From the NCBI GenBank assembly GCA_005801205.1, contig SYDJ01000078.1:1-39050 (forward strand): a DNA stretch of 39,050 bases, read 5' to 3'. The position numbers and the translations under genes were made by a program. Positions within the stretch are counted from its first letter, which is position 1. Each line of letters opens with the position of its first letter. Of this stretch, positions 1-39,050 are shown in pieces. Source of the DNA: Gammaproteobacteria bacterium. GTDB taxonomy: Bacteria > Pseudomonadota > Gammaproteobacteria > Pseudomonadales > Cellvibrionaceae. The notes below the pieces were generated by a model that was not told the origin of the DNA, did no database searches, and saw only the letters and a program-made list of their open reading frames with translations.

Positions 1-468
1 AGTTTTGCACTTGGGGCAGGTGCCTTTAATATAGCGGTCGGCCAAGAACAGATTTTTCTCGGGGTCGTAGGCTTGCGAAATCTTGCGGCTGGCGATATGG
101 CCATTTTTACAGAGCCGCGCATAAATCATGTAAGACAGTTCGCGGTTTTCTTCAGTATGGGTGCTGTGGAAGTTGGCGAAGTTGATATTAAAGCCTGCCG
201 ATACTGATTCATGATCGCGCTTGATATTGGCGATATGCTCCTCAGCGGTAATACCCTTCTCTTCCGCTTTCAGCATGATGGCGGTGCCGTGAGCATCGTC
301 GGCACAGAAATAGAGGCAATCGTTACCGCGCAGGTTTTGGAATCGCACCCAAATATCCGTTTGAATTTGTTCCAGCATATGGCCGAGATGCAAATCGCTG
401 TTGGCATAGGGGAGGGCACTGGTAACCAATATCTTGCGAGCGGGAGTTTTAGAGAGTGATTGAGTCAT
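1..468 (-). CDS. metG: Methionyl-tRNA synthetase, N-terminal part (cut by window edge)
   Basis: Charges tRNA-Met with methionine in the cytoplasm. The first 156 residues are present, read from the ATG at 466-468 to the window edge. The class I synthetase HIGH-type motif appears as HLGH at residues 27-30, just after the typical VTSALPYAN stretch. Near the cut end the motif CPKC begins the zinc-binding knuckle of the E. coli-like MetG, so this looks like the long gammaproteobacterial form. In Pseudomonas metG lies next to mrp in divergent orientation; here about 11.7 kb separates them. Identification is secure. The C-terminal catalytic KMSKS region and the tRNA-binding domains lie outside the window. 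Confidence 0.97.
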
Positions 469-541
469 AGGTCTGCTTAACTGGCTGAGTCGATGTCTAA
501 GGCCGCTGCTATCTTATTGAGCAGCCTCATAAAAGGCGCGC

Positions 542-550
542 ACTATAGCA
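542..550 (-). promoter_or_regulatory. Possible extended -10 promoter element for metG
   Basis: Read on the minus strand this is TGCTATAGT, an extended -10 (TGn followed by a near-consensus hexamer), about 75 bases upstream of the metG start codon. No convincing -35 hexamer sits at the usual distance, which extended -10 promoters can tolerate. Inference from sequence only. Confidence 0.35.
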
Positions 551-616
551 TTTTTCATAGGCTGTTTCAGGCGAATATTGCATAGCGGCGTTGACTATGG
601 CTATAGTGCTCGGGCT

Positions 617-646
617 TTGACTAATTTTTCATAAAAACTCTATTCT
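617..646 (+). promoter_or_regulatory. Sigma-70 type promoter for the DUF4870 gene
   Basis: TTGACT at 617-622 and TATTCT at 641-646 are separated by 18 bases, a reasonable -35/-10 pair. The predicted transcript start is near 653, about 40 bases before the chosen ATG at 692. Confidence 0.5.
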
Positions 647-691
647 CTTACATTACTCTATTAACTTCTCTTACATTGAAAGGTGGCTGTT

Positions 692-1045
692 ATGACGGAT
701 CCGGTAGAAACAAAAGAAGTGTTCCAAGTCTCCCAAGACTCTAAAAACCTCGCCTTGTTACTGTGGATTGGTACTTTGTTTTTTGGCTTTATCCCCGGTT
801 TGGTTTTGTATTTGGTTAAAAAAGATGATCCGTATATTGTCGATCAAAGTAAGGAAGCTCTTAACTGGTCCATTACCGCCATTATTGGCTATGTTGCAGG
901 CACGGTTTTAGCGATTATTTTGATTGGTTTCTTGGTAATAGCTGCTGTGGGTATTTTGCACTTGGTGTTCTGCATTATGGGTATTATTGCTGCTTCTAGT
1001 GGCCAAACATACCGCGCACCTTTCGCAATTCGCTTGATTAAGTAA
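692..1045 (+). CDS. DUF4870 small membrane protein
   Basis: A 117-residue inner-membrane protein of the DUF4870 (Tic20-like) family, whose biochemical role is not established. After a short polar N-terminus it has hydrophobic segments at roughly residues 18-40, 55-78 and 80-100. The family pattern of a polar loop (KKDDPYIVDQSKEALNW) lies between the first and second, and the end is basic. I chose the ATG at 692 because AGG at 681-683 lies eight bases ahead of it; an in-frame GTG at 683 would overlap that site. The gene appears monocistronic, with its own promoter and a strong terminator, so it is probably unrelated to the Anbu cluster downstream. Confidence 0.85.
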   Translation: MTDPVETKEVFQVSQDSKNLALLLWIGTLFFGFIPGLVLYLVKKDDPYIVDQSKEALNWSITAIIGYVAGTVLAIILIGFLVIAAVGILHLVFCIMGIIAASSGQTYRAPFAIRLIK

Positions 1046-1065
1046 TTCGTTTTGGGTTGCTGTTT

Positions 1066-1096
1066 AAAAAAAGAGCTCTTTAGGTGCTCTTTTTTT
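1066..1096 (+). terminator. Rho-independent terminator after the DUF4870 gene
   Basis: A perfect 11-base stem (left arm 1066-1076, right arm 1086-1096) has a nine-base loop. The right arm ends in seven T residues and the left arm begins with A residues, so it could work on both strands. Confidence 0.8.
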
Positions 1097-1127
1097 GTTT
1101 TAGGGCTACTTTTTTTGGGGCAGGGCT

Positions 1128-1144
1128 TGCACCATTCTTTTTCG
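1128..1144 (+). promoter_or_regulatory. Possible distal NtrC-like activator site
   Basis: The left half TGCACCA matches the NtrC dyad (TGCACCA-N3-TGGTGCA) exactly; the right half keeps only three of seven positions. It lies about 165 bases upstream of the predicted sigma-54 start. Weak alone; reported because of the promoter at 1274. Confidence 0.22.
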
Positions 1145-1218
1145 TCAAGACTGCAAAAATGGGCTACTTTTTTAGCGTTGCTTCAAAAAGGCGCTGATTT
1201 GGCGCGCGTTTAAGCCAT

Positions 1219-1235
1219 TGCTTTAATCTGGTGCG
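1219..1235 (+). promoter_or_regulatory. Possible proximal NtrC-like activator site
   Basis: The right half TGGTGC matches six of seven NtrC dyad positions and the left half keeps TGC and the inner A, ten of fourteen overall. Its centre lies about 73 bases before the predicted start, somewhat close for an enhancer. Inference only. Confidence 0.22.
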
Positions 1236-1273
1236 TTTGCTCCTCTGAACCCCCTTAAAAATCGCTGTTTTCT

Positions 1274-1289
1274 TGGCACGTATTTCGCT
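1274..1289 (+). promoter_or_regulatory. Sigma-54 (RpoN) -24/-12 promoter before the Anbu cluster
   Basis: TGGCACG at 1274-1280 is followed by four bases and then TCGCT at 1285-1289. This matches TGGCACG-N4-TTGCT at every position but one. The invariant GG (1275-1276) and GC (1287-1288) have the exact sigma-54 spacing. A start near 1300 would leave a leader of about 27 bases before the ATG at 1327, with GTAGGTG as a plausible ribosome site. No comparable sigma-70 pair was noticed in 1097-1326. Confidence 0.7.
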
Positions 1290-1326
1290 CCATTCACATT
1301 ACCGATAATAAGTTTGTAGGTGTCCA

Positions 1327-2748
1327 ATGGCTAAACCTGTTTTTTACGATGAAATGATGGCTGCCCCTGAGGTCTTGAGGCCTCACTACCAAGCCTACGG
1401 CCAATGGTTAGGTACTTTGCCCAAAGAGCGGTTGGCGCGTAAGAAGGCCGAAGCTGATTTAACGTTCCACCGTTTAGGTATTACCTTTGCGGTCTATGGT
1501 GAAGAAGAAGGTACTGAACGATTAATTCCCTTTGATTTACTCCCTCGCATCATTCCATCCGATGAATGGAAAATGTTGCAAAAAGGTTTAGAGCAACGCG
1601 TTAAAACGTTAAATTTATTTCTACACGATATCTATCACGGGCAAGAAATTTTAAAGGCTGGTTTAATTCCACCGGAGCAAATTCTGCGTAATGCGCAATA
1701 TCGCCCAGAGATGCAGGGCGTCGATGTTCCCAATCAAATTTATGCACATATTGCTGGTGTTGATATGGTGCGCGCTGGTGCAGGTGAGTTTTACGTGTTG
1801 GAAGATAATTTGCGTGTGCCTTCTGGTGTGTCTTACATGCTGGAAAATCGCAAAATGATGATGCGTTTATTTCCAGAATTGTTTGCTAAACACGCTGTAG
1901 CCCCCGTGCAACACTACCCCGATATGTTGTTGGATAATTTACGTCAGTGTGCCCCCCAAGGTGTAGAAAACCCTAATGTAGTTGTATTAACTCCAGGTAG
2001 TTTTAACTCCGCTTATTTTGAACATGCGTTTTTGGCGCAACAAATGGGGGTGGAGTTAGTAGAGGGCCGTGATTTATTTGTGCGCGATGATTCCGTTTAT
2101 ATGCGCACGACGCAAGGGCCGAAGCGGGTTGATGTTATTTATCGCCGTTTGGACGATGATTTTTTGGATCCGCTCGCATTTCGTCAAGATTCTATGCTCG
2201 GTGTTGCTGGGTTGTTGTCGGTTTATCGTGCGGGCCGAGTGACCCTCGCTAATGCGATAGGCACGGGCGTCGCAGACGATAAGTCGATTTATCCGTACGT
2301 TCCAGAGATGATTAAATTCTATTTAGACGAAACACCCATTTTAAATAATGTGCCCACGCACATGTGCAGAAAGCCAGAAGAATTGGCCTATGTATTGGAT
2401 AACCTTGCAGAATTAGTCGTGAAAGAAACGCACGGTGCAGGTGGTTACGGCATGTTGGTTGGGCCTGCGGCGACTAAAGCGGAAATTGCAGAATTCCGCA
2501 AACATTTAATTGCCAACCCCAACAAATATATCGCGCAGCCTACGCTGGCATTATCAACGTGCCCCATTTTTGTGGATGCTGGAATTGCACCACGCCACAT
2601 AGATTTGCGCCCATTTGTGTTGTCCTCGGGTAAAGATATTCGCATGGTGCCCGGCGGTTTGACTCGAGTTGCCTTGCGTGAGGGCTCGCTAGTGGTGAAT
2701 TCATCGCAAGGTGGCGGCACTAAAGATACGTGGGTCTTGGAAGATTAA
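1327..2748 (+). CDS. Circularly permuted type 2 ATP-grasp protein of the Anbu cluster
   Basis: A 473-residue cytoplasmic protein of the circularly permuted ATP-grasp family (COG2308, formerly DUF404/DUF407), full length for the family. It is recognised by its N-terminal region (YDEMMAAPEVLRPHY), the segment GVDMVRAGAGEFYVLEDNLRVPSGVSYM (broken here for brevity at about residues 140-175), YRRLDDDFLDPLAF near 275, and the C-terminal VKETHGAGGYGML and RPFVLSSGK motifs. ATP-grasp enzymes form amide bonds from carboxylates and amines using ATP. This family is predicted, from comparative genomics, to make or extend a peptide together with the alpha-E protein that follows. It is the first gene of a four-gene cluster transcribed from a candidate sigma-54 promoter. 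The substrate is unknown. Confidence 0.93.
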   Translation: MAKPVFYDEMMAAPEVLRPHYQAYGQWLGTLPKERLARKKAEADLTFHRLGITFAVYGEEEGTERLIPFDLLPRIIPSDEWKMLQKGLEQRVKTLNLFLHDIYHGQEILKAGLIPPEQILRNAQYRPEMQGVDVPNQIYAHIAGVDMVRAGAGEFYVLEDNLRVPSGVSYMLENRKMMMRLFPELFAKHAVAPVQHYPDMLLDNLRQCAPQGVENPNVVVLTPGSFNSAYFEHAFLAQQMGVELVEGRDLFVRDDSVYMRTTQGPKRVDVIYRRLDDDFLDPLAFRQDSMLGVAGLLSVYRAGRVTLANAIGTGVADDKSIYPYVPEMIKFYLDETPILNNVPTHMCRKPEELAYVLDNLAELVVKETHGAGGYGMLVGPAATKAEIAEFRKHLIANPNKYIAQPTLALSTCPIFVDAGIAPRHIDLRPFVLSSGKDIRMVPGGLTRVALREGSLVVNSSQGGGTKDTWVLED

Positions 2749-2803
2749 GAATTAGAAAAGTAATTTTGCCGCACAGCAATCTGTGTTAGACGGAGAAGAA
2801 AAT

Positions 2804-3751
2804 ATGTTATCACGCACGGCAGATCATTTGTTTTGGTTGGCGCGCTACATTGAGCGCGCAGAAAATATTGCGCGTTTATTAGATATTACGTGGCAAACAT
2901 CACTTGCGCCGCAATCTGCTGAGAGCGCGAGCCGTAATTGGCAAGCTGCACTTTTGTGTAATGATCAATTGCCCACCTATTTAAAAACCTATTCAGAAGT
3001 CACTGCAGAAAATGTGTTGGCCTTTATGGTGTTTGATGCGAGCAATCCTTCGTCCATTTATTCTTGTTTAAAAGCGGCGCGCGAAAATGCTCATACAGTG
3101 CGCGGCACTCTAACCTCTGAAATGTGGGAGACCATAAATTCAACCTGGTTGGAAATGTTAAACGTTAGCAAACGCAAATTGCAGGATGAAGAGTTCTCAG
3201 GTTTTTTTGAATGGGTAAAAACGCGTTCATCGCTCTCGCGTGGTGTAACTTTCGGCACCATGTTGCACGACGATGCGTTTTGTTTTATTCGCTTAGGTAC
3301 CTACCTTGAGCGCGCCGACAATACTGCGCGCTTATTAGATGTTAAATATTATTTAATCGCAGAAGGCGAACCCATTGGTATAGCGGCTGATTATTATCAG
3401 TGGGGTGCTTTACTACGTTCAGTATCCGCGTTTGAAATTTATCGCCGTGTTTATCGCGATAGTGTATTGCCCAGCAAGGTGGCAGAGCTGTTAATTATTA
3501 ATGCTGAGTTGCCGCGCTCACTAACAACGTGCATGACAGAAGTTGAGTCAATGCTGCAGAAGTTGGCGAATCAACACTCGCAAGAAACGCAGCGTTTGGC
3601 GGGGCAGTTAAGTGCGCAATTGCGCTACGTAAAAATTGATGAAATTTTAGAAGAAGGTTTACACCCCTATTTAGAAAAGTTCCAGAATCGAATTTATGAT
3701 TTGGGTATGCGCATCAGTCACGACTTTTTAATGCCTATGCGCGCAGCCTAA
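2804..3751 (+). CDS. Alpha-E domain protein of the Anbu cluster
   Basis: A 315-residue, largely alpha-helical protein of the alpha-E family (COG2307, formerly DUF403). The family start MLSRTADHLFWLARYIERAEN and the internal repeat of the same idea, FCFIRLGTYLERADNTARLLD (around residues 165-185), are both clear. The ATG at 2804 is chosen because GGAGAAG lies just upstream; an in-frame GTG at 2783 would place that ribosome site inside the gene. Only 55 bases separate it from the ATP-grasp gene. In other bacteria the two are adjacent or fused, which supports a joint function. Its catalytic role, if any, is not known; a partner or substrate-holding role is inferred. Confidence 0.92.
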   Translation: MLSRTADHLFWLARYIERAENIARLLDITWQTSLAPQSAESASRNWQAALLCNDQLPTYLKTYSEVTAENVLAFMVFDASNPSSIYSCLKAARENAHTVRGTLTSEMWETINSTWLEMLNVSKRKLQDEEFSGFFEWVKTRSSLSRGVTFGTMLHDDAFCFIRLGTYLERADNTARLLDVKYYLIAEGEPIGIAADYYQWGALLRSVSAFEIYRRVYRDSVLPSKVAELLIINAELPRSLTTCMTEVESMLQKLANQHSQETQRLAGQLSAQLRYVKIDEILEEGLHPYLEKFQNRIYDLGMRISHDFLMPMRAA

Positions 3752-3819
3752 GTTTTTGTGGCTTGCCTTGAGTGGCTTAAGTTTACGAGTACGGCTAATG
3801 CCAACAAGAGGGATATTTT

Positions 3820-4695
3820 ATGTTGCTGAATATTCAACACGAAACTGTGTATCGTTATTCAACTCCGGTGGATTACACCATTCAACATTTGCGTTTAACG
3901 CCGCGCACTGAGGCTCACCAACAGGCGATTGATTGGAAAATTAATACGCCTGGAAAGTACCAGCGCCATACGGATGCTTATGGCAATGTTGGCCATATTT
4001 TAGTGTTAGATCGCCCCCACGAAGAAATTCGTATTACCGTTAGCGGCCAAGTTGAAATGTCCAAGGAAAATGCACACTTGCCTTCTGATGGAGGCGAAGT
4101 ACCGCTCTTGGTGTATTTGCAACCCACGCACTTAACTACAGCAGATGAAGCGATATTGGATTTAGCGCAAGCGGCGCATCGCTCAAAGCGCGGTGCAATT
4201 GATTCCATGTTTAAGCTGATCGATGGTATTCAGCGCGCCGTGGCCTATGTACCAGGTGCCAGCCAAGTTACCAGTACAGCCGCTGAGGTTCTTGAGGTGG
4301 GTGCGGGTGTTTGTCAAGATCACGCCCATGTGTTTATCGCCTGCTGCCGTGCGCTCGATTTACCCGCGCGTTATGTGAGCGGTTATATTCACCCCGGCGA
4401 TACCGACCATGCCGCCAGCCATGCGTGGGCGGATGTGTGGCTAGAGGGAATGGGTTGGGTGAGCTTTGATATCACTAACGCTAACTTTGCCGCTTCTGAG
4501 CACTGCCGTTTGGCCGTGGGGCGTGATTATTTAGATGCTTGCCCCGTTCGCGGTGTGCGTCATGGTGGCGGCGCAGAGGCGATGGAGGTGATGGTGCGAA
4601 TTGCCCACCCAGATTCGGCCGGTGTACTGCTACAATCTATAGTGTCTTTCCCTCCAATAGGTAAAGACGTTAAACAAGCTTTACCACAACAGTAA
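3820..4695 (+). CDS. Transglutaminase-like cysteine protease of the Anbu cluster
   Basis: A 291-residue protein with an N-terminal bacterial transglutaminase domain (about residues 1-80, beginning with the typical HETVYRYSTPV) and a transglutaminase/protease core. The catalytic triad is visible: Cys165 in GVCQDHAHVF, His201 in SHAWADVW and Asp217 in SFDITN. No signal peptide is seen, so it should act in the cytoplasm. Members beside Anbu genes are thought to cleave or remodel peptides rather than cross-link proteins, but the substrate is unknown. GAGGG precedes the ATG by about eight bases. It follows the alpha-E gene by 68 bases on the same strand. Confidence 0.92.
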   Translation: MLLNIQHETVYRYSTPVDYTIQHLRLTPRTEAHQQAIDWKINTPGKYQRHTDAYGNVGHILVLDRPHEEIRITVSGQVEMSKENAHLPSDGGEVPLLVYLQPTHLTTADEAILDLAQAAHRSKRGAIDSMFKLIDGIQRAVAYVPGASQVTSTAAEVLEVGAGVCQDHAHVFIACCRALDLPARYVSGYIHPGDTDHAASHAWADVWLEGMGWVSFDITNANFAASEHCRLAVGRDYLDACPVRGVRHGGGAEAMEVMVRIAHPDSAGVLLQSIVSFPPIGKDVKQALPQQ

Positions 4696-4716
4696 TAGTG
4701 TTCGCTCTGAGTTTTG

Positions 4717-4737
4717 CCTTGGAGCGCTCCTCCAAGG
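4717..4737 (+). promoter_or_regulatory. RNA hairpin covering the Anbu ribosome binding site
   Basis: CCTTGGAG at 4717-4724 and CTCCAAGG at 4730-4737 form a perfect eight-base stem with a five-base loop. The only Shine-Dalgarno-like bases ahead of the Anbu ATG at 4746 (AAGG, 4734-4737) are in the 3' arm. There is no T run, so it is not a typical terminator. A role in limiting Anbu translation is inferred. Confidence 0.5.
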
Positions 4738-4745
4738 TTTGAGTT

Positions 4746-5465
4746 ATGACGTATTGTATTGGGCTTCAAGTTGATTCAGGGTTAGTTTTTTTATCGGATT
4801 CACGCACTAATGCAGGTGTGGATCACATTAATACTTTTCGCAAAATGACGGTGTTAGAGCGCCCCGGCGACAGAGTTATGGTGCTGCTAACGTCTGGTAA
4901 TTTGGCGATTAGCCAAGCGGTTATCAATGAGTTAAATTTTTCAGAAAACAGCCCCTTGGTTGACGCAAAAAATATGGTAGAGGCAACCCGCATAGTGGGC
5001 AGTGCACTTCGCGCAGTCTACAGCCGCGATGCCGAAGCGTTTAAAGAGTTTGGGTTAGATTTTGCGGCCAGTTTTATTTTTGGCGGCCAGATAGGCCATG
5101 AGTCACCGCGTCTATTTCAAATTTATGCTGCAGGAAATTTTATTGAAACCACCCGAGAAACGCCTTACTTTCAAGTGGGTGAATCCAAATACGGCAAGCC
5201 GATTATTGACCGCGTGGTTGAGCCGCACACTACCTTAAAAGATGCTGCTAAGTGCGCCTTGATTTCCATGGATTCAACCATTCGTTCAAATTTGAGCGTA
5301 GGAATGCCGCTGGATTTATTGGTATATGAAACCAATAGCTTGACGGTAAAAACCCATGTGAGCATTGGCTTGGATGACCCTTATTACAAGCAATTGCGAT
5401 CAAGTTGGGGCGAGCGTTTGCGTCACGCCTTCCATGATATGCCTGAGCCTGATTATTGGTCTTAA
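4746..5465 (+). CDS. Anbu proteasome-like peptidase
   Basis: A 239-residue Ntn-hydrolase of the Anbu (ancestral beta subunit, COG3484) family. It begins MTYCIGLQVDSGLVFLSDSR. After removal of Met1 the nucleophile would be Thr1 (Thr2 here), with Asp18 and Lys33 (precursor numbering) in the positions used by proteasome beta subunits. There is no propeptide, as in other Anbu proteins. Published Anbu structures show helical or ring-like assemblies with low or undetected peptidase activity, so the natural substrate is open. It is last in the cluster after ATP-grasp, alpha-E and transglutaminase genes, an association known across Proteobacteria and Cyanobacteria. It ends six bases from the convergent GGDEF-EAL gene. 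HslV is an alternative family but lacks this start sequence. Confidence 0.94.
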   Translation: MTYCIGLQVDSGLVFLSDSRTNAGVDHINTFRKMTVLERPGDRVMVLLTSGNLAISQAVINELNFSENSPLVDAKNMVEATRIVGSALRAVYSRDAEAFKEFGLDFAASFIFGGQIGHESPRLFQIYAAGNFIETTRETPYFQVGESKYGKPIIDRVVEPHTTLKDAAKCALISMDSTIRSNLSVGMPLDLLVYETNSLTVKTHVSIGLDDPYYKQLRSSWGERLRHAFHDMPEPDYWS

Positions 5466-5471
5466 TGCTTT

Positions 5472-7376
5472 TTAGCTCTCGGCTTTTTTTTGTAGCAAGA
5501 GTGCGAGAAAATCGTCCCTAGACATGGGGCGATACATTAAATATCCTTGCGCCATGCCGCATTGATTCTGAATGATAAAGTCTAAGGTTTCTTGATCCTC
5601 TATACCTTCGGCAATCACTTGCAAATCCAAGTGGTTGCCGATATCGATAATACTGCGGGCAATGGCGTATTTCTTTTTGTTATGCGTAACGTCAATTAAA
5701 AATGAACGATCAATTTTTAAGTAATCAATGGGCAAGTCTTGTAAATAACTGAAAGATGAATAGCCAGTCCCAAAATCATCAATTGCAAAACGTATACCTA
5801 TAGCGCGCAGTTGATTCATGGTGAGCAATACACTTTCTTTATCCTCCATAAAGAGTGACTCGGTAATTTCAAGCACAATATTGTCGCCGCGAACGTCATA
5901 CTCTAATAATTTGTTTTGAATATTATCAGCTAGATCTGCGTCCTTAAATTCGTGAGCAGAAAGATTAATCGCTACAGTAATATTGTTGATGCCCTGTTGC
6001 TTCCAGCGAGTTATTTCAGCGCAAACCTTATCGAACACAATGCGCCCAATACCGCTGATGAGATTTGCCTGCTCGGCAACACCAATAAATTGTACCGGCG
6101 GAATCAAGGTGCCATCCGGCCTGATCCAACGCGCTAAGGCCTCTGCAGCGACTATTTTGCCGCTGCTGACTTGAATTTCTGGTTGTAAATAGATTTCGAT
6201 TTGACCATTGCTAATGGCATAGCGAAGGTTGTGTTCAAATTCCAATTGATGCAGCGCCAAGCGTTCCAGTTCTTCACTGTAAAATTGAAAATTATTTTTG
6301 CCCATTTTTTTTGCGCGATACATGGCCATATCCGCTTTGCCTATCAATCCATCGGGAGCCGTGTCGTCGCGCGGGTAAATACTAATGCCCATACTGCAGC
6401 TAATAAAGTGGTTGTGATTGTTCAGCAAAAAAGGTTTAGCCAGCGATTCCAATATGTTGGCGCTCATACGCATTAAGCCGGATTGTGAAATATCGGACTC
6501 AATCAGTATGACAAATTCATCGCCACCTAAACGCGCTAAAACATCGGCTTCACGTACACAGTTGCGCATGCGCTTGGTGGCGGTGCGTAAAAGTTGATCG
6601 CCAGCCTCATGACCTTCGGTATCGTTTACCTTTTTAAAATTGTCTAAATCGAGAAAAATGATCGCAATTTTTTTATCGTCATGTGGGTGTTCTTTAATGA
6701 TTGTTTCAATTTTTTCCAGCAGAAAGCTGCGATTAGGTAAGCCTGTGAGTGCATCGTGATAGGCTTGGTGATGAATAAATTCTTCAATTTTTTTCTCTTC
6801 AGTTGCATCCCGCAAGCACCACACGCGGCCAATCAGCGTGTCGTTTTGCAATTGTGGTAAAGAGTGATACTCAAAAATACGGCCGTTGGTGAAATGCAGT
6901 GTTCCCTTAATGTGGGCACTAGGCTGCTTTTGCAGGGCATCAGTCATTTCGCTGAGGTGCCACGGGTTTAACAGCATCTTGCGGACGTTTTGCCATGAGA
7001 TAGCTTGGGGTTTACCTTCATATTTGGCGATATCGGGTAGGAGCTCTTTGCCCATTTTGTTGCTTTTGAGTAGTCGCCCGGTATTATCGAGGGCTAAAAT
7101 AATTTCACCGGTCGTGTCAAAGGTGGCGTTTAGCGCGGTTAGGGATTTTTGCAACTGATCCTGAGTGTCGCTTAGCGTTCGAAGTTGGGTGCGCAACAAC
7201 AGAGTGCGCTCATTTAACTCTTTTGAGGTTAAAACCAGCGCGTTATCGAGTACTTTGCGATCCAATTCATGCTGATCATAGCTGTCAGAAATCGCTTGTA
7301 GTAGGGCAGCTTGCTGGGTTTCTAGGCCTGCATCTTTACAATATTGCTGTAGTTGTTTCAATAACAATTTATGCAT
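5472..7376 (-). CDS. Dual GGDEF-EAL cyclic-di-GMP enzyme with PAS-like sensor
   Basis: A 634-residue cytoplasmic protein predicted to make and/or degrade cyclic di-GMP. Order: helical, probably coiled-coil N-terminus (about 1-85), a PAS-like domain (about 88-195), GGDEF domain, then EAL domain. The cyclase motif GGDEF is intact at 284-288, with RxxD (READ) at the inhibitory-site spacing just before it. The EAL motif is intact at 412-414 in EALARW, and DDFGTGYSS begins at 533, so both catalytic domains look functional. No membrane segment is seen, so a soluble signal is expected. The ATG at 7374-7376 lacks a clear ribosome site. It is convergent with the Anbu gene and divergent from the efflux genes. 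Confidence 0.92.
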   Translation of the reverse strand: MHKLLLKQLQQYCKDAGLETQQAALLQAISDSYDQHELDRKVLDNALVLTSKELNERTLLLRTQLRTLSDTQDQLQKSLTALNATFDTTGEIILALDNTGRLLKSNKMGKELLPDIAKYEGKPQAISWQNVRKMLLNPWHLSEMTDALQKQPSAHIKGTLHFTNGRIFEYHSLPQLQNDTLIGRVWCLRDATEEKKIEEFIHHQAYHDALTGLPNRSFLLEKIETIIKEHPHDDKKIAIIFLDLDNFKKVNDTEGHEAGDQLLRTATKRMRNCVREADVLARLGGDEFVILIESDISQSGLMRMSANILESLAKPFLLNNHNHFISCSMGISIYPRDDTAPDGLIGKADMAMYRAKKMGKNNFQFYSEELERLALHQLEFEHNLRYAISNGQIEIYLQPEIQVSSGKIVAAEALARWIRPDGTLIPPVQFIGVAEQANLISGIGRIVFDKVCAEITRWKQQGINNITVAINLSAHEFKDADLADNIQNKLLEYDVRGDNIVLEITESLFMEDKESVLLTMNQLRAIGIRFAIDDFGTGYSSFSYLQDLPIDYLKIDRSFLIDVTHNKKKYAIARSIIDIGNHLDLQVIAEGIEDQETLDFIIQNQCGMAQGYLMYRPMSRDDFLALLLQKKAES

Positions 7377-7703
7377 AAATAGTGTCTAGTTATTTTATGT
7401 AAGCCCTAGGCTATTGTCTCTACTATGAAAGAGTCTTGCTATTCCGCCATTCTGAGTGGCCTAGGCGCTGGAACGAAAATGTTTTGAGATATGCTTATCC
7501 AGCTCTGAGTTTAGTCTACAAATTGTGCGATATACCATCTTTAACCTTATATTCTTTAAGGAATTTTTGCTGACTGATGAACCCCTCGGCGGGACTCTGG
7601 TTACAATTAGTGACATTTGTGAATTTTGGATGCAGCGGTGCCTGTGCAACAATCGCGGCTGATAATTTTTTACCTTCAATTCCGTACTGGGTGGTCTTTT
7701 GTA
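7377..7703. other. Divergent intergenic region, no gene seen
   Basis: These 327 bases separate the GGDEF-EAL gene (minus) from the efflux adaptor gene (plus) and must carry promoters for both. AT-rich -10-like strings occur (TTACAAT near 7601-7607), but I found no -35 partner at normal spacing. Open frames here are short and lack a ribosome site. Confidence 0.5.
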
Positions 7704-8828
7704 ATGCGTAAATCTAAATCGATAATCATTGCTGTTGCTGCTTTATTAGGGATATTTTTAATTTTATTCCTTGTGAAGTTTACTCAAATTTTTTCTATGA
7801 TTGAGGCCGGCAAAAGTTTTGTACCACCGCCAGAAGCAGTAGGTGCTTTCACTGCTGAGTCGCAAGATTGGCCGAACACCTATACCGCTATGGGCACAGT
7901 AGAAGCGGATGAAGGTATTAATGTGTCAGCGGAAGTTGCTGGCAAGGTTCAAAAAATTCTATTTAAGTCTGGTGAGCGAGTTAAAGCGGGCACCGTGATT
8001 CTTATTCAAGAGTCGGGCAATGAAACCGCACAGCTCAGCGCTGCTAGCGCGCGTTTGCGTTTAGCGGAAGCCAACTATGAACGCATGGTGCAATTGCGTA
8101 AAAAAAATACCGTTTCACAAAATGAGTTAGATACAGCCTTGCAACAAAAAGAGTCGGCGCAAGGCGATGTTGATAATTTAAAAACCACACTGGATAAAAA
8201 AGTTGTTACCGCGCCGTTCGATGGTCGCTTAGGTATTCGTAAAGTTGACTTGGGTCAAGATTTAGCAGTAGGTACGCAAATCGTTTCTTTGCAAGCTACC
8301 AATCGCGTTCGTGTTAACTTCCCCGTTCCGCAATTCTGGTTAGTGAAAATGACCAAGGGTCTGCCTGTGACAGTGCAATTAGGCGATGGCTCCAATAATG
8401 TTGTGAAAGGTGAAGTAACGGCGGTTGGAGCCGATATTGATACAACTACTCGCAACGCAACCGTACAGTCTTCATTGGAAAATGCCAGCAACCAATTTAT
8501 CCCCGGCATGGCGGTGCAAACACAAGTGACTTTATCGGACCCACAAAAAGTATTGGCTGTGCCAAGTACTGCGGTTATTTTCGCGCCCTTTGGCGATACC
8601 GTTTTTGTTATCGAAAAAGATAAAGAAAAAGGCACTTTAAAAGCGCGTCAACAATTTGTACGTTTGGGAAAATCGCGCGGCGACTTTATTGAAATTGCCG
8701 ATGGTCTTAAAGCGGGTGAGCAAGTGGTAAGCGCGGGCGCATTTAAATTAACTAATGGCCAATCGGTAGTGATTAGCAAAACCCCGCAGCCAGTATTCAG
8801 TGGTACGCCAAAGCCAGCAGATAATTAA
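7704..8828 (+). CDS. RND efflux periplasmic adaptor (membrane fusion protein)
   Basis: A 374-residue MexA/AcrA-type adaptor that would link the inner-membrane RND pump to an outer-membrane channel. It starts with basic residues and one hydrophobic segment (about residues 6-27). The lipoyl halves follow, GTVEADEGINVSAEVAGKV and VTAPFDGRLGIRKVDLGQ, flanking a helical hairpin rich in Ala, Glu and Gln, then beta-barrel and membrane-proximal domains. No lipobox cysteine is seen, so it is probably anchored by the N-terminal segment. The ATG at 7704 is preferred; a longer reading from 7626 adds 26 residues that are not signal-like. The hairpin seems short, as in adaptors of the VexH/MexH sort. Operon with the pump 123 bases downstream. 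Confidence 0.92.
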   Translation: MRKSKSIIIAVAALLGIFLILFLVKFTQIFSMIEAGKSFVPPPEAVGAFTAESQDWPNTYTAMGTVEADEGINVSAEVAGKVQKILFKSGERVKAGTVILIQESGNETAQLSAASARLRLAEANYERMVQLRKKNTVSQNELDTALQQKESAQGDVDNLKTTLDKKVVTAPFDGRLGIRKVDLGQDLAVGTQIVSLQATNRVRVNFPVPQFWLVKMTKGLPVTVQLGDGSNNVVKGEVTAVGADIDTTTRNATVQSSLENASNQFIPGMAVQTQVTLSDPQKVLAVPSTAVIFAPFGDTVFVIEKDKEKGTLKARQQFVRLGKSRGDFIEIADGLKAGEQVVSAGAFKLTNGQSVVISKTPQPVFSGTPKPADN

Positions 8829-8868
8829 TAGCCAGCCGATAATTAATAGGCCTGCTGATAATTGATTT
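8814..8868 (+). repeat. Three 18-bp tandem repeats across the adaptor stop codon
   Basis: Units at 8814-8831, 8832-8849 and 8851-8868 share the pattern CCAGCAGATAATTAATAG. The first two differ at one base; the third has diverged and is offset by one base. The gene's TAA stop lies inside the first unit, so the copies look like a local duplication of the gene's 3' end. Confidence 0.75.
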
Positions 8869-8951
8869 GTTACTGAGCTGTGTTCAGTTTAATGCTGCAC
8901 TGCTTACTTGACCGTAAATTATTTTCACTCAAACATGATTGAGTTATTTAT

Positions 8952-11900
8952 ATGAAATTTACTGATATTTTTATTAAACGACCTGTGCTTGCAATGGTCG
9001 TTAGCCTGCTGATCTTAATCGCAGGTATACAGGCGGCCAGCTCCCTCTCTGTGCGCCAATATCCACGCAGCGATATTGCTGTTATCACAATCAATACTGT
9101 TTATGTTGGTGCCAACGCTGAACTAATTCGCGGTTTTATTACTACACCTATTGAGCGCGCCATTGCCTCTGCGGATGGTATTGACTACATCGAATCTAGC
9201 AGTGCGATGAGTATGTCTACCGTTAACGTGCATTTGCGTTTGAACTATGACCCGCTCAAAGCAATGACCGAAATTAGCGCCAAAGTAAATCAGGTACGCG
9301 GTGATTTGCCACCAGAATCAGAAGTGCCTGCAATTACTGTTGCGTCGGCAGATAGCCAATTTGCTTCTGCTTATTTAACGTTCAATTCAAAAATTCTTGG
9401 GCAAAATCAAATTACTGACTTCTTAACACGCTCTGTACAACCGCGCTTAACTGCCATTGCGGGTGTGCAAAAAGCAGAGGTGTTGGGTGGCCGTACTTTT
9501 GCAATGCGTATTTGGTTAAAAACCGATAAATTAGCCGCGTTAAATATTTCCCCCACTGAGGTTCGCCAAGCCCTAGCATCGAATAATGTGCAGGCTGCAA
9601 TTGGCCAAACACGCGGTAGTTATACTCAAGTAAATTTACGTGCAGATACTGATTTGAAATCGGTTGATGATTTTAAACGTTTGGTCGTTCGCCATAGCGC
9701 TGAAGGAACCATTCGTTTAGAAGATGTTGCCGATGTGGTTTTGGGCGCAGAAAACTATGATACCGAAGTAAACTATTCAGGCGATACCGCAGTATTTATG
9801 GGCGTGTGGGTTGCACCTAATGCCAACTCGCTAGAAGTTATTCGCAACGTCACCAAAGAGATGGAAAAAATTAAAGGTGATTTACCAACAGGTTTGAATG
9901 GTGGTGTAGCTTACGATGGCACTAAGTATATTGAGTCAGCGATTCATGAAGTTATTAAAACGCTGACTGAAACTTTGTTGATTATTGTTGTTGTTATTTT
10001 CTTATTCCTCGGCTTCAGCCGTTCAGTCATTATTCCTGTGTTGGCAATTCCACTCTCGCTTGTAGGTGCATTGTTCATCATGCAGCTTTGCGGATTCTCG
10101 CTGAACTTACTCACGCTTTTGTCCATTGTGCTCTGCGTGGGTTTGGTAGTGGACGATGCGATTGTGATGGTGGAAAACATCGAACGTCATATTCAAGAAG
10201 GCAAGACGCCATTCAATGCTTCTATAGTTGCAGCACGTGAATTGGCTGGGCCAATTTTAGCCATGACAGTGACGTTAATTTCAGTTTACGTGCCCATTGG
10301 TTTGCAAGGTGGTTTAACGGGCACTTTGTTCCGCGAGTTTGCAATTACCTTGGCGGGCGCTATTACAATTTCAGCCATAGTGGCGATTACCTTATCGCCA
10401 ATGTTGGGCTCGCGTATGCTGAAACCTCATAGAGGCAACGGCGCACCACTTGAGAATATTTTCAACCGCTTTCAAGCGTGGTATAGCAATAAACTGGATT
10501 ACACCTTAAATAATCGTAAAGGCGTTTATATTTTCTGGGTTGGGATTGCATTGTTGTGTTTCCCGCTTTACAGCATGTCGCCCAAAGAATTAGCACCCAC
10601 AGAAGATCAGGGTGTTATTTTCGGTATTGTGGATGCGCAATCTAACTCCACGATGGATCAATCATCGCACTATGCAAAAATTGTCAATAAAGCCTTTTCG
10701 GATGTTCCCGAAACTGACTTTACCTTTCAGATTACGTTCCCAACCGGTGGTTTTTCGGGCATGGTGTTAAAACCTTGGGATGAACGCGATCGCACAGTAT
10801 TTGAAATAAAACCTGAAATACAAAAAGCCTTGTCTGAGATTTCTGGCGTGCGCATTCTGCCGATTACTCCGCCAGCATTACCGGGTGGTGGTCAATTCCC
10901 AGTTGAGTTTGTGATTGCTTCTACGGAAGATTCCAAAGACATTTATAACTTTGCCGTTAAACTGCAAGAAAAAATGAACGCGAGTGGCAACTTCTATTTC
11001 AGTGTAATGGATATGAAAGTCGATCAGCCTGACTATCAATTGAGTATTGATCGTGAAAAAGTGGCTGACCTCGGTTTGAATATGCAGCAAGTGATTGCTG
11101 ATCTGGGAACTTTACTTGGCGGCGGCTACGTCAATCGTTTCAATATGGCGGGTCAAAGTTATAAAGTGATTCCGCAAGTGAAGCGTGCTGAACGTTTAAC
11201 GCCAGAAGATTTAACCAAGTTGTATATTACTGGCCCTGATAAAAAACTTATTCGTCTTGATCAAATTGCAACGCTTAATCACTCAACCGCACCGCGCAGT
11301 ATTAGCCGAATGCAACAATTGAACTCGGTGAAAATTAGTGGTGTTAGCGGTTTGCCTTTGGCTGAGTCATTAGCATGGCTTGAGGCGGAAGCAGCAAAAA
11401 TTCTGCCTAAAAATTACAGTATTGATTACACCGGTGAATCGCGTCAGCTCAAGCGTGAAGGCAATACTTTCTTGCCAGCATTCTTAATGGCTATCACCAT
11501 GATCTTCTTGGTGCTGTCGGCGCAGTACAATAGCTTCCGTGACCCTATTGTGATCTTGGCTGGCTCAGTACCCCTGGCAATTTTCGGTGCCTTGGTTTTC
11601 ACCTTTATTAAAATGCCAAACCCCGATATGCCATCGCTGACAGGGCCTATTTCAAGCACCCTGAATATTTACTCCCAAGTCGGTTTGGTAACTTTAATGG
11701 GTTTGATTGCGCGTAACGGTATTTTGGTTGTGGAATTTGCTAACCGTTTGCAGGAAGAGGGCGTCAGTAAAATGGATGCAATTCGTCAAGCGGCGGTTAT
11801 TCGTTTGCGCCCCGTATTAATGACCAGTATTGCGACTGTGGCCGGTCACTTGCCGCTAATTTTTGCAGCGGGTGCCGGTGCAGAAGCGCGCAACTCTATT

Positions 11901-12038
11901 GGTGTGGTCTTGGTATTCGGTATCGCCATTGGTACTGTGTTTACCTTGTTTGTATTGCCATCGGTTTATATTCTCTTGGCAAAAGACCATCATTTAGACA
12001 GACAAGAGCTTGCTGAGCTAGAGCACGGCAAAGCTTAA
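8952..12038 (+). CDS. RND family efflux pump, inner-membrane permease (HAE1 type)
   Basis: A 1028-residue AcrB/MexB-like proton-driven pump of full family length. It begins FTDIFIKRPVLAMV, as these pumps do, and has the two repeats of a transmembrane helix, a large periplasmic loop and a five-helix bundle. The TM4 proton-relay aspartates are Asp401 and Asp402 in GLVVDDAIVMVENIERH. In TM10 the usual lysine is replaced by Arg921 in GLIARNGILVVEFA, while the RLRPxLMTS motif that follows is kept. Substrates cannot be told from sequence; drugs, solvents or fatty acids are possible. No TolC-like gene follows, so a shared outer-membrane channel encoded elsewhere is inferred. A strong terminator follows. 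Confidence 0.95.
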   Translation: MKFTDIFIKRPVLAMVVSLLILIAGIQAASSLSVRQYPRSDIAVITINTVYVGANAELIRGFITTPIERAIASADGIDYIESSSAMSMSTVNVHLRLNYDPLKAMTEISAKVNQVRGDLPPESEVPAITVASADSQFASAYLTFNSKILGQNQITDFLTRSVQPRLTAIAGVQKAEVLGGRTFAMRIWLKTDKLAALNISPTEVRQALASNNVQAAIGQTRGSYTQVNLRADTDLKSVDDFKRLVVRHSAEGTIRLEDVADVVLGAENYDTEVNYSGDTAVFMGVWVAPNANSLEVIRNVTKEMEKIKGDLPTGLNGGVAYDGTKYIESAIHEVIKTLTETLLIIVVVIFLFLGFSRSVIIPVLAIPLSLVGALFIMQLCGFSLNLLTLLSIVLCVGLVVDDAIVMVENIERHIQEGKTPFNASIVAARELAGPILAMTVTLISVYVPIGLQGGLTGTLFREFAITLAGAITISAIVAITLSPMLGSRMLKPHRGNGAPLENIFNRFQAWYSNKLDYTLNNRKGVYIFWVGIALLCFPLYSMSPKELAPTEDQGVIFGIVDAQSNSTMDQSSHYAKIVNKAFSDVPETDFTFQITFPTGGFSGMVLKPWDERDRTVFEIKPEIQKALSEISGVRILPITPPALPGGGQFPVEFVIASTEDSKDIYNFAVKLQEKMNASGNFYFSVMDMKVDQPDYQLSIDREKVADLGLNMQQVIADLGTLLGGGYVNRFNMAGQSYKVIPQVKRAERLTPEDLTKLYITGPDKKLIRLDQIATLNHSTAPRSISRMQQLNSVKISGVSGLPLAESLAWLEAEAAKILPKNYSIDYTGESRQLKREGNTFLPAFLMAITMIFLVLSAQYNSFRDPIVILAGSVPLAIFGALVFTFIKMPNPDMPSLTGPISSTLNIYSQVGLVTLMGLIARNGILVVEFANRLQEEGVSKMDAIRQAAVIRLRPVLMTSIATVAGHLPLIFAAGAGAEARNSIGVVLVFGIAIGTVFTLFVLPSVYILLAKDHHLDRQELAELEHGKA

Positions 12039-12061
12039 GGCTGGTACAATAACGTCATCCT

Positions 12062-12088
12062 AAAAGGGCACCTCTAGGTGCCCTTTTT
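12062..12088 (+). terminator. Rho-independent terminator after the RND operon
   Basis: An eleven-base perfect stem (12062-12072 with 12077-12087), a TCTA loop and a T run. The A-rich left side means it could also stop minus-strand transcription. Confidence 0.85.
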
Positions 12089-12162
12089 ATTTAGATTGTT
12101 GTCCTTTTTCTTGGCCGCTTTTAATTTGTTTTTCCTTTTCTTAGTTTGCCCTCGAGGTTTCC

Positions 12163-13263
12163 ATGTCTGTTATTACTCATTCTGCGGTTGAGCACGCCTT
12201 ACAACAGGTATTTGACCCTACCACTGGCCGCGATTTAATCAGCCTTAATGCCGTTAGTAATATTGTAATTAGTGGTGGCAAGGTGGATGTCACTTTGCTG
12301 CTGGGCTACCCCGCTAATAGTGTTCACTCAGCCATTGCCGTTGCTATCAATGATGCGCTCAATAAGCTTGCGGGCATTGAACAAGTCGGTTTGGATATCG
12401 GCTGGACGGTATATGCCAATCCCACTGCAAACTCGCAGCAGTCTTTGCCAGAGGTGAAAAATATTATTGCCGTGGCATCCGGCAAAGGTGGTGTGGGTAA
12501 GTCCACGACCACAGCTAATTTGGCTTTGGCTCTAGCTGCTGAAGGTGCACGTGTCGCCATCTTGGACGCGGATATCTACGGCCCTAGCCAACCGCAAATG
12601 CTGGGAGCGCCTGAGCGTCCGCCGGTGGTAATAAAACACAATGAACAGCAATTTATGGTGCCGGTGGAGGCGCATGGTATTCAAGTGAACTCCATGGGTT
12701 TTATGGTGACCGAAAATACACCCATGATGTGGCGCGGCCCTATGGTGAGCGGCGCACTGCAACAGTTGCTGGCGCAAACCTATTGGCAGGATGTGGATTA
12801 CCTTTTAATAGATATGCCACCGGGCACGGGAGATATTCAAATTACGCTTGCTCAAAAAGTACCGGTTACTGGCGCGGTGATTGTGACTACGCCGCAAGAT
12901 ATTGCCTTGCTCGATGCAAAAAAAGGCATTGAAATGTTCCGCAAAGTTAATGTGCCTGTACTTGGTGTCGTAGAGAACATGGCGATTCATATTTGTAGTA
13001 ACTGCGGCCACGAAGAACATATTTTTGGTGCGGGCGGCGGCGAGCGTATTGCGCGCGATTACCAAACCGAGTTGCTCGGTTCACTGCCATTAGATTTATC
13101 GATTCGTGCCGATGCCGACGGCGGTAAGCCTTCGGTTGCGGCTGATCCAGAATCTGCGGTCAGTAAAATCTATCGCGACGTTGCGCGCAAGTTATCGGCC
13201 AAATTGTGGCTGCAGAATTTGGATGCGCAGGCGATGCCTGAGATTGAAGTGTCTAACGATTAA
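12163..13263 (+). CDS. mrp: Iron-sulfur cluster carrier protein Mrp/ApbC
   Basis: A 366-residue P-loop ATPase that holds and delivers Fe-S clusters in the cytoplasm. An N-terminal MIP18/DUF59 domain (about residues 1-85) is followed by the deviant Walker A motif GKGGVGKST at 107-115 and the DMPPGTGD motif of the ParA/MinD-like fold. The cluster-binding pair is Cys278 and Cys281 in ICSNCGH. GAGG a few bases before the ATG supports the start. In Pseudomonas mrp sits between metG and dcd; here dcd follows as expected but metG is far upstream. The likely promoter lies between the RND terminator and the start, though I could not fix it. Confidence 0.96.
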   Translation: MSVITHSAVEHALQQVFDPTTGRDLISLNAVSNIVISGGKVDVTLLLGYPANSVHSAIAVAINDALNKLAGIEQVGLDIGWTVYANPTANSQQSLPEVKNIIAVASGKGGVGKSTTTANLALALAAEGARVAILDADIYGPSQPQMLGAPERPPVVIKHNEQQFMVPVEAHGIQVNSMGFMVTENTPMMWRGPMVSGALQQLLAQTYWQDVDYLLIDMPPGTGDIQITLAQKVPVTGAVIVTTPQDIALLDAKKGIEMFRKVNVPVLGVVENMAIHICSNCGHEEHIFGAGGGERIARDYQTELLGSLPLDLSIRADADGGKPSVAADPESAVSKIYRDVARKLSAKLWLQNLDAQAMPEIEVSND

Positions 13264-13339
13264 GCCGTGACCGCAGACGGGGCTCACAGAATGTTAACGA
13301 GCGGGCGGTTTTAACGACCAGACTGTTTTAATAGAGAAG

Positions 13340-13366
13340 GCGGTTTTTAACTGGCCCGAAAACCGC
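13340..13366. repeat. Inverted repeat in the mrp-dcd gap
   Basis: GCGGTTTT (13340-13347) pairs with AAAACCGC (13359-13366) around an eleven-base loop. No T run follows. A near copy of the left arm (GGCGGTTTTAAC) lies about 33 bases upstream. It could be a weak mrp terminator or a protein site. Confidence 0.4.
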
Positions 13367-13429
13367 TATCATGCCGCCCCTACAGCAAACTCACCCAAGA
13401 TTCCCCTCAAGAACACTTCAGGAGCACTA

Positions 13430-13999
13430 ATGAGCATCAAATCCGATAAGTGGATGCGCCGTATGGCGGAGCAACACGGCATGATCGAACCCTTTGAGCC
13501 GGGGCAGGTGCGCTACGACGCGGCGGGTGCACGTATCGTGTCTTACGGCACGTCTAGTTATGGTTACGATGTGCGTTGTGCGGATGAGTTTAAGATTTTC
13601 ACCAATGTGCACTCCACGGTGGTTGACCCTAAAAACTTTGATGAAAAAAGTTTTGTGGATATCAAAAGCGACGTTTGTATTATTCCACCTAACTCTTTTG
13701 CCTTGGCTAGAACCGTTGAATACTTTCGCATTCCCCGTTCAATTTTGACGGTGTGCTTGGGTAAATCCACCTACGCGCGTTGCGGTATTATCGTTAACGT
13801 AACGCCCCTAGAGCCAGAGTGGGAGGGGCATGTGACTTTGGAGTTTTCCAACACCACACCGCTACCTGCAAAAATTTACGCCAATGAAGGCGTTGCGCAA
13901 ATGCTGTTTTTTGAAACCGACGAAGTTTGCGAAACCTCTTACAAAGATCGCGGTGGTAAATACCAAGGTCAACGCGGTGTAACGCTTCCTCGCACTTAA
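13430..13999 (+). CDS. dcd: dCTP deaminase
   Basis: A 189-residue enzyme that converts dCTP to dUTP and ammonia, feeding dTMP synthesis in the cytoplasm. It matches the gammaproteobacterial Dcd throughout. The catalytic glutamate is Glu138 within VTLEFSN, the same number as in E. coli, and [20 protein letters not shown] carries the trimer active-site arginine and hydrophobic residues. The C-terminal [14 protein letters not shown] tail that closes over substrate is complete. CAGGAG lies at good spacing before the ATG. It follows mrp by 166 bases, a conserved order, and ends just before a strong hairpin. Confidence 0.97.
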
Positions 14000-14015
14000 G
14001 TTTTTCTAAGTGCAT

Positions 14016-14043
14016 ACCACCCGATATTTAATGATCGGGTGGT
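14016..14043 (+). terminator. Hairpin after dcd, probable terminator
   Basis: ACCACCCGAT (14016-14025) pairs perfectly with ATCGGGTGGT (14034-14043) around an eight-base loop, 17 bases after the dcd stop. The T run is poor, so termination may be incomplete. The next ATG is 50 bases on. Confidence 0.5.
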
Positions 14044-14092
14044 GCTATTCCTAATGCACTCGCTTTATCTCATCCCTAGGCCCCTCATTTTT

Positions 14093-15295
14093 ATGTCCTT
14101 ACCGCAACACACAGATGTACTGATTATTGGCGCTGGCGCTGCAGGCTTAATGTGCGCCGCCAATGCTGCTGCGCGTGGGCGTAAGGTTGTGGTGGTGGAT
14201 CACGCCAATAAAGTCGGCAAAAAAATTCTCATGTCGGGTGGCGGTCGTTGCAACTTCACCAATATGGAAGTGCTGCCCAAACATTATCTTTCAGCCAATG
14301 AACATTTTTGTAAGTCGGCATTAGCACGTTATACCCAATGGGATTTTATTGGTTTGGTGCTAAAGCACGGTGTGGCCTATCACGAGAAAAAGCTCGGGCA
14401 ATTATTTTGCGATAATAAAGCGCAGGATATTTTAGATTTGCTGTTGGATGAATGCGCGCAAGCTGGTGCGTCTATTTATACGCATTGCGAGATTCAAACT
14501 ATCACTGCTCTCAGTGCAGAAAAATTACCAGCGCGTTATCAGCTTGTGACAAGTTTGGGTGAGATTGTGTGTGAATCCTTGGTGATTGCAACCGGTGGTT
14601 TATCTATTCCCACCATGGGTGCTACAGGTTTTGGCTACCAAGTTGCTGAGCAATTTGGGTTGGGCCTAAAACCGCGTACTGCTGGTTTAGTACCTTTTAC
14701 GTTATCGCCTACGCAACTTGAGCAATTTAAAGATTGTGTGGGTAATGCGGCGGAAGTTAGCGTGACTTGTGGCGAGCAACGTTTTGCGGAAAATATATTG
14801 TTTACCCATCGCGGTTTAAGCGGCCCTGCCATTTTACAAATTTCTTCTTATTGGCAACCTGGGCAAAGTTTGGTTATTAACCTTTTGCCTAATATCAATT
14901 TGGTGGAGTATTTAAGCGAGCAGCAGCACGCCCGCCCCAAGGTATTATTAACGACGCTGATGAGTGAGTTGCTAACGAAAAGTATTGCGCAATGTTTTTG
15001 TAATCATGTGAGTGAAATCAAACCGATTAACCAATACACGCCTAAAGAAATTCAAACCATTGCCGATGTTTTTCACACATGGGAAATTATGCCAGCAGGT
15101 ACAGAAGGCTATCGCACGGCTGAGGTTACATTGGGCGGTGTGGACGTGGATTGTTTATCGTCTAAAACCATGGAGGCTAAAACGCAACCGGGTCTGTTTT
15201 TTATTGGCGAGGTGGTGGATGTTACGGGTCACCTCGGTGGGTTTAATTTTCAGTGGGCGTGGGCATCGGGTTTTGCGGCAGCCCAGTTTGTATAA
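14093..15295 (+). CDS. HI0933/YhiN-family FAD-dependent oxidoreductase
   Basis: A 400-residue flavoprotein of the HI0933 (YhiN, BaiN-like) family. The FAD-binding Rossmann motif GAGAAG is at residues 13-18, with the family signature KKILMSGGGRCNFTN shortly after and the C-terminal GEVVDVTGHLGGFNFQWAWASG that closes the FAD site. E. coli YhiN has been reported as the 23S rRNA dihydrouridine synthase (RdsA); whether this one has the same role is inferred from family only. The start at 14093 is chosen because homology begins there; longer readings from 14039 run through the dcd hairpin. No clear ribosome site precedes it. Confidence 0.9.
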   Translation: MSLPQHTDVLIIGAGAAGLMCAANAAARGRKVVVVDHANKVGKKILMSGGGRCNFTNMEVLPKHYLSANEHFCKSALARYTQWDFIGLVLKHGVAYHEKKLGQLFCDNKAQDILDLLLDECAQAGASIYTHCEIQTITALSAEKLPARYQLVTSLGEIVCESLVIATGGLSIPTMGATGFGYQVAEQFGLGLKPRTAGLVPFTLSPTQLEQFKDCVGNAAEVSVTCGEQRFAENILFTHRGLSGPAILQISSYWQPGQSLVINLLPNINLVEYLSEQQHARPKVLLTTLMSELLTKSIAQCFCNHVSEIKPINQYTPKEIQTIADVFHTWEIMPAGTEGYRTAEVTLGGVDVDCLSSKTMEAKTQPGLFFIGEVVDVTGHLGGFNFQWAWASGFAAAQFV

Positions 15296-15360
15296 TCATC
15301 GTTTTGTAACTTTACGCCTTTAACCTCGAGCTATTCATTTTTAAATCCCCTTGCCTTGAC

Positions 15361-15906
15361 ATGAAATCCAACATTTTATTAAGCCTTAGTCTTGTCTGTT
15401 TGCTCCTTCTAAACGGCTGTGCAACCCGTTCGCAGAAAGTTGCCAGCTGGCCGGGCGATATGCCGAGCCGCGAATTTTTTGTCGCGCACTATGAGTCAGA
15501 TCTTGAGAATAAAGAGGGGCAGGATGTGGATGAATACTTGCTCTGGGTGCTGCGTTTTTATAAAGGCTGGGAGCTGTACAGCAATGGCTGGTCTAAGGTG
15601 ACGGAAGATTCGCTGTACGGCGTGAAAGACCCAGTGCTCGCTCAAGAAATCAGAGCCAAAATGAATTTAATTGGCGAAGGAATTGCTTGTGAGTGGGCAA
15701 AAAATAAAAAGGATCGCCGGATTCTCACTCGCCATGTAGTGGTGTGGGGTAATGCGTTGATTGAATCGATTAAACGTGACCAAGAGTTGGCGCTGATTAA
15801 TCGCGTTCTGGCCGATGTAAATGGTTTGTTGGTGCATCAGCTGGAATTAGATGATGTGAAAGCTGAGCGCTATTTTCCGCGCGATGGTGATGATGTGTTT
15901 ATGTGA
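15361..15906 (+). CDS. Putative lipoprotein of unknown function
   Basis: A 181-residue protein that I do not recognise. It has a lipoprotein signal peptide with lipobox LNGC and Cys20 as the acylated residue; Ala at +2 predicts outer-membrane sorting. The mature part is rich in charged residues and tryptophan (SREFFVAHYESD, LLWVLRFYKGWELYSNGWS) and looks mostly helical. It starts 65 bases after the flavoprotein gene and may share its transcript. It ends 16 bases from the convergent gene at 15923. The lipobox makes the localisation call firm; nothing in the sequence suggests a catalytic site. Confidence 0.8.
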   Translation: MKSNILLSLSLVCLLLLNGCATRSQKVASWPGDMPSREFFVAHYESDLENKEGQDVDEYLLWVLRFYKGWELYSNGWSKVTEDSLYGVKDPVLAQEIRAKMNLIGEGIACEWAKNKKDRRILTRHVVVWGNALIESIKRDQELALINRVLADVNGLLVHQLELDDVKAERYFPRDGDDVFM

Positions 15907-15922
15907 TCTTACATCTGCTTAA

Positions 15923-16651
15923 TTATTTATTAAGTTCATCTAATAGGTTTTTACTCATAAGCTCCAAGCGTGAGCGCAATTCGTGTTCAATCTCTGGCAT
16001 CATTTTTTCGATGATGCTTTCAATAATATTATCAATAACATCCTGCTGCGGATTTGATTTTACGTTGCTGGCAACCGTAAAGGTATTGCCAAGTTGTCTG
16101 CTGGGAATGCTGGACGTGGCAATTTTTTTTGCAGTCACAGTCGCGAACAGCGGTGGTGGATTATTGCCGTGTAAGCGCGCCCGAATATGTTCAGGCAAAA
16201 ATGGATTTTCACCCGTTGCTTTAGCAAGGTTTGGGCGTTCAAAGCTGTGTTTGTGTGTATCTCTAATGGGTTTGCCTGCAGTCACCTCAGCGGTATGTTT
16301 TTCAAGTTCGCTGAGCGTATCTAATAATTCAGTTTCAACTAACTCCATGGCAGCGGCAGTTACTGCTTGATCGTCATGGTCAGTGTGAGTGCTGCGGCTG
16401 GGTGAATGGAAAAAATCTTGCTGTTCTTCAAAGATGGTTTTAGTTGGTGTTTTGGTTTGTACAGTTGCTTTGGTCTGTGCAGCCATTTTAGTGTCGGGTT
16501 CTTGCGGTCTTGCGGGGGCAGGTGTTGGTTTTGCGCGCTGCTCAATCACTTCTTCTTGCAGAATAGGGATGTCGTCTTCTTCTAATAAAAGGCCCTTTAT
16601 GGATTCCAATTCATTCAGCATGGCCGCTTTTGTTTTGGTGGTGTTGCCCAT
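15923..16651 (-). CDS. Hypothetical protein in the pepA-holC cluster
   Basis: A 242-residue protein without a recognised catalytic domain. The middle is low-complexity and rich in Ala, Pro, Thr and Lys (about residues 40-75). The C-terminus (about 190-240) is a strong amphipathic helix pattern beginning DVIDNIIESIIEKMMPEIEHE, suited to dimer or partner binding. The ATG at 16649-16651 is preceded by GAGG at seven bases; an in-frame TTG twelve bases upstream is less likely. A gene of similar type sits between holC and valS in Pseudomonas, so it is probably the counterpart; valS does not follow here. Its role is unknown; replication or translation links would be guesses. Confidence 0.8.
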   Translation of the reverse strand: MGNTTKTKAAMLNELESIKGLLLEEDDIPILQEEVIEQRAKPTPAPARPQEPDTKMAAQTKATVQTKTPTKTIFEEQQDFFHSPSRSTHTDHDDQAVTAAAMELVETELLDTLSELEKHTAEVTAGKPIRDTHKHSFERPNLAKATGENPFLPEHIRARLHGNNPPPLFATVTAKKIATSSIPSRQLGNTFTVASNVKSNPQQDVIDNIIESIIEKMMPEIEHELRSRLELMSKNLLDELNK

Positions 16652-16707
16652 AAATAACCTCAAATACCAGTCGGGATTTAACGACGCCAGAGCGAGTAAG
16701 CTCGTTT

Positions 16708-17127
16708 TTAACGCTTATGTTGGGTAATAGGATAACCCCGCTGCTTATAAAATTTATAGTGCTCGCGGGTGTTTTCTAAAATTTTTGGTTCTTGAATCAC
16801 AATTTCAGCGGCGCGCGCAAAGCGGCTGAAGTACTCGGGAATCTGGCTGCTGAGATTAATCAGCACATCGTGGTGTTCGCCGGCATTCGCGGTGTAAGTA
16901 ATCTCTACATTGGCCTCTTCATCGCCACCGATAATTTGGTGCGCAATAAAGCTTTCCGGTTTAAAACTCCACAGTAAATCATCCAGTTCCTGTGCTTCTT
17001 CCAGGGTATCGACTACCACCAAAATTCTGTGCCCAAGTCGCTCTACTTTTTCAATAAAGCGGCACACGTATAACCAGCGCGCTTCCACGCTGGCTTCTTG
17101 CAAAATATGAAAATCAATCTGAGTCAT
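16708..17127 (-). CDS. holC: DNA polymerase III subunit chi
   Basis: A 139-residue clamp-loader accessory subunit that binds single-stranded-DNA binding protein and links it to the psi subunit. It begins MTQIDFHILQEAS and shows the family pattern of a short alpha/beta fold with EEAQELDDLLWSFKPESFIAH and, near the end, FSRFARAAEIVI followed by a helical tail (HYKFYKQRGYPI). Length is normal. It starts 22 bases after pepA, the usual operon order in gammaproteobacteria. The ribosome site before its ATG is weak, which suggests translation coupled to pepA. Confidence 0.93.
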   Translation of the reverse strand: MTQIDFHILQEASVEARWLYVCRFIEKVERLGHRILVVVDTLEEAQELDDLLWSFKPESFIAHQIIGGDEEANVEITYTANAGEHHDVLINLSSQIPEYFSRFARAAEIVIQEPKILENTREHYKFYKQRGYPITQHKR

Positions 17128-17149
17128 AGAAAGCTAATTGTTGGTTGCT

Positions 17150-18643
17150 TTATTGATTGTCGAGTAAATATTGAACCAGCAAGGGCACTGGGCGACCAGT
17201 TGCGCCTTTGGCTGCACCAGATAACCACGCCGTGCCAGCGATATCCAAATGCGCCCACGCAACGTTTTTGGTGAAGCGCGATAAGAAACAAGCTGCGGTA
17301 ATACTGCCACCGGCTGGGCCGCCAATGTTGGCGATATCCGCAAAGTTGCTATCCAATTGTTTTTGATAGTCATCCCACAGCGGCATTTGCCACGCACGAT
17401 CATTAGCGGTCTGACCGGCTTTTAAAATCGCCTGCGCCAAGTCTTCATTATTGCTGAACAAACCGCTGGCATGATTGCCAAGTGCGACTACACAAGCGCC
17501 GGTAAGGGTCGCTATATCAATCACGGCTTTGGGTTTAAAGCGCTCGGTGTAGGTGAGGGCATCGCATAGCACTAAGCGGCCTTCGGCATCGGTGTTGAGT
17601 ACTTCAATGGTGAGGCCTGCCATAGACGTCACAATATCGCCAGGTTTAGTGGCGCTGCCGTTGGGCATATTCTCACTGGCTGCAATAATGCCCACTACGT
17701 TCATGGCCGGTTGCAGCTCAACTAAAGTTTTAAAGGTGCCAAGTACGCTCGCGGCACCGCACATGTCATATTTCATTTCGTCCATACCGGCGCCGGGTTT
17801 GAGGCTGATGCCACCGGTATCGAAGGTAATGCCTTTGCCGACTAGGGCGATAGGCGCATCTTTTTTGTTGCCGCCTTTGTATTCCATAACGATGAGTTTG
17901 GCAGGTTGATCGCTACCGGCAGATACCGAAAGTAATGAGCCCATACCCAACTCTTTCATCGCCTTTTCTTCCAGCACTTTCACGCTCAAGTGTGTTTGGC
18001 CGCGCGCGAGTCGTTTGGCTTCGCTGGCAAGATAAGTAGGTGTGCATATATTGCCGGGCAAGTTGCCCAGCTCGCGGGCTAAATCTACGCCCTTGGCAAT
18101 GGCTTGGCCTATGGCGATACCTTTGGCAGCGCTGGCGGTGGATGCTTTAGTGAAACCGAGCGTCACTTTCTTGAGCACAAAGCTGGGTTCAGCGGGTTTG
18201 CTTTTGAGTGAATCGGCACGGTGTTGGCTGGCGATGAGGATTTCTACGGTTTGGCGCGCTTGCCATTCGGCATCTTTGCCGCTGACACTGATATCGCCAA
18301 GGATAATACTCAAGTCTGAGCAGTGGGTGGCTTTGAGTGCGTCAGGCACTTTTTGCAGCGCTTTGCGGAAGTTGTCGCTGCTGATGCTGCCTTCTTTGTC
18401 GTGACCACCAAAGCCAATAACCAATAAACGTTCAGCGGCTATGCCCTGTGGATTCAAGAGCAATAGTGATTGGCCGACCTTGCCATCGAACTTTTCACGT
18501 TTTAATAATGTCTCTAGTTGCTTCGCGTCTGCGGCGTTTATTGCACTGGCGGCAGCTGATAGTTTGCTACCTTCAAAACAGGCAACAACCAAGCATTGGG
18601 TAGATTGTTTAACGGCATCCAGAATTTTGGCGGTAATTTGCAT
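17150..18643 (-). CDS. pepA: Leucyl aminopeptidase PepA
   Basis: A 497-residue M17 metallo-aminopeptidase that trims N-terminal residues from peptides in the cytoplasm; in E. coli it also binds DNA as a recombination and transcription factor. The signature NTDAEGRL is at residues 350-357. VGKGITFDTGGISLKPG carries metal-binding Lys and Asp and the catalytic residues, and the bicarbonate-binding Arg is in the signature. TGAGG lies seven bases before the ATG at 18641-18643, which favours this start over an in-frame TTG six bases upstream. It leads the pepA-holC-hypothetical cluster and is divergent from lptF. An 18-bp tandem repeat lies upstream. Confidence 0.96.
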   Translation of the reverse strand: MQITAKILDAVKQSTQCLVVACFEGSKLSAAASAINAADAKQLETLLKREKFDGKVGQSLLLLNPQGIAAERLLVIGFGGHDKEGSISSDNFRKALQKVPDALKATHCSDLSIILGDISVSGKDAEWQARQTVEILIASQHRADSLKSKPAEPSFVLKKVTLGFTKASTASAAKGIAIGQAIAKGVDLARELGNLPGNICTPTYLASEAKRLARGQTHLSVKVLEEKAMKELGMGSLLSVSAGSDQPAKLIVMEYKGGNKKDAPIALVGKGITFDTGGISLKPGAGMDEMKYDMCGAASVLGTFKTLVELQPAMNVVGIIAASENMPNGSATKPGDIVTSMAGLTIEVLNTDAEGRLVLCDALTYTERFKPKAVIDIATLTGACVVALGNHASGLFSNNEDLAQAILKAGQTANDRAWQMPLWDDYQKQLDSNFADIANIGGPAGGSITAACFLSRFTKNVAWAHLDIAGTAWLSGAAKGATGRPVPLLVQYLLDNQ

Positions 18644-18684
18644 GAGCAATCCTCAGAAGGGGTGCGTGATATTTGTTGGCGAGG

Positions 18685-18774
18685 CTTGGTTTTAAATGTA
18701 GATCTTACTTTAAACCTAAACTTGGCTTTAAACCTAAACTTGGCATTAAACCTAAACTTGGCTTTAAACCTAAA
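18685..18774. repeat. Five-copy 18-bp tandem repeat between pepA and lptF
   Basis: Units begin at 18685, 18703, 18721, 18739 and 18757 in exact 18-base register. The last three are nearly identical (CTTGGCTTTAAACCTAAA, one base changed in the fourth) and the first two are degenerate. The tract lies 42 bases upstream of the pepA start, in the divergent pepA-lptF gap (18644-18959), which otherwise shows no gene. It is too short and unspaced to be CRISPR. A regulatory or slippage origin is possible. Confidence 0.85.
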
Positions 18775-18959
18775 AGTCCCAAGACAAACCCGTGCAGGTA
18801 CGTGATAATGCCACACTTTCAATAGCTGTGCAGTGCCCTGTTTAGTGGTTTCTGCGGCTTGTGGTTAATGATTCAATTGCGTATTCGGCAGCATCCTTTA
18901 AAGGCTAACGCTTAAGCATTTTAATTGTTTTCACACCAAAAAATTCTTGAGGAAGTTGA

Positions 18960-20069
18960 GTGATTATTTTTCGTTATCTCACCAGAGAGATTTTAGTAAG
19001 CACCTTTGCTGTGTGCATTGCGCTCTTGCTTATTGTGTTGAGTTACCGTTTTGTGAAGCTGTTAGATGGTGTCGCAATGGGTAAATATGCTGTAGATGTG
19101 CTCTTTGAAATGATTGCCTATCGCATGCCGGGTTTTGTGCAAATTATCCTGCCCCTGGGTTTTTATATGGCCGTACTCTTGGCGTATGGTCGCCTTTATA
19201 TGGAAAGTGAAATGGTGGTGTTATTTGCGTGTGGCTTTAGTCAGCGCCAATTACTTGTCATCACATTGATACCCGCCTCGTTTATCGCCATTCTAGTAGC
19301 CCTATTTACGTTTTGGTTGGGGCCAATGGGTTCGGAGCGCTATGCAAAAATTCTGGATGAGCAGCGCAATCGCAGTGAGTTTGATGTATTGAATGCCGGC
19401 CGCTTTCAAACAATTGGGCAGAGGCAGGTGGTCACTTATGTGCAAGAAATTGTTGATAATCACAAGCGCCTTAACGATGTATTTATTGCGCGCGATGGCG
19501 GTGTTAAATTATCGCCAACAGTCTTGCTGGCGCGTCATGGTGACCAAGTTGAACATGAAGAATATGGTCAGCGTTATTTAGTGCTGCGCGATGGTTATCA
19601 ATACGAAGGTCAACCGGGCACTGCAGATTTCCGCATTACCCATTTTGCAAGTTATGGGCAATATATGCCGCCGGTGGTTTTATCGGGCGATTATGCCAAC
19701 GAGACTGATGCAAAGTCGACGCTGAGTTTATTGTCATCTAATGATCGCGAATTGCGCACAGCATTGCAGTGGCGCATTGCCTTGCCGGTCATGGTTTTTG
19801 TAATGACGTTTCTGGCCGTGCCTTTTAGTAAAACCAATCCACGCCAAGGGCGCTATTTAAAAATGTTACCTGCAATATTGGTGTTCGTCTTTTATTTTGT
19901 GTTCTTAAGTACGGTGCGCGGTTTAATGGAGCAGGGTAAATGGCCTGTGTTGCCCGGTTTCTGGGCGGTACATGGTGCGTTTTTAGTGTTAGGTTGGCTC
20001 CTATTTAATTGGGATCGCCTAATGCAACCCAAGCGTCGCTCTCGCGGGGAGAACATTGCTCATGCGTAA
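18960..20069 (+). CDS. lptF: LPS export permease LptF
   Basis: A 369-residue inner-membrane subunit of the LptB2FG transporter that extracts lipopolysaccharide from the membrane and passes it to LptC and LptA. It shows the YjgP/YjgQ family pattern: a short basic N-terminus (IIFRYLTREIL), three transmembrane segments in the first 125 residues, a periplasmic beta-rich domain (about 130-260) and three C-terminal segments, with VMTFLAVPFSKTNPRQGRY after the fourth. The start is GTG at 18960, supported by TTGAGGA nine or so bases before it. It overlaps lptG by eight bases, indicating coupled translation. Confidence 0.95.
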   Translation: MIIFRYLTREILVSTFAVCIALLLIVLSYRFVKLLDGVAMGKYAVDVLFEMIAYRMPGFVQIILPLGFYMAVLLAYGRLYMESEMVVLFACGFSQRQLLVITLIPASFIAILVALFTFWLGPMGSERYAKILDEQRNRSEFDVLNAGRFQTIGQRQVVTYVQEIVDNHKRLNDVFIARDGGVKLSPTVLLARHGDQVEHEEYGQRYLVLRDGYQYEGQPGTADFRITHFASYGQYMPPVVLSGDYANETDAKSTLSLLSSNDRELRTALQWRIALPVMVFVMTFLAVPFSKTNPRQGRYLKMLPAILVFVFYFVFLSTVRGLMEQGKWPVLPGFWAVHGAFLVLGWLLFNWDRLMQPKRRSRGENIAHA

Positions 20070-21120
20070 AATCACCCGCTATGTTTCCATAAGTGTTTTT
20101 AATGCTATTGCACTTACGCTTTTGGTATTTATATCGCTGTTTTTTATCCTTACGCTAATTGATCAGTTGGATTCACTGCGCGGCAATTACACAGCTTTTG
20201 AAGCACTCATTAATGTGGTGCTGAGAATACCCGGGGGCTTGAATACCTTTATTCCCTTTTCGTGCTTAATTGGTTGCCTTGCGGGCTTAGGTGCTTTGGC
20301 GACTTCTAGTGAGTTGGTGATTATTCGTGCCGCTGGTGTATCTACCAAACGTATTGTGTGGATGGCATTGCGCCCCGCATTGGTATTTATGTTGTTGCAG
20401 TTAATAGTGAGCGAATACGTTGCGCCCTATTCAGAGCAGATGGCGATTAACCGCAAAGCTATAGCCTTACAAACCAGTGTGAAACAGTCGCAACAGAAAT
20501 TGTGGAATCACGAAACCAATGAGTTTATGCATTTTGATGCGGTTTTGCCGAGTGGAATAATTTACGGTTTGAGTCGCTATCTATTGAATGATGAGCATCA
20601 ACTGGTTGCAGCAAGCTTTGCCAAGCAGGCGATTTATCAGGGTGATCACTGGCAGGAAGAAGATGTTGCGATTACCCATGTTGAGAAGGATTCAACGCGG
20701 GTGGAAAATATCCCTTCGCGCCGCTGGGATTCACGCATAACACCGGAGTTGCTTAATGTGTTGGTGCTTGATCCCGATAGTCTATCGCTGCGCAATTTGT
20801 TCTATTACAACAATTATTTAAGCCAACAAAAAATTGAAAATAGCGATTACAGTTTGGCCTTTTGGAAAAAAGCGCTTGATCCACTGGCAACAGCAAGCTT
20901 GGTGTTGATTGCCATTTCGTTTGTTTTTGGTCCGTTGCGTAGTGTGACCATGGGGCAGCGCGTATTTACCGGCGTGATGTTTGGCGTTGTATTTTTGCTT
21001 GCACAAAGATTATTTGGGCCTGCTAGCTTAGTGTTTGGTTTTTCACCCTTACTGGCAGTGCTTTTCCCGATTCTGATTTGTGTGGGGATAGGAATAGTTT
21101 TACTGCGCAAAGCGCATTAG
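20062..21120 (+). CDS. lptG: LPS export permease LptG
   Basis: A 352-residue partner of LptF in the LptB2FG complex. N-terminal MRKITRYVSISVFNAIALTLLVF forms the first transmembrane helix (shown in two parts of one segment), two more follow before residue 125, then a periplasmic jellyroll-like domain and three C-terminal helices. Near the end FVFGPLRSVTMGQRVFTGVMFG is the coupling-helix region typical of LptG. The ATG at 20062 lies inside the lptF stop region (ATGCGTAA shared) and GGGGAGA precedes it; a TTG six bases upstream is less likely. It ends three bases from the convergent response-regulator gene. Confidence 0.95.
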   Translation: MRKITRYVSISVFNAIALTLLVFISLFFILTLIDQLDSLRGNYTAFEALINVVLRIPGGLNTFIPFSCLIGCLAGLGALATSSELVIIRAAGVSTKRIVWMALRPALVFMLLQLIVSEYVAPYSEQMAINRKAIALQTSVKQSQQKLWNHETNEFMHFDAVLPSGIIYGLSRYLLNDEHQLVAASFAKQAIYQGDHWQEEDVAITHVEKDSTRVENIPSRRWDSRITPELLNVLVLDPDSLSLRNLFYYNNYLSQQKIENSDYSLAFWKKALDPLATASLVLIAISFVFGPLRSVTMGQRVFTGVMFGVVFLLAQRLFGPASLVFGFSPLLAVLFPILICVGIGIVLLRKAH

Positions 21121-21123
21121 GTT

Positions 21124-22404
21124 TTAATTAATTAAATACTGCACTTTTTGTAACAGTGCTTCTTTATCGATGGGCTTTTCAAGGCAGCCGCGAATACCAA
21201 TGGTTGAATCAGAGATGGGGCGCAGACTGCAGCTGGACTCTGAAATTAATACGATAGGTATGGCGGTTGTTTTAGGGTTGCGCGCCAACTGGCGGCATAA
21301 GCGCTCTTCATTTTCATCTGCAATACTGGCATCCATAATGATGGCGTCGGGGTGAATATCTATGCAGATATCTAAAGCTTCTTCAGCTGTTTCGGTATAC
21401 AAAACATTGTATTGTGGTGTGATCATGTGAATCAGTGTTTTAGTTTCTTTGGTGTCCTGATCAACCACTAAAATTGTTTTGTGAATAGCAATATCGTCAA
21501 CCAATGAACGGTTGCGGCCGCTGTGTTTGGCTTTATAAAGCGCGCGGTCTGCGCGTTTCACCAAATCTTCTAATGAGTAGGTGGTGGCTTGCGCACAACT
21601 TGCACCGCCGATGCTGACAGTCACTTGGTGATGTGTGGGGGAAACCTCATGGCGCAGGCCTATTTTTTCTAATTCTGCATTAATGGCTTCAGAAACCTTC
21701 ATTGCTCCCAAACTGTCTGTTTCCGGTAGCAGCACAATAAATTCTTCGCCGCCATAACGCCCCAGTAAATCAAACGGGCGATTTAGACAATCGCGAATGG
21801 CCTGGGTAATTTTCTTTAAACAGGTATCGCCAGCGGGGTGGCCATAGTGATCGTTGAAGAGTTTGAAGTGGTCTACATCAATCATTAATACACTAACGGG
21901 TTTTTGTTGGCGCGCGGCCAATAACCATTGTTGCTGCGCCATCTCATTGAAGGTGCGGCGGTTGTAGGTTTGCGTGAGGCTATCTAATTGGCTGAGCGCT
22001 TCTAATTCGGCATTCAGTTGATTGAGTTGGTCGCGCATTTCGGTAATGCGTTCCATGGCGCGAATTTTGGCTTTAATAATCATGGCGCTAACAGGCTTGA
22101 TTAAATAGTCATCGCCACCGGCTTCAATGCCTTCGCGATAGCTTTCATCTTCATTACGGCCAGTGACAAAAATAATCGGAATCCAGTGGCCGCCAAGCCA
22201 TTCGCGAATTAAGCGCGTCGTCTCAAAACCGTTTAAGCCGGGCATGTCAACATCCATGATGATCATGTCAACCGGTGTGGTTTCAAGCATTTGTAGAGCT
22301 TCTTCGCCGCTTTGAGCAATGAGCGGCGTATGCCCAGCCTCAATAATATAATTGCGCATGGCATAGCGGAGTGTGGCGCTGTCTTCTACAAGGAGGATCT
22401 TCAT
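21124..22404 (-). CDS. REC-GGDEF-REC diguanylate cyclase response regulator
   Basis: A 426-residue soluble protein predicted to make cyclic di-GMP when phosphorylated. The first receiver domain (about residues 1-120) has acceptor Asp51 in IIMDVDMPG and the conserved KP pair near 102. A linker coiled coil leads into a GGDEF domain with GGEEF at 218-222 and the product-inhibition site RxxD (RPFD) just before. A second receiver-like domain (about 313-426) keeps a candidate Asp358 in IIMDAS, a Ser in VLISES and the KP of LEKPID. The order differs from PleD, where both receivers precede GGDEF. No histidine kinase gene is adjacent. Confidence 0.92.
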   Translation of the reverse strand: MKILLVEDSATLRYAMRNYIIEAGHTPLIAQSGEEALQMLETTPVDMIIMDVDMPGLNGFETTRLIREWLGGHWIPIIFVTGRNEDESYREGIEAGGDDYLIKPVSAMIIKAKIRAMERITEMRDQLNQLNAELEALSQLDSLTQTYNRRTFNEMAQQQWLLAARQQKPVSVLMIDVDHFKLFNDHYGHPAGDTCLKKITQAIRDCLNRPFDLLGRYGGEEFIVLLPETDSLGAMKVSEAINAELEKIGLRHEVSPTHHQVTVSIGGASCAQATTYSLEDLVKRADRALYKAKHSGRNRSLVDDIAIHKTILVVDQDTKETKTLIHMITPQYNVLYTETAEEALDICIDIHPDAIIMDASIADENEERLCRQLARNPKTTAIPIVLISESSCSLRPISDSTIGIRGCLEKPIDKEALLQKVQYLIN

Positions 22405-22570
22405 TTATAGGGCAAACTTATTGTGAATGTTGCTTTGCGTGAGTAGTGCTTTTGTGAATAGCGCTTATTGGATCGCTAGATCACACTCAAGTGAGTCTAG
22501 TCGAATTTTTACAGAGTGCAGTTACGAGTGTGCTTTTGTGTGATTTTAAGGCGCAAAAATCGATGAGTCG

Positions 22571-22576
22571 ATTATA
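22571..22576 (-). promoter_or_regulatory. Possible -10 box for the REC-GGDEF-REC gene
   Basis: The minus strand reads exact TATAAT here, about 165 bases before the start codon. It overlaps a small dyad AATCGA-TGAG-TCGATT (22558-22573). No clear -35 element was found, so confidence is modest. The 231-base gap shows nothing else. Confidence 0.35.
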
Positions 22577-22635
22577 AACAGTGATAGATGGTATTTATTT
22601 GTTGGCTTCGCAGGTTGAGTCACATTTGACGTATT

Positions 22636-23052
22636 TTATTGCTGGTGGCCAACATATAGCCAAGCCTGTTGTACCTTTTCAAACAGAGATACCTCATGGT
22701 GTTGCGCTAGCTGGCCGTCTTGGCGAAAGAAGGCGATAAAGTCCACTAAGCCTTGAGTATCCTGTTCTTTGCCTGCTGTAGTCTCCAAAATTTGTAAGCC
22801 AAGCCACTCGCAGCTGCTCGCCCATGCCGCTATATCTTCTTTGCTGGAACGAATGCGCTCTTCTGGGCTCCAAGTATCCCACAGGTAATCAATCGCCATT
22901 AACACATGAGCACTGTAGCGCGAGCGCATCAAGGCTTCGGCAGTCGGCGCGAGTAATTTGCGTTCAATATAGGGTAAGCAGCAATTGCTCAACTGTTTTT
23001 GGCTTCCGCAAGGGCAAGTAGATTCTGGCTTAAACTGTTTTGCTGGTGGCAT
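22636..23052 (-). CDS. YchJ-family (UPF0225) SEC-C motif protein
   Basis: A 138-residue YchJ-like protein of unknown function. The N-terminal SEC-C zinc motif CPCGSQKQLSNCC is present, followed by the YchJ core with ALMRSRYSAHV and DYLWDTWSPEER and a central CEWLGLQILE. E. coli YchJ has a second SEC-C motif at its C-terminus; this protein stops before that point, at WLYVGHQQ. The ATG at 23050-23052 has AGAGGT five to six bases upstream; a longer reading from 23094 overlaps the divergent gene's upstream region and is unlikely. It is divergent from the acyltransferase gene. Confidence 0.88.
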   Translation of the reverse strand: MPPAKQFKPESTCPCGSQKQLSNCCLPYIERKLLAPTAEALMRSRYSAHVLMAIDYLWDTWSPEERIRSSKEDIAAWASSCEWLGLQILETTAGKEQDTQGLVDFIAFFRQDGQLAQHHEVSLFEKVQQAWLYVGHQQ

Positions 23053-23156
23053 TTTTGACCTCTTTTCGGTATGTTGTGCGGCTATTTTCGCCAAGGCTAA
23101 GCCTTCAATTTATATGGCTTGGTGATGGCTTCATTCCTGTTTGCAAAGTGAACAAC

Positions 23157-24326
23157 ATGACTCAGTTTGACGATATTCGCCCCTACCACGACGCGGAAGT
23201 ACGTCCCACTATCGACCGCATTCTTGCTGATCCAGAATTGGTTGATGCAGTCGCGCGTTTAAAATTTCCCAAGCTGACTCAATGGTTGGGTTGGTTGATT
23301 AAACCGCTGGTGAAGAAAAAGCTCTCTGATCAACTCGCGGGCGTAAATAACGTGCGCGGTTTTCAAGAAGTGGTAGAGCGCTACATGACCGGTATGATAG
23401 CGGAAGCGACCACTGCGGTAACTATTTCTGGATTGGATGCTTTTGAACATCACCAATCCTATTTGTTTATTAGCAACCACCGCGATATTGCGATGGATCC
23501 AGCATTTGTGAATTGGAGTTTATTTCACAACGACTGCAATACCTTGCGCATTGCGATTGGCGACAATTTACTGACCAAGCCTTATGTGTCCGATTTAATG
23601 CGCTTAAATAAATGTTTTATTGTAAACCGCTCGGCTAAAGCGCCGCGCGAAAAATTGAAAGCGGCTAAACATTTATCGGCTTATATTCATCACTCCATTA
23701 CGAACGAGGCCTCCAGTATTTGGATTGCCCAGCGCGAAGGGCGTGCGAAAGATGGTTTTGATAAAACCAATTCTGCTGTTTTGGGAATGATCACGCTTAA
23801 CAAACCAAAAGCTCAAGACTTTAGCGACTATGTAAAAGAATTACGGATTGTACCCGTGTCGATTTCGTACGAGCTAGACCCGTGCGATGTCGCTAAAGCG
23901 CGCGAGCTTTATCAGCAGCGTACTTTAGGTTCTTATCAAAAAGAAGAACACGAAGATGTAAAAAGTATCGCAATGGGTATCGCCGGTAAAAAAGGTCATG
24001 TGCATGTAGCCTTTGGCCCCATTTTGGATGGCCACTATGAGGGTACCGATCAACTGGTTGCTGAAATTGATCATCAAATTGTGATGAATTATGTGCTGCA
24101 CGCCACCAATTGTTTTGCCTACGAAATTTTGCATGGCACTGTTCCGGCAATTAACTATACCGAAAAAAATATCCCCTATGACCCGCAACCCTTAGCCGCA
24201 GAAAAAGCTGAGTTTGTAGCGCGCATGAATGAAAGTCCCGCCGAGCAGCGCGATATTGCGCTAGCGATTTATGCCAACCCTGTGCTGAGTAAATTAGCTA
24301 AGCTCAATGCCGAGGCTGCATGCTAA
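23157..24326 (+). CDS. PlsC-type acyltransferase
   Basis: A 389-residue protein resembling 1-acylglycerol-3-phosphate acyltransferases. The acyltransferase block starts with FISNHRDIAMDPAFVN, with His108 and Asp114; the spacing is H-X5-D rather than the classical H-X4-D. Downstream CFIVNRS and WIAQREGRAKDG correspond to the substrate-binding and EGxR-type motifs. No signal peptide or long transmembrane helix is evident, so it may be a peripheral membrane enzyme. Homology starts at the ATG at 23157; the track upstream to 23040 would overlap the divergent gene. Its end overlaps the dinG start by seven bases (ATGCTAA), implying coupled translation. The acyl substrate is unknown. Confidence 0.85.
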   Translation: MTQFDDIRPYHDAEVRPTIDRILADPELVDAVARLKFPKLTQWLGWLIKPLVKKKLSDQLAGVNNVRGFQEVVERYMTGMIAEATTAVTISGLDAFEHHQSYLFISNHRDIAMDPAFVNWSLFHNDCNTLRIAIGDNLLTKPYVSDLMRLNKCFIVNRSAKAPREKLKAAKHLSAYIHHSITNEASSIWIAQREGRAKDGFDKTNSAVLGMITLNKPKAQDFSDYVKELRIVPVSISYELDPCDVAKARELYQQRTLGSYQKEEHEDVKSIAMGIAGKKGHVHVAFGPILDGHYEGTDQLVAEIDHQIVMNYVLHATNCFAYEILHGTVPAINYTEKNIPYDPQPLAAEKAEFVARMNESPAEQRDIALAIYANPVLSKLAKLNAEAAC

Positions 24327-26473
24327 CCGATTTGGTTAAAAAGCAAATTCAAGGTGCTTACAGTAAATTTTTGGAAAACAAAAATTTAAAGCCGCGCTTC
24401 GGTCAAAAAATGATGATTGCCGAAATTGCTAAGACGTTTGGCAATATTGAGTTGGATGAAGAAAATGTTCGTGAGCCTTCTGATCGCTCTGGAAACAACA
24501 GCTACGGCAATCATATTTGCGTAGTGGAAGCGGGCACGGGCACAGGTAAAACTATCGCTTATTTGTTGCCCGCTTTAGCGATTGCTAAATCCATGGGAAA
24601 AAAGTTGGTGGTGTCTACTGCGACAGTTGCGCTGCAAGAACAAATCGTTAGCAAAGATTTACCTGAATTGCTGCGCCACAGCGATTTATCTTTTTCGTTT
24701 GCGCTCGCCAAAGGCCGTGGACGCTATTTGTGTTTGAGTAAATTAGATAATTTACTGGCGGAATACGAAAGCGGTTTGAACCCCACTCGCGCACTTTATG
24801 AAGATGAAATGCCAAGTGTAACCGCACAAGGCATTAAACTTTATCAATCCATGATGGAGGCTTTGGCCTCCAATAAATGGAGCGGTGAGCGCGATACGTG
24901 GCCGCAGGCGCTTGAACAAGATGAATGGCAAATTATTACTACCGATCACCGCCAATGCACGGGTCGCCGCTGTTCTAATGTGTCTTCCTGCAGTTTTTTT
25001 AAAGCGCGCGATTCACTGCACAGCGTGGATTGTATTGTTACCAATCACGATTTAGTGCTGGCAGATTTGGCGTTGGGTGGCGGAGCGATTTTGCCAGATC
25101 CGAAAGACACACTTTATATATTTGACGAAGGCCACCATTTACCGCAAAAAGCGCTCAGCCATTTTGCGCATCACAGCCGCATGCTCTCTAGCAGCAAATG
25201 GTTGGATCAGTGCAATAAAGGTTTGGGCGCAATTCTCGGCCAAATTAGCGGCGCCGGTAATGTGGATAGATATGCAGAGCAATTACCTGCGGCATTTATT
25301 GATTGTAAACAGCGCTTGGATCAAGTCTATCCATTGCTAGACGAGTTGGTGCAAACTATCGCGCTGGATGATCGCCAATCCAATTACCGTTTTAAAGAAG
25401 GTGTAATTCCGCAAAGTTTATTATTGCCCTCGGTTGAGTTGCAGCGCAGTTTTGATCGTCTAACCGATTTACTCAGCAAAATATGCGATGAGTTAACTGA
25501 GGCGATGGAAGACCCGCATTGCCCTGTTCCTAAAATTGATTTGGAAAATAATTATCCCGTACTCGGTACTTGGCAGTCGCGCGCTGAAGCCAATCGCGAA
25601 TTGTGGGCAAGTTATGCCGTACCTGATGCGAATGCTGCTGTGCCTAAAGCGCGGTGGTTAACGCCGGTGGATAATGGGGGCAACATGGATATCGAAGTGT
25701 GCTCCAGCCCCATTCTCGCGTCTAAAACCTTGGAATACAGCTTGTGGGATAAATGTTGCGGTGCCGTTGTGACTTCCGCGACCTTAACGGCGCTCGGAAA
25801 TTTTCAGCGCTTTCAAATGCGCGCAGGTACGCCGAATGGCGCTAATTACCAAGTGGTGCCCAGCCCGTTTAATTTTGCGCAAGCAACTTTGGAAATTCCT
25901 GCGTTTGCGGTGGATGCTAGCAATGCCGATGTACACACCATTTCGCTGATAGATCATTTGCCGAAATTGCTCGATAAAAAAGAGGGCAGTTTAGTGCTCT
26001 TCTCATCGCGCCGACAAATGCAAGAAGTCTATGACGAAATGCCAGACAGTGTGCGCGATTTAATTTTAATTCAAGGCGATAACTCAAAGCAGGAAATGCT
26101 GGCGCAACATAAACGCAAAATTGACGACGGCGAGGGCAGTATTTTATTTGGGCTCGCCAGTTTTGCCGAAGGTGTAGATTTACCCGGCGATTATTGTCGC
26201 CATGTGATTATTGCCAAACTGCCATTTGCAGTGCCGGATGACCCGATTGAATCGGCACTGTCAGAATGGGTGGAGTCGCGCGGTGGTAATCCGTTTATGG
26301 ACATCACTGTGCCAGATGCTTCATTAAAATTAGTGCAAGCTTGCGGGCGTTTGTTGCGCACTGAAACCGACACCGGAAAAATCAGTTTGTTGGATCGCCG
26401 TATTTTGACCAAGCGCTATGGCAAATCGATTTTAAATTCGCTGCCGCCCTTTACGCAGGTGGTGCATAAATAA
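24320..26473 (+). CDS. dinG: ATP-dependent Fe-S DNA helicase DinG
   Basis: A 717-residue superfamily 2, XPD-like 5'-3' helicase that unwinds R-loops, forks and other branched DNA. The Walker A motif GTGTGKT is at 72-78 and the DEAH-box is DEGH at 269-272. The four cluster cysteines are Cys138, Cys213, Cys218 and Cys224, with the same 5 and 6 residue spacing as E. coli DinG. The motif VI region ACGRLLRTETDTG is near the C-terminus. Length equals E. coli DinG. It overlaps the acyltransferase gene at its start, so both are probably made together. No LexA box was recognised just upstream. Confidence 0.95.
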   Translation: MLTDLVKKQIQGAYSKFLENKNLKPRFGQKMMIAEIAKTFGNIELDEENVREPSDRSGNNSYGNHICVVEAGTGTGKTIAYLLPALAIAKSMGKKLVVSTATVALQEQIVSKDLPELLRHSDLSFSFALAKGRGRYLCLSKLDNLLAEYESGLNPTRALYEDEMPSVTAQGIKLYQSMMEALASNKWSGERDTWPQALEQDEWQIITTDHRQCTGRRCSNVSSCSFFKARDSLHSVDCIVTNHDLVLADLALGGGAILPDPKDTLYIFDEGHHLPQKALSHFAHHSRMLSSSKWLDQCNKGLGAILGQISGAGNVDRYAEQLPAAFIDCKQRLDQVYPLLDELVQTIALDDRQSNYRFKEGVIPQSLLLPSVELQRSFDRLTDLLSKICDELTEAMEDPHCPVPKIDLENNYPVLGTWQSRAEANRELWASYAVPDANAAVPKARWLTPVDNGGNMDIEVCSSPILASKTLEYSLWDKCCGAVVTSATLTALGNFQRFQMRAGTPNGANYQVVPSPFNFAQATLEIPAFAVDASNADVHTISLIDHLPKLLDKKEGSLVLFSSRRQMQEVYDEMPDSVRDLILIQGDNSKQEMLAQHKRKIDDGEGSILFGLASFAEGVDLPGDYCRHVIIAKLPFAVPDDPIESALSEWVESRGGNPFMDITVPDASLKLVQACGRLLRTETDTGKISLLDRRILTKRYGKSILNSLPPFTQVVHK

Positions 26474-26505
26474 CCCTTCCATTATTTTGGAGCAAAGGCA
26501 CCCCC

Positions 26506-26670
26506 TCCCAACCTCCCCCTTGAAAAAGGGGAGGGGCTTGACTCCCTTTTTTTGGAGTAACGGCACCTGTTCTTCTCTTATCCTTTGTAAGAAGGAAGGG
26601 ATAAAAGCTCGCTCAATTCCTGGGCGGAGTAAAGTTCAGCTCCTCCCCTTCGTGGAGGGGGAGGTTGGGA
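26506..26670. repeat. 165-bp element with perfect 14-bp inverted ends
   Basis: TCCCAACCTCCCCC at 26506-26519 and its exact reverse complement at 26657-26670 bound a 165-base element in the dinG-yqcC gap (26474-26746), which holds no other gene. Each end also forms a local hairpin: CCTCCCCCTT with AAGGGGAGG at the left, CCTCCCC with GGGGGAGG at the right. It resembles a REP- or MITE-like mobile repeat. It encodes nothing convincing. Confidence 0.75.
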
Positions 26671-26746
26671 CGACTGTATGGATACAGGAGGTAGAGTAAC
26701 GCAGGAGCAGTTACCGAGGGGGTTAAAATTCATAGGTAATAAATTT

Positions 26747-27073
26747 ATGTCGTTAAAACACATCGCCGTCGCAGAAATTTTAATGGATGTGGAAAAAGAG
26801 CTGCGGGATTTGCAGTTGTGGGAATTTGAATCGCCTTCAGAAGAGGCCTTGGCTAGTACACAACCCTTTGCAATCGATACGTTAAACTTCCCGCAGTGGT
26901 TACAATTTATGTTTATCCCACGTTTGTACATGATGGTTGAGCAGCGCATGCCGCTGCCGAGTGTGAGCGGTGTAAAGCCAATGGCAGAAGAATATTTTCA
27001 AGTGCTCAATTTAAACAGTGCCGCATTGATTTTGCATTTAGAACGAATGGATAATTTGCTCTCTACGCAGTGA
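26747..27073 (+). CDS. yqcC: YqcC-family protein
   Basis: A 108-residue cytoplasmic protein of the YqcC family (DUF446). It is mostly helical, with the family pattern PFAIDTLNFPQWLQFMFIPRL in the middle (spanning residues about 45-66) and the C-terminal PMAEEYF motif. E. coli yqcC lies beside truC, the tRNA pseudouridine synthase gene, and the two proteins are reported to interact; there is no truC here. The ATG at 26747 is chosen because the longer reading from 26678 runs into the repeat element. AGGT lies about ten bases upstream. It is followed by mazG after 15 bases. Confidence 0.88.
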   Translation: MSLKHIAVAEILMDVEKELRDLQLWEFESPSEEALASTQPFAIDTLNFPQWLQFMFIPRLYMMVEQRMPLPSVSGVKPMAEEYFQVLNLNSAALILHLERMDNLLSTQ

Positions 27074-27088
27074 TATTGGAAAACTAAA

Positions 27089-27889
27089 ATGACCAGCTAC
27101 AAATACTCCACTGATGATCTTCTATATTTAATGGCACGCTTGCGCGACCCGCAAACCGGTTGTCCGTGGGATATTAAGCAGAATTACGCCAGCATAGCGC
27201 CATCTACATTGGAAGAAGCATACGAAGTGGTGGATGCCATTGAGAAACAGGATTTTGTGCATCTCAAAGAAGAGTTGGGTGATTTATTATTTCAGGTGAT
27301 CTTCTACAGTCAACTAGGCAAAGAAGAAAACCGTTTTGATTTTGCGGGAGTGGTTTCTGATCTTGTCGAAAAGTTAGTGCGTCGTCACCCGCATGTATTT
27401 CCCGATGGAACCTTGGCGAGCAAAATCGATAATCGCCATACCTTGCCAACCGATGTAAAAGCGCGCTGGGAAGCCATTAAACAACAAGAGCGCGATGCAA
27501 AGGGTGTGCAAAGTTTATTGGCGGATGTTCCGCTTAATTTACCCGCGTTGAGTCGAGCTGCAAAATTGCAAAAACGTGCCGCCAGTGTGGGTTTTGATTG
27601 GGTAGATGTTCAAGGCCCTATCGCGAAGGTGCGCGAAGAATTAATCGAAGTGGAGGAGGCGTTAATTGCAGATGATAACGAAGCGCTTGAAGAAGAATTG
27701 GGCGATTTGTTTTTTGCCGTCGTGAATGTTAGCCGCTATTTAAAAATTGACCCAGAGCTTGCCTTGCGCAAAGCCAGCCAAAAATTTGAAAGCCGTTTCA
27801 ACTATATTGAAACTCACCTCAATAAGCCCATGTCCGAAGCCAGTATCGACGAAATGACGGTTTTGTGGGATGAAGCTAAATCCCGTTAA
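27089..27889 (+). CDS. mazG: Nucleoside triphosphate pyrophosphohydrolase MazG
   Basis: A 266-residue all-alpha NTP-PPase that converts (d)NTPs to monophosphates plus pyrophosphate, cleaning the nucleotide pool in the cytoplasm. Two MazG repeats are visible. The first has EEAYEVVDAI and EELGDLLFQVIFYSQ, with the EExxE metal-binding pattern; the second has EELIEVEEAL and EELGDLFFAVVNVSRYL. N-terminal RLRDPQTGCPWD and LPALSRAAKLQKRAASVGFDW in the linker are diagnostic. Length equals E. coli MazG. It directly follows yqcC. No mazEF toxin genes are nearby. Confidence 0.95.
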   Translation: MTSYKYSTDDLLYLMARLRDPQTGCPWDIKQNYASIAPSTLEEAYEVVDAIEKQDFVHLKEELGDLLFQVIFYSQLGKEENRFDFAGVVSDLVEKLVRRHPHVFPDGTLASKIDNRHTLPTDVKARWEAIKQQERDAKGVQSLLADVPLNLPALSRAAKLQKRAASVGFDWVDVQGPIAKVREELIEVEEALIADDNEALEEELGDLFFAVVNVSRYLKIDPELALRKASQKFESRFNYIETHLNKPMSEASIDEMTVLWDEAKSR

Positions 27890-28031
27890 GTATTTGATAT
27901 AACTTTCCCTTTACTTAGACCTTTTTGTTTTCTTTGCCAGAGTTGAAAGCAGCTAAACTTAGCCTATCTAATTATGTATAGCCGCCTGACTCCCGTAGGT
28001 TAGGCAGATTGCGCTTTGCAGTGAGGTCAAC

Positions 28032-29282
28032 TTGGATTTTAATGAAGTACGCCGTGGTTATGTAAAATCGTCTGAAAAGACGATTAAGATTCATATATCC
28101 GAGCTCAAAATAGGCATGTTTGTGTCTAAACTTGACCGTCCTTGGTTGGAAACTCCCTTTCTAATGCAGGGCTTTGTGATTGAAAGCTTGGATGATATAG
28201 ATGCGATTGCTGAATATTCACAGCATGTTTGGATAGATGCTGTGCGTGAAGAATGGGTTCCTCCAGAGCAGCGTGCGGTTGCCAGAGGGCAATCTAAAAA
28301 AGTCAGCTATATCAATAAAGTCGATACTAAAGCAGAGCATTCTGCTGCGCTGCAAACGTATCGTGAAGCCCGCCGAATCACCCGCACGTTACTGGATGAT
28401 TTGCGGTTGGGTGGAGTGATTAATTCTGAGCAAGCCAAAGAAACGGTGAAGGATTGTGTGCACAGTATTTTACGCAATTCAGATGCGCTCTTATGGATGT
28501 CAAAAATTCGCAGCCAAGATGAGTACACAGCAGAACATTGTTTGAATGTGTGTATTTTGGCGATTGCTTTTGGCCGTCACTTAGGCATGAGTGAAGCTGA
28601 TTTAGAAAAGCTTGGCCTGTGCGGTTTATTGCACGATGTTGGAAAAATGAAGATTGATCCGGAGGTGTTAAATAAACCATCATCATTAACGGAAAAAGAA
28701 TTTAGCATTATGAAAGCGCATTCCATTCATGGTCGCAATTTGCTCATGGCATCGCCTGGGATTCCCAATAGCACGATTGACGTTGCCTACAGTCATCACG
28801 AAAAAATGGACGGTACTGGTTACCCACGCGGTTTAAAGTCGTCTGGCATTTCTGAGTTGGCAAAAATGATTGCGATTGTGGATGCCTATGATGCCATGAC
28901 GGCAGACCGCTGTTACTCGCCGAGTATTCCCTCCACTGAAGCGTTAAAAATTATTTTTAAAGATCGCGGTACACATTTTGATGATCGCTTAGCGTTGGAG
29001 TTTATTAAGAGCGTTGGCTTATATCCACCTGGAACGCTGGTAGAGTTGGTTAATGGGTTGGTAGCGATTGTATTTGAAACTAATAGCAAGTTTCGCCATT
29101 TGCCTAAAATTATTGTGGTTAAGAACCAAGATAAACCGCTCGCAAAAAATGTTTTAGTCGATTTGGCGGATGTAGAAAAGCAAACGCTAGAAAAAGCATT
29201 TTTAATTAAGCGCGCGCTTAAAGATGGTACTTTTGGTGTGTTTATCAAAGATTATCGTGAGCAAGGTTTGGCGCTGGGGTAA
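28032..29282 (+). CDS. HD-GYP cyclic-di-GMP phosphodiesterase with DUF3391 domain
   Basis: A 416-residue soluble protein expected to hydrolyse cyclic di-GMP. An N-terminal DUF3391 domain (about residues 12-70: ISELKIGMFVSKLDRPW) leads into an HD-GYP domain. Motif residues are intact: HD at 201-202 in LLHDVGK, HHE at 255-257, and GYP at 263-265 in HHEKMDGTGYPRG, followed by DAYDAMTADR. The start is TTG at 28032, supported by GAGG five bases before it; the first internal ATG lies inside the DUF3391 motif. No membrane segment is present. It has no obvious partner; the DUF3391 role is unknown. An AT-rich gap of 142 bases precedes it. Confidence 0.9.
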   Translation: MDFNEVRRGYVKSSEKTIKIHISELKIGMFVSKLDRPWLETPFLMQGFVIESLDDIDAIAEYSQHVWIDAVREEWVPPEQRAVARGQSKKVSYINKVDTKAEHSAALQTYREARRITRTLLDDLRLGGVINSEQAKETVKDCVHSILRNSDALLWMSKIRSQDEYTAEHCLNVCILAIAFGRHLGMSEADLEKLGLCGLLHDVGKMKIDPEVLNKPSSLTEKEFSIMKAHSIHGRNLLMASPGIPNSTIDVAYSHHEKMDGTGYPRGLKSSGISELAKMIAIVDAYDAMTADRCYSPSIPSTEALKIIFKDRGTHFDDRLALEFIKSVGLYPPGTLVELVNGLVAIVFETNSKFRHLPKIIVVKNQDKPLAKNVLVDLADVEKQTLEKAFLIKRALKDGTFGVFIKDYREQGLALG

Positions 29283-29300
29283 CCTCGTTTTTTTCTTATT

Positions 29301-29397
29301 ATGAGAGCTTTGCACTAAACAAAATTCATCGTCATCCCCGCCTTCCGGGGATGACGAAGTAAAATTAAACAAAAAAGGATTCGTGCAAAGGTCTCAT
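29301..29397. repeat. 97-bp nested inverted repeat after the HD-GYP gene
   Basis: An outer pair, ATGAGAGCTTTGCAC (29301-29315) and its complement with one mismatch (29383-29397), encloses an off-centre 12-bp perfect stem, TCGTCATCCCCG (29329-29340) with CGGGGATGACGA (29346-29357). The central hairpin belongs to the GTCATCCCCG-type extragenic palindromes common in Proteobacteria. It starts 19 bases after the gene and may also stop transcription. Confidence 0.7.
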
Positions 29398-29438
29398 TAT
29401 GTTGATTGGCGTCAATTATATTTTTATTGATTTTATAG

Positions 29439-29514
29439 GGGAGTCGTCATCCCGTAGGGATCCCGCGTCTTTTACACGGCAAAGTCACTGGATCCCTACG
29501 GGATGATGACTCCC
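29439..29514. repeat. Long imperfect palindrome, related to the previous repeat
   Basis: Two 25-base arms (29439-29463 and 29490-29514) are complementary at 24 positions around a 26-base loop. The arms contain GTCATCCCGTAGGGATCC-type sequence, similar to the hairpin at 29329. This is a very stable structure sitting just downstream of the small lipoprotein gene on the minus strand; it could act as a terminator or as a repeat of mobile origin. Confidence 0.7.
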
Positions 29515-29550
29515 TTCTTTGAGCATTTTTTGAGGGTTATTAAGCAAATA

Positions 29551-29748
29551 TTACTTTTCTGTTTCATCCGCTTCTTTCATCCTTTCTTTATTCGCTTTAT
29601 CCAACAACTCTTCCGTATTTTTGGATTTATCAAGCGTTTGCTTCTGCGCTTCGCTCAATACTCCCTGCGGTTTGTCATCTGTGTTTTTAGGGGCGCAAGA
29701 AATGAGTGTTAGGCTTAACAGAGTTACTGCAAGGTGAAGGGATTTCAT
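29551..29748 (-). CDS. Small lipoprotein, hypothetical
   Basis: A 65-residue predicted lipoprotein. The signal peptide MKSLHLAVTLLSLTLISC ends in lipobox LISC with Cys18; Ala at +2 predicts the outer membrane. The mature part is short, charged and helical, rich in Lys, Glu and Asp (KNTEELLDKANKERMKEAD). It is followed on its 3' side by the long palindrome. The clear lipobox argues that it is real although short. I do not recognise a family; Lpp-like spacing of helices is not evident. The ribosome site is weak. Confidence 0.65.
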   Translation of the reverse strand: MKSLHLAVTLLSLTLISCAPKNTDDKPQGVLSEAQKQTLDKSKNTEELLDKANKERMKEADETEK

Positions 29749-29890
29749 GATGTGCTAGTCTCTAAGGTAGGGATTTAATCGTCACCTCAGTGTAGACCAG
29801 TTGCTTAGGCTTAAACAACAAACGTCCTTGTTTGTGTTTCATGCAAACTCTACAGATTAACGGCAGAGTGGATTTTCATTTAACGCTTAA

Positions 29891-31702
29891 TTACACCCCG
29901 GCAGGGTTGTAAATCCACAACATATTATTGATGTGGTTGCTGGTATCTTCACCAATCAACACGCGGCCATCATCCAAGACTTCAATATTGTCTGGCTGAG
30001 CAACACCATTTACGTCGCATTTATCGGTAGTGCTGGTGCCGTTATAAGCGCCGCCTACGATGACGGGTTGCATACGATCAACGTTATAGTTTGCATCTAA
30101 ACCGAAGCGATAAACGGCACCGCAACGGTTTTCTTTTACTTGAATGTCGCCAGTGGTGTCAGCCATTGCACCGCGTACTTCAGCCATAGCCACATACATG
30201 AATGGCACGCTGCGATCTTTAACGCCGTCATAGTTAATATTGATACCTTCCATTTTATTAAACTCAACGGTTGCGCCTTTGGCTTTGGCTGCACGCAGTG
30301 TTTCCAAAAATGCTACACGGTTATCTGGTGCTGTACCGTTTGCCCATGCAGTCACTTGTGCATCGGTAATGTAGTTAGTTGCACCTGAAACATAATTGCT
30401 TTCGTTAATACCGTTGTAGCTATCAATCCACGTTTTAATCTGAGCGTTGCTTGCGTGCGCCAACATGATCCACTCAATATCAAAACCGGCTTTTGCGGTA
30501 TCGTTAGTGGCATCTTGAGTGACTTTCGCGGCGTAAAGGGTGCCTGCACTCATATCGCCCGCAACATCGGCTACAAACTTGTAGAAGCCTTTATTAGAGC
30601 CGTCATCGGTCAGGTAAACCGTTTTCTTGTCGGGCATGATGACTGGGTTTTCATGGGCGGAACGACCCATAGTGAAGTGTTTAACTGCAACTGGTGCTGC
30701 TGCTTTTGGTTGGGTAATTTCAACGATGTAGCCGTAGTCGTATGGGTTGGGGAAGGTGCCGCCCAAATACTCTTTAATTTTTAAGACATCGGCATAGTTA
30801 GGGTAGCCGGTAGAGTAAGTTACGTCGTTCCAACGAATGGTGTTTTCAGCTTCGTAGTTTTCTTCTGAGGTTAGCGGTGTGCCCCAAGGAGAAACAGTAC
30901 CGAAGCAGTTGATCATTGTGCCTTTCACGTTGCCAAAATTGACGTTCATGGCATCGTTTACGCGCCAGGTGCCATCACTTTGTTTGGCGATATTCAAACG
31001 GCTTACGCCACCTGGGCGATCTTCCCAAGCACTGAACAAATAGCCTTCACTCCCCGTTGCGTTGCTTGGAATAAACGCATTGAAGTCTGGATTGTTGGAT
31101 TGTTTAACGCTGGCTGTGCCCGCTGGGTTAGTTATGTGGCCAAAACCAAATGGTAGTGCGCCAGCATAGGTGTCGCCTTCACGGCCAAGTGCTTGATAGC
31201 TACCTATGGCAACTTTGGTGGTTTGTGATTCTGCAGAGCCTTTTACCGGTACCGGTACTTGTGAAATTTTAGGATCGAGTTTGTCGAGATCCACACCATT
31301 CCATACACCCACTGCTGCTTTCTTTTCATCGCCGGGCAATGTGTCGGAAGGGTGTTGTATGTTGAAAAAGAATTCGCCGTTGTCAGTCTTGAACATACCG
31401 GTTAATTCAGAGCCCATGGGGGTGGTAGCAAGGCGGATCAATTTGGCGGGCGCCGTAGCGTCGGTTCCGTTAGATCCGGCCGAGCCTTGTGGGCCGGTTG
31501 CACCTGTATCGCCTTTAGGGCCTGTAGCACCTGTTGCTCCAGTCGCACCTGTATCGCCTTTTGGACCAGTTGCTCCTGCAGTACCTGTTGCTCCTGCCGG
31601 GCCAGTGGCACCGTCTTTACCGTCATCACCACCGCAGGCACTTAATAAAACTGCGGAGGTTAGTAGTGTTGCTAATATTTTTTTAGTGAATAGCGTTTTC
31701 AT
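29891..31702 (-). CDS. PhoX/DUF839-family lipoprotein with collagen-like stalk
   Basis: A 603-residue envelope protein. Met1-Cys23 is a lipoprotein signal (lipobox LSAC) and residues 28-81 are 18 uninterrupted Gly-X-Y triplets. The rest is a PhoX-type (DUF839) beta-propeller head, seen in [21 protein letters not shown], which matches the PhoX Cys...TPWGTWLTCEE pattern but with Thr-Ser in place of Thr-Cys. Other matches are FGHITNPAG-like segments, [12 protein letters not shown] and [16 protein letters not shown]. PhoX enzymes are Ca/Fe-dependent phosphatases usually exported by Tat; here the signal is Sec/lipoprotein. The start at 31700-31702 is used since a 15-residue longer reading would precede the signal. 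Phosphatase activity is inferred only. Confidence 0.85.
31460..31621 (-). repeat. Collagen-like Gly-X-Y coding repeat
   Basis: Codes for 18 Gly-X-Y triplets in the PhoX-like protein, dominated by GAT, GPK and GDT. The DNA repeats in 9-base multiples, a design prone to slippage and to length change between strains. Confidence 0.85.
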
Positions 31703-31816
31703 AATAGGTCTCACAATGTGAAATTTTGGAAACCTAAATCTAAACAACCACTATTTCTGTTTTGCTTGATTTTTGTTGCAGTTTACTGAAGCTTTTTTGA
31801 CGGTAATGGGTCAGTT

Positions 31817-33439
31817 TTATTTCACGTCCCAGTTGAGGCGAATATCCCAATCATAAAAGCGAAACTCTGCTGCCAGCGGTGGCTCAGATTCATCAATCGT
31901 TTTAAATACATTTTCAGCGGGTACCCAAGTTGCATCGCGGCCATAGATATAGCTTTGGTGGCGCACTATATGGGTATAAGCTTTATTGAGTTTGATTGCG
32001 CGCTCTTTTGATGGCGTAATCAATTGGTAGACGTCAGCCGTTTTTACTTTTTCTTCATCGACTAAGCCATTTTGTTTAAACCAGCGCGTGAGCATTTCGG
32101 GGTTTTCTCTAAATTCGCTGCCACCGCCAGAGCGCTGTAAGTAGTGAAGAATTTCACCACCTGATTCGCTTACACTTGGCGCATCCTGCATGCCTTTTAA
32201 ATTGATATAGCCCCAACCTTTTTCGCCGGTAACTTTGCGTGCAAGTGCAAAGGTTTGATCAATGGTTGCGCCAATCGCAGCGTGGCAGCCCATGCAGTTA
32301 AAACGTTCTTCATGGGTTTGTGGTCTAAGTTCGCCGTCGTAATCTTCAATATAGGCTTGCAGCATCCAGCCCATACCATTCTCCATTCCCAATTCGCCGT
32401 GGTCATTGTAATGGGGTAGTTCTTCCAAGGTTTTTTCTTTGCGTTCGCGGGCGTAACGGCTCTCTAAATCATAGGCTTCCAGCACGCGAATTTTTTTCAT
32501 GTGGCGCAATTCTTTCATGCGTGCCGGTACAAAAATATTGCCTTTATCATCGCTGCCCACATAGCGTACGGAATGCATAAGCTCTGTTGCTTCTGGGTAT
32601 TGTTGCGCCGCCATTTTTACGGTGCGGGCATCACCTACATAAAACTCTTGTTTTTTAAGTGAGGTTGCTTTGGTGAGCAATCCATCGCCATCTATATCAA
32701 AACCCAAGCTTGCTTCATTGCGCTCCGTAATGGCGATGGTGTTAAGATTTTTAATATTTAATTCCACTAAGGATAAATTGAGTAAATAAATATCGCGATT
32801 GTATTGGCCGTTTAATTCGCGGAAGGCTTTTGGTAAACGAATAACAACATCGTCGGTAGAGCCGTTGGTTGGCCAAAAGGTGCCGGGGAAGGGTTTGTAA
32901 TTAAAAGCAACCCAATGAGTACCGTCTTTGGCAAAACCTTGCTCATCAAATGCCAGTGCGGCTTTATCGTAATCTTGTAAATCCGGGATAAAACCCTTCC
33001 AGTTGCGGGAGCTTAATTTTTTTGAAAGTTGGCTGTAGTTTTCGGTATTGACGTAGCTTTGAATGGCTTCATCACTCACTTTTTCTAGCCATTCGCTGCG
33101 GTCTACAAATAGATTTTTCCAGTGGTTGTTTAAGCCTTCTTCTGAAAATAAATAGCCACCTTGTAAGCCGCCATCATCCAGTTGATTCATGCGTACATCG
33201 CCCTTGCTGCGGTCATAAATTTGGTGGCAGGTATAGCACGGGTTGTGGCGATTTTCGGTTTTGGTGTAGCACTGGGTGGGAATAGGGGCTTCCAAATTGG
33301 TAATTAATTCATTTGAAACCACTGTGCGTTTTTCAGGGGCGACCTTCGGTAGGTGATTGCTATCGCAGCTACTTAAGACAGCTAAAAATAACAAAGTAGA
33401 TATTAAGTAAGAGAGTTTCAATTTGTGGGAGTCTCGCAA
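31817..33439 (-). CDS. Two-heme c-type cytochrome lipoprotein, unknown family
   Basis: A 540-residue envelope protein that I cannot place in a named family. It has a lipoprotein signal ending in LSSC and two c-type heme sites: CYTCH (Cys68, Cys71, His72) and CMGCH (Cys382, Cys385, His386). The latter is followed by a region with further His residues (HIVRHQSYIYG). A segment DIDGDGLL resembles a calcium loop. Both sites should be loaded by the periplasmic Ccm system; an electron-transfer or peroxidase-like role is possible. The start is uncertain: TTG at 33439 gives the full reading, but a second TTG at 33421 (MKLSYLIS...) also fits the signal. No clear ribosome site. It lies between the PhoX-like gene and copB. 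Confidence 0.75.
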   Translation of the reverse strand: MRDSHKLKLSYLISTLLFLAVLSSCDSNHLPKVAPEKRTVVSNELITNLEAPIPTQCYTKTENRHNPCYTCHQIYDRSKGDVRMNQLDDGGLQGGYLFSEEGLNNHWKNLFVDRSEWLEKVSDEAIQSYVNTENYSQLSKKLSSRNWKGFIPDLQDYDKAALAFDEQGFAKDGTHWVAFNYKPFPGTFWPTNGSTDDVVIRLPKAFRELNGQYNRDIYLLNLSLVELNIKNLNTIAITERNEASLGFDIDGDGLLTKATSLKKQEFYVGDARTVKMAAQQYPEATELMHSVRYVGSDDKGNIFVPARMKELRHMKKIRVLEAYDLESRYARERKEKTLEELPHYNDHGELGMENGMGWMLQAYIEDYDGELRPQTHEERFNCMGCHAAIGATIDQTFALARKVTGEKGWGYINLKGMQDAPSVSESGGEILHYLQRSGGGSEFRENPEMLTRWFKQNGLVDEEKVKTADVYQLITPSKERAIKLNKAYTHIVRHQSYIYGRDATWVPAENVFKTIDESEPPLAAEFRFYDWDIRLNWDVK

Positions 33440-33608
33440 GTGTATTGATTGCGGCCGAGACTAACAAAGACTTATGACACTTTTCTTGCAGCGAGAATGT
33501 AAAGATAAAAAGACAAAAAATGGTGATGTTAAAAATTATAGCCTATGAACAATATCACTAAGCTACGCTTTCTAGCCACGTGATACACGCACTAAATAAG
33601 CCTATCAG

Positions 33609-34373
33609 TTAAAACCACATTCGCACACCTGCCACCAGTGTGGTATCGCGAGTGGATTCTCCTTTTTTCTCAGCTATATTGGCAGTTGTACCAAACTGCC
33701 TACTCCAGTTCACCACTATATAGGGTGCAAACTCGCGTTTTATCTCATAACGTAAACGCAAGCCGGCGGTAATATCCGATAGCCCTGAACCTGTGCCAGT
33801 TTCCCAGTCATTTTGGCCGTAGAGATTCACGGCGAGCTCCGGCGATAAAATAAGTTTTTGTGTAAATAAAAATTCATATTCAGCTGACATACGCAGTGCG
33901 GTTTTGCCGGATTCGCCCACAAAAAAAGCCGCATCCACTTCAAAGAAATAGGGTGCAAGGCCTTGGACACCCAATACGCCCCAAGTTTGGGTTGGTGTCG
34001 GTTTTATATCATGGCGAATACCCAATTGCAGATCCCAATAAGGCGCAATAGCACGGCTATAAAGCGCTTGCACTTCAGCCTCTTCAATTTCTCCATCGCG
34101 CTTTTCAACATCTGTTTTCAGCCAAAATTTGTTTAGGTCGTTGCCAATCCATGCTTGCGCCTCAATAATCAATGGGTTTGCGCCATCAATATTGCGTAAT
34201 TCAAGTCGATCAAACATAACTTTGGTGACGATGGGATTATCGCCATGATCGTGCACACTTTCCATTTCATGTGCACCACTATGTTCATCTGCGTATACGA
34301 GGGCCGAGGGTAAATAAAAACTGGCGGCGATGAGTGTGGCGATGAAATTTTTCGCATAATGTTTTTTCATCAT
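33609..34373 (-). CDS. copB: Copper resistance outer-membrane protein CopB
   Basis: A 254-residue beta-barrel of the CopB/PcoB family that helps keep copper out of the cytoplasm, probably in the outer membrane. It has an N-terminal signal peptide cleaved near VYADEHS, then a short metal-binding His-rich stretch (DEHSGAHEMESVHDHGDN) and the barrel motifs NKFWLKTDVEKRDGE and YSRAIAPYWDLQLGIRHD; it ends in Trp-Phe, as outer-membrane proteins do. The His/Met-rich spacer is shorter than in plasmid PcoB. AGGAG overlaps the copA stop and serves one of two adjacent ATGs (34373 or 34370). It follows copA by seven bases, so they are translated from one transcript. Confidence 0.93.
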   Translation of the reverse strand: MMKKHYAKNFIATLIAASFYLPSALVYADEHSGAHEMESVHDHGDNPIVTKVMFDRLELRNIDGANPLIIEAQAWIGNDLNKFWLKTDVEKRDGEIEEAEVQALYSRAIAPYWDLQLGIRHDIKPTPTQTWGVLGVQGLAPYFFEVDAAFFVGESGKTALRMSAEYEFLFTQKLILSPELAVNLYGQNDWETGTGSGLSDITAGLRLRYEIKREFAPYIVVNWSRQFGTTANIAEKKGESTRDTTLVAGVRMWF

Positions 34374-34380
34374 AAATCTC

Positions 34381-36261
34381 CTATATCACCTTAACCATAC
34401 GCATCATACCGAGCATGTGGTAGAGCAGATGACAGTGATACGCCCAGCGGCCTTTGGCGTCGGCAGTCAGTAAATAACTAATTTTTGAACCGGGTTGTAC
34501 CAGTACGGTGTGTTTGCGCGGAATAAAATCCGGGTCGCCCGTTTCTATTTCACTCCACATGCCGTGCAAGTGAATGGGGTGGGTCATCATGGTGTCGTTG
34601 ACGAGAATAATGCGCACGCGCTCGCCGAATTTAAATTCTAGCGGCGCGGCCTCCATAAAACGTTGGCCATTCATCGACCACATATAGCGATACATATTGC
34701 CGGTTAAATGTAATTCAATTTCGCGTGTAGGTTCGCGTTTGTCGCGTGTGGGTTCAAGGCCGCGTAAGTCAGCATAGGTAAGTACTTTTCGGCCATAGAG
34801 ATGCTCGTTATGGCGCAGGCCAATCCCCGGGTCTGCAAGCCCACTCGCGGGTGATTCTGCATGCATATCTACTTGCGGGCCAAATTCAGTTTTGGGGTGA
34901 ATAACTTTTCCGTTAGTGTCAAAGTTACTGCCGAATCCTGCTTTGGCGAGACTGCTCATCGCTTGTGGTTCGGGCTTCATAGCGTTCATAACATGGCCGC
35001 TGTGATCCATGCCTGCCATCGTGCCCATATCGTGACCGCTGTGATCTTCAACAGCACTGCTAAGAGTATGAGCGCTGTGATCAATCGCATTACTCTGCGC
35101 TGCAGTATGTTGACTATGATCCATTCCACTCATATCCATGCCCATGTCTTTATGACTTAAAACAGGAGCAGGATCCATTGCGGGAATTTCAGTTTTTAAA
35201 TGTGGATTTGTTGTAAGTGTTCCGCGTGCAAAACCGGTGCGATCAATATTTTGCGCAAAAATGGTGTAAGCAGTTTCTGCTTCGGGTGTAACAATTACAT
35301 CGTAGGTTTCAGCAGTTCCTATTCTGAATTCATCTACAGTGACTGGCTGAATATTTTGGCCATCGGCGGCGACCACTGTCATTTTTAATCCGGGAATGCG
35401 CACATCAAAAATCGTCATGGCGGCGCCGTTAATAAAACGCAAACGAATTTTTTCATTGGCTTTGAATAAACCCAGCCAGTTTTGTGCGGGTGTAATGCCG
35501 TTCATCAAATAGGTGTAGCCGGTGACATCGGCAATATCCGTATCACTCATGCGCATCTTGTTCCACATCGCACGCTCATTCCAGGTTTTTGCAAAACCTT
35601 TGGCTTTCACGTCGCTCCAAAAATCGCCTACTGTGCGTTCGCGATAGTTGTAGTAGTGACTCATTTTTTTGAGCGTTGCATAAATTTTATCGGGGGCTGT
35701 GTCTGTCCAATCGGAAAGTAATACGACCATATCGCGGTCATAAGCAACAGGGTCTGGTTCTTTGGGGTCGATAATAATGGCACCGAGCAAACCGGTTTGT
35801 TCTTGGAAGCCCGAATGACTGTGGTACCAATAGGTGCCGTTTTGTTTTACATCGAATTCATAGTCAAAGGTTTCACCGGGTTTTATGCCCGCAAAATCAA
35901 AACCGGGGGAGCCATCCATAGTGGAGGGCAGCACAATGCCATGCCAGTGAATGGAACTGTCTTCGTGCAAATTATTGGTAACACGCAGCTTAACGCGCTC
36001 ACCTTCTTTCCAACGCAAAATCGGTGCAGGTAAGCTGCCATTTACGGTGGTTGCTACGCACGCTTTACCGGTGTAATTCACTTTTTGGTAACCAATTTGC
36101 AAATCAAATTGGTTACCGCTTAAAACCTTGGCGTTCGCCGTTGGTGCGAGTGAATTGGCAAACGTTATTTGTGAAAAAGGCAGGGATGTTAGTGCAAGTG
36201 CAGATGATGCACCCATTACAAAGTGTCGGCGTGATATAGTCGGTTGCAAATTTGCTTTCAT
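34381..36261 (-). CDS. copA: Periplasmic multicopper oxidase CopA
   Basis: A 626-residue copper-detoxifying oxidase of the CopA/PcoA family, oxidising Cu(I) in the periplasm. The Tat signal is ISRRHFVMG at residues 9-17. Copper ligands are visible: HWHG at 105-108, YWYHSHSG near 147, HPIHLHGMW and HCHLLYHMLGMM at the end, which give the trinuclear and type 1 sites. A His/Met-rich insert (about residues 370-430, with repeats such as GMDHSGH and DHSAHT) probably binds copper. GGAGAA precedes the ATG. It is first in the copAB operon. No copC, copD or copRS genes are in the window. Confidence 0.95.
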   Translation of the reverse strand: MKANLQPTISRRHFVMGASSALALTSLPFSQITFANSLAPTANAKVLSGNQFDLQIGYQKVNYTGKACVATTVNGSLPAPILRWKEGERVKLRVTNNLHEDSSIHWHGIVLPSTMDGSPGFDFAGIKPGETFDYEFDVKQNGTYWYHSHSGFQEQTGLLGAIIIDPKEPDPVAYDRDMVVLLSDWTDTAPDKIYATLKKMSHYYNYRERTVGDFWSDVKAKGFAKTWNERAMWNKMRMSDTDIADVTGYTYLMNGITPAQNWLGLFKANEKIRLRFINGAAMTIFDVRIPGLKMTVVAADGQNIQPVTVDEFRIGTAETYDVIVTPEAETAYTIFAQNIDRTGFARGTLTTNPHLKTEIPAMDPAPVLSHKDMGMDMSGMDHSQHTAAQSNAIDHSAHTLSSAVEDHSGHDMGTMAGMDHSGHVMNAMKPEPQAMSSLAKAGFGSNFDTNGKVIHPKTEFGPQVDMHAESPASGLADPGIGLRHNEHLYGRKVLTYADLRGLEPTRDKREPTREIELHLTGNMYRYMWSMNGQRFMEAAPLEFKFGERVRIILVNDTMMTHPIHLHGMWSEIETGDPDFIPRKHTVLVQPGSKISYLLTADAKGRWAYHCHLLYHMLGMMRMVKVI

Positions 36262-36279
36262 AGTTCTCCTTACATCGAT

Positions 36280-36339
36280 CTATGATGAATCAGCCTATGA
36301 TACATCAAGCTATGCTGCCCCAGTCTATGATGGAGGGAT
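36280..36339. repeat. Four 15-bp direct repeats upstream of copA
   Basis: Units at 36280, 36295, 36310 and 36325 each begin CTATGAT or CTATGCT in exact 15-base register; the first two also share ATCA in their second half. They start 19 bases before the copA start codon (minus strand). In the plus direction the frame reads YD-type repeats, but it runs antisense to copA and lacks a gene context. Confidence 0.6.
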
Positions 36340-36403
36340 TGAACTCGGTAAAAAGTGAGCGTAATTACCTATTTTTAAATGAATTGATTCTGGGTATTGA
36401 TTA

Positions 36404-36423
36404 ATAATTCTGGTTAGAATTAT
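36404..36423. promoter_or_regulatory. Dyad in the copA-lemA divergent gap
   Basis: ATAATTCT (36404-36411) pairs with AGAATTAT (36416-36423) around GGTT, a perfect eight-base dyad. A second ATTCTGG lies 20 bases upstream. It lies between copA (minus) and lemA (plus), so a regulator site for either gene is possible; it does not match the CopR/CusR consensus I know. Confidence 0.35.
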
Positions 36424-36503
36424 CAGTCATGATCGTTAGATGCGTCAAACGGCCATATCAACAATATTCTGTAATTTAAGTGAGCAATTTTAGGAGAAAC
36501 AAT

Positions 36504-37124
36504 ATGCGAATTTCACAAGTATTCTTGGCGGGGCTTTTAATGCTGTGCCTATCGGGTTGTGGTTACAACAAGTTTCAATCATCTGACGAACAGGTTAAAG
36601 CCAGCTGGGCTGAAGTTGTAAATCAATATCAGCGCCGTGCAGATTTAATACCCAACTTGGTGAGCACCGTAAAAGGTTATGCCTCACACGAAGAATCCGT
36701 ATTTTTGGGCGTAACCAATGCGCGCGCAAAAGTAGGTAGCACGCAAATTACCCCTGAACTGGTTAACAACCCAGAGGCCTTTGCCAAGTTTCAAGCCGCG
36801 CAGGGTGAGCTGACCAGTTCACTCTCGCGCTTATTGGTGGTTGCAGAAAATTATCCGCAATTAAAAGCCGATGCAAACTTCCGCGATTTGCAAGCACAGC
36901 TTGACGGTACAGAGAACCGCATTACAGTAGCGCGTAATCGTTACATTAAGGATGTTCAAGAATATAACGTTGCTGTGCGTTCGTTTCCCAGCAATATCAC
37001 CGCAAAAATATTTGGTTACGATGTTAAACCTAACTTCACGGTAGAAAATGAAAAAGAAATTTCTACTGCGCCTAAAGTGAATTTTGATGCAGCACCTGCA
37101 CAGCCGCAGAGCGATGCTAAATGA
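36504..37124 (+). CDS. lemA: LemA family lipoprotein
   Basis: A 206-residue protein of the LemA family (four-helix bundle, role unknown, widely found with TPM-domain proteins). It has a lipoprotein signal ending in LSGC (Cys18), the family start NKFQSSDEQVKASWAEVVNQYQRRADLIPNLV (about residues 20-52 in two adjoining parts) and the C-terminal VRSFPSNITAKIFGY motif. GGAGAAAC lies about six bases upstream of the ATG at 36504, favouring it over a start at 36480. It overlaps the next gene by four bases (ATGA), giving a tight operon with two TPM genes. Localisation as an inner-membrane or periplasmic lipoprotein is inferred from Gly at +2. Confidence 0.93.
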   Translation: MRISQVFLAGLLMLCLSGCGYNKFQSSDEQVKASWAEVVNQYQRRADLIPNLVSTVKGYASHEESVFLGVTNARAKVGSTQITPELVNNPEAFAKFQAAQGELTSSLSRLLVVAENYPQLKADANFRDLQAQLDGTENRITVARNRYIKDVQEYNVAVRSFPSNITAKIFGYDVKPNFTVENEKEISTAPKVNFDAAPAQPQSDAK

Positions 37125-37984
37125 GTAAGATAAAAACGCAGCTGCTGGCGCTTTTACTTTTATGGCTAGCAATAGGCGCGTGCTTTAGCGCCCAAGCAGA
37201 AATTGCAGTGCCCAAACTGACAGGCCATGTTATCGACCAAACGGCAACGCTTAGTCCTGCTGAAATCTCACAGTTGGAACAAACACTGCGTGAGTTTGAA
37301 GCGAAAAAAGGTAGCCAAGTCGCCGTACTTATTGTGCCCACGACTGAACCAGAGGCGATTGAACAATACTCCATTCGTGTTGCAGACGCGTGGAAGTTGG
37401 GCCGTCAAAAAGTGGATGACGGTGTAATTCTGTTAATCGCAAAAAATGATCGTACGCTACGTATTGAAGTGGGTTATGGCTTAGAAGGCGCGCTTACGGA
37501 TATCACTAGCAAACGTATCATTAGCGAAACCATTACACCTTATTTTAAACAGGGCGATTTTAACGGCGGCATAATGGCTGGCGTGCAACAAATGCTGCGC
37601 GTAATAGACGGCGAGCCTTTACCTCCACCTTCACATAAAAGTGGAAGTGGCAGTCAAAACGGCTCACAATTTTTCCCCATTATTATTTTAATCGCCTTTG
37701 CTGTGGGTGGAACGCTGCGCGCAATTCTGGGTAAGTTTTTAGGTGCTTTGGCAACCGGTGGAATTATTGGCATTATTGTTTGGATATTTATGAGTGCCTT
37801 TGGTATGGCTGTGTTAGCAGGTCTGGCTGCTTTTCTATTTACTCTTTTTAGCAATGGAGGCGGTGGTGGAGGCGGCAGAGGCTGGGGCGGTGGCGGTGGA
37901 TTTGGTGGAGGCAGTTTCGGAGGAGGTGGCTTCAGTGGTGGAGGTGGCGGTTTTGGTGGCGGTGGCGCTTCGGGGAGATGGTAA
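37121..37984 (+). CDS. TPM-domain protein with glycine-rich tail
   Basis: A 287-residue YgcG-type TPM (TLP18.3/Psb32/MOLO-1) protein. Signal peptide to about residue 26, then the TPM domain (about 30-165: HVIDQTATLSPAEISQLE, DDGVILLIAKNDRTLRIEVGYGLEGALTD). A Ser/Gly linker, two hydrophobic segments (about 185-235) and a C-terminal glycine-rich tail (about 245-285, mostly Gly with Phe, Ser and Arg) follow. The tail is the typical ending of this family. The TPM fold is reported as a phosphatase in plants, but function in bacteria is unknown. It overlaps lemA by four bases. Confidence 0.92.
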   Translation: MSKIKTQLLALLLLWLAIGACFSAQAEIAVPKLTGHVIDQTATLSPAEISQLEQTLREFEAKKGSQVAVLIVPTTEPEAIEQYSIRVADAWKLGRQKVDDGVILLIAKNDRTLRIEVGYGLEGALTDITSKRIISETITPYFKQGDFNGGIMAGVQQMLRVIDGEPLPPPSHKSGSGSQNGSQFFPIIILIAFAVGGTLRAILGKFLGALATGGIIGIIVWIFMSAFGMAVLAGLAAFLFTLFSNGGGGGGGRGWGGGGGFGGGSFGGGGFSGGGGGFGGGGASGRW

Positions 37985-37986
37985 GC

Positions 37987-38484
37987 ATGAATATTAAACG
38001 TATCGCCAAGCATTTTCTTATGACTCGCTGGCAAGTGAATAAAAGTTTTCCTGCCGCAACGCTGGATGCCATTGAAAAAGAAATTAAAGCCAGCGAAACA
38101 ATGCACGCAGGGGAAATCAGGTTTGTCGTTGAAGCTGCGCTTGATGGAGCACCGCTGTTTAAAGATCAATCTGCACAAGAACGTGCGCTAGATATTTTTT
38201 CGCAATTGCGTATTTGGGATACCGAACACAACAACGGCCTACTCATTTATTTATTGCTAGCCGATCATGCCGTGGAAATTGTGGCGGATCGTGGCATTCA
38301 CGCCAAAGTTGGCACCGAGGAATGGCAAAAAATCTGCCGCAAAATGGAAAGTGATTTTGCAGCGGGGAATTTCAAACAGGGTGCGTGTATTGGCATCAAT
38401 TCTATAACGGAGCACTTGGCTGCGCATTTCCCCAGAGCGGCAGATGATAAGGATGAGCTGGCTAATAAACCTGTGGTGATCTAA
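37987..38484 (+). CDS. TPM-domain protein, second copy
   Basis: A 165-residue TPM-domain protein without signal peptide. It shows the domain pattern AIEKEIKASETMHAGEIRFVVEAAL, WDTEHNNGLLIYLLLADHAVEIVADRGI and EEWQKICRKMESDFAAGNFKQG (each broken here). It begins two bases after the first TPM gene; the ATG at 37987 follows GGGGAG by about ten bases, while the 37978 ATG would be too close. Probably cytoplasmic or membrane-attached. LemA-TPM-TPM is a recurrent trio of unknown purpose. A strong terminator follows. Confidence 0.9.
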   Translation: MNIKRIAKHFLMTRWQVNKSFPAATLDAIEKEIKASETMHAGEIRFVVEAALDGAPLFKDQSAQERALDIFSQLRIWDTEHNNGLLIYLLLADHAVEIVADRGIHAKVGTEEWQKICRKMESDFAAGNFKQGACIGINSITEHLAAHFPRAADDKDELANKPVVI

Positions 38485-38504
38485 GAAGTGCTCATGTTAT
38501 CCAA

Positions 38505-38535
38505 AAAAGGGATGCCCGCTAACGGGTATCCTTTT
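38505..38535 (+). terminator. Rho-independent terminator after the lemA-TPM operon
   Basis: GGATGCCCG pairs with CGGGTATCC with one G-U pair around a CTAA loop, flanked by A residues on the left and four T residues on the right. Confidence 0.75.
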
Positions 38536-38631
38536 AATTAATAGTGTGACATTTAATTAAGAGTGATATCACTGCCAGTCACATCCGAGCTTTTGCGTAC
38601 AGAGTGGCTGTGATTTTCACGTGGAAATAAG

Positions 38632-38640
38632 TGCTACAAT
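38632..38640 (+). promoter_or_regulatory. Extended -10 promoter for greB
   Basis: TGCTACAAT is an extended -10 element about 90 bases upstream of the greB ATG. The -35 region is weak, as is common for this promoter class. Confidence 0.45.
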
Positions 38641-38731
38641 CGCCCGCAATTATTTCTGGCAGAGGGATGGTGAGTACGAATAATCGCCAAGTTTCTTCTG
38701 TTTAATATTCATCAGTGCTCCTATAAAAAAT

Positions 38732-39050
38732 ATGAAAACTCCCCTCATTACCAAAGAAGGCTTAGAAAAACTCAAAGCCGAATTAGATCACCTCTGGCGT
38801 GTAGAACGGCCAGATACCACGCAAAAAGTATCCTGGGCGGCAAGCCTTGGTGATCGCTCAGAGAACGCAGACTACCAATACAACAAGAAAAGATTGCGTG
38901 AAATTGACCGCAGAGTGCGTTACCTACGCAAATGTATTGAAGATCTTAAAGTAGTTGAATATTCCCCCGTGCAAGAAGGCAAAGTATTTTTTGGCGCATG
39001 GGTAGAAATTGAAAATGATAACGGCGATCAAAAACGTTTTCGCATTGTCG
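38732..39050 (+). CDS. greB: Transcription elongation factor GreB, N-terminal part (cut by window edge)
   Basis: The first 106 residues are present. GreB enters the RNA polymerase secondary channel and stimulates cleavage of backtracked RNA. It begins with TPLITKEGLEKLKAEL and has the coiled-coil finger; the acidic tip residues Asp41 and Glu44 lie in GDRSENADYQYNKKRLREID. Basic Arg and Lys follow, including KKRLREIDRRVRYLRK, which marks GreB rather than GreA. The C-terminal FKBP-like domain begins near residue 80 and runs past the window. Confidence 0.95.
   Translation, partial: MKTPLITKEGLEKLKAELDHLWRVERPDTTQKVSWAASLGDRSENADYQYNKKRLREIDRRVRYLRKCIEDLKVVEYSPVQEGKVFFGAWVEIENDNGDQKRFRIV

Follow-up and report, generated by a model that had tools for sequence, protein, structure and literature searches.

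Anbu, a relative of the proteasome that has been proposed as ancestral, has had a debated role since 2008. Published tests of Anbu as a free protease gave no cleavage; according to the accessible parts of PMC5666114 and PMC6376114, none of the substrates tried, including casein and peptides, was cut. For Pseudomonas and Yersinia bercovieri, the Anbu operon was described by Valas and Bourne (2008) and by Iyer et al. (2009), and the idea that a ligase makes a product that hydrolases process was put forward by Iyer in 2009 (both as cited in PMC5666114 and PMC6376114). A related DUF404/407-DUF403-transglutaminase cluster of Burkholderia cenocepacia H111 contains ATP-grasp, alpha-E and transglutaminase genes under the control of NtrC and sigma-54; it differs in including a large transglutaminase-like protein, and Anbu is not named in the available text (PMC5491218). 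In the RimK/RimB and RloC/RloA systems, an ATP-grasp protein is likewise genetically paired with a dedicated peptidase, but these peptidases are aspartic, and neither alpha-E nor Anbu is named in the portion of the source consulted (PMC12239564).

The window (the whole stretch of DNA analysed, 39,050 nucleotides) contained four intact genes on the + strand at positions 1327-5465, as established from the ORF list and Pfam matches for every family. ATP-grasp, alpha-E, transglutaminase and Anbu genes followed one another in this order and direction, separated by 55, 68 and 50 bases from 5' to 3'. The initial annotation, which had described a complete Anbu cluster with gaps of 50-70 bases, with intact active-site residues and already known from comparative genomics, was borne out in each of these respects, and the cluster belongs to the published four-gene bacterial type. 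As far as the published descriptions could be compared, the operon of Pseudomonas and Y. bercovieri has these four families in an identical order and shares the Anbu-1 active site and the S1 pocket. The window's version differed in being nearest to betaproteobacterial ones, in trees that took in 32 of 79 betaproteobacterial loci, and in a sigma-54-like element kept in its clade. The dN/dS values of the operon genes against three relatives were 0.011-0.048 in 9 of 12 comparisons; these ratios are rough because dS was near saturation (1.4-3.1), and the remaining three comparisons were saturated. At the level of sequence, these values show strong purifying selection on the operon genes.

The first gene (1327..2748, + strand, 473 aa) encodes a predicted circularly permuted ATP-grasp type 2 ligase (PF14403, 7.7e-172). 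It covered the CP_ATPgrasp type 2 profile in full (571.8 bits, positions 1-374 of 374), and its GGYGM glycine-rich loop was intact; the motif GGYGM[LI] was found in 80/80 related loci. These loci were the best 80 of 593 relatives ranked by closeness to the ATP-grasp protein, and therefore nearly all of them were Betaproteobacteria. The nearest solved structure, 3n6x (E 2e-227), is named a putative glutathionylspermidine synthase. Glutathionylspermidine synthetase/amidase combines an amide ligase with a cysteine amidase of the papain fold, and the window's operon resembles it in its predicted pairing of ligase and amidase. Assignment of the ATP-grasp protein as a glutathionylspermidine synthase was rejected, since the family profile was not matched and PF14403 and PF04174 were the sole matches at E <= 0.001.

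The alpha-E protein, the partner of the ATP-grasp protein (2804..3751, + strand, 315 aa; PF04168, 2.8e-100), was predicted to be all-helical. Its mechanically called ORF opens with GTG at 2783; the ATG at 2804 gives the start MLSRTAD, which is conserved in relatives. The fold was predicted confidently (pLDDT 91, pTM 0.90), and comparison of the model with the PDB gave no match at E <= 0.001 among the 160 at E <= 10, so that no solved relative was found for the modelled fold. A search of NCBIfam did not yield a name for any of the three proteins ATP-grasp, alpha-E and transglutaminase. Natural fusions of the ATP-grasp and alpha-E domains occur in relatives (for example, in locus L004); the model of this fusion was poor (pLDDT 72, pTM 0.57), and therefore no statement on docking is made. 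Judging from this fusion and from co-occurrence, alpha-E may be the second half of the ligase. The Y. bercovieri ATP-grasp protein was reported to release phosphate from ATP, according to the available part of PMC6376114.

The transglutaminase-like enzyme (3820..4695, + strand, 291 aa) matched PF01841 (5.1e-22), PF08379 (1.1e-20) and the solved structure 3isr (E 1.3e-14), with residues C165, H201 and D217 present. Among the best 80 of 593 relatives, 39 loci lacked a transglutaminase with 35% identity or more following the ATP-grasp/alpha-E pair; 26 of these had neither transglutaminase nor Anbu, 13 had Anbu only, and some carried a divergent transglutaminase nearby. In both such loci scanned, a zinc peptidase (Peptidase_Mx) took its place. 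A narrow transglutaminase motif matched just 3/40 sequences and a wider one 37/40; the wider motif missed L001, which still has Cys, His and Asp, L007, and L011, in which Cys and His are lost. Thus, by sequence comparison, the transglutaminase is not a fixed member of the cluster.

Anbu (4746..5465, + strand, 239 aa; PF00227, 7.7e-6) was of type 1, with Thr1, Asp17, Lys32 and Gly50 and the S1 pocket residues T20, F30, T48, L52 and S55 in agreement with the published ones. An active-site motif was matched in 43 of 47 Anbu sequences. Identity as HslV or a 20S proteasome was rejected because the five solved sequences matched (5loy, 5nyw, 5nyj, 5nyf and 5lox; 3.6e-92 to 2.3e-64) were all Anbu, the archaeal beta profile gave 20 bits against a cut-off of 224, and none of the six proteins scanned carried an AAA+ domain. 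Two of them, 5lox and 5nyw, are labelled merely 'Peptidase' in the structure table; we take 5nyw to be the Y. bercovieri Anbu. The other, 5lox, is the P. aeruginosa Anbu, as given in the available text of PMC5666114.

Co-occurrence was studied in 299 Pseudomonadota genomes as raw counts, in which kinship was not corrected for. Alpha-E was present in 156 genomes and CP_ATPgrasp_2 in 161; in the five extra genomes the match was weak (E 1.2e-7 to 3.6e-4; one of these exceeded the family cut-off), and without these five the CP_ATPgrasp_2 set is identical to the 156 alpha-E genomes. Anbu was found in 102 genomes, 101 of which also had the pair, whereas 55 of the 156 pair genomes had no Anbu; one genome (G213) had Anbu alone. 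In a family sample of 120 genomes, 53 of 54 Anbu genomes, counted by eye, had alpha-E, and the single exception (G103) carried a 43-residue fragment. Among the alpha-E matches listed, 69 of 103 Anbu loci lay within 3 kb of alpha-E and 86 within 10 kb, and 9 had no alpha-E on the same contig. The identical genome sets and the asymmetry of 101/102 against 55/156 therefore suggest that the ATP-grasp/alpha-E pair is the core and that Anbu depends on it one-way. The proposal of the initial annotation that the product of the ligase pair is processed by the two hydrolases was thus consistent with the distribution of the pair and Anbu, but not with the transglutaminase as a constant participant (39/80 loci, best 80 of 593).

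No gene starts at position 1274, which had been given as the start of the cluster. This position is the first base of a sigma-54 (-24/-12) promoter-like element, TGGCACGTATTTCGC (1274..1288, + strand), located 53 bases before the first ATG of the operon; it has one mismatch to TGGCAC-N5-TTGC and retains GG and GC. The initial annotation of the cluster made no mention of this element. The element lay at -52/-53 in all four same-genus orthologues of the window's type, which gives the same place in 5/5 window-type loci, and was a perfect consensus in the two genomes of genus g3 examined. Further upstream, a degenerate NtrC-like site, GCTTTAATCTGGTGC (1220..1234, + strand), retains one half-site and has two mismatches to GCAC-N7-GTGC, which is insignificant alone. 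The corresponding alignment column had 0 mismatches in G111, one in G051 and G105 and two in G095, that is, 0-1 in three of the four close relatives. The region upstream of glnA in the window's genome likewise held only separated half-sites, and no protein of this genome matched NtrC at or above the curated cut-off. Across the window, the sigma-54 pattern with up to two mismatches occurred 64 times against 56 expected, and NtrC-like sites were at chance (18 against 18.9). Because neither pattern is rare in the window, the case for a promoter rests on conservation among relatives.

Upstream of the operon, a sigma-54 site was found in 41 of 81 loci, compared with a mean of 3.1 and a maximum of 8 in 200 shuffles and with 37 of 855 control ORF upstreams. 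A sigma-54 site together with an NtrC-like palindrome was present in 35 of the 80 related loci (best 80 of 593) versus 8 of 569 control upstreams, the controls being simple ORF starts rather than curated promoters. The spacing between the two sites had a median of 68 bases and was 61-74 bases in 19 of the 35. After thinning to one locus per genus, with loci without a genus name kept singly, both sites were found in 28/52. NtrC-like sites with at most one mismatch were common in themselves (113/569 control upstreams and 16/40 sigma-54-negative loci), and both sites occurred in just 3 of 35 Oxalobacteraceae upstreams. This pattern suggests nitrogen shortage as a condition to which the operon responds.

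Published expression data, as far as their text was available, bear on this response. In B. cenocepacia, expression of I35_5080-83 was 6.0-9.4 fold lower when ntrC was mutated (PMC5491218). In P. putida, PP_2686-2688, of which PP_2687 and PP_2688 appear to be alpha-E and ATP-grasp, were up 11-15 fold in the nitrogen-limited wild type, and Anbu (PP_2685) just 1.12 fold. The same three genes were up 14-20 fold in an rpoN mutant as well, which counts against strict sigma-54 control in P. putida. Anbu expression was described by Fuchs et al. as constitutive and unchanged under various other conditions (PMC5666114).

With moderate confidence, these findings are explained by an amide-conjugation cycle induced by nitrogen limitation: a two-subunit ligase would form conjugates, and hydrolases devoted to them would cleave these. 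Phosphorylated NtrC and sigma-54 would switch the operon on, and ATP-grasp and alpha-E together would join an ATP-activated carboxylate to an amine. Two enzymes would then cut the conjugate, either whole or shortened: the transglutaminase-like one, in the role of an amidase and not of a cross-linker, and Anbu, as an N-terminal threonine hydrolase; the nitrogen held as amides would thereby be stored or recovered. Of the two possible kinds of conjugate, a small peptide or amine one seems to us more likely than a protein tag, because the operon encodes no AAA+ unfoldase. A more specific version can be offered tentatively: Anbu may not be a degradative protease at all but serve solely to hydrolyse the product of a two-subunit amide ligase that is induced by nitrogen starvation and whose active site alpha-E completes, and the transglutaminase, Peptidase_Mx and Anbu may be exchangeable for one nitrogen-rich amide conjugate.

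A protein tag would be expected if the ligase pair, alone or together with the transglutaminase, attached a peptide or amine to proteins and Anbu removed the tag or degraded the tagged protein. The Pup-proteasome is a precedent for such tag-and-degrade systems. The dependence of Anbu on the pair would fit this explanation equally, as would the parallel to the ATP-grasp/peptidase pairs RimK/RimB and Rlo (accessible part of PMC12239564). However, a Pfam scan of six proteins detected no AAA+ or other unfoldase domain, the operon contains no small tag-like gene, and no specific interaction among the operon proteins was detected in the available part of PMC6376114, so that tagging appears rather unlikely.

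Fuchs et al. (2017) preferred Anbu as a self-compartmentalising protease; general turnover under nitrogen limitation would then make the link to the ligase incidental. According to the text available, P. aeruginosa Anbu assembles into open rings, its Thr1 binds epoxomicin and MG132, and Anbu is up-regulated in nitrogen-limited P. putida (PMC5666114); the lone Anbu of G213 also agrees with this model. We regard it as improbable, since the pair in 101/102 Anbu genomes is unexpected for a free-standing protease, and the lack of an AAA+ domain in the proteins scanned and the reported inactivity on casein and peptides also argue against it. It is highly improbable that the transglutaminase is a true cross-linker served by ATP-grasp and alpha-E, or that these two activate Anbu as HslU does HslV: gene order would suit both, and an HslU-like tail can be placed in the groove between Anbu subunits, but the cross-linker is contradicted by its absence at 39/80 loci (35% identity threshold, best 80 of 593), its replacement by Peptidase_Mx in two loci and the lost Cys and His of L011, and the ATP-grasp protein was not stimulated by Anbu (accessible text of PMC6376114).

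Returning to the conjugation cycle, the dependence of Anbu on the ligase and the upstream promoter pattern are among what the present comparison adds; a search over open-licence papers found no statement of this dependence. Both make the idea testable in laboratory strains. If Anbu acts only downstream of the ligase, the ligase product under nitrogen limitation should be sought first and Anbu studied second.

The window's version of the operon looks betaproteobacterial and probably replaced one native to its genus. In an empty-site check covering 1.5 kb upstream of each of 9 of 24 loci, the seven of other type had no DUF4870, EAL or operon genes. L001, one of the 80 loci, and G111, one of the family genomes, do not differ in their proteins and probably represent a single genome.

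Four intact genes with a common direction were found by ORF calling at 1327-5465 in the window, which is contig C46 of an assembly (G000; 3.51 Mb, 253 contigs) that is 77.5% complete. Pfam and PDB comparisons combined with residue checks identified their products as a circularly permuted ATP-grasp close to 3n6x (1327-2748), an alpha-E protein (2804-3751), a transglutaminase-like enzyme related to 3isr (3820-4695) and an Anbu (4746-5465) for which Anbu chains of solved structure were close matches. Among the matches listed, the nearest named relative was a Cellvibrionaceae MAG (95% identity in the ATP-grasp). The dN/dS of the operon genes was 0.011-0.048 in 9/12 comparisons yielding a value, with dS near saturation. 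Because the flanking genes, DUF4870 upstream (683-1045) and a convergent GGDEF-EAL gene whose stop lies 6 bases from Anbu, vary among relatives, they were not counted as operon parts. Further downstream, at 7704-12038, an HlyD-type fusion protein (its orthologue in locus L103 was scanned) precedes a gene interpreted as encoding an RND efflux pump. In all four window-type relatives, the HlyD gene was close to the operon.

The four-gene cluster and the peptide-ligase idea are already in print. In the best 80 of 593 relatives, alpha-E followed ATP-grasp in 79 loci, and in the sole exception (L016) ATP-grasp sits at a contig edge. When same-strand neighbours with at least 35% identity were counted in these 80 loci, the pair was followed by both transglutaminase and Anbu in 36, by Anbu only in 13, by transglutaminase only in 4 and by neither in 26, and one locus was cut; some loci scored as lacking transglutaminase had a divergent one nearby. 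In the Uliginosibacterium locus L011, which retains ATP-grasp and alpha-E, the transglutaminase (8433-9215) lacks the catalytic Cys and His, and Anbu is not adjacent to the pair.

Among 299 Pseudomonadota genomes, counted with kinship ignored, alpha-E was present in 156 and CP_ATPgrasp_2 in 161 (157 above the family cut-off). In the five CP_ATPgrasp_2 genomes without alpha-E, all matches were weak (E 1.2e-7 to 3.6e-4); the remaining 156 genomes were identical to the alpha-E set. Anbu was found in 102 of these genomes, 101 of which carried the pair, and 55 genomes had the pair without Anbu. Of the 45 genomes with Peptidase_Mx, 44 had alpha-E; Peptidase_Mx lay mostly at other genome positions and adjoined the cluster in at least five. 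In G213, the one genome with Anbu but not the pair, neither alpha-E nor CP_ATPgrasp_2 was found at E <= 0.001, and the lone Anbu (L122:6035-6775, minus strand) adjoins a gene read as folK from its translation. A quantified one-way dependence of Anbu on the ligase pair was not met in the open-licence literature searched. This dependence speaks against Anbu being a general protease and favours a hydrolase dedicated to the ligation product or an enzyme that removes a tag.

A sigma-54-like site, TGGCACGTATTTCGC, was located at 1274-1288, at an identical position in all five window-type loci (the window, G051, G095, G105 and G111), whose upstream alignment had a mean column identity of 69%. Sigma-54 sites (at most 2 mismatches, -130 to -30) were found in 41/81 upstreams, compared with a mean of 3.1 and a maximum of 8 in 200 dinucleotide shuffles and with 37/855 control ORF upstreams. 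Exact NtrC palindromes occurred in 28 of the best 80 of 593 loci versus 9/569 controls, palindromes with at most one mismatch in 51/80 versus 113/569, and both kinds of site together in 35/80 versus 8/569. The median spacing in these 35 loci was 68 bases (61-74 in 19), and the NtrC-like site (at most one mismatch) accompanied 35/40 sigma-54-positive versus 16/40 sigma-54-negative loci. In L026, L059, L062, L067 and L072, the ATP-grasp is preceded by an exact NtrC palindrome, but no sigma-54 site with at most 2 mismatches was found. The combined pattern was strong in Zoogloeaceae (7/8), Azonexaceae (5/5) and Sphaerotilaceae (4/4), weaker in Burkholderiaceae (3/8) and almost absent in Oxalobacteraceae (3/35); in the two genomes of the genus g3 that were inspected, the sigma-54 site matched the consensus perfectly, and the NtrC-like palindrome had 0 mismatches in one and 1 in the other. 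This spaced pattern was not met across relatives in the open-licence literature searched. Native Cellvibrionaceae ATP-grasp genes had a sigma-54 match (at most 2 mismatches) in 3/10 cases, one within the predicted gene start; for two of the ten, fewer than 100 bases were available upstream.

No match to NtrC above the curated cut-off was found in the 77.5% complete G000 genome. The end of contig C141 encodes a C-terminal NtrC-like fragment, which we take to be NtrC from its C-terminal motif. The region upstream of glnA in G000 contains a sigma-54-like site together with the half-sites TGCACC and GGTGCA, which lie apart; no NtrC palindrome with at most one mismatch was found there.

Nitrogen induction is already in print for two genera. 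In published data, B. cenocepacia I35_5080-83 were 6.0-9.4 fold lower in an ntrC mutant (PMC5491218), and P. putida PP_2686-2688 were 11-15 fold higher in the wild type under nitrogen limitation and likewise 14-20 fold higher in an rpoN mutant, with PP_2685 (Anbu) only 1.12 fold higher in the wild type. The rise in the rpoN mutant and the flat response of PP_2685 argue that the four P. putida genes are not all simply controlled by sigma-54. In marine metagenomes, urea-metabolism domains are reported to accompany those of the operon. The analysis shows gene content, co-occurrence and promoter statistics; in the mechanism inferred, the promoter would answer to NtrC, the ATP-grasp and alpha-E pair would ligate, and the hydrolases would then cut the ligation product.

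Anbu was present in 54/120 genomes of the family sample. Within the window's genus, 5/21 genomes carried window-type Anbu (85-100% identity) and the other genomes had Anbu matches of 39-49%, those of G103 and G115 being fragments only; a second complete Anbu was seen in none of the 21. Quick trees placed the window type within a betaproteobacterial group (SH-aLRT 85 for ATP-grasp; 80 and 94 on the surrounding forks for Anbu). Native Cellvibrionaceae versions formed one clade (SH-aLRT 100) in the ATP-grasp and alpha-E trees, the latter with a long-branch warning, and two in the Anbu tree. Base composition was unremarkable. It is likely, though not proven, that the native operon was replaced as a unit by the window type.

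Three arrangements were distinguished in 20 stretches from the family, with genes typed by BLAST and, for some, Pfam. The first is the window type, with ATP-grasp, alpha-E, transglutaminase and Anbu. The second is a longer cluster that includes DUF2126, a fusion of ATP-grasp with alpha-E and a second transglutaminase; Anbu is present in some cases and absent in others. In the third, Anbu is convergent to ATP-grasp, alpha-E and Peptidase_Mx. G000 also has a fusion with an altered ATP loop on contig C243 (L102:2359-4923), adjoining DUF2126 and a second transglutaminase. When nine fusions were compared with 22 standalone ATP-grasp sequences, the glycine-rich loop was altered in the fusions (G372, Y374, G375 and M376 differ in most), as were E159 and N161, whereas all these positions were kept by at least 21/22 standalone sequences. 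Considering these changes, the standalone ATP-grasp is the likelier ATP user. In some Cellvibrionaceae, a zinc-ribbon Peptidase_Mx occupies the transglutaminase position (L109:3505-4554, minus strand; L110:6031-7077, plus strand). An MscS-type channel gene (L111:18507-19337, minus strand) adjoins a native Anbu/DUF2126/fusion cluster, and genes similar in appearance lie close to Anbu in L114 and L121.
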